The notes beneath the pieces are model-generated. The model ran no database searches. It was not told where the DNA came from and saw only the letters and a list, made by a program, of their open reading frames with translations. The translations under genes were made by a program, and so were the position numbers. A DNA stretch of 64,000 nt. Source: Prochlorococcus sp. AG-442-B03 (GTDB taxonomy: Bacteria; Cyanobacteriota; Cyanobacteriia; PCC-6307; Cyanobiaceae). Positions 1-64,000 of this stretch are shown here, piece by piece (within the stretch, counting starts at the first letter, position 1; the number at the start of each line of letters is the position of its first letter). The stretch is from the NCBI GenBank assembly GCA_003212395.1, contig QCPU01000007.1, forward strand, positions 1 to 64,000. The letters are read 5' to 3'.

Positions 1-1
1 T

Positions 2-1099
2 ATGAGTAGTAGTTTTGGAAGGATTTTTCGTGTTAGTACTTTTGGAGAATCACATGGTGGTGCAGTAGGAGTTATCCTTGATGGATGTCCCCCAAAGTTA
101 AAAGTAGATATAAATCTGATACAAAATGAATTAGATAGGCGTAGACCTGGACAAAGTGACATTACAACACCCCGAAATGAAGAAGATAAAATTGAAATCT
201 TAAGTGGGATAAAGGAAGGGTTAACACTTGGAACTCCAATAGCGATGTTGGTAAGAAACAAGGATCAAAGGCCAGGAGATTATGATAATTTAGAGCAAGT
301 ATTTAGACCTTCTCATGCAGATGGTACATATCATCTGAAATATGGAATTCAGGCAAGTTCTGGAGGTGGAAGAGCATCTGCAAGAGAAACAATTGGGAGG
401 GTGGCTGCTGGTGCTGTAGCAAAACAACTATTAAAAAACTTCTGTAACACTGAAATACTATCGTGGGTAAAGCGGATACATGATATTGATTCTGATATAA
501 ATAAAGAGAATATTTCTCTCAATAAAATAGATTCTAATATTGTTAGATGTCCTGATGAAAAAGTATCAGCAGAAATGATCCAGAGAATTAAGGAATTAAA
601 GCGTCAAGGAGACTCTTGTGGCGGTGTTATTGAATGTCTAGTTAGACATGTTCCTTCTGGTCTTGGAATGCCAGTTTTTGATAAATTAGAAGCTGATTTG
701 GCAAAGGCTTTGATGTCTTTGCCTGCCACGAAAGGATTTGAAATAGGTTCAGGTTTCTCTGGAACTTATTTAAAAGGAAGCGAACACAATGATGCATTCA
801 TTAAGTCTGATGATATTAGTAAGTTAAAAACAAAATCTAACAATTCAGGCGGTATACAGGGAGGAATAAGTAATGGCGAAAATATTTATATGAAGATAGC
901 TTTTAAACCTACAGCAACAATCGGGAAAGAACAGAAAACAGTAAATGCTGAAGGAAAAGAAGTATTGATGAAAGCAAAAGGAAGACATGATCCCTGCGTT
1001 CTTCCAAGAGCAGTACCTATGGTTGATGCTATGGTAGCTTTAGTACTTGCTGATCATTTACTTCTGAATCAAGCACAATGTGGCTTAATGAATAATTAG
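2..1099 (+). CDS. aroC: Chorismate synthase
   Basis: Last step of the shikimate pathway: converts 5-enolpyruvylshikimate-3-phosphate to chorismate in the cytosol, using reduced FMN. The 365-residue protein has the usual family length. Visible signatures are GESHGG near residues 15-20, [10 protein letters not shown] at 121-130, and the C-terminal [17 protein letters not shown] block, all typical of FMN-binding chorismate synthases. The ATG is the second base of the window, so upstream context cannot be seen, but the N-terminus [19 protein letters not shown] matches what the family starts with, so the gene looks complete. It converges on the aldolase-like gene with a 31-base A+T-rich spacer in which I see no GC-rich terminator. 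Confidence 0.97.
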
Positions 1100-1130
1100 T
1101 TTTGTTAAATAAATTATATTTATCTTTTAT

Positions 1131-1757
1131 TTAATTATTTTTGAGCCATTCAGATATTTTTGGATCAAATTTTTTATTTATAACACCTTTATCTCCAATC
1201 ACGATTGCTTTATATCCTAAAGATCTATAAGTTTTTATATCATTTACTGATAGGCCTCCGGCAGCAATGAAATCAATATTTTTAAAGTTGAGTATATCTA
1301 TCAAACTATCTTTATTTTTGATTGGATAAATTTTGATAATGTTGCAGTTTAAATTTATCGCTTCCTCAAGATCTTTTAAATTTTTAATTCCGGGAATTAA
1401 TAAATAATTTTTTGACTTCGAATAATTGAAAAGATCTTTATCCCAGAATTTCATCATAGAAAAATTTAATCCAATTTTTAAAGAATCTTCTATTGATTGC
1501 TTATTAACTATGGAGGCAGAGCCTAAATTAATTTTTGGATATCTGAGTTTTATTTCGGATACAAAATCTAACCAATTTTTATTTTTTGACCAACTTATTT
1601 CGATATTCCTTAATCCTAATTTTACCAAGCTTTCTAATTCTTCAAAAAATGAATTCTTTATAGAAGTATTTGAGTAAATATTATCTTCAGGTTTTATCAG
1701 TAAAAAAAAAGATTCTTTTATCAGTAAATCAGAAAAAGAATCTTCTTTAATATTCAT
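1131..1757 (-). CDS. KDPG/KHG aldolase-like protein (Eda family)
   Basis: 208-residue TIM-barrel aldolase of the 2-keto-3-deoxy-6-phosphogluconate family, which splits KDPG to pyruvate and glyceraldehyde-3-phosphate. The order of family motifs is kept: EIS (53-55) for the catalytic-Glu strand, GSASIVN (79-85), IPGIKNLKDLEEA (121-133), the Schiff-base lysine K142 in IKIYP, and the phosphate-binding AAGGLS (165-170). The residue aligned to the substrate-binding Arg of classic Eda (EVTLRT) is a serine here (EISWSK), so substrate preference may differ. It follows ftsH on the same strand with a 21-base gap and may be cotranscribed. The fold assignment is good; the exact substrate is inferred. Confidence 0.75.
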   Translation of the reverse strand: MNIKEDSFSDLLIKESFFLLIKPEDNIYSNTSIKNSFFEELESLVKLGLRNIEISWSKNKNWLDFVSEIKLRYPKINLGSASIVNKQSIEDSLKIGLNFSMMKFWDKDLFNYSKSKNYLLIPGIKNLKDLEEAINLNCNIIKIYPIKNKDSLIDILNFKNIDFIAAGGLSVNDIKTYRSLGYKAIVIGDKGVINKKFDPKISEWLKNN

Positions 1758-1778
1758 TGAATATTTAAATTTTAAAAA

Positions 1779-3632
1779 CTAGATATAGTTTGCTACTTTA
1801 ACTTCTGATCGATTAAGCAAATCTTGGATATCTTCAGTATCTATTGTTTCTCTCTCAATTAGCATTTGAGCCATTTCGTCTAGCACTGTTCTATTTTCTG
1901 ATAAAACTTTTGTAGCTCTCTTGTAGGCAACATCAACAAGTTCTGAAACCTCGACATCAATAGTTGCGGCGGTATCTTCGGAGAAGTCTCTTGTAGAGCT
2001 CATATCTCTTCCAAGAAACATTCCACCTTGAGATTGACCTAAAGCGACTGGACCTATTTTGTCACTCATGCCAAATTTAGTGATCATTTGTCTTGCTACA
2101 TTGGCAACTTGTTGTAAATCATTAGAAGCTCCAGTTGTTACCTCTTCTTCTCCGTAGACTATTTCCTCAGCAACTCTTCCACCTAGAGCTACAGCCATTT
2201 GATTTTGAAGGTAAGAACGAGAGTACAGTCCTGATTCCATTCTTTCTTCACTTGGAGTAAAGAATGTTAGGCCTCCTGCTTGACCTCTAGGAATTATGGA
2301 AACTTTCGCTACAGGATCATAATCTGGCATTAATGCTCCCACGAGTGCATGACCAGCTTCGTGATAAGCAACCAATTCTTTTTTCTTATCACTGATTACC
2401 CTATCTTTCTTTTCGGGACCAGCCATAACTCTCTCTATGGCATCACCGACTTCATCATTACTTACTTTATCTAAATCTTTTCTAGCTGCTAGTATTGCTG
2501 CTTCGTTGAGCAAATTTGCTAAATCTGCACCCGTAAATCCTGGTGTTCTTCTAGCTACTTTATCTAAATCTACATCTTTTGAAAGAGTTTTATCTTTCGC
2601 ATGAACATTTAATATCTGTAATCTTCCAGCATAATCTGGTCTATCTACTGTTACCTGTCTATCGAATCTTCCAGGACGCATCAAAGCAGAGTCTAAAACA
2701 TCAGGTCTGTTAGTGGCAGCTACTATTATTATTCCTGAATTACCTTCGAAACCGTCCATTTCTGTTAGGAGTTGGTTAAGTGTTTGTTCTCTTTCATCAT
2801 TTCCTCCACCCATCCCAGCACCTCTTTGTCTTCCAACTGCATCTATTTCGTCGATGAACACAATACAAGGTGCATTCTTTTTAGCTTGTTCAAAAAGATC
2901 TCTAACTCTGCTTGCACCAACTCCTACAAACATCTCTACAAATTCTGAACCTGAGATTGAGAAAAAAGGTACACCTGCTTCCCCAGCTACTGCTTTTGCT
3001 AGCAATGTTTTTCCTGTACCAGGAGGGCCAACAAGAAGCACTCCTTTTGGAATTTTTGCTCCAACTGCAGTAAATCTATCTGGGCTTTTAAGAAAATCTA
3101 CAACTTCAGTTAGTTCTAATTTTGCTCCTTCAACACCAGCAACATCTGAAAAGGTTACTTGTGTAGATGGTTCCATTTGAAGTCTGGCTTTGCTCTTACC
3201 AAAACTCATAGCAGGATTACCACCTCCAGCATTCCCGCTTTGGGATCTTCTGAAAAGAAAAAATAGGCCTCCAATCAAAAGAACTGGGAAAATTAAGCTA
3301 CTTATAGCTTGTTGCCATGGGTTAGCTAATTTAGTGGGAGTTACAGCTATGTCTACATTATTTTCAGTTAAGATTTTTAATAAATCTTTGTCTGGGGCCA
3401 AATTGACCTCAGATCTGCTTCCATCATTTTCAACAACTTGAGCAGTTGCATTATCTGGAGATATTAGGACTCTACTGATTTCTTTATCTTGAACTGCTTC
3501 TATAAAATCACTATATCTTAAGGTCTTTGTAGCATTTTCAGTACTAGGTTTATCAAATACGGAAGTACCAATGAAAATTACAGTAATAACAGCTAGAACA
3601 TAAAGTCCTACGTTTCTCCAGCGTTTGTTCAC
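1779..3632 (-). CDS. ftsH: ATP-dependent zinc metalloprotease FtsH
   Basis: Membrane-anchored AAA+ protease that extracts and degrades membrane proteins; cyanobacterial FtsH complexes remove damaged photosystem II D1. The 617-residue protein has an N-terminal membrane segment (about 8-25), a lumenal/periplasmic domain, a second segment (about 108-128), Walker A GPPGTGKT (202-209), Walker B FIDEID (259-264), the second region of homology ([15 protein letters not shown], 306-326) and the zinc-binding HEAGH (424-428). Length and architecture are normal. The upstream gene is ATP sulfurylase on the same strand, 46 bases away. Cyanobacteria carry several FtsH paralogs; which one this is cannot be told from the sequence alone. 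Confidence 0.96.
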
Positions 3633-3678
3633 GATAAATAATCTTTAATAAATCTATAATACTAATAATAAAACATTA

Positions 3679-4854
3679 TTAAGAGCGTCTTAGAACATCT
3701 ACTACACTTTTGAATGCAAACCATTCAGGAATTGGTTCGCCGCTCCTTAATTTCTTTCTAAATTCAGTACCACTAAGTTTCATAATTTCATAATTAAATT
3801 CTTTAGCTTCTTCAGCAGTAATGTATCCTTTTTCCTTGGTATAAACTAAATTCTTTGAGGGAACAGTTTGCATCATTAACTCATCTGCGCACTTATTCGC
3901 AAAATTCTGGGCGTCATATGGGCCATAAAAATCTTCACCAGTTGATGATGACTTACATCCAGCCATATCTCTACCAATAATAAAATGGGTGCAGCCATAA
4001 TTTCTCCTGATTATCATATGTTGAAGAGCTTCTCTTGGCCCTGCCATATGCATTGAGTAAGGTAAAAAAGCCCATTTTATCCTTTCGTCAGATATTTCTT
4101 CTTCCAATTCTTTATAGGTCAAATATCTAACTTTTCCAGGGATATCATCTTGTTGTGTTGGTCCACAAGTTGGATGAACTAAAACAACTGAATTAGAAGA
4201 AACATTATCTGAGAGTAAGGCATTAGTAAATAATTCATAATGTGCTCTATGAATTGGATTTCTGCATTGAAATGCAACTACATCATGATTTGATGGCAGT
4301 TTAGCTCTTACTTCTGCAGGGGTTTTGCATGGGAATTCTCTAACTGGTAGTTCGAAACCATAAACTCTACCTCCTATATAAAATCTTCCTCTCTCATTAA
4401 AAATCATTTTAACAGCAGGATGATCTAAAGAATTAGTGCCATAACAAAGTTCAGCTTCTAAGGATTTATCAGGCTCCCATATAGAACTTACTTCTAAAAC
4501 TGCTATTTTTTGGTTTTTGTAGGTAAGCAAGATTGTTTCACCAGCTTTTACTTCTTCATTATTTGAATCAAATACAATCGGTAAGCCAAAAAGCATACCG
4601 CTAGTATCTCTATTATTTTTAATAACCGATTTATAGTTATTTTCATCCATAAAACCTTCCAAGGGTGAAAAAGCACCAACCATTAAAAGTTCTACATCAC
4701 ATGCATTCCTCTCGCTACATTCAAACTCATAATTAGCTTTAGAGATGAGGTCATTTTTAAGGTTATTATCTTTTATGATTAAATTTTTTAGTTCCCCTCC
4801 ATATGGCGGTATTAATCCATTAGTGTCTGTTTTTGTTTTTTGTTGTAATTCCAT
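3679..4854 (-). CDS. sat: Sulfate adenylyltransferase (ATP sulfurylase)
   Basis: Catalyses ATP + sulfate to adenosine-5'-phosphosulfate, the first step of assimilatory sulfate reduction. The 391-residue single-domain protein shows QCRNPIHRAH (196-205), equivalent to the nucleotide-binding QTRNPLHRAH with Thr replaced by Cys, then HPTCGPTQQDDIP and GRDMAGCKSSS in the catalytic domain. There is no C-terminal APS-kinase domain, as expected for the bacterial/cyanobacterial homo-oligomeric form. The ATG follows a short A-rich leader and the gene lies downstream of psbO, from which it is insulated by a clear terminator at 4883-4912. Confidence 0.95.
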   Translation of the reverse strand: MELQQKTKTDTNGLIPPYGGELKNLIIKDNNLKNDLISKANYEFECSERNACDVELLMVGAFSPLEGFMDENNYKSVIKNNRDTSGMLFGLPIVFDSNNEEVKAGETILLTYKNQKIAVLEVSSIWEPDKSLEAELCYGTNSLDHPAVKMIFNERGRFYIGGRVYGFELPVREFPCKTPAEVRAKLPSNHDVVAFQCRNPIHRAHYELFTNALLSDNVSSNSVVLVHPTCGPTQQDDIPGKVRYLTYKELEEEISDERIKWAFLPYSMHMAGPREALQHMIIRRNYGCTHFIIGRDMAGCKSSSTGEDFYGPYDAQNFANKCADELMMQTVPSKNLVYTKEKGYITAEEAKEFNYEIMKLSGTEFRKKLRSGEPIPEWFAFKSVVDVLRRS

Positions 4855-4882
4855 TTTTTAAATTGATAAAAGAAAAATTTTG

Positions 4883-4912
4883 AAAAAAAAAAGAGGGGAT
4901 TAACCCCCTTTT
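4883..4912 (-). terminator. Intrinsic terminator of psbO
   Basis: On the minus strand the stem AGGGG / CCCCT (plus-strand 4894-4898 and 4905-4909) closes a six-base loop and is followed at once by a run of about ten T. It lies about 20 bases past the psbO stop codon and before the ATP sulfurylase start. It is the cleanest rho-independent terminator in the window. Confidence 0.85.
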
Positions 4913-4927
4913 ACACTTAAGTAGGAT

Positions 4928-5722
4928 TTATGCCTTTCTTCCGTAAAGCTCTCCTATTATCTTTACATCGAGTGGATCTTTTGATCCCATATCTGTATCT
5001 GAAGGTTGGATAGCTTCAAAAGTACCAGCAAATTCGTCTGTATCAGAATCTACATTATTGATTGAAAGAGTAATAACGCCAGTACCATTTACATCAATTT
5101 TAATATTTTCTTTGGAAAGTTCTTCATCATCTCCTCCTAATGCAACTAAACCTTGAGCATATTCAACACCAGTATTTTTAGCTCTAGCTTTAGGATCTAG
5201 AAAATCACCAGTTCTGTAGTTAGGTGTAAATGTTGAACCACTAAACTCAGTACCTGGCTCTATAGATGAAGGTAAATCAGCAGTAAGATCTTTTGCTGAG
5301 AATGCAAATGGCACTTCTAAGCCGCCAGGTGTTAATACAGTAATAAGTTGAAAATCAATACCACCTTTTTCGGTGAAAGTTCCTGAATCTATATCTCCGT
5401 AGACTTCTGTCACTGTGGTGTTATTTCTTGGACTAATAATTTTTGTAGAAACAAATTCTGCAGCTTTTCTTTTCGTTCCTGGCACTTTTACATAAACTTC
5501 TGTTGGATGCATGCATATTCCTTTAAGGCTATCTCCATTCCCTAGAGATATTGATCCGACAAGAGATGAGTCTAATGTAGGACAATCATTAGCTTTTCCT
5601 GTATTAACAACATCTGTAAATTGTGCATTTCCTCTTTCAGAAAAAGCAAATGTTTTAACAGGTACGAAAGCAAAAGTTATACAAATTGAAATAACAAAAG
5701 CTAAGAAAGAACGAATTCTCAT
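4928..5722 (-). CDS. psbO: Photosystem II manganese-stabilizing protein PsbO
   Basis: Extrinsic 33-kDa lumenal protein that shields and stabilises the Mn4CaO5 oxygen-evolving cluster. I place the start at the ATG at 5722 because it gives a normal export signal: MRIRSFLAFV followed by a hydrophobic core ending near VPVKTFA, and a 264-residue precursor. An in-frame ATG at 5767 would add 15 residues before the signal peptide. The mature part has the family pattern of TDVVNTG near the N-terminus, KGICMHP, GGLEVPFAFSAKDL and the C-terminal PLDVKIIGELYG. The spacer of about 170 bases upstream must hold its promoter. A strong terminator follows at 4883-4912, fitting a highly expressed single gene. 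Confidence 0.96.
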   Translation of the reverse strand: MRIRSFLAFVISICITFAFVPVKTFAFSERGNAQFTDVVNTGKANDCPTLDSSLVGSISLGNGDSLKGICMHPTEVYVKVPGTKRKAAEFVSTKIISPRNNTTVTEVYGDIDSGTFTEKGGIDFQLITVLTPGGLEVPFAFSAKDLTADLPSSIEPGTEFSGSTFTPNYRTGDFLDPKARAKNTGVEYAQGLVALGGDDEELSKENIKIDVNGTGVITLSINNVDSDTDEFAGTFEAIQPSDTDMGSKDPLDVKIIGELYGRKA

Positions 5723-5937
5723 AATTAAAGTTGCAGTAAAGTTCTGTGACGATTGATTAAAGGTCATCTAAATAGTTCAGTACGGATATTACAAGGGAAA
5801 GGACCATAAAAGATAGGACTTTTAAATCCTCGAAACAACCCGTAGCTTTTTAGATTTTAAAAAACTGGGATTATTTTAAGCTATCACCTTATTTTTAATG
5901 ATTAAGATTACAAAAAAATACAAATTAAAAAATTTTT

Positions 5938-7194
5938 TTATTTTTTTAATGAAATAATTTGGGTTATTAATTTATTTGCTAAATCAATTTTTGATGTTTT
6001 GTTTATGTAGTGTTCCATATTACCTGTATCGAACAGCCAACCTTCATTTTGTGCCAAAAAGCCGAATCCTTGGCCTTCAAGATCAATTGGATTTGCGAAT
6101 AGATAATCACAACCTTTTTGGAGAATCTTTTCTTTAATTGTTATTCGTGCTTCTTCGATAGATCCTGTAAAAGCGCAAAAGCCTACAAAAACTTGGTTAT
6201 CTTTTTTTGATTTACTAAGTGTTTTTAAAATATCTGGTACTAGCTCAATGTTTTTATTCAAATGATCATTAATTTTATTTTTGGGGATTTTAGCTGAAGT
6301 ATCAGAGTTTATTTTAAAATCAGATACTGCTGCATTCATGAAAAAATAATCACAATTTGATATCTCATTATTAAGCGTCTTAATTAAATCAACACTAGTT
6401 TCAATTTCATATCTTTTTATTCCATCAGTAAGGTGCTTATCGATTTTTAGAGGCCCATGGACATATTTTACTTGTGCTCCTCTGAACCTTGCTACTTGAG
6501 AAAGAAGTAGGCCCATAGCTCCAGAACTTTTGTTAGTAATGTGTCTTGCCGCGTCAATTTTCTCTAAGGTGCAACCTCCAGTTATTAAAATTTTTTTATA
6601 AAGTAAATCTTTGCGATATGAATTTTGTTTGTGTGAAGCTATAAATTCAAGAGCTAATTGAATTAGATCATTTGGAGGTATCTTACCGATGCCAATAGCA
6701 TCACACGCTAATAAGCCTTCACTTGGTTGTAAAGACAAAACATTTTCGTAATTCTGTAAATCTTCATAATTTTTTTGGACAGCTTTATTAAGCCACATTT
6801 GTGTATTCATTGCTGGTGCCACAATAATTGGCTTAATATTTGCTATTAAAATGCTTGGAATCAATCCTGCTGCATTTCCAGTTACCCATTTTGCTAATGT
6901 TGTTGCTGTTAAAGGGGCAATGATTAAAATATCAGCCCAATCGCTTAGCTTTATGTGAAGAGGTGTTGATTGACTATTTGACCATTGATCATCTTCTAAA
7001 ATGCAAGGGTTTCTACTTAAAATGGAAAGAGAAAGCGGTTTAATTAATTTTTCCGCATTTTTAGATAAAACGCATTTTATCTCATAATTTTCTTTCGTTA
7101 ATTGGCTAACTAATAATGGTATTCTTACAGCTGCAATACTCCCCGTTATTAATAAAAGAACCTTTATTTTAGAGTCCCTACTTTTAGTTTTCAT
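5938..7194 (-). CDS. coaBC: Bifunctional phosphopantothenoylcysteine synthetase/decarboxylase
   Basis: Two-domain enzyme of coenzyme A synthesis: CoaB joins phosphopantothenate and cysteine, CoaC (an FMN flavoprotein) decarboxylates the product. The 418-residue protein has the CoaC half first: TGSIAA (18-22), catalytic His in TPLHIKLSDWAD (H80), APAMNTQMW (126-134) and the active-site Cys in LLACDAIGIG (C164). The CoaB half begins with ITGGCTLEKIDAARHITNKSSG (204-225) and NAAVSDF. The start overlaps the DUF2555 gene by 11 bases on the same strand, so both are probably one transcript. The CoaC Cys loop (CDAIGIGKI) is divergent from the usual CGExGxGR but keeps the Cys. Confidence 0.95.
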   Translation of the reverse strand: MKTKSRDSKIKVLLLITGSIAAVRIPLLVSQLTKENYEIKCVLSKNAEKLIKPLSLSILSRNPCILEDDQWSNSQSTPLHIKLSDWADILIIAPLTATTLAKWVTGNAAGLIPSILIANIKPIIVAPAMNTQMWLNKAVQKNYEDLQNYENVLSLQPSEGLLACDAIGIGKIPPNDLIQLALEFIASHKQNSYRKDLLYKKILITGGCTLEKIDAARHITNKSSGAMGLLLSQVARFRGAQVKYVHGPLKIDKHLTDGIKRYEIETSVDLIKTLNNEISNCDYFFMNAAVSDFKINSDTSAKIPKNKINDHLNKNIELVPDILKTLSKSKKDNQVFVGFCAFTGSIEEARITIKEKILQKGCDYLFANPIDLEGQGFGFLAQNEGWLFDTGNMEHYINKTSKIDLANKLITQIISLKK

Positions 7195-7420
7195 CGAAAG
7201 GTTCCTGATCGAGGAGATGAATATAATTAGTTGTTAATTCAGGTCTATTGATTGCAAGAGCTCTTAGTAAGTGCCAATCTTTTAATCCATCAAATGGAGT
7301 ATTGTAGTTATCTTCCTCTAGTCTTTTAGCGAGCTCATTGGTCATTTCTTCATCAAAAGAATTTACTAGTTCCTCGCTGATTTTATTGTCAGAAACGAAT
7401 TTCATATTGAGTAAAGCCAA
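7184..7420 (-). CDS. Small cyanobacterial protein, DUF2555 family
   Basis: 78-residue soluble, acidic protein with no membrane segment or signal peptide. The core LAKRLEEDNYNTPFDGLKDWHLLRALAINRPEL matches my memory of the cyanobacteria-specific DUF2555 family, whose role was unknown to me. The 3' end overlaps the coaBC start by 11 bases, which suggests translational coupling. A second ATG six codons in (MKFVSDNK) is an alternative start. No catalytic motif is visible, so no function is proposed. Confidence 0.75.
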   Translation of the reverse strand: MALLNMKFVSDNKISEELVNSFDEEMTNELAKRLEEDNYNTPFDGLKDWHLLRALAINRPELTTNYIHLLDQEPFDEN

Positions 7421-7606
7421 TATATTCTAATAATAAAGCCTCAAGTAATTATTTAAAATTGTTATGAGTATTAAGTACATATTTTCAATATTCATAATCT
7501 TTTCAAATTTTTGTTAGCTCATTTATCTTCATTCTCAATCATAAATATGCGAACTCTCCTTTTCAAAAATATTCTCTCTTAGAATACATATTCAAAAATT
7601 TAAATC

Positions 7607-7807
7607 ATGTCGCAAACCAAAAGAGAGCAAGTCATTAGTCACATACGCTATTTAAGACAAGAGCTCAGAGAAATGCATTTAGGTATAAAAGAAGATGACC
7701 TTTTTCCTGAATCAGGCGAATTAAGAGGCTTAATGGCTCAGTTGGAAGCATTACTTGAATTAATAGAAGGAAATACTAAAATTCAATCAAACTCTGAAGC
7801 TGCTTAG
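7607..7807 (+). CDS. Conserved small helical protein, function unknown
   Basis: 66-residue protein beginning MSQTKREQVISHIRYLRQEL. It is predicted to be almost wholly alpha-helical and charged, with leucine-rich heptad-like spacing in RGLMAQLEALLELIE, so a short coiled coil or oligomer is likely. There is no signal peptide or membrane segment. It starts with ATG after a 187-base spacer shared with the divergent DUF2555 gene and is followed 12 bases later by the ycf20-like gene on the same strand, so the two form a probable operon. I do not recognise the family. Confidence 0.7.
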   Translation: MSQTKREQVISHIRYLRQELREMHLGIKEDDLFPESGELRGLMAQLEALLELIEGNTKIQSNSEAA

Positions 7808-7818
7808 TTTAATGCAAA

Positions 7819-8160
7819 ATGGTTATTAAACCTCAAAGGACAAAATTTCAGCTAAAAATTGTGGAAAATATTCAAACATTAAGTATTTGGGCTAATAATC
7901 CATGGCGAAGATATTCAATATCATTGATTACACTTTTAATTGGCTATTTTTTCGGAAGTTCTCTTGGTATGGTTAGTGCTGTTGTGGAACTCATGGATCC
8001 TGTAGCTGCTTTATTATCAGTCGTTTTTATCGAGATTTTAATAGTTCTAAGACGAAATTTTAGATTTGAAAGGAAAAAGAAATTTTTAGTACTTTTATTA
8101 GATTCTTTAAGATTAGGATTATTTTATGGTTTCTTCACTGAAAGTCTTAAGTTGCTTTAA
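7819..8160 (+). CDS. Ycf20-like membrane protein (DUF565)
   Basis: 113-residue protein with two or three membrane segments: about 33-52 (YSISLITLLIGYFFGSSLGM), about 57-76 (VELMDPVAALLSVVFIEILI) and a C-terminal hydrophobic part. The NPWRRYSI..GYFFGSSLG block resembles the Ycf20/DUF565 family of cyanobacteria and plastids, which has been linked in algae and plants to thylakoid membrane function and energy dissipation. The start lies 12 bases after the preceding small gene. Family assignment is from pattern memory; the function is not established by the sequence. Confidence 0.75.
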   Translation: MVIKPQRTKFQLKIVENIQTLSIWANNPWRRYSISLITLLIGYFFGSSLGMVSAVVELMDPVAALLSVVFIEILIVLRRNFRFERKKKFLVLLLDSLRLGLFYGFFTESLKLL

Positions 8161-8165
8161 ATTTA

Positions 8166-9179
8166 CTATTTGTATTTCTGTAATAGATAAAGCAAAGCCA
8201 TTCTTATAGGGATACCATTTGCAACTTGATTGTTTATTAAGCAATTGGGATATCGATCTACTACTTTACTACTTATTTCAATATCTCTGTTAATGGGACC
8301 GGGATGGAGAATTGGAATTTCTTTATTATTTAAAGATAGTTTCTCTGGGGTTAAGCCATAATCCAAACTATATGAATCAATGCTACTTAGTAAATTCTCC
8401 ATCATTCTCTCTTTCTGAAGTCTTAGAACAATAATCGCATCTGCAATTTTTATTGATTCTTCTAATGATCTGGAAATTGTTATGGACCCTCTTGATTTAA
8501 CAGGATCTTCTATTTGATTTGGCGCGGGGGTTTTAAAAAAATTAATAAATTCATCAGGTATTAATGTCTGAGGACCACATAAAATTATATCTGAGCCGAA
8601 TGCACTTAAAGCCCAAAGATCTGATCTGGCAACCCTTGAATGATTAACGTCTCCTATGATTAAAATTTTTTTGGAATTTAAAACCGCTGGATTAAGTGCT
8701 TTTTTGGAAAAGAATTTTATCAATGTATAGATGTCAAGCAATCCTTGGCTAGGGTGACTATGTAATCCATCTCCCGCATTAAGAATAGAAGTCTTGGAAT
8801 TTATTGCATCAAGCTTTTTAGCAATCTCAAAGGTTATGTAACTTGATGAATGTCTGATAACTAATGTATCCGCCCCCATAGCAGAATAAGTTATGGCTGT
8901 ATCAATTATTGTTTCGCCTTTTGTCAAAGAACTAGAGGATGGCGCAAACGTTTGGACATCAGCAGAAAGCCTTTTTGCTGCAAGCTCAAAACTATTTTTT
9001 GTTCTTGTACTAGCTTCAAAAAATAAAGACGTTACCAAAGTCCCTTGTAAGGCAGGTATCTTTTTCGTTCCTGCATTCTTTAATGCATCAAATCTATTAG
9101 CCAATTCAAATACTGACTCATAATCCTTAATTGAAAAATTAGCTAGTGTGTGGATATGTTTATGAGGCCAAATTTGCAT
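8166..9179 (-). CDS. pyrB: Aspartate carbamoyltransferase catalytic subunit
   Basis: Committed step of pyrimidine synthesis: carbamoyl phosphate + aspartate to N-carbamoylaspartate. The 337-residue protein carries the carbamoyl-phosphate site STRTKNSFE (57-65), [12 protein letters not shown], the RLQKER loop and the aspartate-site [11 protein letters not shown]. Length and motif order are typical. No pyrI regulatory subunit is adjacent, as usual for cyanobacteria. It converges with the ycf20-like gene (5-base gap) and lies 21 bases downstream of the glycosylase gene on the same strand. Confidence 0.96.
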
Positions 9180-9200
9180 TACGCTTAAAAAGATAAATGA

Positions 9201-9770
9201 TTATTGAAATTTAGGTGTTCTGTCACCTTTTAATCTTTTACTTACACTCCTACTATTTTTGAGATACCAACGCCATTTTATATTTTTTGCCTTTGATATG
9301 CCAATTCTCGTAGTTTGAATAAGATCTTTTTCTTCTAGAGTGAAGTCTCTTGGAGAAATCCATAAAGATTTGTTATTAAGAAGTTCAAGTGAGTTGAATG
9401 AAATGTCTAAATTGAATGCCTTAGTAACTAACCCAGGACCAGAAGCTAATCTTTCATTTTCTTTAGAGATAAAAACTGATCTTATTAATACACCACTCGC
9501 AAAATTTTCTTTATCAGTAACTACATTTAAACAATGATGAATGCCATAAGATTTGTAAATATAAAACGTTCCTGGTTTGCCAAATAATGATTTATTTGAT
9601 TCTGTCATTTTGTTATAGCCATGACAGGCCTCTTCTTCCTGTGAATAAGCTTCAGTTTCAACAATAACCCCCTTCACTTGATCTATCTCATTATTTTTTT
9701 TTATGAGGTAACAGCCTATTAAATCAGGCGCAACAAGTTTAGAGTGCCGATAAAAAAAATTTTTTGGCAA
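9201..9770 (-). CDS. mpg: 3-methyladenine DNA glycosylase (AAG/MPG family)
   Basis: Base-excision repair enzyme that removes alkylated purines. The 189-residue protein fits the AAG fold: PDLIGCYLI near 15-23, the catalytic-Glu motif VETEAYSQEEEACHGY (37-52, general base within ETEAY), IYKSYGIHHCLNVVT for the DNA-intercalating region, and the GPGLVTKAFNLD loop. The C-terminus RLKGDRTPKF is short compared with mammalian enzymes but normal for bacteria. It lies directly upstream of pyrB on the same strand, an arrangement with no obvious functional link. Upstream is a 187-base A+T-rich spacer shared with divergent gatC. Confidence 0.92.
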   Translation of the reverse strand: MPKNFFYRHSKLVAPDLIGCYLIKKNNEIDQVKGVIVETEAYSQEEEACHGYNKMTESNKSLFGKPGTFYIYKSYGIHHCLNVVTDKENFASGVLIRSVFISKENERLASGPGLVTKAFNLDISFNSLELLNNKSLWISPRDFTLEEKDLIQTTRIGISKAKNIKWRWYLKNSRSVSKRLKGDRTPKFQ

Positions 9771-9915
9771 TAATTCTTCTTTTATTTTTCAATATTTATC
9801 TAATAACATATTAAGCTTAGAAAAATAATTAAGGCCATTAATTGATATTGATTTTCAAAAAGATGTGCTTATTTTTTTGATTTATTTGAAATTCAAAGGA
9901 TATATAAATATGATG

Positions 9916-9941
9916 TTCTTAAATAAACTATTATTTAAGAA
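9916..9941 (+). repeat. Perfect 11-bp inverted repeat in gatC leader
   Basis: TTCTTAAATAA (9916-9926) and TTATTTAAGAA (9931-9941) form a perfect 11-bp stem with the four-base loop ACTA, ending 15 bases before the gatC ATG. All but two pairs are A-T, so it would be a weak RNA hairpin; as DNA it could be a protein site. No run of T follows, so it is not a terminator. Confidence 0.5.
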
Positions 9942-9956
9942 GAAAAAACTAAAGGT

Positions 9957-10250
9957 ATGACAAAAATAACCAAAGAGGAAGTTGAAAAAGTTGCTCATTT
10001 AGCGAGATTAGAACTTAATGAGAATGAAATTATTAATCATGCAGAACAATTAGAAAAAATATTGGATTATATAAGACAACTTGAAAAAATTAATACAGAT
10101 AATGTCCCCTGTACAACGAGAGCTATAGAAGTTACGAATGTATTTAGAAAAGACGTAAAGAAAAATTCTGATAGCAATGAAGAGATTTTAGGATTGGCTC
10201 CATCTAAAGAAGATAAATATTTTAAAGTTCCAAAAATTATTAATGAATGA
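9957..10250 (+). CDS. gatC: Aspartyl/glutamyl-tRNA amidotransferase subunit C
   Basis: Small subunit of the GatCAB amidotransferase, which converts mischarged Glu-tRNA(Gln) (and Asp-tRNA(Asn)) to the correct aminoacyl-tRNA in organisms lacking glutaminyl-tRNA synthetase. The 97-residue protein has the family core EVEKVAHLARLELNENE near 8-24 and the LEKILDYIRQLEKINTDNVPCT block. Neither gatA nor gatB is in the window, as in other cyanobacteria where the subunits are dispersed. It converges with crtR, one base between stop codons. Confidence 0.93.
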   Translation: MTKITKEEVEKVAHLARLELNENEIINHAEQLEKILDYIRQLEKINTDNVPCTTRAIEVTNVFRKDVKKNSDSNEEILGLAPSKEDKYFKVPKIINE

Positions 10251-10251
10251 G

Positions 10252-11271
10252 TTAGTTGCTTCCTATAAAAGTTTTATTGACTAACTTTAATAAAAATTTT
10301 TTTAATTTATAACCTGGATATAAATTTATAATTTTTCTTATTTTCCCCCTTTTTTTGCTATGACTCCTTACACCTATTAATAAATCATAAATAAAGTTAA
10401 AAATGTCTTCTTTACTTTCAAATATCCCTACCCTTTGAGGCGAGCCTTTTTTATCCAATAATGGTTTAGTTTTTTCATAAGCTGCTTTGTATTCAAACCA
10501 AGGAATAGAAGGCCAAAGATGATGAATGAGATGGTAATTTTGACCCATTATTAATAAATTCATAAATTTGCTTGGATAAACTCGAGAATTGACCCATTTA
10601 TTTCTTGATCGAAAAGGTCTATGAGGTAAGTAATCAAAAAATATTCCTAAAGTGACTCCTACCATTAATGCGGGTCCGAACCATAGATTATAGATTAAAT
10701 TCATAAAGTCAAATTTCAAACCTGCCAGGATAATTGTAATAAATATGGATCTTTCAATTCCCCATTGTAGTAATTCATATCTGCGCCAAAGTTTTCTTTG
10801 AAAGAAGAATACCTCATGATAAAAAAATCTTGGAGCAATTAGCCAAATTGGACCAAAAGTACTGACAATGTGATCTGGATCATTTTTTGGGTGATTTACG
10901 TGAATATGATGTTGTAAATGGACTCTCGTAAAAACTGGGAAGCTAAACCCTAGTAGAATTGCTGAACCATGACCCATTGCTTGATTTATCCAAGGAATTG
11001 GATGAGCGGCTTTATGACAAGCATCATGAATTACAGTACCTTCAATATGTAGAGCTAAAAAAGCAGTGGCTACAAGTAAAGGTAAAGGCCAAATACCTCT
11101 ATACCATTGCCATATGCTGAGAAAAGCCAGAAAATAACCACCAAAAAATAAACCTAATGTTGGATTCCAAAAACTTGGCGGATCTACGTAATTTTTAATC
11201 TCTTTTTGCCAATTAAATGTTTTCGAAGAATTAGTATTTTTCGTTGTATTTTTACTGGTTAAGTTCGAAAT
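10252..11271 (-). CDS. crtR: Beta-carotene hydroxylase CrtR, non-canonical start
   Basis: Membrane di-iron hydroxylase that adds 3-hydroxyl groups to carotenoid rings to make zeaxanthin, the main photoprotective carotenoid of Prochlorococcus. Histidine clusters of the desaturase/hydroxylase superfamily are present: HDACH, then HLQHHIHVNH, a third group DYLPHRPF and HLIHHLWPSIPW near the C-terminus. The first ATG in frame (10977) would start after the HDACH motif and cannot be the real start. The open frame continues upstream to a stop at 11278-11280 with no ATG, GTG or TTG. I extend to the ATT at 11271, giving about 339 residues, preceded by AAGAA. ACG at 11274 is the other candidate. Confidence 0.85.
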   Translation of the reverse strand: MSNLTSKNTTKNTNSSKTFNWQKEIKNYVDPPSFWNPTLGLFFGGYFLAFLSIWQWYRGIWPLPLLVATAFLALHIEGTVIHDACHKAAHPIPWINQAMGHGSAILLGFSFPVFTRVHLQHHIHVNHPKNDPDHIVSTFGPIWLIAPRFFYHEVFFFQRKLWRRYELLQWGIERSIFITIILAGLKFDFMNLIYNLWFGPALMVGVTLGIFFDYLPHRPFRSRNKWVNSRVYPSKFMNLLIMGQNYHLIHHLWPSIPWFEYKAAYEKTKPLLDKKGSPQRVGIFESKEDIFNFIYDLLIGVRSHSKKRGKIRKIINLYPGYKLKKFLLKLVNKTFIGSN

Positions 11272-11440
11272 CGTTTCTTAATATTCTTTAAACAATATAA
11301 CTAATATTTTAAGATGATTGTATGTTCAAATATAAAAAATTTCTTTTAAGAGATATTTAATTTAATTTAATGTGTCAAATTAATCATCTTAAGAAAAAAA
11401 ATTTTTAAAATAAACCTCTTTCAATTATTATTTTATTTGA

Positions 11441-11522
11441 GCGGTCGTGGCGGAATTGGTAGACGCGCGAGTTTTAGGTACTCGTATCTTCGGGTGTGGG
11501 AGTTCAAGTCTCCCCGACCGCA
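11441..11522 (+). tRNA. tRNA-Leu (anticodon TAG)
   Basis: An 82-base class II tRNA. The acceptor GCGGTCG pairs with CGACCGC, followed by discriminator A; CCA is not encoded. The anticodon stem CGAGT/ACTCG holds loop TTTAGGT, so the anticodon is TAG with G37. The long variable arm (TATCTTCGGGTG) and the AGTTCAAGTCT T-arm are as expected for leucine tRNA. Confidence 0.97.
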
Positions 11523-11594
11523 CTTAAGGGAATTCTGATAGATAGTTTGTTTATCTATATCAACTTCTTATAATTTTATTAAGTAGTTAATCTA

Positions 11595-12044
11595 ATGAAT
11601 AGTTTGATATTTTATTTGGGAATTTTTTATATTGTAATAGGGACTATTTTTTTATCTATACCAATAATTTATCTTGAGCTTGGCAAACCAAAAGATTTAA
11701 TAAAAGCTTTTTTAAATTTATTAATAGGTTTGATATTAATAATTAAAAATAAAGCAATAGATGAATCATTTTTTATAATTTTCCTCTTGCTCACATTACT
11801 GGTTATTTTTTATCTAGTAGAGCTTTTTTTGTCTAGATGGTACCAATTGACAGATAACGAAAGGAAAAAATTAACTACCTTTTTGGAGTTTAAAAATAAT
11901 TTTTCGAAAATATTAGAAGCAATGAATCTGGGATTTGGCAATTTTATGAACCCTTCAAATTTTTTTAATTTTGGTAGCAATAATAAAAATTCAAACCAAA
12001 AAAAGTGGGTAAGAGATGATAAAAATGATAATATAAAAGTCTGA
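11595..12044 (+). CDS. Small membrane protein, possibly Ycf66-like
   Basis: 149-residue protein with three likely membrane helices: about 3-26, 36-50 (LIKAFLNLLIGLILII) and 57-77 (FFIIFLLLTLLVIFYLVELF). These are followed by a charged, Asn/Lys-rich tail from about residue 85. The spacing of helices and the segment LELGKPKD followed by SRWYQLTDNERKKL recall the Ycf66-type proteins of cyanobacteria and plastids, but this is only a resemblance. It precedes ileS on the same strand with a 120-base gap. No catalytic residues are evident. I treat it as a real gene because of its length, membrane profile and position between tRNA-Leu and ileS. Confidence 0.6.
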   Translation: MNSLIFYLGIFYIVIGTIFLSIPIIYLELGKPKDLIKAFLNLLIGLILIIKNKAIDESFFIIFLLLTLLVIFYLVELFLSRWYQLTDNERKKLTTFLEFKNNFSKILEAMNLGFGNFMNPSNFFNFGSNNKNSNQKKWVRDDKNDNIKV

Positions 12045-12164
12045 AATCAAATAAATTGGTTGTTTAAACATTCCAAAAAAACTACAGGTCAATTAAGAAA
12101 GAATATAATGGATTAGATTTATTTAAATAATTCATTTGAACACCAATATTGCTTACATCGTCGT

Positions 12165-15062
12165 ATGAAATCTCAAAATAGCAAAGAACAAAAAACTGAC
12201 TTTTCTTATAAAGAAACTTTAAATTTACTTAAGACTGACTTCTCAATGCGCGCTAACTCAGTTGTAAGAGAGCCTGAGATTCAGAATTTTTGGGCTAACA
12301 ATAATATTGATTTCCAATTAGGTTCGAGTAACTCAGGCGAAATATTTACATTACATGATGGTCCTCCTTATGCAAATGGAGCGCTTCATATGGGGCATGC
12401 CCTTAACAAGGTTTTAAAAGACATAATAAATAAGTATAAAACCTTAAGAGGATTTAGGGTGCATTATGTCCCTGGCTGGGATTGTCATGGATTACCTATT
12501 GAATTAAAAGTTCTTCAGAATTTAAAATCTGATGAAAGGAAGAATCTCGATACTCTAAATCTAAGAAAAAAAGCAACAGATTACGCCCATATCCAAATTA
12601 ATAATCAAATGAAGGGCTTTAAAAGGTGGGGAATATGGGGAGATTGGGATAACCCTTACTTAACCCTTAAGAAAAGTTATGAGTCTGCTCAGATTGGAGT
12701 ATTTGGGAAAATGTTCTTAAACGGCTATATATATAGAGGTCTTAAACCAGTGCATTGGAGTCCAAGTTCGAGGACTGCACTTGCAGAAGCAGAATTAGAA
12801 TATCCTGATGAACATTTTTCAAAAAGTATTTATGTTTCTTTAAAAATCACTAAAATATCAGAGGAAATTCTATTAAATTTCATCCAAGAAAATCTTAATA
12901 TCAAAAAAGAATTTTTTCAAAGTAATGCCTTCATAACTATTTGGACCACTACACCTTGGACTATACCTGCAAATGAAGCAGTTGCAGTAAATCCAAAAAT
13001 AAATTACGTTTTTGCTATTGATGATGAGAAACGAATTTACCTTTTTGCAAAAGATTTATCTTCTGAAATAAGTAAGAAATTGAATAGAGTTTTCAAGGTT
13101 CTTTTAGAGGTTAAGGGATCTAAATTGGAAAATATTGAATATCAACATCCCTCTAAGGATAAAAATTGCAGAATTGTAATTGGAGGTGATTATATTACTA
13201 CAGAATCAGGAACTGGAATTGTTCATACTGCGCCTGGTCATGGGATAGATGATTTTAATGTGGGTCAAAAATATGATTTGCCAATAACATGTGTTGTTGA
13301 TGAAAAAGGTAATTTAAATGAATATTCTGGTCAATTCAAAGGATCAAATGTCCTGAAAGACGCAAATGATTTAATTATTGAGTATCTAAAAGGAAATAAT
13401 TTGCTTCTATTACAAGAAAAATATAAGCATAGATATCCGTATGATTGGAGAACCAAAAAACCTACTATTTTTAGGGCAACAGAACAATGGTTTGCATCTG
13501 TAAATGGCTTTAGATCATCTGCATTAAAGGCAATAGATGATGTTGAATGGATGCCAGCAACTGGAAAGAAAAGAATTTATTCTATGGTTGTTGGTAGAGG
13601 AGATTGGTGTATTTCTAGACAAAGGTCATGGGGAGTCCCAATTCCAGTTTTTTATAAAAAAAATGGTAATGAGATTCTTCTTAACAGCGAGGTAATTAAT
13701 CATATTCAAAAACTTTTTAGTGAATATGGAGCAGATATTTGGTGGGATTGGGATGTTAAGAATCTATTGCCAGAAAATTATTCAAAAGAATCGAATCTAT
13801 GGAAAAAAGGGACAGATACAATGGATGTTTGGTTCGATTCTGGATCTAGCTGGGCGGCAGTATGTGAACTAAGAAGTGAATTAAAATATCCAGCCGATCT
13901 TTATTTAGAGGGCTCAGATCAACATCGAGGCTGGTTCCAGTCTTCTTTGCTAACATCTGTTGCAGTCAATAATAAACCTCCATATAAGAAAGTTTTAACT
14001 CACGGTTTTGCACTTGATGAAAACGGAAGAAAAATGAGCAAATCTTTAGGCAATGTTGTTGATCCAAATATAATTATTAATGGAGGTAATAATAAAAAAA
14101 CTGAACCTGCTTATGGCGCTGATGTTTTAAGGCTATGGGTAAGCTCTGTAGATTATTCAGTAGATGTCCCAATTGGTTCAAATATACTCAAGCAACTTTC
14201 AGACGTTTACAGAAAAGTTCGTAATACTGCAAGATATCTTCTAGGTAATATTCATGATTATGATCCTAAAATTGATAGTTTTGAAATTGATCAATTGCCT
14301 CTTTTAGATCAATGGATGTTAGGCAGATTATTTGAAGTTACAGATCAAATATCAAATGCTTATGAAAATTATGAATTTTCAAAATTTTTCCAAATCTTAC
14401 AAAGTTTTTGTGTTGTAGATCTATCAAACTTTTATTTGGATATTGCAAAGGATAGGTTATATGTAAGTTCTAAATCACAATTTAGGAGAAGGTCGTGTCA
14501 GTTTGTTATGTCAAAAGTTGTTGAAAATTTAGCCGTATTTATTGCTCCAGTGCTTTGTCATATGGCTGAAGATATTTGGCAAAATATACCATATTCAACA
14601 AAAGAAAAATCAGTATTTCAAAGAGGATGGCCAATATTTTCGAAGTCATGGAAAAATCAAATTCTTAATGATCACATTGCAAATTTAAGAAATTTGAGAG
14701 TTGAAATTAATAAGGCTATAGAAGGATGTAGGAATAAACAAATAATTGGGGCAGCTTTAGAAACTGAAGTTAATTATTTACCTGAAGATAAAGTAGTAGA
14801 AGAATCACTGAATTGGCTTAGAGAATTTGGCAATCAAGATGTAGATTTATTTAGGGATTGGCTTATAGTGTCAAACTTCCAAGTGGTATCCGATTTGGTG
14901 GGGAATTCTTTGATTACCGATAACAATGCACTAGGGAAAATTCAAATAATAAAAGCTCATGGTCAAAAATGTGATAGATGTTGGCATTATCAAAAAGAAA
15001 CTTTTAATGGAATCCAAAATACAAAATTATGCAAACGATGTTCAAATATTATTAATATTTAA
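12165..15062 (+). CDS. ileS: Isoleucyl-tRNA synthetase
   Basis: Class I synthetase charging tRNA-Ile. The 965-residue protein has the HIGH-type motif HMGH (75-78), the CP1 editing domain with [20 protein letters not shown] and [17 protein letters not shown] (623-627), the anticodon-binding helical domain, and a C-terminal zinc finger with CDRCWHYQ (C936, C939) and CKRCSN. Length and domain order match bacterial IleRS. The ATG follows a T/A-rich spacer. It is flanked by a small membrane gene upstream and convergent with a small unknown gene, 5 bases away. Confidence 0.98.
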
Positions 15063-15067
15063 TTTAC

Positions 15068-15403
15068 TTAAATCCAGTTTTTTTGATTTAAAAAGAAAAA
15101 TATGTCTTGATTTTCTCTAATGAAATTATTTTTGTTTTCTGTGAATGGTGCCTCATAAAGTTTAAAATTGCTAATTTCATAAGGTAATTCTATAACTTTC
15201 TTTTCTAAATCTATCTCAATTGGATGAGTGGTAGAGCTACTGAAACCTTTGAAAATAAGTATTTCTAGTTTTTCTTTGTTTTTATCTTTTAGAATAAAAC
15301 CCTCTAGTTTAAGTATCCTATTAGGTATATCGGAACTTATTTTTTCAAGATTATTTATTAAATTAATTTCAATCATTTTCGGAGAAGTAAGAGTTTCTTC
15401 CAT
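15068..15403 (-). CDS. Conserved small cyanobacterial protein, function unknown
   Basis: 111-residue soluble protein without signal peptide or membrane segment. The central LEILIFKGFSSSTTHPIEID segment is distinctive and recalls a family shared by cyanobacteria and plant chloroplasts (possibly DUF7734), but I cannot confirm that. The full open frame begins inside the DUF3177 gene, overlapping its 3' end by 35 bases; an in-frame ATG at residue 10 (position 15376) would reduce the overlap to 8 bases and is perhaps the better start. Same-strand overlap suggests coupled translation with the DUF3177 protein. Confidence 0.65.
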   Translation of the reverse strand: MEETLTSPKMIEINLINNLEKISSDIPNRILKLEGFILKDKNKEKLEILIFKGFSSSTTHPIEIDLEKKVIELPYEISNFKLYEAPFTENKNNFIRENQDIFFFLNQKNWI

Positions 15404-15986
15404 TTTTAGGTAATTTGATTATTGACCATTGAATAAGTCCTAAAGTATAGATTAATAATGAAAATAATCCTAAAAATTTTGCTATCGGCTCAGTAAAGTT
15501 AGCTCCGAAGAAAAAATTAAATAAATTTTTTATAAAAATATATAAATTTGAAGAAGGAAGAAGCCATATTGCACATGCATCCGAATTAATAAAAGAAAAG
15601 CAGTTAAAGTTTTGTAAACTCTGAATTAAGAAATTGAGAGATATAAAAGTTAGCGTCCATCTCCATATTTTTGTCGTTGTGGTAAGAGAGTAAGAAAAAT
15701 CATATTCTTTTAATTCATCATTAATATCGTTCCAAAACCAAACTGAAACTGTCATTAATAGTGTTGATATATTTGTTATTAAAAGAGCATAATTATATTT
15801 GCCTATTAAAAGTAAAAGGCTGATAAAAAATAAAAGGGATATTTTCCAATATGTTGAAAGAAGTTTATTAACTGCTTTATTTCTTTTTTTAATTGACCAA
15901 AAGGATAGAGTAACGGGCATACCAATCAGGAAAATTATTGAAAGTTGAAAGGATAGCCAAATAGAAAGTTGATTAAAAACGTTCAA
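15369..15986 (-). CDS. Integral membrane protein, DUF3177 family
   Basis: 205-residue polytopic membrane protein with about five hydrophobic segments: near 8-30, 46-62, 64-84, 108-125 and 168-187. The N-terminus WLSFQLSIIFLIGMPVTLSFWSIKKRN and the NTSTLLMTVSVWFWNDIN-like core agree with the cyanobacterial DUF3177 family as I remember it; its function is unknown. It is first in a two-gene minus-strand unit with the overlapping small gene downstream. The upstream 110-base spacer is shared with divergent trmB. Confidence 0.7.
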   Translation of the reverse strand: MNVFNQLSIWLSFQLSIIFLIGMPVTLSFWSIKKRNKAVNKLLSTYWKISLLFFISLLLLIGKYNYALLITNISTLLMTVSVWFWNDINDELKEYDFSYSLTTTTKIWRWTLTFISLNFLIQSLQNFNCFSFINSDACAIWLLPSSNLYIFIKNLFNFFFGANFTEPIAKFLGLFSLLIYTLGLIQWSIIKLPKNGRNSYFSEND

Positions 15987-16096
15987 AACTTTTTCTTTTT
16001 AAACACATAATAATTAAACATCAAACTCTCACTATTGTCATAGTTATGAATATTATGCATCCTTATATTATTGCCTAGAAATATATTAATAATTGT

Positions 16097-16726
16097 ATGA
16101 GACAGCATGTTAATCCGCTTAGTAGTAATTTCAATCAAATTAAGAGAATACCTTCTTTGAGTGAAATGTTTGGGGATTCTAAACTGAATCTTCATTTGGA
16201 TATAGGTTGTGCTGCTGGTGAGTTTCTATACGATTTAGCTTTAGTTAATACCAGTTGGAATTATTTGGGAATTGAAATCCGTGAGAAATTAGTTCAAAAT
16301 GCTAAATTAAAATTTCTTGAAAAAGAAATCAAGAATCTATATTTTGTATTTGGTAATGCTAATAATATTTTGAATGATGCCCAAGGAAAATTTATTATCG
16401 AAAATTTAAAAAGTATTTCTTTTAATTTTCCTGATCCATGGTTTAAAAAAAGACATCATAAAAGGCGTGTAATTCAGCCAAAATTTATCAATATTCTTTC
16501 AAATTCATTACAAAAAGGAACCCTAATCTTTATAAAAACAGATGTAAAGGATTTATTCGATTATATGGATTGCGTTATATTAAGTAATTTTTATTTTAAA
16601 TCGATAGATAAAAAAGATTTTAATTTTTCCGAAAGTTTTAATCCAAATAAAGTTAAAACTAATCGGGAAAAGTATGTCATGCTTAATCAACTTGATATTT
16701 TTGAAAGGATTTATATAAAAATTTGA
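16097..16726 (+). CDS. trmB: tRNA (guanine-N7-)-methyltransferase
   Basis: SAM-dependent enzyme that makes m7G46 in the tRNA variable loop. The 209-residue Rossmann-fold protein has the SAM-binding [15 protein letters not shown] (about 33-47), the acidic ribose site [10 protein letters not shown], and the family signature [22 protein letters not shown], whose PDPW..K..H..RR residues bind the tRNA substrate. The C-terminal [10 protein letters not shown] matches the usual T.rE... pattern. It starts with ATG, divergent from the DUF3177 gene, and converges on glmM 7 bases further on. Confidence 0.95.
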
Positions 16727-16733
16727 TTCATCG

Positions 16734-18086
16734 TTAATTTATTATTTTATTAATTTCTAAAAGGAGTTTGTTTTTAATTTCGTTTGATAAAGAATGAACT
16801 TTTTTATGATTTTTGGCTTCAACTAGAACTCTCATTACGGGTTCTGTGCCGCTAGGCCTTATGTAAACTCTACAATGATCCGAATATATTCTCTGAAAAT
16901 TTTCTATAGTTTGGTCTATTAAGATTTTGGCTTTTGGATTTAATTTATTAATATTAAAATTTAAATTGATATTGGTTAGTTTTTGAGGAAAAGGTTCGAA
17001 ACTACTTTTAAGCCAATCATTTAAATTAATATTTTTCTTTTTACAATATTTAGAAATTTGAAGTGCAGTCAATATCCCATCTCCAGAAAAGTTATTAATT
17101 TTTGAAAGTATATGACCTGACTGCTCACCTCCTAAAACGGCTCTTTTTTCCTTGATTGCGTCATACACATATTTATCTCCTACATCAGTTCTATATAAAA
17201 TTCCTCCAATTTTCTTCCAGGCATTTTCAAAACCTAGGTTTGCCATTTGCGTTGTTATTAGTACATTATTTGTGAGAATCTTTTGTTCCATAAGTTCTCT
17301 TCCCCAAAGAAAAAGAATGTGATCTCCATCTAATACATTGCCTCTTGAATCTATTCCAATTACTCTATCGGCATCCCCATCGAAGCTAAATCCCATATCT
17401 GCAGTACTCTCTCTTAATGCTTTTTTTAATGGTTCTAGGTTAGTAGAGCCACAATTCATATTAATTTTTAATCCATTTTTAGAGTTATTGATAACTTTTA
17501 CATCAGCACCAAGAGACTGAAAAATTTTTTCTGCGCAGGTTGTCGCTGATCCATAGCATGTGTCTAATATTATTTTCAACCCGCTTAAATTTTCTCCACC
17601 CATTGTTTCTATTAAACTTTTAATATAAGTATCCATAAGATCTTTATTTGTATTTAGGGGGCTCACTTTTGTAGGAACAAATATATTTTGATTGGACTCT
17701 TCAATAAATTTTTGAATTTTATTTTCAAAATATTTTGTAATTTTCTGACCGTTATGATCAAAAATTTTTATCCCATTATATTCTGGCGGATTATGACTTG
17801 CAGATATCATGATCCCACTACTCAGGTTCTCTTGTTTGATTAAAAAAGGTATAGCTGGGGTAGGGCAGATGCCAAGATTTATAAATTTTTTGCCACTTTC
17901 ATTTATACCTTGTGTTATTGCCCTAAGCAGAATATCTCCACTAATTCTTGTATCTCTTCCAATTAATATTGGATTTTTCTTTTCTAAAGTCGACCCTAGT
18001 ACATAACCTACTTTGTAGGCTAAAGAATAAGTTATTTCTTTATTAAATCTTCCTCTTATTCCATCAGTTCCAAAGATTGACTGCAT
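16734..18086 (-). CDS. glmM: Phosphoglucosamine mutase
   Basis: Interconverts glucosamine-6-phosphate and glucosamine-1-phosphate for UDP-GlcNAc, needed for peptidoglycan and lipopolysaccharide. The 450-residue protein starts with the family hallmark [10 protein letters not shown], has the phosphoserine loop [11 protein letters not shown] (catalytic S97), the metal-binding [15 protein letters not shown] and the C-terminal phosphate-binding [11 protein letters not shown]. GlmM is told from other phosphohexomutases by the FGTDGIRG start and ASHNP.YNGIK-type loop. A second phosphohexomutase lies at 49542-50996. The upstream 111-base spacer is shared with the divergent thioredoxin gene. Confidence 0.95.
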
Positions 18087-18197
18087 AATTAGATTTCAGG
18101 AATCAAAGAAATTTTTGATAATTATTCAGTTCTTATTTTATCAGTTGATTAAAAACTTATAGATTTCAATTCTCTTTATTTATTTAACTTATTTAAG

Positions 18198-18770
18198 ATG
18201 TCTTTAGTTAGTAATACCGTAATAGTGCAATCTGAGAGTCGAGAACCAATTTTAAAGGCAAATTTAAAAACAATACTTATTGCGATTATATCTGTTGTTA
18301 TGATTTTATCCTTTTTGTTTAGAAATCCCTTTTTAAAATCAACTTATCTTCTAAAGAGTTTTGGAGAATTATCTGTTGATCCTGTAATAGCTTTTACAAA
18401 TAATAAGCCTACATTCCTTGAATTTTATGCTGAGTGGTGCGAAGTTTGCAAAGAAATGGCTCCACAAGTTTCTGCCTTAAAAGATGAATACGAAAAAGAT
18501 ATTAATTTTGTTTTTTTAAATGTTGATAATCAAAAATGGGGTAATTATATCCAGCAGTTTGCCGTCAACGGAATTCCTCAAGTTAATCTTTTTGATAAAA
18601 AGGGTAATCTAATATCTACATTTATCGGTAAACAAGATGAAATAAAAATAAGAGAATCTATTAAGAATTTACAAAAAGAAGAAAAACCCTATGAGGAATT
18701 TATTAATGCTGAGTTTTCAAAAATTCAAGAAAATAAAAATAATGAGGTTAGTCCTCGTAGTCATGGATAA
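18198..18770 (+). CDS. txlA: Membrane-anchored thioredoxin-like protein (TxlA/HCF164 type)
   Basis: 190-residue protein with one N-terminal membrane helix (about 25-43, ILIAIISVVMILSFLFR) and a thioredoxin domain facing the lumen or periplasm. The active site is WCEVCKE (Cys-Glu-Val-Cys); GIPQVNLFD gives the cis-Pro. In cyanobacteria and chloroplasts TxlA/HCF164 passes electrons across the thylakoid membrane for cytochrome maturation and photosystem assembly. The tail after residue 155 is charged and Asn/Glu-rich. It converges on thyX, three bases between stops. The gene name rests on topology and active-site pattern. Confidence 0.85.
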   Translation: MSLVSNTVIVQSESREPILKANLKTILIAIISVVMILSFLFRNPFLKSTYLLKSFGELSVDPVIAFTNNKPTFLEFYAEWCEVCKEMAPQVSALKDEYEKDINFVFLNVDNQKWGNYIQQFAVNGIPQVNLFDKKGNLISTFIGKQDEIKIRESIKNLQKEEKPYEEFINAEFSKIQENKNNEVSPRSHG

Positions 18771-18773
18771 TTT

Positions 18774-19406
18774 TTACCATTCTAAAGATTTCGATACAAT
18801 CGGAAAACTTTCTTTAAAAATAGACTTGCAATTTTGGGCGATAGACTTATGTTCTTTTTGGGTACCGTGAGCTGATCTTAAATGAATGTAATGGATCCAG
18901 GATCTGCATGATCCAGTCATATAGATTCTTGTTGGTGTTGCTAATGGTAAAACAAATCTTGCACATTCTTTGGCTACCCCTTCAGCAAGTAAATCTTCAT
19001 ATAATTCTGAAGCAGCCTGAAAATGTAAACCAATTTTTTCATTGAATCTTTTTTTTAACTCATAAGGCAGATCAGGAATTGAATTTTGCCTATTTTTAAA
19101 ATCTTGACGCCTCAACTCTGGTAAGGGAATATTACCCAATTGAGAACTATCTGCATATCTTTGTGAAAATTCCTGGAAAGTAAATGATCTATGTCTTAAA
19201 ATTTGGGCAGCGATTGCTCTATTGGTTTCTATTTGTAAGGTCATAAATGACTGTTCAAAAACACTCCAATGTTCATTTTTAATGCAATAACTCAATAATT
19301 TCGAATAGTCTGCATTTTCCTGATTTTTTGGGTTACTAACTCTTGCAATGTAAGCCATTGTTTGTTCTGCATCAGGAGTTAGCGAAATTAACTCAACTTT
19401 ACTCAT
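18774..19406 (-). CDS. thyX: Flavin-dependent thymidylate synthase
   Basis: Methylates dUMP to dTMP using methylene-tetrahydrofolate and FADH2, replacing ThyA. The 210-residue protein has the signature RHRSFTFQEFSQRY (71-84), close to the consensus RHRxxSxNExSxRY with Thr and Gln at two usually Ser/Asn positions. The C-terminal RSWIHYIHLRSAHGTQKEH carries the dUMP/FAD-binding Arg and His. It is last in a tight minus-strand unit: cobO-like, dcd, thyX with gaps of 4 and 1 bases. The dCTP deaminase next door supplies its substrate route, so the operon is coherent. Confidence 0.96.
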   Translation of the reverse strand: MSKVELISLTPDAEQTMAYIARVSNPKNQENADYSKLLSYCIKNEHWSVFEQSFMTLQIETNRAIAAQILRHRSFTFQEFSQRYADSSQLGNIPLPELRRQDFKNRQNSIPDLPYELKKRFNEKIGLHFQAASELYEDLLAEGVAKECARFVLPLATPTRIYMTGSCRSWIHYIHLRSAHGTQKEHKSIAQNCKSIFKESFPIVSKSLEW

Positions 19407-19407
19407 T

Positions 19408-20001
19408 TTAGATCTTTGCTAGAGTAACTTTTTCTGGTTGGTTTTGATATTTACCTCTTCTATCTTCATAGGTTGTAGAACATGGATCGCCTTCAAAAAA
19501 GAGTAGTTGGCAAATACCCTCTTCCGCATAAATTCTGCAATCTGCACCTGAACTATTACTAAACTCTAAAGTCAGATGACCTTCCCACCCTGCCTCTGCA
19601 GGGGTTGTATTAACAATTATTCCTAGTCTTGCGTAAGTACTTTTGCCTATACAGATTACAGTTATATTTTCAGGTACTTTCATTTTTTCTAAAGCCACTC
19701 CTAAACCATAGGAGTGAGCAGGGAGAATAAAAAAATCTCCATCTTTATCGTGGTGAAGAACAGTTTTTTCTAAGTTATTAGGATTAAACTTTTTGGGATT
19801 CATCACAGTCCCAGGGACATGTCTGAAAATTAGGAATTCTTTTGATGAAAGTCTTAAATCATATCCATATGAGGAACATCCGTAACTTAAAACTGGCTTT
19901 TGTTTATTTTGAGGTTCAAGATGCCTAACAAGATTTGATTGAAAGGGCTTTATCATTCCTTCCGAAGCTTTTTCATTTATCCAGAGATCATTTTTTAACA
20001 T
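19408..20001 (-). CDS. dcd: dCTP deaminase
   Basis: Deaminates dCTP to dUTP, the main source of dUMP for thymidylate. The 197-residue trimer-forming protein has GKSTYARLGI (119-128) for substrate binding and the catalytic block AEAGWEGHLTLEF (135-147), with the general-acid Glu in GWEG. YGYDLRL near 45-51 is also a family marker. Only one base separates its stop from thyX and four separate it from the upstream cobO-like gene, so all three are probably one message. Confidence 0.96.
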   Translation of the reverse strand: MLKNDLWINEKASEGMIKPFQSNLVRHLEPQNKQKPVLSYGCSSYGYDLRLSSKEFLIFRHVPGTVMNPKKFNPNNLEKTVLHHDKDGDFFILPAHSYGLGVALEKMKVPENITVICIGKSTYARLGIIVNTTPAEAGWEGHLTLEFSNSSGADCRIYAEEGICQLLFFEGDPCSTTYEDRRGKYQNQPEKVTLAKI

Positions 20002-20005
20002 TGTT

Positions 20006-20587
20006 TTATGAGCGAAGTTCGGTAATTTGGTTGGCCATTAATAATAAATCTTTAGGAATATCTGTACCAGTAAGGATTACATCTCCTGATATAAATCGGT
20101 TTTCAAGTGTTGAAATCAAATCATCTTTATTGATGATTTTCATGTCAATAGCTAAAAAAATTTCATCAAGTATTACTTGATCATTCTCGCCAGACTGTAG
20201 TTCTTTTTTACAAAAATTCCATAATTCAAGAGTAGATTCATGAATAGATTTTTTTATATTTTTATTATTTTCAATAGCTTCAGAATTATATTGATCAAAG
20301 GAATGTGATGATCTTACCCAGGTTAAATTACCGCATAGCTTTACTGCATTGTCTAATCCTTGCTTGGCCCCGCCTTTCATAAATTGTATTAAGAGCACTT
20401 TCCTGCCGAGAGCAGCATTTCTTAGAGAGTCTCTAATGATAGATGCGTAGCTACCGCGATATGAAGATTGATAGATTTGAATTTGTCCGCTTTGTGTAAA
20501 TCTTTTAACGTTAATTTTGTTAGCAGTATTTGTATTTACAACATCAAAATTTCTTTTGGAATAAATATGGGATGAACTAATTACCAT
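20006..20587 (-). CDS. CobO/BtuR-like corrinoid adenosyltransferase without Walker A
   Basis: 193-residue protein of the CobA/CobO family, which transfers adenosyl from ATP to cob(I)yrinate a,c-diamide or cobalamin. It keeps LGRKVLLIQFMKGGAKQG (60-77), the Walker-B-like QVILDEIFLA and the C-terminal LTGTDIPKDLLLMANQITE. The P-loop position, normally GxGKGKTTAA, reads QSSYRGSYAS (40-49) and has no Gly-Lys-Thr. ATP binding as in CobA is therefore doubtful; it may be a divergent paralog. It heads the dcd-thyX operon and is divergent from ntcA. A -10-like TATACT on the minus strand (plus 20610-20615) sits at a suitable distance before the start. Confidence 0.75.
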   Translation of the reverse strand: MVISSSHIYSKRNFDVVNTNTANKINVKRFTQSGQIQIYQSSYRGSYASIIRDSLRNAALGRKVLLIQFMKGGAKQGLDNAVKLCGNLTWVRSSHSFDQYNSEAIENNKNIKKSIHESTLELWNFCKKELQSGENDQVILDEIFLAIDMKIINKDDLISTLENRFISGDVILTGTDIPKDLLLMANQITELRS

Positions 20588-20662
20588 TATTTAGATTCTT
20601 TCTACATACAGTATAATTAGAATCTATTGACGCTGCATATAGTGTAATTTTACTTAAAAAAG

Positions 20663-20680
20663 GTTTAAACAAGTTTAAAC
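20663..20680. repeat. Twin GTTTAAAC palindromes
   Basis: Two identical 8-bp palindromes, GTTTAAAC at 20663-20670 and 20673-20680, are separated by AA. They lie in the 199-base spacer between the divergent cobO-like gene and ntcA, about 107 bases before the ntcA ATG. Perfect symmetric pairs of this kind look like a dimer-binding operator; no known factor is assigned. Confidence 0.45.
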
Positions 20681-20724
20681 TGACTGAAATACGTTTATTG
20701 ATTAAATAAGAAGAATTGAAAAAT

Positions 20725-20738
20725 GTTACTGTTGATAC
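20725..20738 (+). promoter_or_regulatory. Probable NtcA box of ntcA (autoregulation)
   Basis: GTTACTGTTGATAC fits the NtcA consensus GTA-N8-TAC at five of six positions (GTT for GTA). A -10-like TAAATT follows at 20761-20766, 22 bases after the box. The box centre at 20731.5 would then be about 41.5 bases before a start near 20773, exactly the class II activator geometry. The ntcA ATG is at 20787. Confidence 0.6.
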
Positions 20739-20786
20739 AAGAAATTTTAGGGTGTCTTCTTAAATTTTTTAATAGTTAAGATATTT

Positions 20787-21521
20787 ATGATACCTGCTTC
20801 ACGAGGATTAAACCGCTTTAGTTCGCAGCAGTCCGGACAAAGTAAAATTAACTCTATTGGGGAACGTTTCCCAATTAATAGAACTTTAATGGAAGTTATT
20901 AAAGGTCTTGACGGTGCAAGCACAGAAATGATTGAGAGATCTAAAACAATATTTTTCCCTGGGGACCCTGCTGAGAGGGTTTATCTTATAAGAAGAGGAG
21001 CAGTAAGACTGTCAAGAGTTTATGAGTCAGGTGAAGAAATAACTGTTGCTCTTTTAAGAGAAAATAGTCTCTTTGGTGTTTTATCTCTTCTAACAGGCCA
21101 CAGATCTGATCGTTTTTACCATTCCATAGCATTTACAAGAGTTGAAATGATAACAGCACCTGCAAATTCTGTTTTAAGAGCTATAGAGGAAGATGCATCA
21201 GTAGGACTATTACTTTTACAGGGGCTTTCAAGTAGAATCCTGCAAACTGAAACAATGATAGAAACTCTTACACATAGAGATATGTCTTCTCGTTTAGTAA
21301 GTTTTTTAATGGTTCTTTGTAGAGACTTTGGAGTTGCAGGTGAAAAAGGTATTACAATAGATCTAAGACTTTCACATCAGGCGATTGCTGAAGCTATTGG
21401 CTCTACAAGAGTAACTATTACAAGATTATTGGGCGATTTAAAGGATTCAGGGCTTTTAAATATTGAAAGAAAAAAAATCACAGTGTTCGATCCAATTGCT
21501 CTTGCAAAAAGATTTAATTGA
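20787..21521 (+). CDS. ntcA: Global nitrogen regulator NtcA
   Basis: CRP-family transcription factor that activates nitrogen-assimilation genes when 2-oxoglutarate is high. The 244-residue protein has a cAMP-binding-like beta-barrel ([23 protein letters not shown], about 55-77; [22 protein letters not shown]), a dimer helix and a C-terminal helix-turn-helix [20 protein letters not shown] (195-214), which is highly characteristic of NtcA. The N-terminal 20 residues are polar and variable, as in other picocyanobacterial NtcA proteins. An NtcA-like box 48-62 bases upstream suggests autoregulation. It is divergent from the cobO-like/dcd/thyX unit and followed 40 bases later by the DUF3084 gene. 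Confidence 0.97.
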
Positions 21522-21560
21522 TTCATTATAAATTATGATGTATTAGGTATATTCAAAAAT

Positions 21561-22526
21561 GTGGCTTGGATTTTAATTGTTTTTTTAATATTACTAGGGG
21601 GATTAATTGCACCATTTGGGGATATTCTTGGAACAAAGATTGGTAAAGCAAGATTAAGTATTTTAAAATTAAGACCGAAAAAAACAGCAACCATAATAAC
21701 GATAATAACTGGTGGGTTTATTAGTTCAGTATCTATAGGGTTATTGATTTTAGTTAGTGAAGAATTCAGACAAAGGCTTTTTGTTGATATTCCTTTTTTG
21801 CAAAAAACTTTAGATGAAAGTAAAAAGGCCTTAATCCCTTTACAGCAAGAACAAAAGCAACTGGAAGGTAAGATTATTCAAAAAGAAAAAGAGTTGAATC
21901 AATTAAAAAATAATATTAAAGAATTTAGGAGAGGAAATATTGTAATAAAAAGAGGACAAACTTTATTTATTGCTGAGGTTAATTCCAGCTCAGATATAAA
22001 ACGCGACTTAACAAAAATCTATAATGAAGCTGATAAATTTGTTAGGAAAATTGTTATCCCAAATAATAAAGAGGCAAAAAATATTCTTTTATGGAAACCT
22101 AATGATATTGCAAAAATTGAGGCAATATCTGCTAGAGGTGGTAATTGGATTTTATTAATTAAATCAGCAACAAATGTTTTAAAAGGTGATAATTATGTTT
22201 TTGTATCTCCTGATTTATTACAGAATAAATTAATAGTTAAAAAAGGGGATGTTATTACAAGTCTAATTCTGGGAGAAAGTGATTTAAATATTAAATCAAT
22301 TAATTTAAAAATTAAATCATTGCTTAGAGAAACATTAGATGAAATTAAGTTCAAAGGGTCACAAGTTAGTGAAATTAATACAAGTGGTAATTTTATAAAA
22401 AAAATTAAAGACTTTCTTCAAGAAAATCAAAATATCAAATTTAAGTTAGAAGTAGTATCTTTAAGAGATAGTAAGACTATAGAACCCATAGTTGTTGAAA
22501 TTAATATTTTCAAAATTGCATCTTAA
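21561..22526 (+). CDS. DUF3084 membrane/coiled-coil protein
   Basis: 321-residue protein with two N-terminal membrane helices (about 2-20 and 44-66), then a coiled coil (about 88-122, LQQEQKQLEGKIIQKEKELNQLKNNI) and a globular C-terminal domain. The start GDILGTKIGKARLSILKLRPKKTATI matches the cyanobacterial DUF3084 family as I recall it; function unknown. The initiator is GTG (GTG-GCT-TGG). It lies 40 bases after ntcA and its stop codon directly abuts the ATG of the YqgF-like gene, so it probably belongs to an ntcA-led transcript. Confidence 0.8.
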   Translation: MAWILIVFLILLGGLIAPFGDILGTKIGKARLSILKLRPKKTATIITIITGGFISSVSIGLLILVSEEFRQRLFVDIPFLQKTLDESKKALIPLQQEQKQLEGKIIQKEKELNQLKNNIKEFRRGNIVIKRGQTLFIAEVNSSSDIKRDLTKIYNEADKFVRKIVIPNNKEAKNILLWKPNDIAKIEAISARGGNWILLIKSATNVLKGDNYVFVSPDLLQNKLIVKKGDVITSLILGESDLNIKSINLKIKSLLRETLDEIKFKGSQVSEINTSGNFIKKIKDFLQENQNIKFKLEVVSLRDSKTIEPIVVEINIFKIAS

Positions 22527-22964
22527 ATGCATAGAGTAATAGCTATTGATCCAGGAAAAAGTAAATGCGGCTTAGTCTTAGCTGAAATAACTGAAAAAAA
22601 AGTTTATAAAGCTATCATTATTAAAAGTGAATTTCTTGAGAATTATGTAAGAAATTTAATTACCGCTGAGGATGTAGCACAAATTATTGTTGGTAATGGT
22701 ACCTCCAGTAGAGAGATTAGAGAAAAACTATATTTTTCAAAAAAAGAAATAATAACTTTTGAAGAAAAAAATACTACCTATAGGGCTAAAGCAAGATATT
22801 TCGAACTTTTTCCGATTACTGGTCTGAAGTTTTTAATCCCTAGAGAGTTTTTTATTCTTAATAAAAACCTTGATGCTATATCAGCTTTGATAATTTTAGA
22901 AGATTATTGCAAAATGAAGTTTACTTTGAATCAAAATATAGATTTTAAAACTTGGCTGAAATAG
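22527..22964 (+). CDS. YqgF/RuvX-like RNase H-fold protein
   Basis: 145-residue protein with an RNase H-like fold: the first strand AIDPGKSKCGLVLAE (5-19) carries the catalytic-type Asp (D7), followed by IIVGNGTSSREIREKL and a late acidic strand (NLDAISALIILEDY). Such proteins resemble the pre-16S rRNA nuclease YqgF and Holliday-junction resolvases. A separate canonical YqgF is expected elsewhere, so this may be a paralog. The ATG follows the DUF3084 stop with no gap, implying coupled translation. The 3' end overlaps the convergent DUF3146 gene by 20 bases. Confidence 0.75.
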   Translation: MHRVIAIDPGKSKCGLVLAEITEKKVYKAIIIKSEFLENYVRNLITAEDVAQIIVGNGTSSREIREKLYFSKKEIITFEEKNTTYRAKARYFELFPITGLKFLIPREFFILNKNLDAISALIILEDYCKMKFTLNQNIDFKTWLK

Positions 22965-23202
22965 TAAATTTATAGTCATTCCCTGCTTCTAGTTCATAAT
23001 CATTTTTTAATAAAAATCTAAATAAGGCATCCTGAATTAATGCTCTTCCCAAAGGTGGATTTACTGTTAATAAACCTTTATTAAAAGACCATGTAAAAGT
23101 CCATTTAAATTGACTAGCTTCAACGACCCCTTGAATTTGCTTTTTTGAGAAGCAATATTCCTTAACACTTATATTGGCAATCGTTTCGGGTTTTGAACGC
23201 AT
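22945..23202 (-). CDS. Small cyanobacterial protein, DUF3146 family
   Basis: 85-residue soluble protein, beta-rich, with no signal peptide. The core FKWTFTWSFNKGLLTVNPPLGRALIQDALFRFLL matches the cyanobacteria-specific DUF3146 family from memory; function unknown. It lies 3 bases downstream of pth on the same strand and was likely transcribed with it. Its 3' end overlaps the convergent YqgF-like gene by 20 bases. Confidence 0.75.
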   Translation of the reverse strand: MRSKPETIANISVKEYCFSKKQIQGVVEASQFKWTFTWSFNKGLLTVNPPLGRALIQDALFRFLLKNDYELEAGNDYKFTISAKF

Positions 23203-23205
23203 TTC

Positions 23206-23808
23206 TTAAGGTTGGTCTTTATCAAAAGAATTTAATTCATTAATTATGTATTCTTCTTTTTTAATATTTAGTTGTTCAAGAGATTTTATTACTCTCGTAT
23301 ATACTTTATCCAATATTGATTTTTCTTCTATAGAAATATTTCCTAATACGTGTGAAATAGTATTGAAATTATTTTTTCCTTTTATTAGAGGAGATGAACC
23401 AATACCAATTCTTATCCTTTTAAAGTTTTGTGTTTGCAATTGTTCAATGATACTTTTAAGACCGTTATGTCCACCTGAGCTCCCTTTTTTTCTAAATCTT
23501 ATTTTCCCGAGGGGAAGATCTTTATCATCGACTATTATGAAAATCTGATCTAAATTTATTTTGTACCAATCAACTATTGCCCTTACAGCATCACCACTGT
23601 TATTCATATACGTATTTGGTAAAAATAACCTGAAAGTAGAATCATTAATTTGAAATTCTGAACAGGAACTTTTAAGCTTATCTTTTAATAAAAAATTTGA
23701 ATTATATTTCTTTGAGAGGCTTTCAAGCAATAGAAAACCTATGTTATGTCTACTTTTTGAATACTTTTTACCAGGATTTCCTAATCCAATTAAAAATATT
23801 TCATTCAT
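23206..23808 (-). CDS. pth: Peptidyl-tRNA hydrolase
   Basis: Recycles peptidyl-tRNAs released prematurely from ribosomes. The 200-residue protein has all family landmarks: LGNPGKKYSKSRHNIGF (9-25, catalytic H21), NTYMNNSG for tRNA/peptide binding, and DDKDLPLGKIRFRKKGSSGGHNG with the catalytic Asp and second His. It is upstream of the DUF3146 gene by 3 bases. The leader contains an 8-bp inverted repeat, TTCTCAAT / ATTGAGAA, at 23816-23839. The psbH gene lies 143 bases further upstream on the same strand. Confidence 0.96.
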   Translation of the reverse strand: MNEIFLIGLGNPGKKYSKSRHNIGFLLLESLSKKYNSNFLLKDKLKSSCSEFQINDSTFRLFLPNTYMNNSGDAVRAIVDWYKINLDQIFIIVDDKDLPLGKIRFRKKGSSGGHNGLKSIIEQLQTQNFKRIRIGIGSSPLIKGKNNFNTISHVLGNISIEEKSILDKVYTRVIKSLEQLNIKKEEYIINELNSFDKDQP

Positions 23809-23951
23809 GATGTATTTCTCAATCTCTTTTCATTGAGAATTATAAATATATAAGCAAACTATAACCTAGTAAATTAAAACAAAAGTTTTAAAAAAGGTTA
23901 TTAAGTAGTATGCAAATTATTGGAATAACTTCTTGCTAGAGTTTTAGAAAT

Positions 23952-24152
23952 CTAGTTTCCGTTCCAATCTACTGAGAAACCCTGTAATAAAAGCGATTGG
24001 TTATAAATTTGTAGAAGAATAACTAAAAAAACTAAAAGTAGAAGACCAATTACTGTCATAACAGGAACAGCTCCCCAACCGGGTACAACTTTTCCTTGAC
24101 CTGAATTGCCAATTGCTTTTAAAAGACTTCCTAAGGCTGTTTTTTGACCCAT
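23952..24152 (-). CDS. psbH: Photosystem II protein PsbH
   Basis: Single-helix thylakoid subunit of photosystem II, near the QB site, needed for stable PSII assembly. The 66-residue protein has a stroma-side N-terminus ([20 protein letters not shown]), then [12 protein letters not shown] and the membrane helix (about 29-49), ending SVDWNGN. It lacks the long phosphorylatable N-terminus of plants, as usual in cyanobacteria. It is divergent from psbN with an 80-base spacer, the conserved cyanobacterial arrangement. Confidence 0.97.
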
Positions 24153-24232
24153 GTTAAATTCACAAAATCGAATATTATTTCGCTATTGTATAAGAACTTC
24201 TACATAAATTGTTTACAAACTTAGCAAAATTG
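24153..24232. promoter_or_regulatory. Divergent psbH/psbN control region
   Basis: This 80-base spacer must hold both promoters and leaders. On the minus strand a -10-like TTATAC occurs before psbH. A small inverted repeat CGAA-TATTAT-TTCG lies at 24169-24182. A structured RNA motif called psbNH has been described between these two genes in cyanobacteria; this is the matching location, but I could not confirm its consensus by eye. Confidence 0.4.
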
Positions 24233-24385
24233 ATGCAAACTTTATCATCTGCTCCAGATCCTGCAGTTTCCATAGCAGTTACAATTCTGGCATTACTTCT
24301 AGCTTTAACCGGTTTTGGTCTTTGGACTGCATTTGGACCTAAAGCAGCAAAGCTTACAGACCCTTGGGATGACCATGACGATTAA
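24233..24385 (+). CDS. psbN: PsbN protein
   Basis: 50-residue single-helix thylakoid protein required for photosystem II reaction-centre assembly and repair; not a structural PSII subunit. The translation is MQTLSSAPDPAVSIAVTI, a membrane helix (about 12-34), then GLWTAFGPKAAKL and the acidic end DPWDDHDD. The typical GLYxAFGPPSKxLxDPFDDHED-like C-terminus is clearly recognisable. It is divergent from psbH and followed 108 bases later by psbI. Confidence 0.95.
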   Translation: MQTLSSAPDPAVSIAVTILALLLALTGFGLWTAFGPKAAKLTDPWDDHDD

Positions 24386-24493
24386 TCTCCCTTAAAGTAT
24401 TTCAAAATTTTCCAAAAATACAAAAAGTAAACATTTAACCATAGTTTAATTATAAATTTAATAAGATATAAATCTGTCAGCACCAGTTAATCC

Positions 24494-24622
24494 ATGCTCG
24501 CCTTAAAAATTTCTGTATACACTATTGTCTTCTTCTTTGTTGGAATATTTCTTTTTGGATTTCTAGCAAGTGATCCAACAAGAACTCCAAACAGAAAAGA
24601 CCTAGAAAGTCCTCAAGATTAA
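24494..24622 (+). CDS. psbI: Photosystem II protein PsbI
   Basis: 42-residue single-helix subunit at the periphery of the PSII reaction centre. The translation starts [17 protein letters not shown], has one membrane helix (about 5-24), then [16 protein letters not shown], the conserved lumen/stroma tail of PsbI (usual GFLSNDPGRNPG). It sits 108 bases downstream of psbN on the same strand and 21 bases before the LptD-like gene. Confidence 0.95.
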
Positions 24623-24643
24623 TCTTTTAATTAAATTCTTAAA

Positions 24644-26647
24644 TTGATTTCTGGAATTTCAAAAAAAGTAATATTTTTATCTTTTCTTTTTATTAATTTT
24701 CTACAGCCATCTAAATCAGCTGAATTTTTAGAAATTAATAAAAATGCCAATAGTAGAAATAAAAATTTAACCTTAGCAAGTTCATCTAATGTAGGAATTC
24801 CATCAAATTCTTATAGAAACATTCCAAGTGATGATTTTTACGATGATAATGTTTATGAAAATTTTTTAAAGAAAAAAACGGATTCACTTTTTGTTGTTAA
24901 AGCCGAAAATCAAAATGAGTTAATAATCCAATCGGATAAACAGTCAGAAATAAACGATGTTATTTATGCAGAAGGCAATGTGTCTGTTTCTTACAGAGGC
25001 AAACTGCTTAAAGCTGATAATTTAATATACGACAAGTTAAATAAAAAAATTGAAGCCAAAGGGAATATAACCTTCATATTAGGTGATCAAATCTTTAGAG
25101 TTTCACAACTTGAATACAGCTTCATTAGTGAAAAAGGTTATCTATTAGACGTCAAGGCTGTTATTAATACCAATACCTTGATTGATGACATAGCTTCAAA
25201 TTTCAGCTTATCAGATTCTAAAAAGTTAGAATCTTTAATTGATTTTAAAAAAAAAGAAGTTATAAATACTCCTAACAATGTACAGAATTGGTTCTTTTTT
25301 ACAGATAAAGTGACCTTAAATGGGGATAAATGGAAAAGTAAGAAGGCTACATTTACTAATGATTTACTCGAATTAAAACAAGTAAAAATAGTAATTAATT
25401 CATTAGAAGTTTTTCCTATTAATAAAAAACTCAGATTTAAATCTTCATTTAATTATTTAATACTTGAGGAAAAAGTATCAATCCCCTTTTGGTTAGGTAG
25501 TAGAAACTTTGATTTTAAAGAGTTCAAATCTGCAAATAAATGGAACTTTGGATATGACAATTTAGATAAGGATGGGTATTTTATCGGGAGGAAATTTAAC
25601 TCAATAGACATAAATGATAATTTTGTTCTTGATTTAGAGCCTCAATTCTTGATTCAACGTTTACTCAAAGGCTATACAGAAAGTTTTGTAAATAAGGGTG
25701 ATTCAATAACTTCAGAGAAAGTTAAGAGAAATATAAGTTTTCAAGACTATTTTGCTCTAGAATCCCAGATAAATGGAAGAATAAATAATTGGGATTTAGA
25801 AATAGATAAGAATTTAAATTCTTTTGATTTTGATAAATTTTCAGATGCATTCAGATTGAAAACAAAATTGAATAAAGAGATTAATTTTTTAGGTACAAAA
25901 TGGGATAAAACCTTTTATGGAATGTATAGAGAGATAGTTTGGAATGGCTCATTGGGTGAAGCGGAAATTTACTCTGGTTATGGTTCAAAACTACAGAAAG
26001 AAAATAATTGGGTTGTCAATGGCATCAAAAAGAAAGAATTTTTATCTTTAGGTTTGGCAAATATTACAGCAGAGGCTTTAGATACAAAAAATCTTGTAAC
26101 CAACCTAAAAGGTAACTTTTTTTATTCTCTGGACCAGAAATTTCCGATAAGTATTCAAGAGCCTAAAAATAAATCTATAGACATTTCATATAAATACATT
26201 TCTCAACCAATCATTAAAGGATTGAGTCTTGATACAAGATTAGAGGCATCATATTCTTTCTATGACAATGGTGATCATCAAGAATATTTAGGATTAGGTA
26301 TTGGACCAGAATTAGTATTAGGAAATTTTAAAAATAAAACTTTTGACTATACACGTATTAGTCTTTTGCCCTTCTATAAATTTGATAGTGGAAAGAGTGT
26401 TTTTAAATTTGACCATAATTATGATAAGTTCACTCTAAACATTGCTTTTGATCAGCAAATATTTGGACCTGTTATTCTCAAAACTGATGGGACTTTAAAC
26501 TTAACGAATGATTCAGATGATTATGGTGAATTTATAGATTCTAAAATCTCATTAAATTGGAAAAAAAGATCCTATGAATTTGGTATTTTTTATCAACCTC
26601 ATAATCAAGCAGGAGGAATTTCTTTCAGTTTATTTGGATTTGAATAG
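24644..26647 (+). CDS. Outer-membrane LptD/OstA-like protein (DUF3769)
   Basis: 667-residue exported protein. The signal peptide is MISGISKKVIFLSFLFINFLQPSKSA (cleavage near 26). An OstA/LptA-like beta-taco region follows (about 93-160: LIIQSDKQSEINDVIYAEGNVS and KADNLIYDKLNKKIEAKGN), then a long domain rich in alternating polar/hydrophobic strands ending in an aromatic residue-containing strand (FSLFGFE), as in outer-membrane beta-barrels. This fits the cyanobacterial DUF3769 proteins thought to insert lipopolysaccharide. The initiator is TTG at 24644; no better start precedes the signal peptide. The stop abuts the convergent leuD. Confidence 0.8.
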   Translation: MISGISKKVIFLSFLFINFLQPSKSAEFLEINKNANSRNKNLTLASSSNVGIPSNSYRNIPSDDFYDDNVYENFLKKKTDSLFVVKAENQNELIIQSDKQSEINDVIYAEGNVSVSYRGKLLKADNLIYDKLNKKIEAKGNITFILGDQIFRVSQLEYSFISEKGYLLDVKAVINTNTLIDDIASNFSLSDSKKLESLIDFKKKEVINTPNNVQNWFFFTDKVTLNGDKWKSKKATFTNDLLELKQVKIVINSLEVFPINKKLRFKSSFNYLILEEKVSIPFWLGSRNFDFKEFKSANKWNFGYDNLDKDGYFIGRKFNSIDINDNFVLDLEPQFLIQRLLKGYTESFVNKGDSITSEKVKRNISFQDYFALESQINGRINNWDLEIDKNLNSFDFDKFSDAFRLKTKLNKEINFLGTKWDKTFYGMYREIVWNGSLGEAEIYSGYGSKLQKENNWVVNGIKKKEFLSLGLANITAEALDTKNLVTNLKGNFFYSLDQKFPISIQEPKNKSIDISYKYISQPIIKGLSLDTRLEASYSFYDNGDHQEYLGLGIGPELVLGNFKNKTFDYTRISLLPFYKFDSGKSVFKFDHNYDKFTLNIAFDQQIFGPVILKTDGTLNLTNDSDDYGEFIDSKISLNWKKRSYEFGIFYQPHNQAGGISFSLFGFE

Positions 26648-27271
26648 CTAAGAAAAATAATTATTAAATTCTAAATAAGGTAAATCTTTGCATTTATTTT
26701 TAATTAGACTTTCATTCTCAAGTAGTGTTGCAGTTGCATCCCATTCTCCTAATAAAAACATTTTTCTTGAGCTTTCCTTAATCTCTAGTTTTAAACTCAA
26801 ATTTTTTGATTTTGCTAATGAATTTTTAAGATCAATTTCTAAGAATAAAAATTTATTATCCTTATTTTTTTGAATTTCTAGTATTGATTTTTTGGGGAGC
26901 GCAAGACATGGGATACCTATCGCAATACAGTTGCTATAAAAAATATCGGCGAAACTCTCTCCTATGATTGCTTTTATGCCCCATCTCATGAGTGCTTGGG
27001 GGGCATGTTCTCTGCTGGAACCACATCCAAAATTGCTATTAACAATTAGTATTGTGGCATTTTTGTTTTCTTCTAGATCGAAAGGATGCTTTCCCTTTAA
27101 AGTTTCTCTATCATCTTTAAAAACATATTCACCCAATGAATCAAAGTTAACACACTTCAAGAAACGCGCTGGAATTATTCGATCTGTATCAATGTCGTTA
27201 CCAATCAAGGTTATACATTGCCCTTTTATTTTTGTAATTTTTCCAATTGGTGGGACAAATTTGGATTTCAT
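26648..27271 (-). CDS. leuD: 3-isopropylmalate dehydratase small subunit
   Basis: With LeuC isomerises 2-isopropylmalate to 3-isopropylmalate in leucine synthesis. The 207-residue swivel-domain protein has IGNDIDTDRIIPARFLK and the substrate-binding NFGCGSSREHAPQAL (about 79-93), followed by GESFADIFYSNCIAIG. The start codon overlaps the leuC stop by one base (TAATG), so translation is coupled. leuA and leuB are not in this window. Confidence 0.96.
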   Translation of the reverse strand: MKSKFVPPIGKITKIKGQCITLIGNDIDTDRIIPARFLKCVNFDSLGEYVFKDDRETLKGKHPFDLEENKNATILIVNSNFGCGSSREHAPQALMRWGIKAIIGESFADIFYSNCIAIGIPCLALPKKSILEIQKNKDNKFLFLEIDLKNSLAKSKNLSLKLEIKESSRKMFLLGEWDATATLLENESLIKNKCKDLPYLEFNNYFS

Positions 27272-28677
27272 TATTTGATAAATTCTCTAACGTCACTGAC
27301 CTTGCCATTAATTGCAGCTGCCGCAACCATTGCTGGACTCATAAGTAATGTTCTCCCGCTAGGAGAACCCTGTCTGCCCTTAAAATTTCTATTACTAGAA
27401 CTAGCACTAACTTGATTACCTATAAGCTTATCAGAATTCATTGCTAAACACATCGAGCAGCCTGGTTCTCGCCATTGAAATCCAGAATCCTTAAAAATCT
27501 TATCAAGACCTTCTCGTTTTGCTTCATTGGCTACTTTTTCTGAACCAGGAACTACAAATGCTTTTACATTCTTAGATACTTTTTTGTCTTTTAAAACTTT
27601 AGCTGCAATTCTCAAGTCACTGATTCGCCCATTTGTGCAACTGCCTATGAAACAAACTTCTACCGGTATATCTTTTATTGATTGTCCTGGCTCGAAACTC
27701 ATATATTCAAAAGCCTCTTCAGCAACTAATTTGTCATTTGGGGAGAATTCTTCTAAAAGAGGGATCTGTTGATTGATTCCTATACTCTGACCGGGAGTAA
27801 TTCCCCAGGTTACGGTTGGTTCTACTTTAGAAGCATCTAATTTTATTACATCATCATAAATTGAATTTTCATCGCTTTTTAATGATTTCCACCATGTGAG
27901 AGCTTTATCCCAATGCTTATTTTTTGGGGCACATAATTTATTTTTAATGTAACTAAAGGTCTTTTCATCGGGGTTAATGTAGCCGCATCTTGCTCCTCCT
28001 TCAATAGACATATTGCATATAGTCATCCTTTCTTCCATTGATAATGCTTCTATCGCAGGCCCTCCAAATTCATATGCGAAACCCACTCCTGCCTTTACAC
28101 CAAGTTCATGAATGATATGAAGTACTAAATCCTTGGCATAAACGCCCTTAGATAATTTATTGTCACACCAAATCTGCCTCACTTTCAATTTGTTCATGGC
28201 TATTGTTTGGGTAGCAAGAACATCTCTTACTTGACTTGTACCTATCCCAAAAGCAATTGACCCAAAAGCTCCATGAGTTGAAGTATGTGAATCTCCGCAA
28301 GCGATGGTCATTCCTGGCTGAGTTAGCCCTAATTCTGGTGCTACTACGTGAACTATTCCTTGATTACCACTACCAATATTAAAAAATCTTATTTTATGTT
28401 CTAAGCAATTCTTCTCAAGTGTTTCAATCATCTGTTCAGCGAGATTATCTTTGAAAGGCCTGCTCTGATTGTCTGTTGGCACAATATGATCAACGGTAGC
28501 AACAGTTCTATCAGGGAATTTAACTTTTAATTTTTTGTCTTTTAAAGCGCCAAATGCTTGAGGACTTGTAACTTCATGGATAAGGTGAAGACCAATAAAT
28601 ATTTGATCAGATCCACCTGGAAGTTTTGAAACTTTGTGTAAATCCCAAACTTTATCAAATAAGGTGTCTTGACTCAA
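27271..28677 (-). CDS. leuC: 3-isopropylmalate dehydratase large subunit
   Basis: Aconitase-family [4Fe-4S] enzyme of leucine synthesis. The 468-residue protein has [21 protein letters not shown], the cluster-ligand Cys in [14 protein letters not shown] and the paired Cys in [10 protein letters not shown]. The size is normal. It is followed by leuD with a one-base overlap, forming the leuCD pair. The upstream gene cinA is 13 bases away on the same strand, and glyA precedes that, so glyA-cinA-leuC-leuD may be one transcript. Confidence 0.97.
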
Positions 28678-28690
28678 TTTGTAAAAATAG

Positions 28691-29965
28691 TTACTTACTA
28701 TTCGATAATAGGATTAATCTGAGGCTGTTCAAACACACATTTACACTTAGTGTTTGAATTTCTACTCTATTTCGGTTGGAGTTAAATATTTTTTTTATAT
28801 TACTTATATGATTATTCGGTCCAGAAATTGATATATAGACAAGTCCAACCGGTTTATCTTGACTGCCTCCGTTAGGACCAGCTATTCCACTAATTGCTAT
28901 TGCCCAATCTGCTCCTAATTTCTCTTTTACATTAATTGCCATGGACTCACAAACTTCTTCAGAAACAGCACCATATTTTATAAGTTTCTCTTCAGAAATA
29001 TTTAATAATGAATTTTTTAGCTCATTACTGTAAGAAACTATACTACCTTTAAAAACTTGAGATGAGCCTGATATTGAAGTTAGTGATGAAGATAGAAGGC
29101 CTCCTGTGCAGGATTCAGCAAAAACAATAGTTTGGTTCCTCTCGGTTAATTCTTTTATTAAAACGCTAGGAAGAGTATCATTATCCTCTCCAAAAATAAA
29201 TTTCGAAAAATCTTTTTTTAATTTTTCTTTTACAGGTTTAATTATATTTTTTGCTTCTAGATGATTCTTTGCTCGCGCTGTGATTCTTAGTTTAACCTCT
29301 CCTAAGTTTGCATATGGAGCAACAGTCGGGTTTTTAAGATTTAATAGATCATTAATTTTTTCTGCAACACTAGATTCTCCAATACCTGCAAATTTAAGAG
29401 TATTTGAATAAAAAGAATAATTATCTGAGAATTTGGTTTTAATGTAATCACACGCCGTCTCTTCCCACATAGTTTTCATTTCACTTGGTACTCCAGGGAA
29501 AGTAAGAATAGTAAAACCTTTTATTGGTTCCCATATCATTCCTGGTGCAGTGCCCCTAGGGTTATTAATTATTTGAGCATTTTTTGGAAAGAGACATTGT
29601 TTCCTTAAGCTAGATGAATCTTCCTGGAGTTTTGAGTTTGACAGTTTTTGTTTAATTTCATCCCATAAGTGCGGTCTTTCAAGAAGAGTTTCATTAAAAG
29701 ATTTGGCTATTGCTTCAGTAGTTAAGTCATCTGGGGTGGGTCCCAAGCCACCAGTTGTAATTAGAAGATTACTTCTTTTGGATATTTCTTGAATTACTTT
29801 TATAATTCGATCACAATTATCACCTACAGTTGATTGCCTAAAGTGATTTAAGCCTAATAGAGATAACTGTTCAGAAATCCATTGAGCATTTGTATTTATA
29901 ATATTTCCTAAGAGTAGCTCTGTTCCAATAGAAAGAATTTCAACTCCCTTGGAGTTAGGACTCAT
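28691..29965 (-). CDS. cinA: CinA-like competence/damage-inducible protein (NMN amidohydrolase)
   Basis: 424-residue two-domain protein. The N-terminal MoaB/MogA-like domain shows [21 protein letters not shown] and [16 protein letters not shown] (FAD/ADP-ribose pyrophosphatase type). The C-terminal CinA domain has [21 protein letters not shown] and [20 protein letters not shown], typical of nicotinamide-mononucleotide deamidase that recycles pyridine nucleotides. The ATG overlaps the glyA stop by four bases (ATGA), so it is translationally coupled to glyA. Confidence 0.95.
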
Positions 29966-31233
29966 TTAATTGATGCTTCAAGTTTGCCTTCATAAAGAGG
30001 AAAACGATTACATAATGTTAATACTCTTTCTTTACATTGACTTTCAATTAGTGAATCGTCTGGGTTAAGTAATCTATCAGCAATAATTTCGCCAATTTCA
30101 GCAAAAGCATTCTCATTAAAGCCTCTAGTAGTTAAAGCAGCAGTTCCCAACCTCAGTCCGCTGGTTACAAAAGGTGATTCAGGGTCAAATGGAACGGTAT
30201 TTTTATTTGCAGTTATATTCACTTCACTTACAAGCAAGTCAGCAATTTTACCAGTCATATTGATACTTCTTAAATCGAGTAAAACAATGTGGTTATCAGT
30301 GCCTCCACTCACGATATTGATACCTCTATTTATTAAAGTTGAAGCTAGAACTTTTGCATTTTTTATTACTTGTTGGGAATAATTAACGAAATCTGGCTGC
30401 AAGGCTTCTCCAAATGCAACTGCTTTAGCGGCAATTATATGTTCGAGGGGACCACCCTGAGTTCCAGGGAAAACAGATTTATCAAATTTCTTTCCAAATT
30501 CTGCATCTTTACATAAGATAAGTCCCCCTCTAGGCCCTCTTAGTGTTTTATGAGTAGTTGTAGTTACTACATCACAATAAGGTATTGGATTTGGGTGAAG
30601 TTTACTTGCTACAAGACCAGCAATATGTGCAATATCAGCCATTAAGAAAGCACCAACTTCATCTGCAATATTCCTAAATGATTCAAAATCGATTGTTCTT
30701 GGATAAGCAGAATATCCGCATATGATCAATTTTGGTTTTGTTTCAAGTGCTATCTCTCTTATTTCATCAAAATTTAATTCACTAGTTTCTTTATTTACTC
30801 CATAGTGAACTGCATTGAACCACTTACCACTCATATTTACTGGAGACCCATGAGTTAGGTGTCCACCATGAGATAAATCCATCCCCATGATTGTGTCGCC
30901 AGGGTTAAGTAGACTTAGGAAAACAGCAGCATTTGCCTGAGCTCCACTATGGGGTTGAACATTAGCCCAATTTGCATTAAATAATTTTTTCGCTCTCTGG
31001 ATAGCTAATTCTTCGATTTCATCAACAAATTCACATCCCCCGTAATATCTTTTTTGAGGTAATCCCTCGGCGTATTTATTTGTAAGGACGGAACCTTGAG
31101 CCTGCATAACGGCAATTGATGCGAAATTTTCGCTTGCGATTAACTCAAGATGAGTTTCCTGCCTATTTTTTTCAGAGTTGATAAAATTTGATATTACTGG
31201 ATCACTTTCTTTAAGATTTTGAAGGATATTCAT
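29962..31233 (-). CDS. glyA: Serine hydroxymethyltransferase
   Basis: PLP enzyme converting serine + tetrahydrofolate to glycine + methylene-THF, the main source of one-carbon units, including those used by ThyX. The 423-residue protein has the family start region [31 protein letters not shown] and the PLP-lysine motif [14 protein letters not shown] (Lys near residue 230). It heads the glyA-cinA-leuCD run. A tRNA-Arg gene lies 77 bases upstream on the same strand. Confidence 0.98.
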
Positions 31234-31310
31234 TGAATTTGATAAGTAATAACCATAATATAAACGATATTTTTTAGAAAAATATAAAAAGAATATTTCA
31301 GAATTTTAAA

Positions 31311-31384
31311 CGCGCCTGGAGAGATTCGAACTCCCGACACCCTGATCCGTAGTCAGGTGCTCTAATCCACTGAGCTACAGGCGC
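31311..31384 (-). tRNA. tRNA-Arg (anticodon ACG)
   Basis: 74-base class I tRNA. The acceptor GCGCCTG pairs with CAGGCGC, discriminator G. The anticodon stem CCTGA/TCAGG holds loop CTACGGA, giving anticodon ACG, whose A34 is normally edited to inosine by TadA. The T-arm contains GAGTTCGAATCTC. CCA is not encoded. Confidence 0.97.
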
Positions 31385-31440
31385 ATAATTATGTAATATC
31401 TCTGTTTCAGGGTCTCTTAGTCAACTAGATTTCGGGTAAA

Positions 31441-31722
31441 ATGTCTATTATTAACAATCTTATTATTAATATGCCTATAAAGTGGTACGGAAATGGTGAT
31501 TTAGAAGATCCTATCTATAAACATTTTTCTCGAATAGTAAATTTTGTTATTCACTGCATGATATTTACTGCGATTGTAAGTGGCACTTGGCTTTTAAAAG
31601 AGATTAAATATGAAATCGGCTATTTTAATAATTTTGCAATTGTCTGGTCAGTTCTTTTGGCCTCCCATTTACTTTTCGTTATTATAAAAAAACCTAAAGA
31701 TACTTCAAAACAATCAACTTAA
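31441..31722 (+). CDS. Small two-helix membrane protein, function unknown
   Basis: 93-residue protein with two membrane helices, about 31-50 (IVNFVIHCMIFTAIVSGTWL) and 62-82 (NNFAIVWSVLLASHLLFVII), and a lysine-rich end. The start could be the ATG at 31441 or the one ten codons later (MPIKWYGNGDLEDPIY). It precedes the DUF3181 gene by 14 bases on the same strand, so the two probably form an operon. I do not recognise the family; it may be specific to marine picocyanobacteria. Confidence 0.65.
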   Translation: MSIINNLIINMPIKWYGNGDLEDPIYKHFSRIVNFVIHCMIFTAIVSGTWLLKEIKYEIGYFNNFAIVWSVLLASHLLFVIIKKPKDTSKQST

Positions 31723-31736
31723 ATAAATTTATATTT

Positions 31737-32027
31737 ATGGACTCTCAGATACGTATAAGTGATCTAGAAAATGTTATTTCTGAAAAGGTTTTTATTAAAA
31801 TAGAAAAGTGGAATTTGTATCTTGGAGACGCTGGCCTAGCTAGGCATCTTGCTATTGAATGTATCAGCAATAAAGATCAAGGCCCATTGGAGGCTGCAAA
31901 ATTAAGTTTGAAAGCAATAAATGTAAAAGTAGGGGACGGTGTTAATAGTATTCCACTGATTAATTTAATCACTAACTCACAAATTCTAGAATTAGAGGAG
32001 ATTTTGGAAAGTTTTTTTAAAAACTAA
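31737..32027 (+). CDS. Small cyanobacterial protein, DUF3181 family
   Basis: 96-residue soluble protein with alternating helical and beta segments. The pattern IEKWNLYLGDAGLARHLAIECISNKDQGPLEAAKLSLKAI agrees with the DUF3181 family of cyanobacteria from memory; function unknown. There is no signal peptide. It lies 14 bases after the two-helix membrane gene and its 3' end overlaps convergent murJ by four bases. Confidence 0.75.
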   Translation: MDSQIRISDLENVISEKVFIKIEKWNLYLGDAGLARHLAIECISNKDQGPLEAAKLSLKAINVKVGDGVNSIPLINLITNSQILELEEILESFFKN

Positions 32028-33580
32028 ATCTCTTTTTTTGAAACTTTAAATTTATTTACTTTTAAGAATTTAGTAATTAAAAAATAAATAATAAAAAAAG
32101 TTAATGACTCAAGCATTAAAACAAAAAGTTTTTCAATAAAAGTATTGAGTTGAGGGACAGTTTGGAAAATTGAAAAACAAGTATAGCCTGTAATTGTAGC
32201 TGATAAAGAAATCAAGAGAATCTTTACGAATAAAAGGGAAAAAGGTAAACGGAGGTTGTTATTTTTCAAATTAATGGAAAGAATACAGCAAATAATAAAG
32301 TTTACTGCTGCTGAAGATAAAATTATTCCTTCAATTTCCAAGTTATAAGGTGTCAAAACTCTTATCAAAATCCAATCAAAAAAGATATTCGCCAAAATTC
32401 CTAAGAGAGACAATTTGAAAGGTAATTTAGTTTTTTCAATTGAATAATAAGTTCTTACTAATAGGTCTCTGTAAAGATAAAAAGGGACCCCAACTGAATA
32501 TGCAATTAAAATTTTTCTTACTTCGTTAACTGCTTTGAAATCAAAAGCTCCTCTTTGAAATGCTAATTGTACTATTTGATTATTGAAAGTTATAAAAAAG
32601 GCAGTTAAGAAAATAGTTGTTAAAAAACAATATTCTATTGCTATAGTCAAATTATTTCCTAACTTTACATAATTTTTATCTGATTTTAACTTTGAAAATT
32701 TTGTTAATAGCGGCAAGATTAAAGAGTTTGATAAAATGCCGAGTGGTGCTTGTATCAGAAAGTTACCATATGCTAATCCTGATGCTGCTCCTTGAAAGCT
32801 TGAAGCGAAAAACATATCTACATATACATTGATTTGCCCAAGGCCAGATGAAATACATGCAGGCAGAATTAGATTAAGAATTCTTTTTTCTTCTTTGATA
32901 AAGGAATCAAAATTGGAATTAAATCTTAATAAGCCAATCTTATTTATTACCCATATTTGAATGAAAAATTGTATTAACGTTCCGAATAATGTTGCAGAAG
33001 CAAGTAAAGCAGAAGATGGAAGAAAAGTTGTATTATTTTTACTTGAAATCCAACTTAATAAAATAAAAAAAATAATTGTAACGCTTATGATGGCTGGACT
33101 AATGCTTGAGATTAAAAATTTATTTCTAGAATTAAGGGCCCCAAAACTCAAACCTATAAAACCTGATAAAGGTATACAAGGAGTAAGTATTCTTAATTGA
33201 AAAGTTGAGATAGATTTTGCTTCATTACTTAAATTTGGACCTATTAAATTAATTAAAAGACTTGCGTTAAAGTATATAAACAATCCCAATAAAATTAATA
33301 TTAGAGTTAGTTTTATGCTTACTTGTGTTAGCACAACGCCACTATCTCTATTTTTAATAGGAGTTAAAACTGCAACAACAGCATTGTGAAATGGGCCATT
33401 AATACCTCCAATAATTATTAAAAAGAAGCTTGGAATAATATAGGCATAATTAAATGCGTCATATGTTATTCCTATGCCAAAAGCGGCAGCAATAAATGCT
33501 TCTCTCGTAAAACCAACTAATTTACTAAGACCAGTGCCAAGAGAAATTGAAAAAACATTATTTTTAAAATATGAATTCAT
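32024..33580 (-). CDS. murJ: Lipid II flippase MurJ (MviN)
   Basis: Polytopic MOP-superfamily membrane protein that flips the peptidoglycan precursor lipid II across the plasma membrane. The 518-residue protein has about 14 hydrophobic segments. The N-terminal [41 protein letters not shown] carries the MurJ pattern of Arg in TREAFIA and a DAF motif, and [19 protein letters not shown] matches the conserved R-x-x-Y-x-x-.-.T region. It is divergent from sfsA with a 69-base spacer, and the stop overlaps the DUF3181 gene by four bases. Confidence 0.94.
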
Positions 33581-33649
33581 TTACTGGTTTTTTTCAAACA
33601 TTCTTCAATAAGATTCAATTATATTTGTTTTTTAACTAATTACAATTTC

Positions 33650-34390
33650 ATGAAAGAGAGGATAATTGAATTTGATCCACTAATTGAAGGGGTTTTAATT
33701 AAAAGGTATAAAAGGTTTCTTGCAGATATTAAATTAGAGAGTGGAGAGGTAATAACTGCACATTGTGCTAATACAGGTCCAATGAAGGGACTTTTGAGTG
33801 AGGGAGCAAAAGTAAGAATAAGTATTTCCCCTTCTCCAAAAAGAAAATTACCTTTTACTTGGGAACAGATATGTGTGTTTGACGCAAAAAATGAAGAGGT
33901 TTGGGTGGGTATTAATACTTTATTTGCAAATAAGTTAATCAGAAAGGTTATTGAGAAAAATCTACTAAGCGAAATAATAGGTGAAATAGAGACAATTAAA
34001 TCTGAAGTTCCTTATGGAAAAGATAAAAAAAGCAGAATTGACTTTTTTTTAACTCCAAAATCTTCAAATCCTGATAAACGAAACATTTACATAGAGGTTA
34101 AAAATACGACTTGGATTAAAGGAAATGTAGCGCTATTCCCAGATACGGTAACGAAAAGAGGCCAAAAACACCTCATTGAATTAAAGGAATTAATACCTGA
34201 AAGCAAAAGTGTTTTAGTACTTTGTATTACAAGAAAAGACGCTTGTTTTTTTGCCCCTGGAGACGACGCAGATCCCTTATATGGCAATCTTTTTAGAGAA
34301 TCTTTAGGTTCAGGAATGATAACGATTCCATGTTCCTTTGAATTTCACAAAGACCATGTATCATGGAATGGAATTAAACCTTTGAAATAA
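33650..34390 (+). CDS. sfsA: Sugar fermentation stimulation protein homolog SfsA
   Basis: 246-residue protein of the SfsA family, which has an OB-fold N-terminal part and a nuclease-like C-terminal domain. Visible motifs are [23 protein letters not shown] (about 39-49), the acidic SRIDFFL and [29 protein letters not shown], whose D...E-x-K pattern resembles PD-(D/E)xK nucleases, though no clear function has been assigned to the family. The gene is complete, starts with ATG and is divergent from murJ. It is followed by the 181-base regulatory region of amt1. Confidence 0.93.
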
Positions 34391-34474
34391 ATAAAATCTT
34401 GATATTTTGAAACTCTTAGAAAAAAAATTTTTTTAATTTAACAAAAATAGTTTTGGGATGCAACTATAAAATTC

Positions 34475-34488
34475 GTAACAACGACTAC
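34475..34488 (+). promoter_or_regulatory. NtcA binding box of amt1
   Basis: GTAACAACGACTAC is an exact match to the NtcA consensus GTA-N8-TAC. A -10-like CAAAAT at 34512-34517 follows after 23 bases, so the box is centred near -42 from a start around 34524. This is the geometry of NtcA-activated promoters. The next gene is the ammonium transporter amt1, a known NtcA target in cyanobacteria. Confidence 0.8.
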
Positions 34489-34530
34489 TAGACACTAATA
34501 AGTTTTTTGAGCAAAATTGAATATGAAAGG

Positions 34531-34552
34531 AAACAGCACAAGCTGTTTTTTT
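34531..34552 (+). terminator. Terminator-like hairpin in amt1 leader
   Basis: AAACAGC (34531-34537) pairs perfectly with GCTGTTT (34542-34548) around loop ACAA, and the stem runs into seven consecutive T (34546-34552). It ends 19 bases before the amt1 ATG and, if transcription begins near 34524, lies within the first 30 bases of the message. It could be a leader attenuator, the end of a short RNA, or a translation-control hairpin. Confidence 0.5.
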
Positions 34553-34571
34553 GCAGATCTAATTTTTTTTT

Positions 34572-36044
34572 ATGACCACTGCTTTGCAAACGCCTCAAAG
34601 GCGCTCTAGGTCCAAATTACAAGATGCAAGTCTTGTAAATGGACCTATGCTCCTTTTGAGGAGTATTCGAGGATTTAGTTCAAACCGCTCTATGTTGTGG
34701 CTTGCGACTGTTCCTTTGGCTTTGTTTGGTTTAGGTATTTTTAATCTTTCAGCTCATGCTGCTGATTTCCCTGAACTTAACGCAGCTTTTTTAGCCAATA
34801 ATCTATGGCTTTTAATCGCAACAATTTTAGTTATCTTCATGAACGCTGGTTTCGCTATGGTTGAAGCTGGCATGTGTAGATCTAAAAATGCTGTTAATAT
34901 TCTCGCCAAAAACCTTTTTGTATTTGCTCTTGCAGTAACAGCATATTGGGTTGTTGGTTACAAAATAATGTATGGCGACAGCGTCTTAGGAGGTTGGTTC
35001 TACTGGGGTGGATTCTTCTTTGACCCTGAAGTTACACCAGATATGGTTACTGATGGATCTTTGGTTCCTACAGTCGACTTCCTTTTCCAATCTGCTTTTG
35101 CAGGAACAGCAGCAACTATTGTTTCTGGACTTGTTGCTGAAAGAGTCAAATTCGGAGAATTTGTTGTATTCGCATTAGTTCTTACTGCAGTAATTTATCC
35201 AATTGCTGGAAGTTGGGAATGGAATGGTGGCTGGTTAAATTCAGTCTCTGGAGCACCAGAATTTATTGATTTCGCCGGTTCTTCTATTGTTCACTCAGTA
35301 GGAGCTTGGGCAGGTTTAGTTGGAGCAATGCTTCTTGGACCTAGAATTGGTAAATTTGTTGATGGTAAACCTCAAGCAATGCCAGGCCATAATATGGCTA
35401 TTGCTACATTGGGAGCACTTATCCTTTGGATAGGTTGGTATGGATTTAATCCAGGCTCACAGCTTGCAATGGATCAATGGGTTCCTTACGTAGCTGTAAC
35501 AACTACACTAGCTGCTGCTGGCGGAGGTATAGCTGCAACAATACTTTCTACACTTACTTCAGGAAAGCCTGATTTGACAATGATCATAAATGGCATACTT
35601 GCAGGTTTGGTAAGTATCACTGCAGGATGTGGCAACCTAACAATGGTTGGCTCATGGGTAGCAGGATTTATTGGTGGAATTATTGTTGTATTCTCTGTAG
35701 CTGCATTAGATGCTGCTGAAATAGATGATCCTGTTGGAGCATTTTCAGTTCACGGTGTCTGTGGAGTTTGGGGAACTGTTGTTATAGGCCTTTGGGGCTA
35801 TGATATTCAGGGTTCCGGTGCGGGTATTGGATTATTTAATGGCGGAGGAATTGGCCAATTAGGTATTCAAGCACTGGGCGCAGGAGCTTATGCTATCTGG
35901 ACAATTGTGACCTGCTGGATAGCTTGGTCTATAATTGGAGGACTATTTGGAGGAATCCGAGTATCTGAAGAGGAAGAGACTCAAGGTTTAGATATAGGAG
36001 AGCATGGAATGGAAGCATATCCAGACTTTGCATCTGCTAAGTAA
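34572..36044 (+). CDS. amt1: Ammonium transporter Amt1
   Basis: High-affinity ammonium channel of the Amt/Mep/Rh family in the plasma membrane. The 490-residue protein has an N-terminal Arg/Ser-rich stretch of about 40 residues, a hydrophobic signal-like segment ending SAHA (about 41-63), and 11 membrane helices. Visible landmarks are FAGTAATIVSGLVAERVKF, the twin histidines of the pore (H239 in SIVHSVGAW; H393 in FSVHGVCG) and the GxxWxGWYGFNPGS region. The start could instead be the internal ATG at 34692 (MLWLATVPLA), which would give a standard signal peptide. A perfect NtcA box lies upstream, and a strong terminator follows. Confidence 0.96.
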   Translation: MTTALQTPQRRSRSKLQDASLVNGPMLLLRSIRGFSSNRSMLWLATVPLALFGLGIFNLSAHAADFPELNAAFLANNLWLLIATILVIFMNAGFAMVEAGMCRSKNAVNILAKNLFVFALAVTAYWVVGYKIMYGDSVLGGWFYWGGFFFDPEVTPDMVTDGSLVPTVDFLFQSAFAGTAATIVSGLVAERVKFGEFVVFALVLTAVIYPIAGSWEWNGGWLNSVSGAPEFIDFAGSSIVHSVGAWAGLVGAMLLGPRIGKFVDGKPQAMPGHNMAIATLGALILWIGWYGFNPGSQLAMDQWVPYVAVTTTLAAAGGGIAATILSTLTSGKPDLTMIINGILAGLVSITAGCGNLTMVGSWVAGFIGGIIVVFSVAALDAAEIDDPVGAFSVHGVCGVWGTVVIGLWGYDIQGSGAGIGLFNGGGIGQLGIQALGAGAYAIWTIVTCWIAWSIIGGLFGGIRVSEEEETQGLDIGEHGMEAYPDFASAK

Positions 36045-36067
36045 TCTAACTTACAATTTACTAGAGG

Positions 36068-36098
36068 AACCTGACTAATGTCAGGTTTCTTTTTTTTT
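36068..36098 (+). terminator. Intrinsic terminator of amt1
   Basis: AACCTGAC (36068-36075) pairs with GTCAGGTT (36080-36087) around a four-base TAAT loop, followed by TCTTTTTTTTT. It lies 24 bases after the amt1 stop and ahead of ispH, separating the two genes. Confidence 0.9.
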
Positions 36099-36130
36099 AC
36101 GAAAAATTATTAAAAATGTAGTAATATCTA

Positions 36131-37330
36131 ATGATGGACACTCAAGCTTTTAGAAGATCTCTTCATCATTCTGACAGATATAATAGAAGGGGTTTCGATT
36201 CTCCAACAAAAAGAGCTCAAGCATTAGAAGAAGCTTACCAAAGTGATTTGATAAGTTCTATCAGGGATAATGGTTTTAAATATACTAAAGGCAGGCTAAA
36301 TATTAAGTTGGCCCAAGCCTTTGGCTTCTGTTGGGGAGTCGAGAGAGCTGTAGCAATGGCTTATGAAACTAGAAGACATTACCCTAACGAGAATATTTGG
36401 ATAACAAACGAAATAATTCATAATCCCTCGGTTAATGATCATTTAAGAAAAATGAATGTAAAATTCATTTCAGCTAAAAATGGAATTAAAGATTTTTCAT
36501 CAGTTTCTAATGGGGATGTAGTTATACTGCCCGCTTTCGGAGCTACTGTTCAAGAAATGAAACTCCTTCATGAGAAAGGTTGTCATATCATTGATACAAC
36601 TTGTCCATGGGTTTCTAAGGTCTGGCATACGGTCGAGAAACATAAAAAACATGTTTTTACATCTATTATTCATGGAAAATTTAAGCATGAAGAAACTCTC
36701 GCTACTAGTTCATTTGCAGATAAATATTTAGTTGTACTTGATTTAGAAGAAGCAAATTATGTATCTCAATACATTATGGGTAGAGGTAATAAAAATGAAT
36801 TTATGAATAAATTTGCTAAAGCTTGTTCTAATGGATTTGATCCTGATAAAGATTTAGATAGAGTCGGAGTTGCTAATCAGACGACTATGCTTAAAAGTGA
36901 AACCGAAGAAATTGGAAAAGTTTTTGAAAGAACGATGTTAAAAAAATTTGGACCAGAAAATTTAAATAGTCACTTTTTAGCTTTTAATACTATTTGTGAT
37001 GCAACTGAAGAAAGACAGGATGCAATGTTCTCTTTGGTTGATGAAGACCTTGATATTCTTGTGGTTATAGGAGGCTTCAATTCTTCCAATACTACTCACT
37101 TACAAGAAATAGCTATTACTAAAAATATTTCTTCTTTTCACATAGACACGCCGGAAAGGATATCAGTTGAAGAAAACTCAATATTACATAAACCACTAGG
37201 ATTAGATTTAGAACTTAAAAATAATTTTTTACCTAGTGGAAAAATTAATGTTGGAATTACTTCAGGTGCATCTACTCCTGATAAGGTTGTTGCAGATGTT
37301 ATTGAAAAGTTAATTGATATTGCTTCCTGA
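36131..37330 (+). CDS. ispH: 4-hydroxy-3-methylbut-2-enyl diphosphate reductase
   Basis: Last enzyme of the MEP isoprenoid pathway, an iron-sulfur protein making IPP and DMAPP, the precursors of carotenoids and the chlorophyll phytyl tail. The 399-residue protein is of the longer cyanobacterial/plant type. Three cluster cysteines are seen in [12 protein letters not shown] (C67), [11 protein letters not shown] (about 157) and [11 protein letters not shown] (about 289). [10 protein letters not shown] closes the active site near the C-terminus. It starts with ATG after the amt1 terminator; a tandem ATG-ATG gives a one-residue uncertainty in the start. Confidence 0.96.
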
Positions 37331-37433
37331 TTTATAGTCGCATTTATAACTTTGCTTAATTTTTTTAATTTATTAGTCAGATAATTCCAAAAGAACTACT
37401 TTATTAACTAGAATAATGAAAAATTAATGTTGT

Positions 37434-37994
37434 ATGGAAGACAAAGCGCAAACTAATCAGGTTCAAACTGCAAGTATGAATAGAACTAAAGCTCCCCAGA
37501 AAGTTGAAGTTGTAGTTGCTAACTCAACTTCAGGTTCTGAAGTAAATATTCTTGGAGAACTTTCAATTTTTGTTTTAAGAATAGGTTTTTGCGCTTTGAT
37601 GATTCATCATGGCTTAGAGAAACTTCAGGATCCTCAGGGTTTTGCTGAATTTGTAGTTGGTAAATACTTCCCATTTTTACCAGGTGATCCTGTTATTTGG
37701 ACTTTTGGAGCTGCAATTACCCAATTAGTCTGCCCATTAGGATTAGCTACAGGGATTTTTGCAAGGCTTTCTTCTCTTGGTTTATTCTCCACAATGGCAT
37801 TTGCTGTTTATTTTCATCTCCTAGATACTGGACTAGAAGGTTTTCCTTTGGCAGTGGTTGAAGGACATAATTATGCTTTCGAATTGTCTTTTATATATGC
37901 GGCTATTTCTCTCTACTTTCTATGCGCAGGTCCAGGCAGGCTTTCTTTATTCAGAAAAACTAATAAGATTACATATTATCCAAAATCAACATAA
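37434..37994 (+). CDS. DoxX family membrane protein
   Basis: 186-residue protein with a polar N-terminal 40 residues and four membrane helices (about 43-60, 88-108, 110-130 and 142-165). The pattern FVLRIGFCALMIHHGLEKLQDPQGFAEFV and the second half with FARLSSLGLFSTMAFAVYFHLL fit the DoxX/SURF4-like superfamily. DoxX proteins take part in respiratory or redox membrane complexes, but the role of this one is unknown. It converges with purH, one base between stop codons. The spacer after ispH has an A+T-rich -10-like TAGAATAAT near 37411. Confidence 0.85.
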   Translation: MEDKAQTNQVQTASMNRTKAPQKVEVVVANSTSGSEVNILGELSIFVLRIGFCALMIHHGLEKLQDPQGFAEFVVGKYFPFLPGDPVIWTFGAAITQLVCPLGLATGIFARLSSLGLFSTMAFAVYFHLLDTGLEGFPLAVVEGHNYAFELSFIYAAISLYFLCAGPGRLSLFRKTNKITYYPKST

Positions 37995-37995
37995 C

Positions 37996-39549
37996 TTAAT
38001 GCAAAAAATGCCTTTTTTGGGTAAATACCATCGAGATTCCTCTCGAATTACACTTATCAATACTTTCTTGGTCTCTTAGACTTCCTCCAGGTTGGATAAT
38101 AGCTTTTATACCATATTCACTTGCCAGTTCTACAGTATCTGCAAATGGGAAAAACCCATCGCTGGCCAAGACAGCATCAGAACATAATTTTCCAGCTGCT
38201 TTTAATGCAATTTTTGCTGCTCCAACTCTATTCATTTGTCCAGCTCCAATTCCAATAGTTTTTTGGTCTTTTGCAATAACAATTGCATTTGATTTCACAT
38301 GTTTACAAATTTTCCATGCAAAATTTAGATCTAAGTTTATTTGATTACTCGGATTTTTATTAGTTACTGAAATCCAACTTTCAGTTTTTTCTTCACTATC
38401 ATCAGTATCTTGAACTAGTAATCCGCCCATTATTGATTTAGTAGAAGTTTTATTCTTTTTTGGAAGTTGCTCTTTTGAAAACTTTAATATTCTTAAATTC
38501 TTTTTAACTTTTAAAATTTCTAAAGCTTCCTCATCAAAAGATGGAGCTACGACGCACTCTAAGAAAATATCTTTTAGGCGAATTGCGGTCTCACTATCAA
38601 CATTTGAATTAAAAGCAACTATTCCTCCAAATGCACTAACTGAGTCGCATTCCAAAGCATTCAAAAATGCTTGAGAAGCTGAATTACTTAAAGAGGCTCC
38701 ACAAGGATTATTGTGTTTTAGGATAACAGAAGCAAAAGTGTCAGTTGTAAGTTTATCTTTTTCTGTGTAGCCAAACTCTAAAACTGTTGAAAGTGCCGAC
38801 TCAAGATCCAATAGATTGTTATAACTTAAATCTTTACCTTGTAATTGTTCTGCTGAATTCCATCCAATGTTATTTAAACCATACCAGAAGGCTTTTTGAT
38901 GAGGATTCTCCCCATATCTTAAGGTTTTGATTAATGGATAAGATTCAATATATTTCGTAGATTGTAAATCTCTTTCTTTTCTTATCCAATTAGATATTGC
39001 AGTGTCATAGTCTGCTGTATGTTGAAAAGCTTCAAGGGCTAATTTTGCTTTATATGAGTCCTTTAATTTACCTTTTTTAATTTCTTCAAGAAAATATTGA
39101 TACTGACTAGGATCCACTAAAACGGTAACGTCTTTATGATTTTTAGCTGCAGAACGAATCATTGATGGCCCTCCGATATCGATATTTTCAATAGCATCTT
39201 CCCATTTAGCTCCCTGATCTACAGTTTTTTTAAAAGGATATAAATTAACAACTACTAAATCAATTAACTCAAGATTGTTAGCTTCTATATCTTTTTTATG
39301 TTCCTCGTCATTTCTTTTAGCTAATATTCCTCCGTGTATTTTTGGATGTAAAGTTTTAACTCTTCCTCCTAAAATTTCTGGAGAATTAGTAAAATCTGCA
39401 ACTTTAATAACGGGAATTTTTGCCTCTATAAGATGTTTGGCAGTTCCTCCACTTGATAGAATTTTATAATTAAATTGCTCTACCAATTCCTTACAAAATG
39501 GGATTATATTTTTTTTATCCGAGACACTTACAAGAGCTAATGGTGACAT
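37996..39549 (-). CDS. purH: Bifunctional AICAR formyltransferase / IMP cyclohydrolase
   Basis: Last two steps of purine synthesis to IMP. The 517-residue protein begins with the IMP cyclohydrolase (MGS-like) domain: ALVSVSDKKNIIPF, LSSGGTAKHLIEA, GGRVKTLHPKIHGGIL. The AICAR formyltransferase half has LRYGENPHQKAF, SVILKHNNPCGAS with the catalytic Lys-His, and GGIVAFNSNVD, ending ASDGFFPFADTVELA and IQPGGSLRDQE. Length and motif order are typical. It is divergent from the esterase gene with a 33-base spacer. Confidence 0.97.
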   Translation of the reverse strand: MSPLALVSVSDKKNIIPFCKELVEQFNYKILSSGGTAKHLIEAKIPVIKVADFTNSPEILGGRVKTLHPKIHGGILAKRNDEEHKKDIEANNLELIDLVVVNLYPFKKTVDQGAKWEDAIENIDIGGPSMIRSAAKNHKDVTVLVDPSQYQYFLEEIKKGKLKDSYKAKLALEAFQHTADYDTAISNWIRKERDLQSTKYIESYPLIKTLRYGENPHQKAFWYGLNNIGWNSAEQLQGKDLSYNNLLDLESALSTVLEFGYTEKDKLTTDTFASVILKHNNPCGASLSNSASQAFLNALECDSVSAFGGIVAFNSNVDSETAIRLKDIFLECVVAPSFDEEALEILKVKKNLRILKFSKEQLPKKNKTSTKSIMGGLLVQDTDDSEEKTESWISVTNKNPSNQINLDLNFAWKICKHVKSNAIVIAKDQKTIGIGAGQMNRVGAAKIALKAAGKLCSDAVLASDGFFPFADTVELASEYGIKAIIQPGGSLRDQESIDKCNSRGISMVFTQKRHFLH

Positions 39550-39582
39550 TATGGGAAAGTTTACTTACTTAAGAATATAAAC

Positions 39583-40200
39583 ATGAAATATGCTATCAAT
39601 CATGAATTTGTCTCGATTAGCTCTCAAACTGCAACTCATAGAATTATTTTGTTGCATGGTTGGGGAGCTGATTCAGATGACCTTTTAACATTTGGAAAGG
39701 AGATGACCGAAAAAATAAATCTTGATTTTGAGGTAATTTCTTTGAGGGCGCCTGGATTACATCCAAGTGGTCAGGGAAGACAGTGGTATGGATTATACCC
39801 ACATGATTGGAATGGAGCTGAGGTTGAAGTAAATAAACTTTTAGTTACATTAAAAAAATTTGATACTAATCAAATTCCACTAAAAAAAACAATTTTGTTG
39901 GGATTCTCTCAGGGAGCGGCAATGGCAATTGATGCAGGATTTAAATTAAATTTTGGATTAATTGTCGCTTGTAGTGGTTATCCTCACCCCAATTGGGCTC
40001 CGGGTGAAAACTGCTCGCCATTAATTATTAGTCACGGTTTATTCGATGACGTCGTGCCAATAGATGCTTCTAGGACTATTTATGAAAAGGTAAAGAATAA
40101 GTCTTCTAAATTTTGTGAATTATTAGAATTCGATGGATTTCATCAAATTGATTCAAATTTAATCAATTTTATAAGTTCAAATATAAGAAATATTATTTAA
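39583..40200 (+). CDS. Phospholipase/carboxylesterase-type alpha/beta hydrolase
   Basis: 205-residue serine hydrolase of the carboxylesterase/acyl-protein-thioesterase group. The oxyanion-hole segment is ILLHGWGADSDDLLTF (23-38), the nucleophile elbow is LGFSQGAAMAIDAG (Ser near 109), and the later acid and base are in SHGLFDDVVPIDASR and FDGFHQID (His near 187). There is no signal peptide, so it acts in the cytosol. The substrate is unknown. The 3' end overlaps the convergent DUF3155 gene by four bases. Confidence 0.85.
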   Translation: MKYAINHEFVSISSQTATHRIILLHGWGADSDDLLTFGKEMTEKINLDFEVISLRAPGLHPSGQGRQWYGLYPHDWNGAEVEVNKLLVTLKKFDTNQIPLKKTILLGFSQGAAMAIDAGFKLNFGLIVACSGYPHPNWAPGENCSPLIISHGLFDDVVPIDASRTIYEKVKNKSSKFCELLEFDGFHQIDSNLINFISSNIRNII

Positions 40201-40565
40201 ACAAAAGCATATTCGTATTCTTCAATCTCTTCCCAATCATCTGCAGTAAGTTCTAGACCTTCAAATATTTTTTCTTCACCAATTCCTTCAACTACAACTT
40301 TTAGTGATGGAAATAGAAAATGATTTTCTTCAGCATATTGGGCGCTAAATAACCCTTTTTCACCCCAAAAAAACCTATCTGTGGTATGTTCATTTCTTCT
40401 GACATTGAAGACAGAGGGCGCAGAGAGACCATTTTCAGCTATGAATCTTCTTGCTGCAGTAACTGGTTTATGTTTGCCAGTTTCGATATGATAAATAGGT
40501 ACATGTGCCATTACTCTTTGACCAGCCAATCTTCTTCTGCTGATTCTTTTTCTTTTTTTTGACAT
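40197..40565 (-). CDS. Cyanobacterial protein, DUF3155 family
   Basis: 122-residue soluble protein with a very basic N-terminus (MSKKRKRISRRRLAGQRV) and an acidic C-terminus (LTADDWEEIEEYEYAFV). The core VPIYHIETGKHKPVTAARRFIAENGLSAPSVFNVRRNEHTTDRFFWGEKGLF fits the DUF3155 family from memory; function unknown. The basic start suggests nucleic-acid or ribosome contact, which is inference only. It is divergent from the histidine kinase gene across a 254-base spacer that contains a palindrome and a structured segment. Confidence 0.75.
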   Translation of the reverse strand: MSKKRKRISRRRLAGQRVMAHVPIYHIETGKHKPVTAARRFIAENGLSAPSVFNVRRNEHTTDRFFWGEKGLFSAQYAEENHFLFPSLKVVVEGIGEEKIFEGLELTADDWEEIEEYEYAFV

Positions 40566-40628
40566 TGATCGGTACTCCTGAAATTATTAATGAGATTAGT
40601 CTTATTTATTTTTACTAATCTTATATAT

Positions 40629-40644
40629 GTGATTTTAAATTCAC
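40629..40644. repeat. GTGA-N8-TCAC palindrome
   Basis: GTGATTTTAAATTCAC has inverted half-sites GTGA and TCAC 8 bases apart. It lies 64 bases upstream of the DUF3155 start on one side and 13 bases before the structured segment on the other. It resembles a CRP-type operator but the spacing is 8, not the usual 6. Confidence 0.35.
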
Positions 40645-40656
40645 TTCAAATTACAT

Positions 40657-40734
40657 AGAGGACCCATCAACCCCTGATGTAGCTTAAAATATGATTAAAT
40701 GTTCATATTTAAGGCTGGCAAAAGTCAGACCTCT
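40657..40734 (+). ncRNA. Candidate cloverleaf-like structured RNA or leader
   Basis: Four nested helices fit this 78-base segment. The closing stem is AGAGG (40657-40661) with CCTCT (40730-40734). Arm 1 is CATCA (40665-40669) with TGATG (40675-40679). Arm 2 is AAATATG (40687-40693) with CATATTT (40704-40710), extendable by TT/AA and C-G pairs past a bulge. Arm 3 is CTGGC (40715-40719) with GTCAG (40724-40728) around AAAA. Arm 3 contains a G-U pair that only forms in the plus-strand RNA, which favours that orientation. It ends 85 bases before the histidine kinase ATG. It is not a tRNA: there is no T-arm consensus and the helix lengths are wrong. Confidence 0.45.
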
Positions 40735-40819
40735 TTATATATCTTAATACTTTTTTCATATTTTACAAGCCCTTTTTCAAGTTTTTTTTTAAAAAAAAAT
40801 TCTCAAAACTTTATTAATA

Positions 40820-41956
40820 ATGAATCTTTCAAAAAAATTTGAAGAACTAATTATAAAACAGCTGGAGAGTTTTGGTTGCTCAATGGGCGTGACTAATTTA
40901 GTTATGTATCTTGCTTCAGCTAAGCAAGGAACTAAAGCATCTTTTGAAATGATTGGTCAATGGCCTCAAATTGATAGGCTACTGACATCAATAGAAGATG
41001 ATCCTTCACTAAAAGTTTCATCGCCTAATAGAAGATGGTATCCGCTTCAAGAAAACGATATTCTACTTGGTGTCCTTAGGGTCGAAACTGATTTGAAAGG
41101 GGGGAATTGGCCAGTATCTCTTGATTCGAGATTAAAAGCGCTTTCAATATCTTTAGCTAAATGCGTCTCTATCGAATTAGAACGTCAAAACAAAAATAAA
41201 GAAATCAATTATTTAAAAAATCAGGTAAATGTCATTATCCATCAATTAAGGAATCCATTGGCTGCTATTAGGACATATGCAAAATTACTAATAAAAAGAC
41301 TTGGTTCAGATGATGACTCTATTGAAATAGTCGAACGCATGATAATAGAGCAAAAACAAATTAATCAATATATGGATTCTTTTTCGCAACTAAATTCACC
41401 TATTCAACTGCCTTTAGAAATAGGAGAGGAAAGATTATTATTACCACCAAATTTAGATAATAAAAAGGTAATAACTGTTCAGAGTTTATTGAGACCAATA
41501 TTAGAAAGGGGTAAAGCTAATGCGGATTTAGAGAATAGAGATTGGACTGAACCTTCTCTTTGGCCAGATTGGACTTTATCGCCATTAAAGGCAAAATACG
41601 CTGTAATTGCCGAAATTGTGGCCAATTTATTAGAAAATGCTTTTAAATATGCCCAAAAAGATGCTGCAATTGGACTCGTAATTACGAGTAATGGACTTTT
41701 TATATTTGATGATGGTAAAAAAATAACCAAAAATGAAAACGAGAAAATTTTTGAAAAAGGTTTTAGAGGATCTGCCGCTAAGAAGAAGGACGGCACTGGA
41801 GTAGGACTTTTTTTGGCGAGGAAATTGGCAAAACAAATTGGAGGAGATTTGAGATTGCTGGAAAATAACTCGATTGATAATACTGAGAAATTAAAGAATC
41901 TTAAGAAGAAAAATATTTTCTATTTAGAACTACCTATAAAAGAATTGCATGCATAA
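40820..41956 (+). CDS. Sensor histidine kinase (cytosolic, orphan)
   Basis: 378-residue two-component kinase. Residues 1-120 form a sensor-like, probably GAF-type, domain with no membrane segment. The dimerisation/phosphoacceptor H-box is VIIHQLRNPLAAIRTYAKLL (H141). The ATPase domain has the N-box EIVANLLENAFKYA, G1 FIFDDGKKI, F-box EKGFRGSA and G2 GTGVGLFLARKLAKQIGG. No response regulator is adjacent, so the partner is elsewhere; picocyanobacteria have very few such kinases. The upstream 254-base spacer is the longest in the window and includes a structured segment. The 3' end overlaps convergent cobS by 23 bases. Confidence 0.92.
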   Translation: MNLSKKFEELIIKQLESFGCSMGVTNLVMYLASAKQGTKASFEMIGQWPQIDRLLTSIEDDPSLKVSSPNRRWYPLQENDILLGVLRVETDLKGGNWPVSLDSRLKALSISLAKCVSIELERQNKNKEINYLKNQVNVIIHQLRNPLAAIRTYAKLLIKRLGSDDDSIEIVERMIIEQKQINQYMDSFSQLNSPIQLPLEIGEERLLLPPNLDNKKVITVQSLLRPILERGKANADLENRDWTEPSLWPDWTLSPLKAKYAVIAEIVANLLENAFKYAQKDAAIGLVITSNGLFIFDDGKKITKNENEKIFEKGFRGSAAKKKDGTGVGLFLARKLAKQIGGDLRLLENNSIDNTEKLKNLKKKNIFYLELPIKELHA

Positions 41957-42698
41957 ACAGCATTGCAGTTTCAACTAGTACAACACTTGCACCGCAGGAA
42001 TCCCCGTTGAAGCCTCCAATTTTTTTACCCAGTATATTTGGGATAGAATAGCTTAGAAAAATACCAATAAAGATAAGAATTAAAAATTTAATTAATATTG
42101 CTTTGGATGTAATTGAAACTAATTGGTATGCAATGAAAATTAAAAGAAAAATAATGGAGATCAAAGATTCTTTTTTAAATCCATTCCAAAACTTTTTGTG
42201 ACTAATAGATTTTTTCTTATAACTCATATATTTAAACTTTTCTATAAAAAATAAATTTGAAAATCTTCCCCAAAATAAGCATATAGGTAAAATAAAAATT
42301 ATTAGGTTTTGAATTTTCAGTATGCAAGCAATTTGAATTAAAGTTATAAAAACTAAAGCTTGAACGCCAAAGGACCCAACTTTACTGTCTTTCATGGCTT
42401 TTAAACGTTTCTTTTTACCCGCAAAAATACCATCGAAAGTATCCATTAAACCATCAATGTGTAGACCACCAGTAATTAAATATCCTGAAGCCAAACAAAT
42501 TAATGTAGATGCATAAATTGACCAAGAGTTTGTTCTTAAAAAAAGAAAAATATAACTCTGCATTATTCCAATAAAAAATCCTAAAGGCGGTGCAAATTGT
42601 GCAATATTTTTAAATTCGGGATTGATTAAAGGTATCTTTGGAAATGTCGTGTAGAAAATCCAAGATCCTGCAAAATTTTTTATTAAATATTTTTTGAT
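41934..42698 (-). CDS. cobS: Adenosylcobinamide-GDP ribazoletransferase CobS, non-canonical start
   Basis: Membrane enzyme joining adenosylcobinamide-GDP with the lower-ligand ribazole in the last steps of (pseudo)cobalamin synthesis. Motifs are TGGLHIDGLMDTFDGIFAG, the KDSKVGSFG loop, and GGFNGDSCGA near the C-terminus, with about six membrane helices. The first ATG in frame (42563) gives 209 residues and removes the conserved N-terminal part. The frame stays open upstream to a stop at 42714-42716 and encodes NFAGSWIFYTTFPKIPLIN, the expected CobS start region, but contains no ATG, GTG or TTG. I extend to an ATC at 42698, giving about 254 residues. Confidence 0.82.
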   Translation of the reverse strand: MKKYLIKNFAGSWIFYTTFPKIPLINPEFKNIAQFAPPLGFFIGIMQSYIFLFLRTNSWSIYASTLICLASGYLITGGLHIDGLMDTFDGIFAGKKKRLKAMKDSKVGSFGVQALVFITLIQIACILKIQNLIIFILPICLFWGRFSNLFFIEKFKYMSYKKKSISHKKFWNGFKKESLISIIFLLIFIAYQLVSITSKAILIKFLILIFIGIFLSYSIPNILGKKIGGFNGDSCGASVVLVETAMLFMHAILL

Positions 42699-42772
42699 GA
42701 GATAAAAATAGATTCAATATTAAATAATAGAGTAGATTAATGAAAAAGGATCAAAAAATTTTATAAATTATC

Positions 42773-43891
42773 GTGTTTGAATTTGAAATTACATCGAATT
42801 GCAGTAATACAGGGGCAAGAACTGGTATATTTCATACACCAAATGGTCCGGTAAACACACCAAAATTTATGCCTGTAGGTACTTTGGCAACGGTTAAAGG
42901 AATTTCATCTGAGCAGTTAACCTCTACAGGGTCAGAAATGATTCTCTCAAATACCTTTCATCTTCATTTACAACCTGGAGAAAAACTAGTTAAAGAATCT
43001 GGTGGAATACATAAGTTCATGAATTGGCCTCAGCCTATTCTTACTGATTCAGGAGGATATCAAGTTTTTAGTTTGGCCAAATTAAATAATATTTCTGATA
43101 GAGGTGTGGAATTTAAAAATCCAAGAGATGGTAGTCACGTATTTTTATCACCTGAAAAAGTGATACAGATTCAAATGGATCTTGGATCAGATGTTGCGAT
43201 GGCTTTTGATCATTGTCCTCCGCATACAGCTAACGAAAATGATATTGAGGACTCTTTACAAAGAACTCATTCATGGTTGCAAAAATGTGTTGAGACTCAT
43301 CAGAAATCCAATCAAGCATTATTTGGCATAGTGCAAGGTGGTAAGTATCCGAGATTGAGAGAATATAGCGCAAAATATACAAGTTCTTTTGATCTGCCTG
43401 GAATAGCAGTGGGAGGTGTGAGTGTTGGCGAGGCAGTCGAAGAAATACATAGTGTAATTAATTACGTCCCGAAATTCTTACCAATAAATAAACCAAGATA
43501 TTTAATGGGAATTGGCTCTTTAAGAGAAATTTCTTTAGCTGTTGCGAATGGATTCGATATATTTGACTGTGTTTTGCCTACAAGACTAGGAAGACATGGG
43601 ACTGCATTTTTTAATAATGAAAGATTGAATTTGCGAAATGCTCGGTTTAAAAATGACTTTTCTCCGATTGACAAAACTTGCAAATGCGAGACCTGTAAAT
43701 CCTATTCTCGAGCTTATTTGCATCATCTAATTAGAAATGACGAAATATTAGGCCTAACCCTCATAAGTTTGCATAATATTGCTCACTTAATAAGATTTAC
43801 CAATGCAATTTCTACGGCAATTAGAGATAATTGTTTTACAAATGATTTCGCTCCTTGGAAAACATCCTCTATTGCTCACCATACATGGTAA
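42773..43891 (+). CDS. tgt: tRNA-guanine transglycosylase (queuine tRNA-ribosyltransferase)
   Basis: Exchanges guanine-34 for preQ1 in tRNAs with GUN anticodons on the way to queuosine. The 372-residue TIM-barrel protein has [11 protein letters not shown] (catalytic-Asp region near 92), [13 protein letters not shown] (about 184), the second Asp in [17 protein letters not shown] (about 263) and the zinc ligands [17 protein letters not shown] (about 303). The initiator is GTG at 42773. It is divergent from cobS and followed 34 bases later by psbK, a gene order seen widely in cyanobacteria. Confidence 0.96.
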
Positions 43892-43925
43892 CGTCTTATC
43901 ATAATTAATTAAATTATTAAAAAAG

Positions 43926-44066
43926 GTGCTCATTCTATTTAATACATTCGCTGAATTGCCAGAGGCTTACAAAGCCTTTGCCCCAACCGTTGATGTTCTT
44001 CCACTTATTCCTTTATTTTTCTTTTTATTGGTATTTGTTTGGCAAGCTGCAGTTGGATTTAAATAA
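43926..44066 (+). CDS. psbK: Photosystem II protein PsbK
   Basis: 46-residue precursor of a single-helix PSII core subunit, needed for stable dimers and plastoquinone binding. The translation from GTG is (M)[17 protein letters not shown], then [20 protein letters not shown], ending WQAAVGFK. The mature subunit in the family begins at the KAFAPIVDVLPVIP-like segment and the conserved end is WQAAVGFR/K. The GTG initiator is preceded by AAAAG. It lies 34 bases after tgt on the same strand. Confidence 0.95.
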
Positions 44067-44092
44067 AATTCTTTTAGTTTAGATTGTTAGTA

Positions 44093-45097
44093 TTAGAAAG
44101 GATTTTCAAGTAAAATCGCATCTCCAGAATTATCTACAGCACTCTCTATAAAATCAGCAATTTTTAATGCTCTTGAAGCTTGCTCACCATCTACCTCAGG
44201 TGTTTCTTTACCCTGAACGCATTTAAGAAAATGCTCCAGTTCTGCATAAAGCGGTTCGATGGAGGTTGTGCTAACTTCTTCGACATATCCATCATTTCTA
44301 TAAACTAATTCTCCATGCTCTGCTGTGTATGATTCATGAGACTTTCGATGGATTTGTAGAGAGTGATTTAAGAAATCAGTTTCTACCAGGCCATTTTGGC
44401 AGTGAGCACTTAAATTTCTAATTTTTTTATGACTCATTTTGCTGGCAGTTAAGCTTGCTATAACATTATTTTTAAAAACTAAAGTAGCATTTACATAATC
44501 TATTAATCCCTCGCTATTTCTTCCTCCAACAGCTGCTAATTTTTGTATTTTTGAGTTTACAAGCTCTAAAATAAGATCAATGTCATGAATCATTAAATCC
44601 ATTACTACAGATACATCATTTGCTCTGTCTGCATGAGGACTGTGCCTCCTTGCTTCTAAAACAACAATTTCTTCATTATTTACTATTTTATTTAATTCTC
44701 TAAAAGCAGGATTAAATCTTTCAATATGCCCAACTTGTAATAGACATTTACTTGCATTAGCGGCCTCTATTAAGGATTTTGCCTCGAACTCATCAGCTGC
44801 AATTGGTTTTTCAATAAGAACGTTAGTACCTCCTTTTAGACAATCTAGTCCTACCTTATGATGAAGAAGTGTCGGGACAGCGATACAAATAGCATCGACT
44901 TTTGGAATTAAGTCCTTATAATTTTTGAACCATTCACATTGAAATTGTTCAATAGCTAATTTACCTCTCTCTTCATTTGGATCTGCTACTCCAATGAGAT
45001 TTGCATCTTTGAGTAAACTTAGTACTCGAGCATGATGCCAGCCCATATTTCCTATACCTATGACTCCAACCTTTACGGGTGATGAGGTTGGTTGCAT
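44093..45097 (-). CDS. Gfo/Idh/MocA-family oxidoreductase
   Basis: 334-residue NAD(P)-dependent dehydrogenase. The N-terminal Rossmann fold has VGVIGIGNMGWHHARVL (10-26) and DAICIAVPTLLHHKV; the EKPIA motif near residue 96 is the conserved Lys-Pro of the family. The C-terminal alpha/beta domain includes GHIERFNPAFREL and MDLMIHDIDLILEL, with a His in a catalytic position. The substrate is likely a sugar, inositol or sugar-nucleotide, but it cannot be named from the sequence. It converges with psbK (26-base gap) and is 50 bases downstream of the CBS-domain gene on the same strand. Confidence 0.88.
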   Translation of the reverse strand: MQPTSSPVKVGVIGIGNMGWHHARVLSLLKDANLIGVADPNEERGKLAIEQFQCEWFKNYKDLIPKVDAICIAVPTLLHHKVGLDCLKGGTNVLIEKPIAADEFEAKSLIEAANASKCLLQVGHIERFNPAFRELNKIVNNEEIVVLEARRHSPHADRANDVSVVMDLMIHDIDLILELVNSKIQKLAAVGGRNSEGLIDYVNATLVFKNNVIASLTASKMSHKKIRNLSAHCQNGLVETDFLNHSLQIHRKSHESYTAEHGELVYRNDGYVEEVSTTSIEPLYAELEHFLKCVQGKETPEVDGEQASRALKIADFIESAVDNSGDAILLENPF

Positions 45098-45147
45098 AAT
45101 TTAAAATCCATGTATTTATTATCATTATCCTTCATGGGGATCCACAT

Positions 45148-46416
45148 TTAGCTTTTGGGAAGAATTATTTTAACACGATCAATTTTTGGACCTGACATGG
45201 AAATAACTTCAAATTTAATGTTATTGAAATCTAAAACGTCCCCAATTTTTGGAACCATTTGAAATTTTTCTAGCAGAAATCCAGCAAGAGTATGATAATC
45301 TGGCCCTTCTGGAATGGAACATCCTAACTTCTTATTGATATCAATAATTTCTGATTTTCCAGCTATTGACCATTTTTTAGAGAAATTATCTAACATTCTC
45401 ATGTCTGAATAAATTCTATTATTGAGCATTTCCTCTCCAACTATTTCGCCATTTAGATCAGCTGCAGTTATGAGCCCCTCTGTTCCACCGTGTTCATCAA
45501 CTACTAGTAAGAAAGGATTATAGTCTCTTACTATTGGAAATATTTCTGCTAATGAACATGTTTCTATAATTTTTGTTACTGGTAAAAGGAACGGCTCCAG
45601 TAATGTATTTGCTTCCATTTCACCTTTTGAAATTGGCTTAGCTAGATAACGCAAATCTAATACACCTAATACATCATCTAAAGACTCACCAATTACAAAG
45701 AAACGAGCATGGCGAGTTTTATCAACTTGTTTCATAAGTTCTGAAAAGGTTATATTTTTTGGCAAAGTTACCATTTCAGATCTTGGAATCATTACTTCTT
45801 TAACCTGTGTATCTTTTAAAGCAAAAACTCCTTCAAGAATATTTTTCTCATCTGGTTTTAAACCTGTTACATTATTTGTTTCTATAAGAGTTTCTAATTC
45901 TCCTGCGGATAAACCCGAGTTTAAAGAATCCCATTTGTTATTTAAATTAAACAAGCCTAAACAGGCGCTAGCAAAGAATTCTATTGTTTTAACTATAGGA
46001 TTCATAGCTTTTCTAACGGCATCGAAAATTGTTGTAAGCCTTAATGCAGCAGATTCTGGATTGTTAATTACTAGTGCTTTAGGAATTAGTCCAGAAACGA
46101 GAGTAACAACTAAAACAACAAATAAAAATAACAAAAGATCATAAAATCTATTTGACAAAATATTGCTTTTCCAATAATCATTAGCCAAGCTATTGCTGAG
46201 CCATCCAATTGCAATTAATGAAATTGTTACTCCAAATTGAGAGGCAATTAATGAAGATCTAAAGCGTTTTTGAATTTTTAAAATTGAAAATGCTCCTTTC
46301 TTTTTTTCTTCTATTAACCTTAAAACTTTACTTGGCCTTATTAATAAAAAAGAGAGTTCACTCGCTGCGAAAAAAGCTGGGAAAAATAAAAGAAATAAAA
46401 GTAGAGTTATTTTCAT
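45148..46416 (-). CDS. CNNM/CorC-type membrane protein with CBS pair
   Basis: 422-residue protein of the HlyC/CorC (TlyC) or CNNM group. The N-terminal DUF21-type part has about four membrane helices (about 1-20, 58-76, 85-110 and 130-150). It is followed by a tandem CBS module (MIPRSEMVTLPKNITFSELM..DDVLGVLDLRYLA, then VVDEHGGTEGLITAADLNGEIVGE) and a C-terminal CorC_HlyC domain (WSIAGKSEIIDINKKLG..YHTLAGFLLEKFQMVPKIGDVL). Such proteins act in divalent-metal (Mg or Co) homeostasis. It lies 18 bases from the CAT-anticodon tRNA gene upstream on the same strand. Confidence 0.9.
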   Translation of the reverse strand: MKITLLLFLLFFPAFFAASELSFLLIRPSKVLRLIEEKKKGAFSILKIQKRFRSSLIASQFGVTISLIAIGWLSNSLANDYWKSNILSNRFYDLLLFLFVVLVVTLVSGLIPKALVINNPESAALRLTTIFDAVRKAMNPIVKTIEFFASACLGLFNLNNKWDSLNSGLSAGELETLIETNNVTGLKPDEKNILEGVFALKDTQVKEVMIPRSEMVTLPKNITFSELMKQVDKTRHARFFVIGESLDDVLGVLDLRYLAKPISKGEMEANTLLEPFLLPVTKIIETCSLAEIFPIVRDYNPFLLVVDEHGGTEGLITAADLNGEIVGEEMLNNRIYSDMRMLDNFSKKWSIAGKSEIIDINKKLGCSIPEGPDYHTLAGFLLEKFQMVPKIGDVLDFNNIKFEVISMSGPKIDRVKIILPKS

Positions 46417-46434
46417 TCAATGACAAATAAATAA

Positions 46435-46507
46435 TGGGGGTGGCGAGGATCGAACTCGCCTTAGCCAAATTATGAGTTTGGTGCATTCACCAGATTGCTA
46501 CACCCCC
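46435..46507 (-). tRNA. tRNA with CAT anticodon (elongator Met, or Ile2)
   Basis: 73-base tRNA. The acceptor GGGGGTG pairs with CACCCCC, discriminator A. The anticodon stem CCAAA/TTTGG holds loop CTCATAA, so the anticodon is CAT. G1-C72 is paired, so it is not the initiator tRNA. Elongator tRNA-Met and lysidine-modified tRNA-Ile share this anticodon; sequence alone does not settle which, and I favour Met slightly. Confidence 0.9.
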
Positions 46508-46649
46508 CAAAGGAATTTATGTAATTTTAATTACATTGAATTTCAATATACAATATAAAAATAATATTTCAAAAAACACCTCATTAGGAAGTTTTTGTGA
46601 GATTTCTTTTTTTTCTTCTAATCTTTAAATATAAATTTAACTTTTACTA

Positions 46650-47210
46650 ATGGATAAATTTTCGGATAAATATGACTTAAATAAAGCAAAATTGTTAAAA
46701 CAGTTAATTGAAAAATCTTACAAGAGAGGAAACTACACTTTATCTTCAGGAAAAAAAAGCAGTCATTACTTGAACTGTAAACCGGTATCATTAAATGGCG
46801 AAGGCTTAAACTTAATAAGTGAATTATTTTTAGATTTAAAGGACTCAAGGTCAAAAGCTGTAGCAGGATTGACATTAGGTGCAGACCCTATAGTAAGTGG
46901 ATTAATTGTTAAAGCAGCTTTGAATGGATTAGACCTTGATGGTTTAATAATTAGGAAAGAAATCAAAAAATACGGTACCAAAGCTGGAATAGAGGGCCCT
47001 ATATTAGAAGAAGGAACTTTGGTAACTGTCTTAGAGGATGTGGTGACAACTGCTGGTTCAGTAATAAAAGCTATAAAAAAATTACGAGAAAATAATTATG
47101 TTGTTGAGGAAGTTTTGTCTATAGTTGATAGGCAAGAAGGGGGATTAGAAGCCCTTGAAGATGAAAATGTTAAATTAAAGAGTCTTTTTACAATAAAAGA
47201 CTTTTTATAA
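46650..47210 (+). CDS. pyrE: Orotate phosphoribosyltransferase
   Basis: Adds PRPP-derived ribose-phosphate to orotate to give OMP in pyrimidine synthesis. The 186-residue type I phosphoribosyltransferase has [18 protein letters not shown]-like [13 protein letters not shown] near 33-45, the flexible catalytic loop with [15 protein letters not shown] and the PRPP motif [14 protein letters not shown] (about 125-138). The start is ATG after a 142-base spacer that I find otherwise empty. It is followed 10 bases later by ygfZ. Confidence 0.96.
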
Positions 47211-47220
47211 TTATTTCAAA

Positions 47221-48057
47221 ATGCAAGATATAAAAAAAAAGTTTTGGCTTGAAAAATTTGATTGTTTTTCAATTACTGGAAAAGATGCCAGAAAATTTTT
47301 GAATGGAATAACAACTGGTAATATTCTTAATTCAGAAAATAAAGTTATCAAAACTTGTTGGTTAACTCCAAATGGAGTTCTAAGGTCATTAATTGAAATT
47401 ATTTTTTTAGAAAGAAGCTTAGAAGTAATTATCTTGGCGGGTAACACAAATGAAATAATTGATTACTTTAATCAAATTATTTTTCCAGCAGACGATGTAC
47501 TTCTGAGTGAACCTTCCTTGATAAATAGAATTCAGGAGATTGATGAATCTAATTCATGGAGAACTTACCAGCCTATTTTCTTCAAAACAGATGATAAAGA
47601 ATTTGAAATATATAAAAATAAATTAAATTTACTAAATCCGAATGATTTAAAACTTTGGAAGATTAATCAGGCAATACCCTCATTAGAAATGGAAATAAAC
47701 GGAAAAAATAATCCTCTTGAGCTTGGATTACAAGATCTTATAGATTTTAATAAAGGTTGTTATTTAGGACAAGAAACAATGTCAAAAATAAAAAATGTTT
47801 CTTCTTTAAAACAGGAAATAAGAATTTGGAAATCAATTGAATATAATTTGAATTTAGACGTTGAAGATAAAAATTTATATATAAATTCTGCCAAGGATAT
47901 TTCTGTAGGCAGAATCACTAGTTTTTTTAAATCAGATTGCCAAATAAAAGGTTTAGCAATGATAAAAAGAAAATATTTAGAGGAAGGAAATTATTTTTTT
48001 TCGGAAATTTTTGGAAAAATTATTATCAATAAATCTGTAGGATCAATTTTTCTTTAA
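47221..48057 (+). CDS. ygfZ: YgfZ/GcvT-like folate-binding protein
   Basis: 278-residue protein of the YgfZ/IBA57 family, which uses tetrahydrofolate in the repair or assembly of certain iron-sulfur enzymes. The decisive signature is FNKGCYLGQET (K178-GCYLGQE-185), equivalent to the K-G-C-Y-x-G-Q-E motif with its functional Cys. The N-terminus has ITGKDARKFLNGITTGNI and TPNGVLRSLIEI, as in GcvT-like folds. The C-terminal beta-barrel part is weakly conserved. It follows pyrE by 10 bases and overlaps the convergent nuclease gene by 15. Confidence 0.9.
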   Translation: MQDIKKKFWLEKFDCFSITGKDARKFLNGITTGNILNSENKVIKTCWLTPNGVLRSLIEIIFLERSLEVIILAGNTNEIIDYFNQIIFPADDVLLSEPSLINRIQEIDESNSWRTYQPIFFKTDDKEFEIYKNKLNLLNPNDLKLWKINQAIPSLEMEINGKNNPLELGLQDLIDFNKGCYLGQETMSKIKNVSSLKQEIRIWKSIEYNLNLDVEDKNLYINSAKDISVGRITSFFKSDCQIKGLAMIKRKYLEEGNYFFSEIFGKIIINKSVGSIFL

Positions 48058-49461
48058 TTGATCTTTGATTAAATATTCTGCAATTTTTAGAGTAGCCAAA
48101 CAATCATCCTTATTATATTGGATAATTTTTTTTAAAAATATTTCGTTTTCTGTAATTTGATATTGAATCCACCAATAAAGTGCTTTCGAGCCACTTACAT
48201 TTTTTTGCACCCATTCGAACCCAAGCCAATTAGAAACAGTTTTTAAGCCATAGTTTTTTAGTGGTAATATCCAAGACTTTCTTATTAATTTATGTAAGTC
48301 AATAAATCTTGAGGCAAGTGAATCAATTTCTTGATCACTAAAATTTAGGTTTTTAGCAATATTAATTATTGATATTTTTTCAGTTTCTCCGTAATGCAAA
48401 ACTGGCCATTCCTTGTGTGAAAAAAGTATTTCAATAATTTGCCTGTAAGATTCTCCTTTATTGTTTTTAAGATTTAAGATTGGTTCATAAATAAGATCTT
48501 CTTTTTTTATGGACAAATTATTTACTTTTAAAAATCCATATAAAAAATCATGTTTTTCATCTGGATTTGACTCAATATCAAATATATAAAATCCGGAACA
48601 TGTTTTTCCTAGTAGATCGTTAGCATTATTTTTATTAGAAATGAAATATGGTTTTCCAGAGATATATGCTTGTGCTTGCTTCACAAATATGGACGCTTTT
48701 TCATTCTTTTGATCGTTGAATTGAGATAATTTCTCTCCAAGTTGTTTTTCGTTATACGAAGCTAATGTTTGGGTATTAATTATTCCTTTTGCTTTGAGTA
48801 ATGAGGCTGTTTTGGACCCTATTCCATCTATATCTGATAGATATCCATTTTCTTTTGCTTCTTTGTCACAAAATTTTTGCCAGGAACAAATAGTACATTT
48901 TTTTCTATCTTGAGTTATTTCTGGTATAGATCCCTCCAAGCATTCATTCAAATTTAATAAAACATTTAAAACTTTTTTTCTTAATTTTTTATTTAAATAA
49001 ATTTCTTCAACTTTAACTTTTTTATCAAAAGTTGAAATTACTAATCCTTTCTCAATTTTAGATTCTTGAAAAGTTCCCAATAGAACAGAACTAAAAGTTA
49101 AGTCGAATAAATGTTCTTTTGTTGTTTTGTGGCCTAACTTATAAACAGCAGGTAAATATCTATATTGTCCCCATTTACTTTTACCTTTAGTCTTTACAAG
49201 TAATTGTGGACGTATTTCTGCGTTTATATTTTGGAAAAGATTCCCTTTGATTTTTAATCCAATTACCCCTTGATAACCATTTTCACAGGCTTTTAATCCT
49301 GTATATATTTCACCATTACAAAATTCAGAGAAAATTTTAAACTGATTAATTTTATCTATAGCTTTATGGGGAGACCAAACTTCATAAGATTTTTTACCCT
49401 TAAAATCGAGCCATGCTTTTCTTTTGCATCTAGTAAAACTTTTTAAATGAAGAGAATTCAA
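48043..49461 (-). CDS. RecB-like putative nuclease (TM0106 family type)
   Basis: 472-residue protein with three parts: an N-terminal PD-(D/E)xK-type nuclease region (MNSLHLKSFTRCKRKAWLDF start; CTICSWQKFCDKEA with clustered Cys near 194-205, perhaps an Fe-S ligand set together with an early Cys), a helix-hairpin-helix-like stretch (DGIGSKTASLLKAKGI, 217-232), and a C-terminal RNase H-like exonuclease region (FYIFDIESNPDEKHDFLYGF; LHYGETEKISI; YNKDDCLATLKIAEYL). The DIES.. and final ..DD.. acidic residues fit DnaQ/YprB-like nucleases. The biological role is not known. It overlaps ygfZ by 15 bases at the 3' end. Confidence 0.78.
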   Translation of the reverse strand: MNSLHLKSFTRCKRKAWLDFKGKKSYEVWSPHKAIDKINQFKIFSEFCNGEIYTGLKACENGYQGVIGLKIKGNLFQNINAEIRPQLLVKTKGKSKWGQYRYLPAVYKLGHKTTKEHLFDLTFSSVLLGTFQESKIEKGLVISTFDKKVKVEEIYLNKKLRKKVLNVLLNLNECLEGSIPEITQDRKKCTICSWQKFCDKEAKENGYLSDIDGIGSKTASLLKAKGIINTQTLASYNEKQLGEKLSQFNDQKNEKASIFVKQAQAYISGKPYFISNKNNANDLLGKTCSGFYIFDIESNPDEKHDFLYGFLKVNNLSIKKEDLIYEPILNLKNNKGESYRQIIEILFSHKEWPVLHYGETEKISIINIAKNLNFSDQEIDSLASRFIDLHKLIRKSWILPLKNYGLKTVSNWLGFEWVQKNVSGSKALYWWIQYQITENEIFLKKIIQYNKDDCLATLKIAEYLIKDQLKKN

Positions 49462-49541
49462 ATTATTTTTTAAGAGTGGTTTTAAAATTTACTCATATAA
49501 ATTAGTATAGATAATTAAAAGAATTCACGGAAATTTTAAAT

Positions 49542-50996
49542 TTGACAGCTGATAAATTAGACAAGATAAAATTTGGTACTGATGGTTGGAGAGGAATTAT
49601 TGGTTTTGACTTTAACCTGTCCAATCTTTCAAAAGTTGTTGTCGCTGCATGTCAGGAGTTGCATTATCAATACTATAAAGAAGTTAATTCAAAGAAAATT
49701 ATTATTGGATATGATCGCAGATTTATGGCTTGTGAATTCGCCAAGCAAGTAGTGCCTTTTGTAAGAGGATGTGGTTTCGAACCGATCTTATCTGATAGCT
49801 TTGTTACAACACCCTCTTGTAGTTTCTATGCCAAAGAAGTCGGTTGTCTTGGAGCTTTAGTAATTACAGCAAGTCATAATCCATATAATTGGCTAGGTCT
49901 GAAAATAAAGAGCTTTAATGGATGTTCTGTTGACAAATCTTTTACAAGTGAAGTTGAAAAAAGATTAATGCTTGGAAATTCAATTGAAAAAATAGATGGT
50001 GTTAATCAATTGGTAGATATTAAGAAATTTCATTTAGATAGAATTAAATCCCTTTTTGATATTGACTATATTTCCAAGAGATTAAAAAAAATGAAATTGA
50101 GAATTTTTGTAGATTCTATGCATGGTTCAGCTGCAAATTGTATGGCTGAGATTTTTGCTTCTAATGATTTAGAAGTTATTTCAGAAATCAGGAAAGATGC
50201 TGATCCTTTTTTTGGAGGAAAACCTCCTGAACCTCTTTTGAATTATGCAGATGATCTAAAACAAATACTAATGAAAAATTCAACAAATGAAGTGAAAACT
50301 TTAGGAATTATATTTGATGGTGATGGTGATAGAATTGCGGCAATTGATGAAAAAGGAAGATACTCTAGTACTCAAGATTTACTCCCATACTTTATTAGCT
50401 ATTTGGGCGAAATTAAAAATAATTCTTATCCAGTTTTAAAGACTGTTAGTGGTTCAGATATTATAAAAAATATATCAGAGAGTCAAAATAGAGATGTTTT
50501 TGAACTTCCAGTTGGCTTTAAATATATTGCTGAAAAAATGATCAAAGAAAAAATATTTATTGGAGGAGAGGAATCTGGGGGAGTTGGTTTTGGTGACTTT
50601 ATGCCTGAAAGAGATGCTCTATATGCAGCGATGGTTTTATTAAATGGAATTGCTGAAAAATCTCAATATTTATATGAAACCTTAGATGAAATTCAAGAAG
50701 ATTTTGGGCCAAGTTTTTATAAAAGAATTGATATTAAATTTCCAAATCAGTCAGAAAAAAATAATGTAAAAGAATTTATCGTAGATAATATTCCTGAGAA
50801 TATTAATAATCACAAGTTAAAAAGTATCTCAAAAATCGATGGAATAAAGTTGAGAATTGATAAAAATTTTTGGCTTCTTTTTAGGTTTTCAGGAACGGAA
50901 CCTCTTTTAAGGTTATATTGTGAAGCACCAAAAGAATCTTATCTAATTGAGGTATTAGAGTGGGGTCAAGAATTTATAAATTTGGCAGGAAAATAA
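49542..50996 (+). CDS. Phosphoglucomutase/phosphomannomutase family protein
   Basis: 484-residue alpha-D-phosphohexomutase. It has FGTDGWRGII (11-20), the phosphoserine loop TASHNPYNWLG (catalytic S111), the metal loop DGDGDRI, substrate-specificity GGEESGGVGFG and the phosphate-binding RFSGTEPLLRLY near the end. The DGWRG start and GEESGG motif fit the bacterial group that acts on glucose- or mannose-phosphates, different from GlmM at 16734-18086. The initiator is TTG at 49542; no ATG lies near. It precedes rdgB with only two bases between stop and ATG. Confidence 0.92.
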   Translation: MTADKLDKIKFGTDGWRGIIGFDFNLSNLSKVVVAACQELHYQYYKEVNSKKIIIGYDRRFMACEFAKQVVPFVRGCGFEPILSDSFVTTPSCSFYAKEVGCLGALVITASHNPYNWLGLKIKSFNGCSVDKSFTSEVEKRLMLGNSIEKIDGVNQLVDIKKFHLDRIKSLFDIDYISKRLKKMKLRIFVDSMHGSAANCMAEIFASNDLEVISEIRKDADPFFGGKPPEPLLNYADDLKQILMKNSTNEVKTLGIIFDGDGDRIAAIDEKGRYSSTQDLLPYFISYLGEIKNNSYPVLKTVSGSDIIKNISESQNRDVFELPVGFKYIAEKMIKEKIFIGGEESGGVGFGDFMPERDALYAAMVLLNGIAEKSQYLYETLDEIQEDFGPSFYKRIDIKFPNQSEKNNVKEFIVDNIPENINNHKLKSISKIDGIKLRIDKNFWLLFRFSGTEPLLRLYCEAPKESYLIEVLEWGQEFINLAGK

Positions 50997-50998
50997 GG

Positions 50999-51574
50999 AT
51001 GAAAAATTTATATTTAGCTAGTAAGAATAAAGGTAAAATTGAAGAATATAAGAAATTGCTTGCTGGAGTTAATTGTAAATTGTTACTCCAGCCAGAATCA
51101 TTAGAAGTTGAAGAGGATGGACTGACATTTAGAGATAATGCAATTAAAAAAGCGAGTGAAGTTTCGAGAAAAACGAATAATTTTTCAATAGCAGATGATT
51201 CAGGTATTTGTATTGAAGCACTAGGTGGTAAGCCTGGCATTTACTCATCTAGATATGCAGAAAATGATCAGAAGAGAATTGAACGTGTTTTAAGAGAACT
51301 TGATGGAGTTCAAAATAGAAGTGCTTTCTTTATTGCCAATATTTGTGTTTGTTCCCCAGATGGTGAAGTGATTATTGAATCTGAGGCCAAATGTCATGGC
51401 AATATCATTTTCAACTGCAGAGGAAAAAGTGGTTTTGGGTATGACCCAATTTTTGAGGAGAGTTCTACTAGATTAACTTTCGCAGAAATGGATAATGATA
51501 TTAAAGACTCTTGTAGTCATAGAGGTAAAGCATTAAAAGAAATTATTCCAAATTTAATTGAAATTTTTTCTTAA
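50999..51574 (+). CDS. rdgB: XTP/dITP pyrophosphatase (RdgB/HAM1)
   Basis: House-cleaning enzyme that hydrolyses non-canonical purine nucleotides such as dITP and XTP. I take the ATG at 50999, giving 191 residues and the classic start MKNLYLASKNKGKIEEYKKL; an earlier in-frame GTG at 50960 would overlap the mutase gene and add 13 unrelated residues. Other motifs are IADDSGICIEALGGKPGIYSSRYA, FIANICVCSPDGEV and the C-terminal GKSGFGYDPIFEE plus SHRGKALKE. It forms a tight pair with the upstream mutase and converges with the carotenoid oxygenase. Confidence 0.96.
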   Translation: MKNLYLASKNKGKIEEYKKLLAGVNCKLLLQPESLEVEEDGLTFRDNAIKKASEVSRKTNNFSIADDSGICIEALGGKPGIYSSRYAENDQKRIERVLRELDGVQNRSAFFIANICVCSPDGEVIIESEAKCHGNIIFNCRGKSGFGYDPIFEESSTRLTFAEMDNDIKDSCSHRGKALKEIIPNLIEIFS

Positions 51575-51576
51575 AT

Positions 51577-53061
51577 TCAATTAACCCAAGATCCATGAAG
51601 GCCATGAGGAATTGAAATGGGTAATTCATAAACAGCTAATTCTTCTAAGTCTTTTGCGTCTAATATTACTAAATCGCTTCCTCTTCTTTCTCCGTTCCAT
51701 AGAAGTATAAATAAAAATCCCTCATCTTCATTTGGAGAGTTTTCTGATGGAACCATAATTGGTTCACTAACAAATCCACTGGGACCTGCTGACCAAGAAA
51801 TCTCTTCCTTAGAAGTTAAATTTATTTTTTTTATTGCTTGAAGTGGAGCGTTCCCCAGCTTTTGAGATGTGCTTGCCATCCAACTAAAAGTTGCTTTTAA
51901 TCCTAAGTTTTTAGGATTAACAACAGCAAATTCACAACATTGTTCACTGAAAGTTTCAAGTTCACAAGTTTTTGTCTTTAGATCGATAATTGATCTTTTC
52001 AGTTTTCCTTCTGGATATTTGTCAAAGTCAATATCCCTAAAATTCTCGTCTGGACCAACTGATGGGAAATCATCATAAAAAATACTATCTAATATGATTT
52101 TGGAATCTTTTTCAAATGCATTTACATGATGAAAAACGAATCCTTCTGGAGCATCTATTGTTAAAGGAGGCTGTCCCCTAAATAATCCACTTTCTCTGGG
52201 TATGATAAAAAACTTTGCCTTTTTATTTGGGTTTGACTTTAGACATTGTGCTGCTCCTCTTTGACCCATTACAAATGGAAGAGGATTGAAATCAATAGCA
52301 TTCTGTAAAAATATTGCCCAATTAGTTGTGATTGCGAAATCATGAAGGAATGCAAAGCCATTAAAGGTATCTTTTCTGTCAAAAATGAGCTCTCCAGAAT
52401 TTGTACCAGAATTATCAAATTCCATTAATCTAATGGTACTTTTTGGCCCGGTTTGTACTCCAAAAGTGACTAAAAGTTCTGAAGATGCATTTGAGTTTAG
52501 GTCTGTTTTGGGATGAGCACTAAATGCTTCGTTAGGCTTGAGTACCCCTTTTAATGTTGTTAAACCAATAGTGTCAAGACTTTCAGGATCCATTGCATGT
52601 GGACCTGCCGCTTCCCATAATGCGAGAATTTCATCTCCTAATTTAATGACATGTGTATTAGCGATATTCTTGAATTTTAGATCTAATGCATTATTTAAAA
52701 TTCCTCCATTTTTTTGTGTTCCAAAAACACCTCTATAAATAAATTTATTTATTTTTTCTTCTTCCAAATAGCCTTTAGTTTTAACAAATCTATTTGTTAA
52801 GAATGGCTGACCATTTTCGAATTTTATGGATGTTATCATTCCATCACCATCAAATGGATGATGAACCCATTGTCCCCCTCTCTCTAATATTCCTGGTCCA
52901 TTTCTTAATAATGTTCCATTTAGATTTTTAATATTATTACCCTTCCTAATTGTTAGAGGCTCTTTAGTTAGCTCTTTTTCTACATTTTGATAAGCACTTG
53001 ACCAATCTTCTTTATTAAAAATTTTAAATTTATCAATTTTTTTATCTTGTAAATTAGTCAC
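51577..53061 (-). CDS. Carotenoid cleavage oxygenase (apocarotenoid 15,15'-oxygenase type)
   Basis: 494-residue seven-blade beta-propeller iron(II) dioxygenase. Four metal-ligand histidines fall at H183 (AHPKTD), H240 (FLHDFA), H311 or H312 (FHHVNAFE) and H486 (PHGLHGSW). They nearly match the H183/H238/H304/H484 set of the Synechocystis apocarotenoid oxygenase. The N-terminal NGTLLRNGPG and HPFDGDGMIT are typical too. The cytosolic enzyme probably cleaves apocarotenals to retinal; the physiological substrate in Prochlorococcus is not known. It is downstream of hisB by 72 bases and converges with rdgB. Confidence 0.92.
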   Translation of the reverse strand: MTNLQDKKIDKFKIFNKEDWSSAYQNVEKELTKEPLTIRKGNNIKNLNGTLLRNGPGILERGGQWVHHPFDGDGMITSIKFENGQPFLTNRFVKTKGYLEEEKINKFIYRGVFGTQKNGGILNNALDLKFKNIANTHVIKLGDEILALWEAAGPHAMDPESLDTIGLTTLKGVLKPNEAFSAHPKTDLNSNASSELLVTFGVQTGPKSTIRLMEFDNSGTNSGELIFDRKDTFNGFAFLHDFAITTNWAIFLQNAIDFNPLPFVMGQRGAAQCLKSNPNKKAKFFIIPRESGLFRGQPPLTIDAPEGFVFHHVNAFEKDSKIILDSIFYDDFPSVGPDENFRDIDFDKYPEGKLKRSIIDLKTKTCELETFSEQCCEFAVVNPKNLGLKATFSWMASTSQKLGNAPLQAIKKINLTSKEEISWSAGPSGFVSEPIMVPSENSPNEDEGFLFILLWNGERRGSDLVILDAKDLEELAVYELPISIPHGLHGSWVN

Positions 53062-53133
53062 AACAAAGTAATCACTATATCTATCTTCGCCAAAATTAAA
53101 CTGAATTGTGGCTGATTCGAAAAAATCCCTATT

Positions 53134-53739
53134 TTATTGTTTTTCTAACATTCCTTTACTGCTTGGAATTGAATCAGATCTTCTTGGATCTATTTCGGTA
53201 GCCATTCTCATTGCTCTAGAAAAAGCTTTAAAGCAGGCCTCAACTATGTGATGTGAATTACTGCCTCGTATTTGATTAATATGCAGAGTAATACCGCTGT
53301 TATTTACAAAGGCAATAAAAAACTCTCTTACTAGTTCAGTATCATAATTTCCTATTCTAGGGGCTTTTAATTGAAGATCATAAGATAGATGCGGTCTACC
53401 AGAGCAGTCTAAAGTGACTTGAACTAATGCTTCATCTAATGGGGCAAAGAAATGTCCAAATCTGCTTATTCCTTTTCTTTCTCCCAAGGCTTTTGAAAAT
53501 GCTTTGCCTAATGCGATTCCTACATCTTCATTTGTATGGTGATCATCAATATGGGTATCTCCAATTGCTTTTATTTGTAAATCGAACAAACCATGGCTGG
53601 ATAATTGATGAAGCATATGATCTAAGAATGGTATCCCAGTATCAATCTCAGAAATTCCATTTCCATCTAAGTTTATAAATACAGAAATATCTGTTTCATT
53701 CGTTTTTCTTTTTATTTCAGATAGCCTTAGAGATGACAT
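53134..53739 (-). CDS. hisB: Imidazoleglycerol-phosphate dehydratase
   Basis: Manganese-dependent dehydratase of histidine synthesis. The 201-residue monofunctional form has the two His-rich metal repeats [15 protein letters not shown] and [16 protein letters not shown] (about 66-81), then the second-half [18 protein letters not shown]. There is no fused phosphatase, in keeping with cyanobacteria. It lies 20 bases downstream of fabI on the same strand. Confidence 0.97.
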
Positions 53740-53759
53740 TTTTATGCAAAATACTTAGT

Positions 53760-54542
53760 TTACATTCCATTAATGCAGTAACCCGCATCAACATAAATTG
53801 TTTGGCCTGAAATGCCGCTAGAGAGATCACTTAATAAAAAAGCAGCTGTATTACCTACTTCTGTTTGAGTGACTGTTCTGCGTAAAGGAGCCTTTTCTTC
53901 AACATTGTGAATCATATCTAAAATGCCACCTATAGCAGAACTCGCAAGTGTTCTTATAGGCCCAGCACTTATTGCGTTAACTCTGACTTGTTTTTCGGGA
54001 CCAAGTTCTGCAGAAAGATATCTTACTGAAGCTTCTAAAGCTGCTTTAGCAACTCCCATCACGTTATAGTTAGGAATCGCCCTTTCTGAACCTAAATAAG
54101 TTAATGAGACAACTCCAGCACCATCACTAAAAAGTGGTTTTGCTGCTTTACATAAAGGTGCTAACGAATACGCACTTATATTAAGAGCCCTATCAAAACC
54201 CTCTGAAGTGGTAGCACTATAATCTCCAATCAATTCATCTCGTCCTGCAAATGCTAGGCAGTGAACTAATCCGTCAATTTGCCCCCAATTGTCTTTTATA
54301 TTTTTAAAGATTTCTTCAATTTGAGATGGATTTTGAACATCAAGAGGCAAAAATAACGATGGGTTTAAAGGTTCAGTTAGTTCTCTAACTTTAGACTCGA
54401 ATCTTCCCTTATCATCAGGCAAATATGTGATTCCAAGTTCTGCGCCAGCTTTTGAAAGTTGTTGAGCGATACCCCATGCTATTGAACGATTGTTGGCAAT
54501 TCCCGTAACAAGAATTTTTTTGCCAGTTAGATTTAGAAGCAT
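53760..54542 (-). CDS. fabI: Enoyl-[acyl-carrier-protein] reductase (NADH)
   Basis: Reduces trans-2-enoyl-ACP in the last step of each fatty-acid elongation cycle. The 260-residue short-chain dehydrogenase-type protein has the FabI-specific nucleotide-binding start VTGIANNRSIAWGIA (13-27), LVHCLAFAGRDELIGDYSATT and the catalytic YNVMGVAKAALEA (Tyr-x6-Lys), ending GISGQTIYVDAGYCINGM. This pattern is typical of FabI and not FabG. It is upstream of hisB by 20 bases and divergent from the thioredoxin-fold gene. Confidence 0.97.
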   Translation of the reverse strand: MLLNLTGKKILVTGIANNRSIAWGIAQQLSKAGAELGITYLPDDKGRFESKVRELTEPLNPSLFLPLDVQNPSQIEEIFKNIKDNWGQIDGLVHCLAFAGRDELIGDYSATTSEGFDRALNISAYSLAPLCKAAKPLFSDGAGVVSLTYLGSERAIPNYNVMGVAKAALEASVRYLSAELGPEKQVRVNAISAGPIRTLASSAIGGILDMIHNVEEKAPLRRTVTQTEVGNTAAFLLSDLSSGISGQTIYVDAGYCINGM

Positions 54543-54647
54543 TTTGTTTATTATTTCTATTATTCTCCTATATAAAAGTACCTATCTTTACGGATAACTG
54601 CAAAATATACAATAATTTTCAAATATCAAAGAATTTTTAACTTGAAT

Positions 54648-55241
54648 ATGGTAAGAACAAATTCTATGGTTTTGGAATTAGGTTTTCAATTACCGAATTT
54701 CGAAATGTTAAATGCCAATTCTTCAAAAAATGAATATTTTAATTCTCATAATCTAGATAATCGGCATTTACTTTTAATGTTTATTTGTGCCCATTGCCCA
54801 TTTGTTAAATATATTGAGAATCAAATTTTCACCTTAAGTAAAGAAATTGAACATAGAGTTCAAACAGTTGCAATTTCTAGTAATGATATTGTCACTCATC
54901 CTTCAGATTCTCCTAAAAATTTGAGATTACAGGCACAAACAATGGGATGGAGTTTTCCTTATCTATACGATGAAAATCAAAATTTTGCTAAGGAATTAAA
55001 AGCGGCTTGCACCCCAGATTTTTATCTTTTTTCAAATGAAGGAGATGGTGATTTTTTATTGTATTATCATGGCCAATTAGATGATAGTAGACCAGGTAAT
55101 AATATCCCTCTATCTGGAAAAGATTTGCGCTCTGCTGTAAAAGATTTGAATCAAGATAAATCTTATCCTTCAAATCAGATGCCTTCTTTAGGTTGCAATA
55201 TAAAATGGACTCCTGGCAAAGAACCAAGTTGGTTTAAATGA
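54648..55241 (+). CDS. Thioredoxin-fold (AhpC/TSA-like) protein with CxxC
   Basis: About 197-residue thioredoxin-like protein. The redox-type motif is FICAHCPFVKYIENQI (Cys-Ala-His-Cys), a form seen in the DUF899-unrelated, AlkHP/TSA-like redoxin group of bacteria. The second half has CTPDFYLFSNEGDGDFLLYYHGQLDDSRPGNN, as in peroxiredoxin-like redoxins (CTPDFFLFD-type signature). There is no signal peptide. The ATG at 54648 is chosen; a TTG six bases earlier is possible. It is followed by the DegT aminotransferase 51 bases later on the same strand. The substrate is unknown. Confidence 0.8.
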   Translation: MVRTNSMVLELGFQLPNFEMLNANSSKNEYFNSHNLDNRHLLLMFICAHCPFVKYIENQIFTLSKEIEHRVQTVAISSNDIVTHPSDSPKNLRLQAQTMGWSFPYLYDENQNFAKELKAACTPDFYLFSNEGDGDFLLYYHGQLDDSRPGNNIPLSGKDLRSAVKDLNQDKSYPSNQMPSLGCNIKWTPGKEPSWFK

Positions 55242-55292
55242 AATAAAAATTTTTTACCCGTAGAATTATGGTTTAGGGTTAATATATTTACT

Positions 55293-56498
55293 ATGCAGAT
55301 ACCTCCATTTACTTTAAATAGGCAGTACCACGAAATTGGCTCAGAAATTGAGAGTGAGGTTTTTAAAGTTTTAAAAGGGGGCCAGTATATTGGAGGACAA
55401 GAAATTGCCAAATTTGAGGAGAGTTTTTCAAATCTGATTGGCGTTGAAAATACTATTGGATGTAATAGTGGAACTGATGCTTTAGTATTAGCTTTGCGCG
55501 CATTAGATATTGGTGTGGGTGATGAAGTTATTACCTCATCTTTTAGCTTTTTTGCAACTGCAGAGGCTATTAGTGCAGTTGGTGCTAATCCTGTTTTGGT
55601 AGATATAGATCCAGAAACTTATCTTATTAATACTGAACTAATCGAACAAGAAATAAATTCTAATACCAAGGCAATTATGCCAGTTCATCTATTTGGTAAT
55701 GCAGTGAATATGACCTTAATAAAATCTTTGGCCAAGAAATATGACTTAAAAGTAATCGAAGATTGTGCTCAGGCAACATGCACAATGTGGGAAAATTCCA
55801 ATGTTGGTAGTATTGGTGATATAGGCTGTTTTAGCTTTTTCCCTACTAAAAATTTAGGAGCTGCTGGAGATGGTGGAGCAGTAACAACTTCAGATCAGAA
55901 GATTGCAAAAAAAATTAGAGAACTGGCTGTTCATGGCAGCCCAATAAGATATCATCATACCCAAATTGGATATAACAGCAGACTTGATACCATTCAAGCT
56001 GCCATATTAAACATTAAAATTAAATATATTTCTAAGTGGATTAATAATCGCCAAAAAATTGCTAAAAATTACCTTGATTTATTAGAAAAAAATCAATTTA
56101 TTAGTTTTCCAAAAATTAGCTCTGATTCAATTTCCCATTCTTGGAATCAATTTGTCATCAAATTAAGAAACGATAAATATTTTTTAAATGAAGATTTTTC
56201 AAATTTATTTGATACTGATTGCAAAAAATACTATTCCTTAAGGAATTTGGTAAAACAAAAACTTTTTGAAAAAGGTATTAATTCAATTATTTATTATCCA
56301 ATTCCAATACACGCACAAATAGCTTACAAAAATAAAAATTTTTCTAGAACAAAACTCATTAATACAGAAAGAATTTGTACAGAAGTTCTTAGTCTTCCAA
56401 TGTTTCCTGAAATTTCTTATGAAGAGCAAATTTATGTAGTAGAAAATTTAAATAAAGTTTTAAAGAATTGTATAGAGGAAATTCAAATTTCAGCATAA
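55293..56498 (+). CDS. DegT/DnrJ/EryC1/StrS-family aminotransferase
   Basis: 401-residue PLP enzyme of the sugar-aminotransferase type. The N-terminal GGQYIGGQEIAKFEESF, NSGTDALVLALRAL, and DCAQATCTM with SFFPTKNLGAAGDGGAV hold the PLP-binding Asp and internal-aldimine Lys (near 192). GYNSRLDTIQAAIL follows, as usual. Such enzymes make amino sugars for surface polysaccharides. There are no other sugar-nucleotide genes next to it. The 3' end overlaps the convergent photolyase gene by 16 bases. Confidence 0.9.
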   Translation: MQIPPFTLNRQYHEIGSEIESEVFKVLKGGQYIGGQEIAKFEESFSNLIGVENTIGCNSGTDALVLALRALDIGVGDEVITSSFSFFATAEAISAVGANPVLVDIDPETYLINTELIEQEINSNTKAIMPVHLFGNAVNMTLIKSLAKKYDLKVIEDCAQATCTMWENSNVGSIGDIGCFSFFPTKNLGAAGDGGAVTTSDQKIAKKIRELAVHGSPIRYHHTQIGYNSRLDTIQAAILNIKIKYISKWINNRQKIAKNYLDLLEKNQFISFPKISSDSISHSWNQFVIKLRNDKYFLNEDFSNLFDTDCKKYYSLRNLVKQKLFEKGINSIIYYPIPIHAQIAYKNKNFSRTKLINTERICTEVLSLPMFPEISYEEQIYVVENLNKVLKNCIEEIQISA

Positions 56499-57916
56499 AG
56501 TGATTTAAATAATCTTTGTTGCATGTTGTGATTGACAATAGGGCCTGAATAATTATTTTTTTCTAAATTAGATATCTCCCCATTTAATAATTCTGAATTT
56601 GACACTTTAGATAATTCAGGAATCCAATATTTTATATATTCGCAAATAGGATCAAATTTTTTTGCTTGGGTATATGGATTAAAAATTCTAAGTGGTTTTG
56701 GATCCATACCGCTACTGGCGCTCCACTGCCATCCTCCATTATTTGCAGCTAAGTCTCCATCAACCAAAGTCTCCATAAATTTTTTCTCACCCATTTGCCA
56801 ATTGCATATAAGATCTTTTACCAGAAATGAAGCGACTATCATCCTACATCTGTTATGCATCCAGCCAGTACTATTTAGTTGACGCATTGCAGCATCAACT
56901 ATAGGTACTCCGGTCTCTCCGTTGCTCCAATGCTTAAACCATTCATTATTGTTTTGCCATGGGAAGTGATCCCATTTTTTTCTATATGGACCTTTCTCTA
57001 GCTCTGGGAAATGGAATAAGCAATGTTGGTAAAATTCACGCCAAACAAGTTCTTTTTGCCAAGTTTCAATTGATAGATAATTTCCTTGATTTTCCAAATC
57101 TGAATTTAAATTTAATGTGGCGTTCCAAACTTTTCTAATGCTGATGGTGCCGAATCTGAGAGATGCACTTAGAAAAGATGTCCCACTATGGGAAGGAAAA
57201 TCTCTTGCAGAATTATAAGAATATATTTTTTTTTCGTTAATGAAGCTTTCTAATAATGTTTCTGCAGCATTCTCTCCAGGTCTACATGGACAAATATTCG
57301 AACCAAGAAATTTGATATTTTTGATAAATTTCTCTAGAACCGAATCAGATGAATTTATTGTCTTATCTTTGAGTTTATTATCTATATCTTTAAAATGGAA
57401 ATCAACTTTATCTTGTTCATATGAACCTAATAAATTCATTTTTAATTTAAGGTTTTTATAAAAAGGTCCATAAACTGAATAGGGATTATTATTCCCTGAA
57501 AATATTTTTAAAGGTTCTACTAATAAGTGATCCCAAGTTTCAATAACTTCAATATTTTGTTCTTTTAAAATTATTTTTATTTGTAAATCGCGATTAATCT
57601 CATAAGGTTCAATTGATCTATTCCAAAAAACAAATTTAGCATCTATTTTCTTTGCTAATTGAGGAATTATTAATACCGGATCTCCTTCTCCCATAACTAA
57701 TCTACTACCCATTTTTTTCCAATTATTTCCTAATTCTTGTAGTGAATTTCCTAGAAACCAAGCTCTTGAACTTGCATTGAAATCGTGTGAGTAATTTTTA
57801 TCAAATATATAAGTTGAAGTAATAGCATTTGATAATGAAAATGCTTTGATTAAAGCTTGATTATCAAATATTCTTAAATCCTTTCTATGCCAAAAAAGTA
57901 TTCTAGGTTTATTCAT
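56483..57916 (-). CDS. phrA: Deoxyribodipyrimidine photolyase
   Basis: Light-driven DNA repair flavoenzyme that splits UV-made pyrimidine dimers; useful for a surface-ocean phototroph. The 477-residue class I type protein has the antenna-domain start ILFWHRKDLRIFDNQAL (5-21), then in the FAD domain SGTSFLSASLRFGTIS, WQKELVWREFYQHCLFHFPE, GWMHNRCRMIVASFLVKDL and GDLAANNGGWQWSASSGMDP, with the Asn (NNGGWQW) characteristic of photolyases. The antenna cofactor is not predicted. The start overlaps the Nudix gene stop by one base. Confidence 0.93.
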   Translation of the reverse strand: MNKPRILFWHRKDLRIFDNQALIKAFSLSNAITSTYIFDKNYSHDFNASSRAWFLGNSLQELGNNWKKMGSRLVMGEGDPVLIIPQLAKKIDAKFVFWNRSIEPYEINRDLQIKIILKEQNIEVIETWDHLLVEPLKIFSGNNNPYSVYGPFYKNLKLKMNLLGSYEQDKVDFHFKDIDNKLKDKTINSSDSVLEKFIKNIKFLGSNICPCRPGENAAETLLESFINEKKIYSYNSARDFPSHSGTSFLSASLRFGTISIRKVWNATLNLNSDLENQGNYLSIETWQKELVWREFYQHCLFHFPELEKGPYRKKWDHFPWQNNNEWFKHWSNGETGVPIVDAAMRQLNSTGWMHNRCRMIVASFLVKDLICNWQMGEKKFMETLVDGDLAANNGGWQWSASSGMDPKPLRIFNPYTQAKKFDPICEYIKYWIPELSKVSNSELLNGEISNLEKNNYSGPIVNHNMQQRLFKSLYAEI

Positions 57917-58476
57917 TATTTATCTAAAAATTGTTTAGCTCTAAACCAAGCCGTCACGGTTTTTGCGTCAAGAATTTCATCCCCACTAGAAATAAGATTA
58001 TCTAGTTCGTCTGGATCTAAAATTAATACTTCTATATCTTCATCTAAATCTCCTTTAACCTCGGAATTGAGTTTGTTTAAATCACGTGCTAAAAATAAAT
58101 AAATTTCTTCATCTGCATAACCAGGAGCAGGGACAAGAGTTCCTAGTTCATCCCATTTGTTTGCGCTGAATCCAGTCTCTTCTTGTATCTCTCTTTGAAT
58201 TGAATTAATAGGTGTTTCACCTATTTCTAATGTACCTGCTGGAAATTCTAATAAATATCTTGAAACAGCAAATCTATATTGCCGAAGAATAATAACTTTA
58301 TTGTCTTTTGTAATAGGTACGGCTAATGCTGCCCCAGGATGCTTAATGTATCCATATTCACCTTCATGTCCATTTGGAAGCTCAATTCTATTTATTTCGA
58401 AAGTAAATTTTTTTGACTTTAACTCAGATATTTTTTCTTTAAAAATTGATCTTCTTATAAGGTTTTTATTGCCCAT
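57916..58476 (-). CDS. Nudix hydrolase (ADP-ribose pyrophosphatase-like)
   Basis: 186-residue hydrolase. The Nudix box is seen in GTLEIGETPINSIQREIQEETGF (Gx5Ex7REUxEExGU), preceded by ILRQYRFAVSRYLLEFPAGT, a context usual for ADP-ribose pyrophosphatases. There is no signal peptide. Its stop overlaps the photolyase start (TAATG), so they are translated together, which suggests a DNA- or nucleotide-damage module. It is 60 bases downstream of folK on the same strand. Confidence 0.9.
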   Translation of the reverse strand: MGNKNLIRRSIFKEKISELKSKKFTFEINRIELPNGHEGEYGYIKHPGAALAVPITKDNKVIILRQYRFAVSRYLLEFPAGTLEIGETPINSIQREIQEETGFSANKWDELGTLVPAPGYADEEIYLFLARDLNKLNSEVKGDLDEDIEVLILDPDELDNLISSGDEILDAKTVTAWFRAKQFLDK

Positions 58477-58536
58477 AATTTTTAAATAAAAATAGCCTAA
58501 CAGTTATTTTTTGGTTTTGTAAATCATTTATATAGA

Positions 58537-59103
58537 CTATTTTGGAGCATCAAACTTTGTGATTTTTTGGCTTCTACTTAAGATTTCAGATAGTGGTGTA
58601 ATAACAAAATTACGATTCATGAATCTAGGGTGAGGTAATGTTAATTCCTCGTCAACCGTATGAAAATCTTCCCACCAAAGAATATCTAAATCGAGACATC
58701 TTGATAGCCATTTCTCACCCTTTGGTGTCTTTTCTCGTCCAAAAAATCTCTCTAACTTTTTTAACTCTTTTAAAAGTAATTTCGCTTTTTCATTTGATGG
58801 TTTTGGAAAAGAATTACTTTTTATAAGCAATAGAGTATTTAAATAATTTGGCTGCTCATTTTCAACTCCATGAGGTAATGTCTCATAAATTGAAGACCAA
58901 AAAAAGTTTGCATGAAATTTTCTTTTCTCTTCTTTATTTTTGCTGGAATGATCTCCCCACTCATTTATTATTTCTTCTATTTTTGGTTTGCAAATTAATA
59001 GTGTCTCAAGAGGGCTTCCGAATTTACTATCAATATTTGCTCCGAGGGATATACATAGTCCATTTTTGATATTAAGATTTGATAATTCCACTACAAAAAA
59101 CAA
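58537..59103 (-). CDS. folK: 2-amino-4-hydroxy-6-hydroxymethyldihydropteridine pyrophosphokinase
   Basis: Transfers pyrophosphate from ATP to 6-hydroxymethyl-dihydropterin in folate synthesis. The 188-residue protein shows [12 protein letters not shown] (19-30), [11 protein letters not shown], and the catalytic [24 protein letters not shown] (Arg-rich loop and DLDIL metal ligands), then [16 protein letters not shown]. It is somewhat longer than E. coli HPPK because of an N-terminal extension and an insert before the catalytic loop. It is divergent from chlD with a 36-base spacer. Confidence 0.94.
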
Positions 59104-59139
59104 AGTTATTGGATAAATTCTATATCAGGCATTTTTAAA

Positions 59140-61323
59140 GTGATTTTGAACTCCGATTTAAAAGAAAAAGGTGCAATAAAAGATTTAATGAAGTCAAAGG
59201 ATTCTTTTAGAGCTTTCCCTTTGGCGGCAATTACAGGCCATAGCTTATTGAAATTATCTTTGCTTTTGGCAGCAGTTGATCCCGGTTTAGGAGGAGTGAT
59301 TATCGCTGGCGGAAGAGGGACTGGCAAGTCAGTCTTAGCAAGGGGTTTACACACTTTACTCCCTCCCATAGAAGTATTAGATAATGAATCAATACTGGAA
59401 CAGCTAACTAAAAGAAATAGTAATACTTCACTAAGACCTATTGGTAGGAACCTAAATCCAGATAAACCAGAGGAATGGGATATTAGTACTAATAAATTGT
59501 TAGAGGAGATAATTGGAAGTAATTATTTGAATCAAATTCAAGAAATTCCAAAAAAAATAAGAGAGGCACCATTTATTCAAGTTCCCATTGGCATAACTGA
59601 AGACAGACTTGTTGGATCAATTGACGTCGCGGCCTCATTAAATACGGGGGAACAAGTATTTCAGCCTGGAATTTTGGCAGAAGCTCATAGAGGTGTTCTT
59701 TATGTAGACGATATAAATTTATTGGATGATGGCATTGTAAATTTAATTCTTGAAGCTACAGGAAAAGAGAAAAATAATATTGAAAGAGATGGTTTAAGCC
59801 TTTCTCATCCTTGTAAGTCACTTTTAATAGCTACTTATAACCCTGAAGAAGGTGCTTTAAGAGATCATGTTTTAGATCGTTTTGCGATTGTGCTTTCCGC
59901 AGATCAATCTATTGATAATGCTCAAAGAGTTGAGATTACAAAATCTGTTCTATCGCATGCAGAAAATAATATTAAATTTTCAGAAAAATGGTCGGAAGAA
60001 TCAGATAATTTATCCACTCAATTAATTTTGGCAAGGCAATGGTTAAAGGATGTCAAGATAACAAAAGAGCAAATAACCTATTTAGTAAATGAAGCTCTTA
60101 GAGGAGGAGTAGAAGGGCATAGGTCAGAATTGTTTGCAGTAAAAGTAGCTAAGGCTAATGCAGCTCTTCGTGGGGATGAGAATGTAAATTCTGAAGACCT
60201 TAAAGTGGCAGTAAGGTTAGTTATACTTCCACGTGCAATGCAAATTCCTCCAGAAGATGATGATATTCAACCACCCCCTCCAGAGGATCAGAGTCCCCCG
60301 CCTCCACCTCAATCAAACAATGAAGAGTCTGAACCTGAGACTAATGAAAATGAGAATGAGCAAGACCAAGAACAAGAAGAAGATAATTATGATGGAGAAG
60401 AAGAATCTACTCCCGAAATACCTGAAGAATTCATTTTAGATCCAGAGGCGTGTATGGTTGATCCTGATTTATTGCTTTTTTCATCAGCTAAAGCTAAAGC
60501 GGGAAATAGCGGGAGTAGATCAGTTATATTTAGTGATAGTAGAGGAAGATATGTAAAACCTATTATTCCAAGAGGTAAAGTAAAAAGAATTGCTGTAGAT
60601 GCTACTCTTAGAGCTGCGGCTCCTTATCAAAAATCAAGAAGATTAAGGAACCCTAATAAATCGATAGTTATTGAAGAAAATGATTTTAGGGCAAAGCTTC
60701 TTCAAAAAAAGGCGGGAGCTTTAGTAATTTTTCTGGTTGATGCTAGTGGCTCCATGGCTTTAAATAGAATGCAAAGTGCCAAAGGCGCTGTAATAAGACT
60801 TTTAACAGAGGCATATGAGAATAGAGATGAAGTAGCTCTTATTCCTTTTAGAGGGAATCAAGCCGAAGTGCTTTTGCCTCCAACAAGATCAATAACTGCT
60901 GCAAAAAGAAGATTGGAAACAATGCCTTGTGGTGGAGGATCCCCTTTGGCACATGGACTAACACAATCAGCAAAAGTAGCAAAAAATGCTCTTTCAACAG
61001 GAGATATCGGTCAAGTTATTGTTGTTGGGATTACTGATGGCAGAGGAAATGTACCATTAGGATTATCTCTAGGACAAAATGAGGTTGAGGGAAAAGACAA
61101 TGAAAATGAAAATGTCAATTTAAAACAGGAGGTTCTAGATATCGCTGCAAAATATCCTATGCTTGGGATAAAACTATTAGTTATTGATACAGAGAGGAAA
61201 TTTATAGCAAGCGGATTTGGTAAAGAATTAGCAGAGGCGGCTCAAGGGAAATATGTCCAACTGCCAAAAGCTACTGATAAAGCAATCGCAGCTATGGCTT
61301 TAAATGCTATAAATGAATTCTAA
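59140..61323 (+). CDS. chlD: Magnesium chelatase subunit D
   Basis: Subunit of the ATP-dependent Mg-chelatase (ChlI-ChlD-ChlH) that inserts Mg2+ into protoporphyrin IX, the first committed step to chlorophyll. The 727-residue protein has an AAA+ domain with a P-loop GGRGTGKS near residue 57 and [14 protein letters not shown], a proline/acid-rich linker (about 367-430, mostly Pro, Glu, Asp, Gln, Asn), and a C-terminal von Willebrand A domain with the MIDAS motif DASGSM near 534 and TDGRGN. The start used is GTG at 59140; ATG at 59188 (residue 17) is an alternative. It is divergent from folK. Confidence 0.96.
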
Positions 61324-61330
61324 ATATTTT

Positions 61331-62176
61331 TTAGGGATAAATTTCGTTAAGGAATTTTGAAAGTCCAATCGTTAAATCTCTTATGGATTTAGTTAATTCT
61401 TTATCTTTTCTTAATTTTTCAAAATCATCACTCATATCATCTATTTTGGTTGAAATCGACCTAGCAGATTTAATTGTCAATTTAATGTCATTAAGGGTTT
61501 CTTTGTCATCGATAGTAGACAAAATGTTATTCAAATGATTAGCAGCAATTGTAATTTCTTTGATTAGAGGTTCAACTCTTTGTAGTTCTTGTTTCGACAA
61601 ATAAATTAATTCATCAAGATTTTCTTGAGTTCTGTCAAATTGATCCATTGAGTTGACGATGTTCTCAATTAAGTTTTCTTGATTTGTTTCCTTTAAAATT
61701 TGATTTATTCTATTGGTTATATTAGAGAGACTTGATAGTTGTTTACCTGTAATAATATCTCCCTGACAAATAATTAACTTGGAATTGCATTCTTCGGATG
61801 TAGGTTTTGCAATATTTTTAGGAATTGTCTTGTCACTAGTTTCTATAGCAACTTGCACATCTCCTCCAAGAAAAGAATTTGTAACTACCCTGGCAAATGC
61901 TGGCCTTGGAAGAATAATTTCAGGATTATTTAAAACTATTTTTGCTTTAACTGCTTCATTCGTAAACAAGATGTCTTCTATAGATCCTACTAAAATTCCT
62001 CTGTAAGTAACTGGAGATTTTTCTGATAATCCGCTTGCGTTATTGAATTCAGCAAAGAGGTACCAATTTTTTGAAGATAATCTTACTCCTCTTAGCCAAA
62101 AAGAAAAAAATGTGAATATTAAAATTCCTCCTAGTAAGGAAAACCCAACTATTGAATCTCGTAAGCTTCTACGCAT
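61331..62176 (-). CDS. MCE/MlaD-family lipid transport protein
   Basis: 281-residue membrane-anchored substrate-binding protein. It has one N-terminal membrane helix (about 10-31), then an MCE domain (FNNASGLSEKSPVTYRGILVGSIEDI, about 45-70), and a long helical C-terminal region with coiled-coil character (residues 150-270), as in MlaD and the chloroplast TGD2. It lies downstream of the ABC ATPase gene by five bases on the same strand. Together they fit an outer-membrane lipid or phospholipid transporter; the MlaE-type permease is not in the window. Confidence 0.88.
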   Translation of the reverse strand: MRRSLRDSIVGFSLLGGILIFTFFSFWLRGVRLSSKNWYLFAEFNNASGLSEKSPVTYRGILVGSIEDILFTNEAVKAKIVLNNPEIILPRPAFARVVTNSFLGGDVQVAIETSDKTIPKNIAKPTSEECNSKLIICQGDIITGKQLSSLSNITNRINQILKETNQENLIENIVNSMDQFDRTQENLDELIYLSKQELQRVEPLIKEITIAANHLNNILSTIDDKETLNDIKLTIKSARSISTKIDDMSDDFEKLRKDKELTKSIRDLTIGLSKFLNEIYP

Positions 62177-62181
62177 GATAT

Positions 62182-62967
62182 CTAAATATCTTTGGGTTGC
62201 ATTGGACCATCAAGTTTTCCATGCCTAAATTGATATACATAGGGATCATTACTCTCTTTAAATTCATTAATGGAACCTGCCCATCTAAATTTGCCCCCAT
62301 AAAGCATTAAAACTTTATCAGAAGTCCTTTCTATAGTACTAAGAACATGGCTAACGACAATAGATGATCCTTTAGCTTTATTATTTGTCTTATTAATTAA
62401 ATCTTCAATTCTTGATGAAGCAATTGGATCAAGGCCGGCAGTTGGTTCATCAAAAAGTAATAAAGGTTTAGAATTTGCATTAAGAGTTTGATCGGTAATT
62501 AATGCTCTAGCAAAACTGACTCTTTTTTGCATGCCTCCGCTTAATTCATTTGGAAGTTTATTCTCAACATTAAATAATCCTACCTCAGCTAAGCATTCAC
62601 GTACTAATTCATGAATTAACTTATTAGATAGGTTTTTATTTCTCTTAAGGAGAAAACCTACATTTTCTTCAATAGTTAAAGATCCTAATAAAGCCGGGTT
62701 CTGAAAAACTAGTCTTACATCAGGAGGATTATTTTGATCTAATCTCAAATATGTTTGCTTCTCACCGAATATTCTTAATTCTCCTTGGGTAGGTAAAATG
62801 AGTCCTGCTAATATTTTTAATATGGTTGATTTGCCAGAACCTGAGGGGCCAACAATAGCCAATTTCTCTCCATCATTAAGTTCAAAATTTATTTGATTAA
62901 GCACATTAACTTTTTCCCAGCCTATTGAAAGGCTCTTTGCTTCAACTGCATGTTTTGATTTTTTCAA
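62182..62967 (-). CDS. ABC transporter ATPase, MlaF/TGD3-like
   Basis: 261-residue cytoplasmic ATPase. Walker A is IVGPSGSGKST (38-48), Q-loop VRLVFQNPALLG, signature LSGGMQKRVSFARAL, Walker B LLLFDEPTAGLDP and the switch His in SHVLSTIE. The order and the downstream MCE gene point to the MlaFEDB/TGD lipid system. It is five bases upstream of the MCE gene. It is divergent from the yvcK-like gene with a 129-base spacer. Confidence 0.92.
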   Translation of the reverse strand: MKKSKHAVEAKSLSIGWEKVNVLNQINFELNDGEKLAIVGPSGSGKSTILKILAGLILPTQGELRIFGEKQTYLRLDQNNPPDVRLVFQNPALLGSLTIEENVGFLLKRNKNLSNKLIHELVRECLAEVGLFNVENKLPNELSGGMQKRVSFARALITDQTLNANSKPLLLFDEPTAGLDPIASSRIEDLINKTNNKAKGSSIVVSHVLSTIERTSDKVLMLYGGKFRWAGSINEFKESNDPYVYQFRHGKLDGPMQPKDI

Positions 62968-63096
62968 AACTTATCCAAAAACACCTATTACTTCATTTTG
63001 CCTATTTTTAGAAATAAAAAAAGGATGTATGAATTTGATTTATAATAATTCTATATATTTTTTAAATTTGAGAAAAATAATTTAAGAGGTTTTTTA

Positions 63097-64000
63097 ATGA
63101 ATAAGCGTAAAAGAAGGGTAAGGAGACATTATAAAAATTTTAAAAAGTCTAATTTTGTCTTTTTGACCAAAATCTTAAGATTTTTGAGTTGGCTTTTGCC
63201 AGGATTGGTTATAAAAAGATGGATGTTTACATCTGCAATAGGATTTTTAACTACATTATTAGGCTTTGCAATTTGGACAAATTTTAGACCGCTCTATTGG
63301 CTTATTGAAATTTTTGTTTGGGTAATGACTGGTTTAACTAGTATTTTGCCTCTTTCAATTATGGGACCATTGATTTTTGTTATTGGACTATTATTAATCG
63401 GGATTGGTCAAAATAGAAGTATTAATTCTATTCAAAAAGCGCTTGTTCCAGAAAAAAATACATTTTTAGTTGATGCATTAAGAGTTAAAAGTAAATTAAA
63501 CAGAGGCCCAAATATTGTTGCAATTGGGGGAGGTACAGGCCTTTCTACCTTACTGAAAGGCTTAAAAAATTATAGTAGTAACATTACAGCAATCGTAACT
63601 GTATCCGACGACGGTGGAAGTAGTGGAATTCTCAGAAAACAATTAGGTGTGCAACCTCCTGGAGATATTCGAAATTGTTTGGCAGCATTATCAAACGAAG
63701 AACCTACTTTAACCAGATTATTTCAGTATAGATTTTCAGAAGGAAGTGGTCTGGAAGGCCATAGTTTTGGAAACCTATTCTTGTCAGCTTTAACAACAAT
63801 TACAGGCAGTTTAGAAAAAGCAGTTCAAGCCTCTAGTAAGGTTTTGGCAGTTCAGGGTCAAGTTTTACCTGCAACAAATATTGATGTTATGTTATGGGCA
63901 GAATTAGAAGACGGTGAAAAAATTTTTGGTGAAAGCAAGATCAGCAAATCTAAAAAATTAATTTCGAGGATTGGTTACCTACCAGAAAATCCTTCAGCTC
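63097..64000 (+). CDS. yvcK: YvcK-like uridine-diphosphate-sugar-binding protein (3' end cut)
   Basis: Only the first 301 codons are in the window; the gene runs off the right edge. The protein starts MNKRKRRVRRHYKN, has two membrane helices (about 43-60 and 75-102) and then the YvcK/CofD-like domain: VAIGGGTGLSTLLKGL (near 142), VTVSDDGGSSGILR, PPGDIRNCLAAL and HSFGNLFLSAL. YvcK proteins bind UDP-sugars and influence cell-wall and gluconeogenic metabolism; a CofD-like enzymatic role is not expected. An N-terminal membrane extension is common in cyanobacterial members. The start ATG follows TTTAAGAGG. Confidence 0.9.
   Translation, partial: MNKRKRRVRRHYKNFKKSNFVFLTKILRFLSWLLPGLVIKRWMFTSAIGFLTTLLGFAIWTNFRPLYWLIEIFVWVMTGLTSILPLSIMGPLIFVIGLLLIGIGQNRSINSIQKALVPEKNTFLVDALRVKSKLNRGPNIVAIGGGTGLSTLLKGLKNYSSNITAIVTVSDDGGSSGILRKQLGVQPPGDIRNCLAALSNEEPTLTRLFQYRFSEGSGLEGHSFGNLFLSALTTITGSLEKAVQASSKVLAVQGQVLPATNIDVMLWAELEDGEKIFGESKISKSKKLISRIGYLPENPSA

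Follow-up and report, generated by a model that had tools for sequence, protein, structure and literature searches.

A conserved row of hairpins before DUF3155 in Prochlorococcus and its family, a probable 5' leader of the DUF3155 mRNA

The nearest described counterparts of the element reported here are ribosomal protein leaders and riboswitches, which it resembles as a structured, covarying, putative leader between a promoter-like block and one gene. It differs from them in being known from sequence alone, in having no Rfam match at gathering score, and in the gene that it would control, DUF3155, which encodes a protein of unknown function. To our knowledge, structured mRNA leaders have seldom been described in the Earth's most abundant phototrophs. 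A leader kept family-wide before a nearly universal cyanobacterial gene would be a direct handle on what DUF3155 responds to.

In the MED4 strain, Table 1 of Axmann et al. 2005 lists as cluster 217 a spacer flanked by genes for a two-component sensor histidine kinase and for a conserved hypothetical protein (PMC1242208). The entry has 153 nt, one sequence, a Z of -1.63 and a Z rev of -4.28 (PMC1242208). It shares with our locus the kinase/conserved hypothetical spacer and a structural signal that is stronger in one orientation. As it stands in that table, it differs in being a single sequence, unlinked to relatives and unnamed. The two are probably the same spacer, an identity that is likely rather than proven because MED4 has four histidine kinases (PMC1242208). 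The “Exp” column of cluster 217 holds “-”, under a footnote that defines only “+” and “NT”, and the accompanying text states that Northern tests on both strands covered every MED4 candidate of the remaining clusters (PMC1242208). The lack of a positive Northern in that table is easier to reconcile with an mRNA leader than with an abundant small RNA.

Yfr103 is another structured picocyanobacterial RNA of similar length, 290-328 nt (PMC5069720). We rejected identity with this multicopy ncRNA, since the copy number differs: the available text gives seven paralogues in Synechococcus CC9605 (PMC5069720), against a single match per matching family genome, apart from a second, weak one in that of the window, for our covariance model R1, described below. 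HL Prochlorococcus is also absent from the homologue list in that text (PMC5069720). In a MED4 RNA-seq study, 5'UTRs were scanned with Rfam, and its available text reports no conserved element (PMC3898218). The element is not named in the available texts of PMC7368042, PMC5069720, PMC3898218, PMC2518516 and PMC3441193. In the article texts searched, DUF3155 is named in one paper, within a listing.

A preliminary description of this DNA knew of no motif with such a shape at this place, and the database searches agree. With Rfam 15, no match at gathering score was found between 38000 and 44000 at E<=5. Two models matched below threshold: rox2 near the element (40709-40775, minus strand; E 0.39, 25.9 bits where 55 are needed) and, elsewhere in that range, one for a miRNA. 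Three matches in 19 homologous loci, of 16.8-26.7 bits, were all below gathering scores. The four-way junction of the initial single-sequence fold is reminiscent of a tRNA. ARAGORN and Rfam gave no tRNA at the element, and its cloverleaf is lost in diverged relatives, unlike that of a tRNA; a tRNA or tRNA-like element was rejected on the lack of ARAGORN and Rfam matches.

The window analysed is a stretch of 64,000 nucleotides from Prochlorococcus sp. AG-442-B03. The element lies in the spacer between the DUF3155 gene (40197-40565, minus strand, 122 aa; PF11352, E 4.3e-45) and a divergent histidine kinase gene (40820-41956, plus strand, 378 aa; HisKA and HATPase_c). The cloverleaf-like fold proposed in the preliminary description was reproduced by RNAfold. 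On the plus strand, 40655-40736 has an MFE of -22.3 and a z of -3.33, with equal stability in 2 of 200 shuffles. The predicted fold has a closing stem (40657-61/40730-34), arm 1 (40665-69/40675-79), arm 2 (40681-85/40712-16 plus 40687-94/40703-10) and a small third arm. Such a compact fold had been thought rare by chance. When the window was scanned in steps of 60 nt, a z at or below that of the target was obtained for 13 of 2132 strand-windows (82 nt each), so the fold strength is unusual and not unique. The G+C content, at 36.6%, is indeed above that of the left (22.5%) and right (15.7%) spacer. The cloverleaf is thus a sound observation as the fold of one sequence. The strongest-folding 82-nt windows of the scan are found near 16620 (z -4.95) and near 47160 (z -4.84).

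Within the genus, kinase matches at E<=0.001 were obtained in 196 of 200 genomes, some of them weak and to other kinases, and 80 of 203 loci were kept. Across 109 distinct genus sequences, the spacer is conserved chiefly in block A (40650-40694) and block B (40739-40770), the latter almost invariant. Stems were counted in 83 distinct genus sequences from 172 loci (genomes partly repeated) and in 16 rows picked as the most diverged. On the plus strand, all pairs of the closing stem form in 67 of the 83 and in 10 of the 16 diverged rows, the stem being broken in the other 6; all those of arm 1 form in 75 of the 83 and in 11 diverged rows, this arm being broken in 5; and all those of arm 3 form in 67 of the 83 and in 7 diverged rows. 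Just 3 or 4 of 5 pairs are left of the closing stem in loci L125 and L284-L288, and of arm 1 in L275-L277, L280 and L281. In these last five loci, the change at 40676 breaks arm 1 and merely swaps the bulged base of a different hairpin, termed P3. As for the inner long arm (arm 2, here P2), the exact pairs of the window are kept in 70 of the 83 sequences and in 8 of the 16 rows. These counts conceal re-pairing: in each of the 16 diverged rows the P2 stretch, folded alone, still makes a hairpin with 6 to 13 pairs.

For 21 rows picked for divergence, the window among them, RNAalifold predicts both P2 and P3 whichever strand is used, and the cloverleaf is absent from this prediction. Given in minus-strand sense, P2 covers 40682-40715 (inner pairs 40687-94/40703-10, outer pairs 40682-85/40712-15), and P3 covers 40652-40681 (40652-56/40677-81 plus 40657-61/40671-75, with 40676 bulged). 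Arm 3 corresponds to a small P1-like hairpin at 40715-40728, seen in the plus-strand fold and in a consensus scan. The AGAGG strand of the closing stem also forms P3 (40652-40661/40671-40681). The inner five pairs of P3 are 86.0% Watson-Crick, 13.7% minus wobble and 0.2% plus wobble in the genus (57 wobbles on minus and 1 on plus among 415 cells), with 0/415 cells broken. Because P3 is kept while the cloverleaf stems break, AGAGG is better read as part of this local hairpin. The cloverleaf was therefore rejected as a conserved structure, its closing stem and arm 1 being broken in some diverged relatives and RNAalifold giving P2 and P3 instead, and the claim of a cloverleaf shape is probably wrong. 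The preliminary description had named the loss of stems in close relatives as a refutation, and by that yardstick the closing stem and arm 1 do not hold. The conserved shape is probably a row of hairpins. A plausible single-sequence cloverleaf can be the shadow of a different, older structure.

In the family, a DNA search matched 88 of 300 genomes; in other genera the matches were mostly to block B, to block A in several, plus scattered AT-rich ones. DUF3155 was found in 186 of the 201 family genomes searched for it, and at genus level in 56 of 59. Family spacers (L153-L250) were fetched via DNA match or via DUF3155. On the DUF3155-sense strand, 96 of the 98 spacers for which a start was located have a block B-like stretch (>=16/29 letters), followed by 175 to 369 nt of leader. 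The family leaders contain a mismatched hairpin, GGU.GCAC/GUGC.ACC, and then GCUACAGCAGAGG with its own hairpin. In the window, the former is P2 and the latter P3. The 5' strand of P3 is nearly invariant, reading GCUACAGCAGAG in most other genera and GCUACAUCAGRG in the genus of the window.

For a covariance model of P2 and P3 (R1), 16 sequences were used, all from genera other than that of the window. It picks the place of the element on the minus strand (40649-40705, 23.7 bits, E 1.6e-4), with a runner-up in the window at 13.1 bits. At E<=0.02, R1 matched 75 of 100 sources (its 16 model sequences included), with one match each, in 46 of 59 sampled genera. The association with DUF3155 in these 100 sources is partly built into the sample, as the spacers had been fetched by DNA match or DUF3155. 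Across 291 class genomes, R1 matches occurred in 31 of the 36 that belong to the family and, weakly (E 4e-4 to 9e-3), in 12 of the 255 outside it. There is one match per matching family genome, and the genome of the window has a second, weak one. In the search untied to DUF3155, the listed R1 places sit before DUF3155 wherever the place of DUF3155 is known; among the 12 non-family matches, the four with a known DUF3155 place lie on a contig other than that of DUF3155. A fixed association with one downstream gene, as would be looked for in a structured leader, was thus found. Judging from these comparisons, the RNA element is old and common to Prochlorococcus and many relatives in the family.

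Some variations of the leader were also seen. A tandem duplication of the P2 segment and the start of P3 is present in loci L171 and L239 (one genus). By eye, many longer leaders (L192, L203, L217) have a second conserved motif, approximately GACAGACGUUUGGGCGUUGC, roughly 100 nt past P3, which was not seen by eye in the short leader of the window. In part of L157-L178 and in L291-L301 (genus g56), the leader carries a nearly invariant AGGAGGYTATCTCAAA close to its 5' end, and TCTCAAAT is able to pair with ATTTGAGA beyond P3.

The preliminary description had proposed aligning the DUF3155-kinase spacer from many genomes and looking for covariation, and the outcome supports P2 and P3. The seed alignment (A2, 16 rows) has little covariation, with 2 double-changed pairs and 132/500 shuffles as high. 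A fitted alignment (A4) holds 74 R1 matches from 79 sources, taken from the 100 of R1 by score plus four HL loci, and thus chosen after the R1 scores were known. Its covariation score is 0.239 vs <=0.081 in slid controls, and it has 88 double-changed cells vs 33.3 in shuffles; being fitted, it leans towards the structure. The alignment A7, not fitted to the structure, has 59 rows (58 distinct) from segments of L153-L250, with L153, L163, L180-L188, L192-L210, L213, L216, L221, L222, L223, L226, L230, L237 and L249 omitted. It gives a score of 0.208 vs 0.074-0.122 in slid controls, and 53 double-changed cells vs 28.6 +/- 4.2 in shuffles (0/500) and 42 in the best slid control. For both A4 and A7, shuffles ignore relatedness and slid controls keep it. 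Some P3 pairs are weak in A7: 39-66 is paired in 14/58 rows and 45-60 in 10/58. Single compensatory cases noted by eye include CACU/AGUG, CGCU/AGCG and CAUU/AAUG within one clade (L163, L177, L178), and a change of GCAC/GUGC to CCAC/GUGG in L167. Conserved pairing with covariation is hence present in A4 and A7 and weak in the 16-row seed. Of the arms first described, arm 2 has the compensatory changes across the family.

Block B carries a direction. In 71 family sequences, left of 96 after redundancy reduction and with GC-rich genomes included, its minus-strand consensus is CTTGAAAATTC.GAAAAAAGTMTTAAGAT. The -10-like hexamer TAAGAT (40741-40746, minus) has each base 90-99% conserved in these sequences and 100% in the 109 distinct genus rows. 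The -35-like hexamer TTGTAA (40763-40768, minus) lies 16 nt from it, its T, T and G being 90, 87 and 90% conserved. Sequence conservation resumes 6-7 nt past block B. In a comparison by eye with the HLR1, Pho box and NtcA consensus sequences, no such site fitted block B. This block looks like a promoter towards DUF3155 and away from the histidine kinase. The preliminary description had pointed to a kinase leader or a separate small RNA; the conserved structured element stands, and the gene is probably wrong, as block B points to DUF3155.

As outgroup, we took the 30 best-scoring non-family DUF3155 loci, several from the same families, 29 of which have a start (not L332). Within 150 nt of DUF3155 and in the same sense, TTGAWW-16..18-TATANT is present in 23/29 loci, with a shuffled fraction of 0.004. 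A looser promoter pattern reaches 28/29, which is weak as shuffles give 28.9%. Since most outgroup loci have this promoter-like pattern upstream of DUF3155, a promoter of such type and direction is expected in the family. The long leader looks like a feature of the family.

We read the element as belonging to a structured leader at the 5' end of the DUF3155 message, lying on the minus strand and likely cis-regulatory, with a probability of roughly two in three. The observations behind this are the deep conservation, the covarying P2 and P3, the fixed site before DUF3155 and the conserved directional block; strand, start site and cis control of DUF3155 are what we infer from them. Among these, the conserved promoter-like block was weighed most. 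Judged by the distance to TTGTAA and TAAGAT, transcription would start near 40734 (40733-40735, minus), giving a leader of ~170 nt with the element as its 5' part. The leader would fold into a small 5' hairpin, P2 and P3, and then run to the ribosome-binding site of DUF3155, where a Shine-Dalgarno-like AGGAG is found (40575-40579, minus). It would control DUF3155 expression in cis. The simplest route would be a factor, possibly a ligand or DUF3155 itself, which is a very basic protein, that binds the 5' strand of P3, nearly invariant in sequence (GCUACAGCAGAG/GCUACAUCAGRG); binding would alter translation or decay of the DUF3155 message.

DUF3155 is present in 115 of 116 genomes sampled from the cyanobacterial class, with 44 invariant columns among 20 diverse sequences. 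Its AlphaFold model has a mean pLDDT of 56.5, from a very uniform alignment. No Foldseek match was found at E<=0.001 and no PDB sequence relative at E<=1. Given the low pLDDT and this lack of relatives, RNA binding by DUF3155 is without support beyond its basic N terminus.

A more speculative extension, which we hold only tentatively, is that the element represents a new family-wide class of cis-acting RNA switch, in which DUF3155 would be controlled by a ligand or by itself through binding at GCUACAGCAGAG and alternating pairing partners. Pairing of the 3' strand of P3 with an upstream AGAGG copy in the 5' part of the leader, which in the cloverleaf makes the closing stem, was evaluated in 75 leaders (of 93, after redundancy cut). 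The mean z is -0.20, with p<=0.05 in 11/75 leaders on minus and 8 on plus. These values do not support a bistable P3/AGAGG switch as a general feature. Between P3 and DUF3155, the window also has two inverted repeats, AGATTAGT..ACTAATCT (40593-40621) and GTGA..TCAC (40629-40644), the arms of which are more conserved than the loops in the genus.

One unlikely alternative is that the same minus-strand promoter yields a separate small RNA, terminated or processed upstream of DUF3155. The compact hairpins right behind the promoter-like block would suit it, and leaders of 175 to 369 nt are long enough for it, but a terminator-like site is present in only 5/96 family leaders. The “-” in the Northern column of cluster 217, probably this spacer and with both strands probed in MED4 according to that text (PMC1242208), also speaks against it.

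The opposite strand offers a somewhat poorer candidate, a plus-strand kinase mRNA leader or plus-strand small RNA with a lineage-specific cloverleaf, which we regard as quite unlikely. It draws on the window itself, where the plus strand folds better (-5.70 vs -2.41 over 150 nt, -3.33 vs -2.13 over 82 nt). In nearly all close rows, arm 3 and the outer part of P2 each have one plus-strand G-U, and in A4 the pair 68-111 is A-C on minus (G-U on plus) in 38 rows. A consensus scan of 40400-40950 leans the same way: it listed no promoter on minus, and on plus it gave a promoter-like site at 40559-40587 and, on arm 3, a terminator-like site (40715-40728; 1 found, 0.2 expected). Against this reading, some diverged relatives have lost pairs of the closing stem and arm 1, and block B, conserved and AT-rich, would fall on the 3' side of the RNA, where it has no obvious role. 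The plus-strand promoter-like site overlaps the start codon of DUF3155, and its count of 1 is below the 2.5 expected by shuffles.

The energies are split. Over 71 leaders (of 84, after redundancy cut), folding z averages -2.09 for the minus strand against -1.80 for plus, and minus has the lower value in just 39 of them. By RNAalifold energy, 6 of 8 clades favour minus and 2 favour plus, and the 42-sequence core alignment has a consensus energy of -16.4 on plus vs -15.6 on minus. Wobble counts in A4, 82 G-U vs 91 A-C, give no overall strand signal; they favour minus if one pair and the terminal pairs are dropped, a post hoc choice. Neither wobble pairs nor folding energies point clearly to one strand. 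The G-U pair in the third arm, earlier taken to indicate plus-strand RNA, does exist on that strand, but the family counts do not decide it.

Balanced wobble counts are also what DNA symmetry would give. The element could then have no RNA function, with its inverted repeats and block B serving instead as DNA targets of proteins that regulate DUF3155 and the divergent kinase. The near-invariance of block B in the genus, spacer included, goes beyond plain promoter needs and would agree with this. Yet P2 varies in sequence, length and loop and still stays a hairpin, and P3 is bulged. Protein operators rarely vary like P2 or carry a bulge like P3, and we consider DNA sites very improbable. Lastly, a short minus-strand coding frame (KATAEVDGSS-like), open by eye around GCT ACA GCA GAG in several genera, is hardly credible and was rejected, since no common start codon was seen and adjacent stops were seen in the window and several LL-like lineages, all by eye.

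In terms of gene context, kinase and DUF3155 hits were both found in 74 of 128 loci, and the two are on opposite strands in 27/27 pairs listed (10 family, 17 outgroup). In the outgroup, a histidine kinase hit is divergent to DUF3155 in 17/30 loci, although these may be other kinases. The divergent pair may be very old.

A further observation concerns GTAN8TAC, which we take to be the NtcA consensus. It is found within 130 nt of DUF3155 in 17/29 outgroup loci (L308-L331), with 3.6% in mononucleotide shuffles. This suggests that DUF3155 may be under nitrogen control in other cyanobacteria. In loci L308 and L310, GTAN8TAC overlaps a -10-like hexamer.
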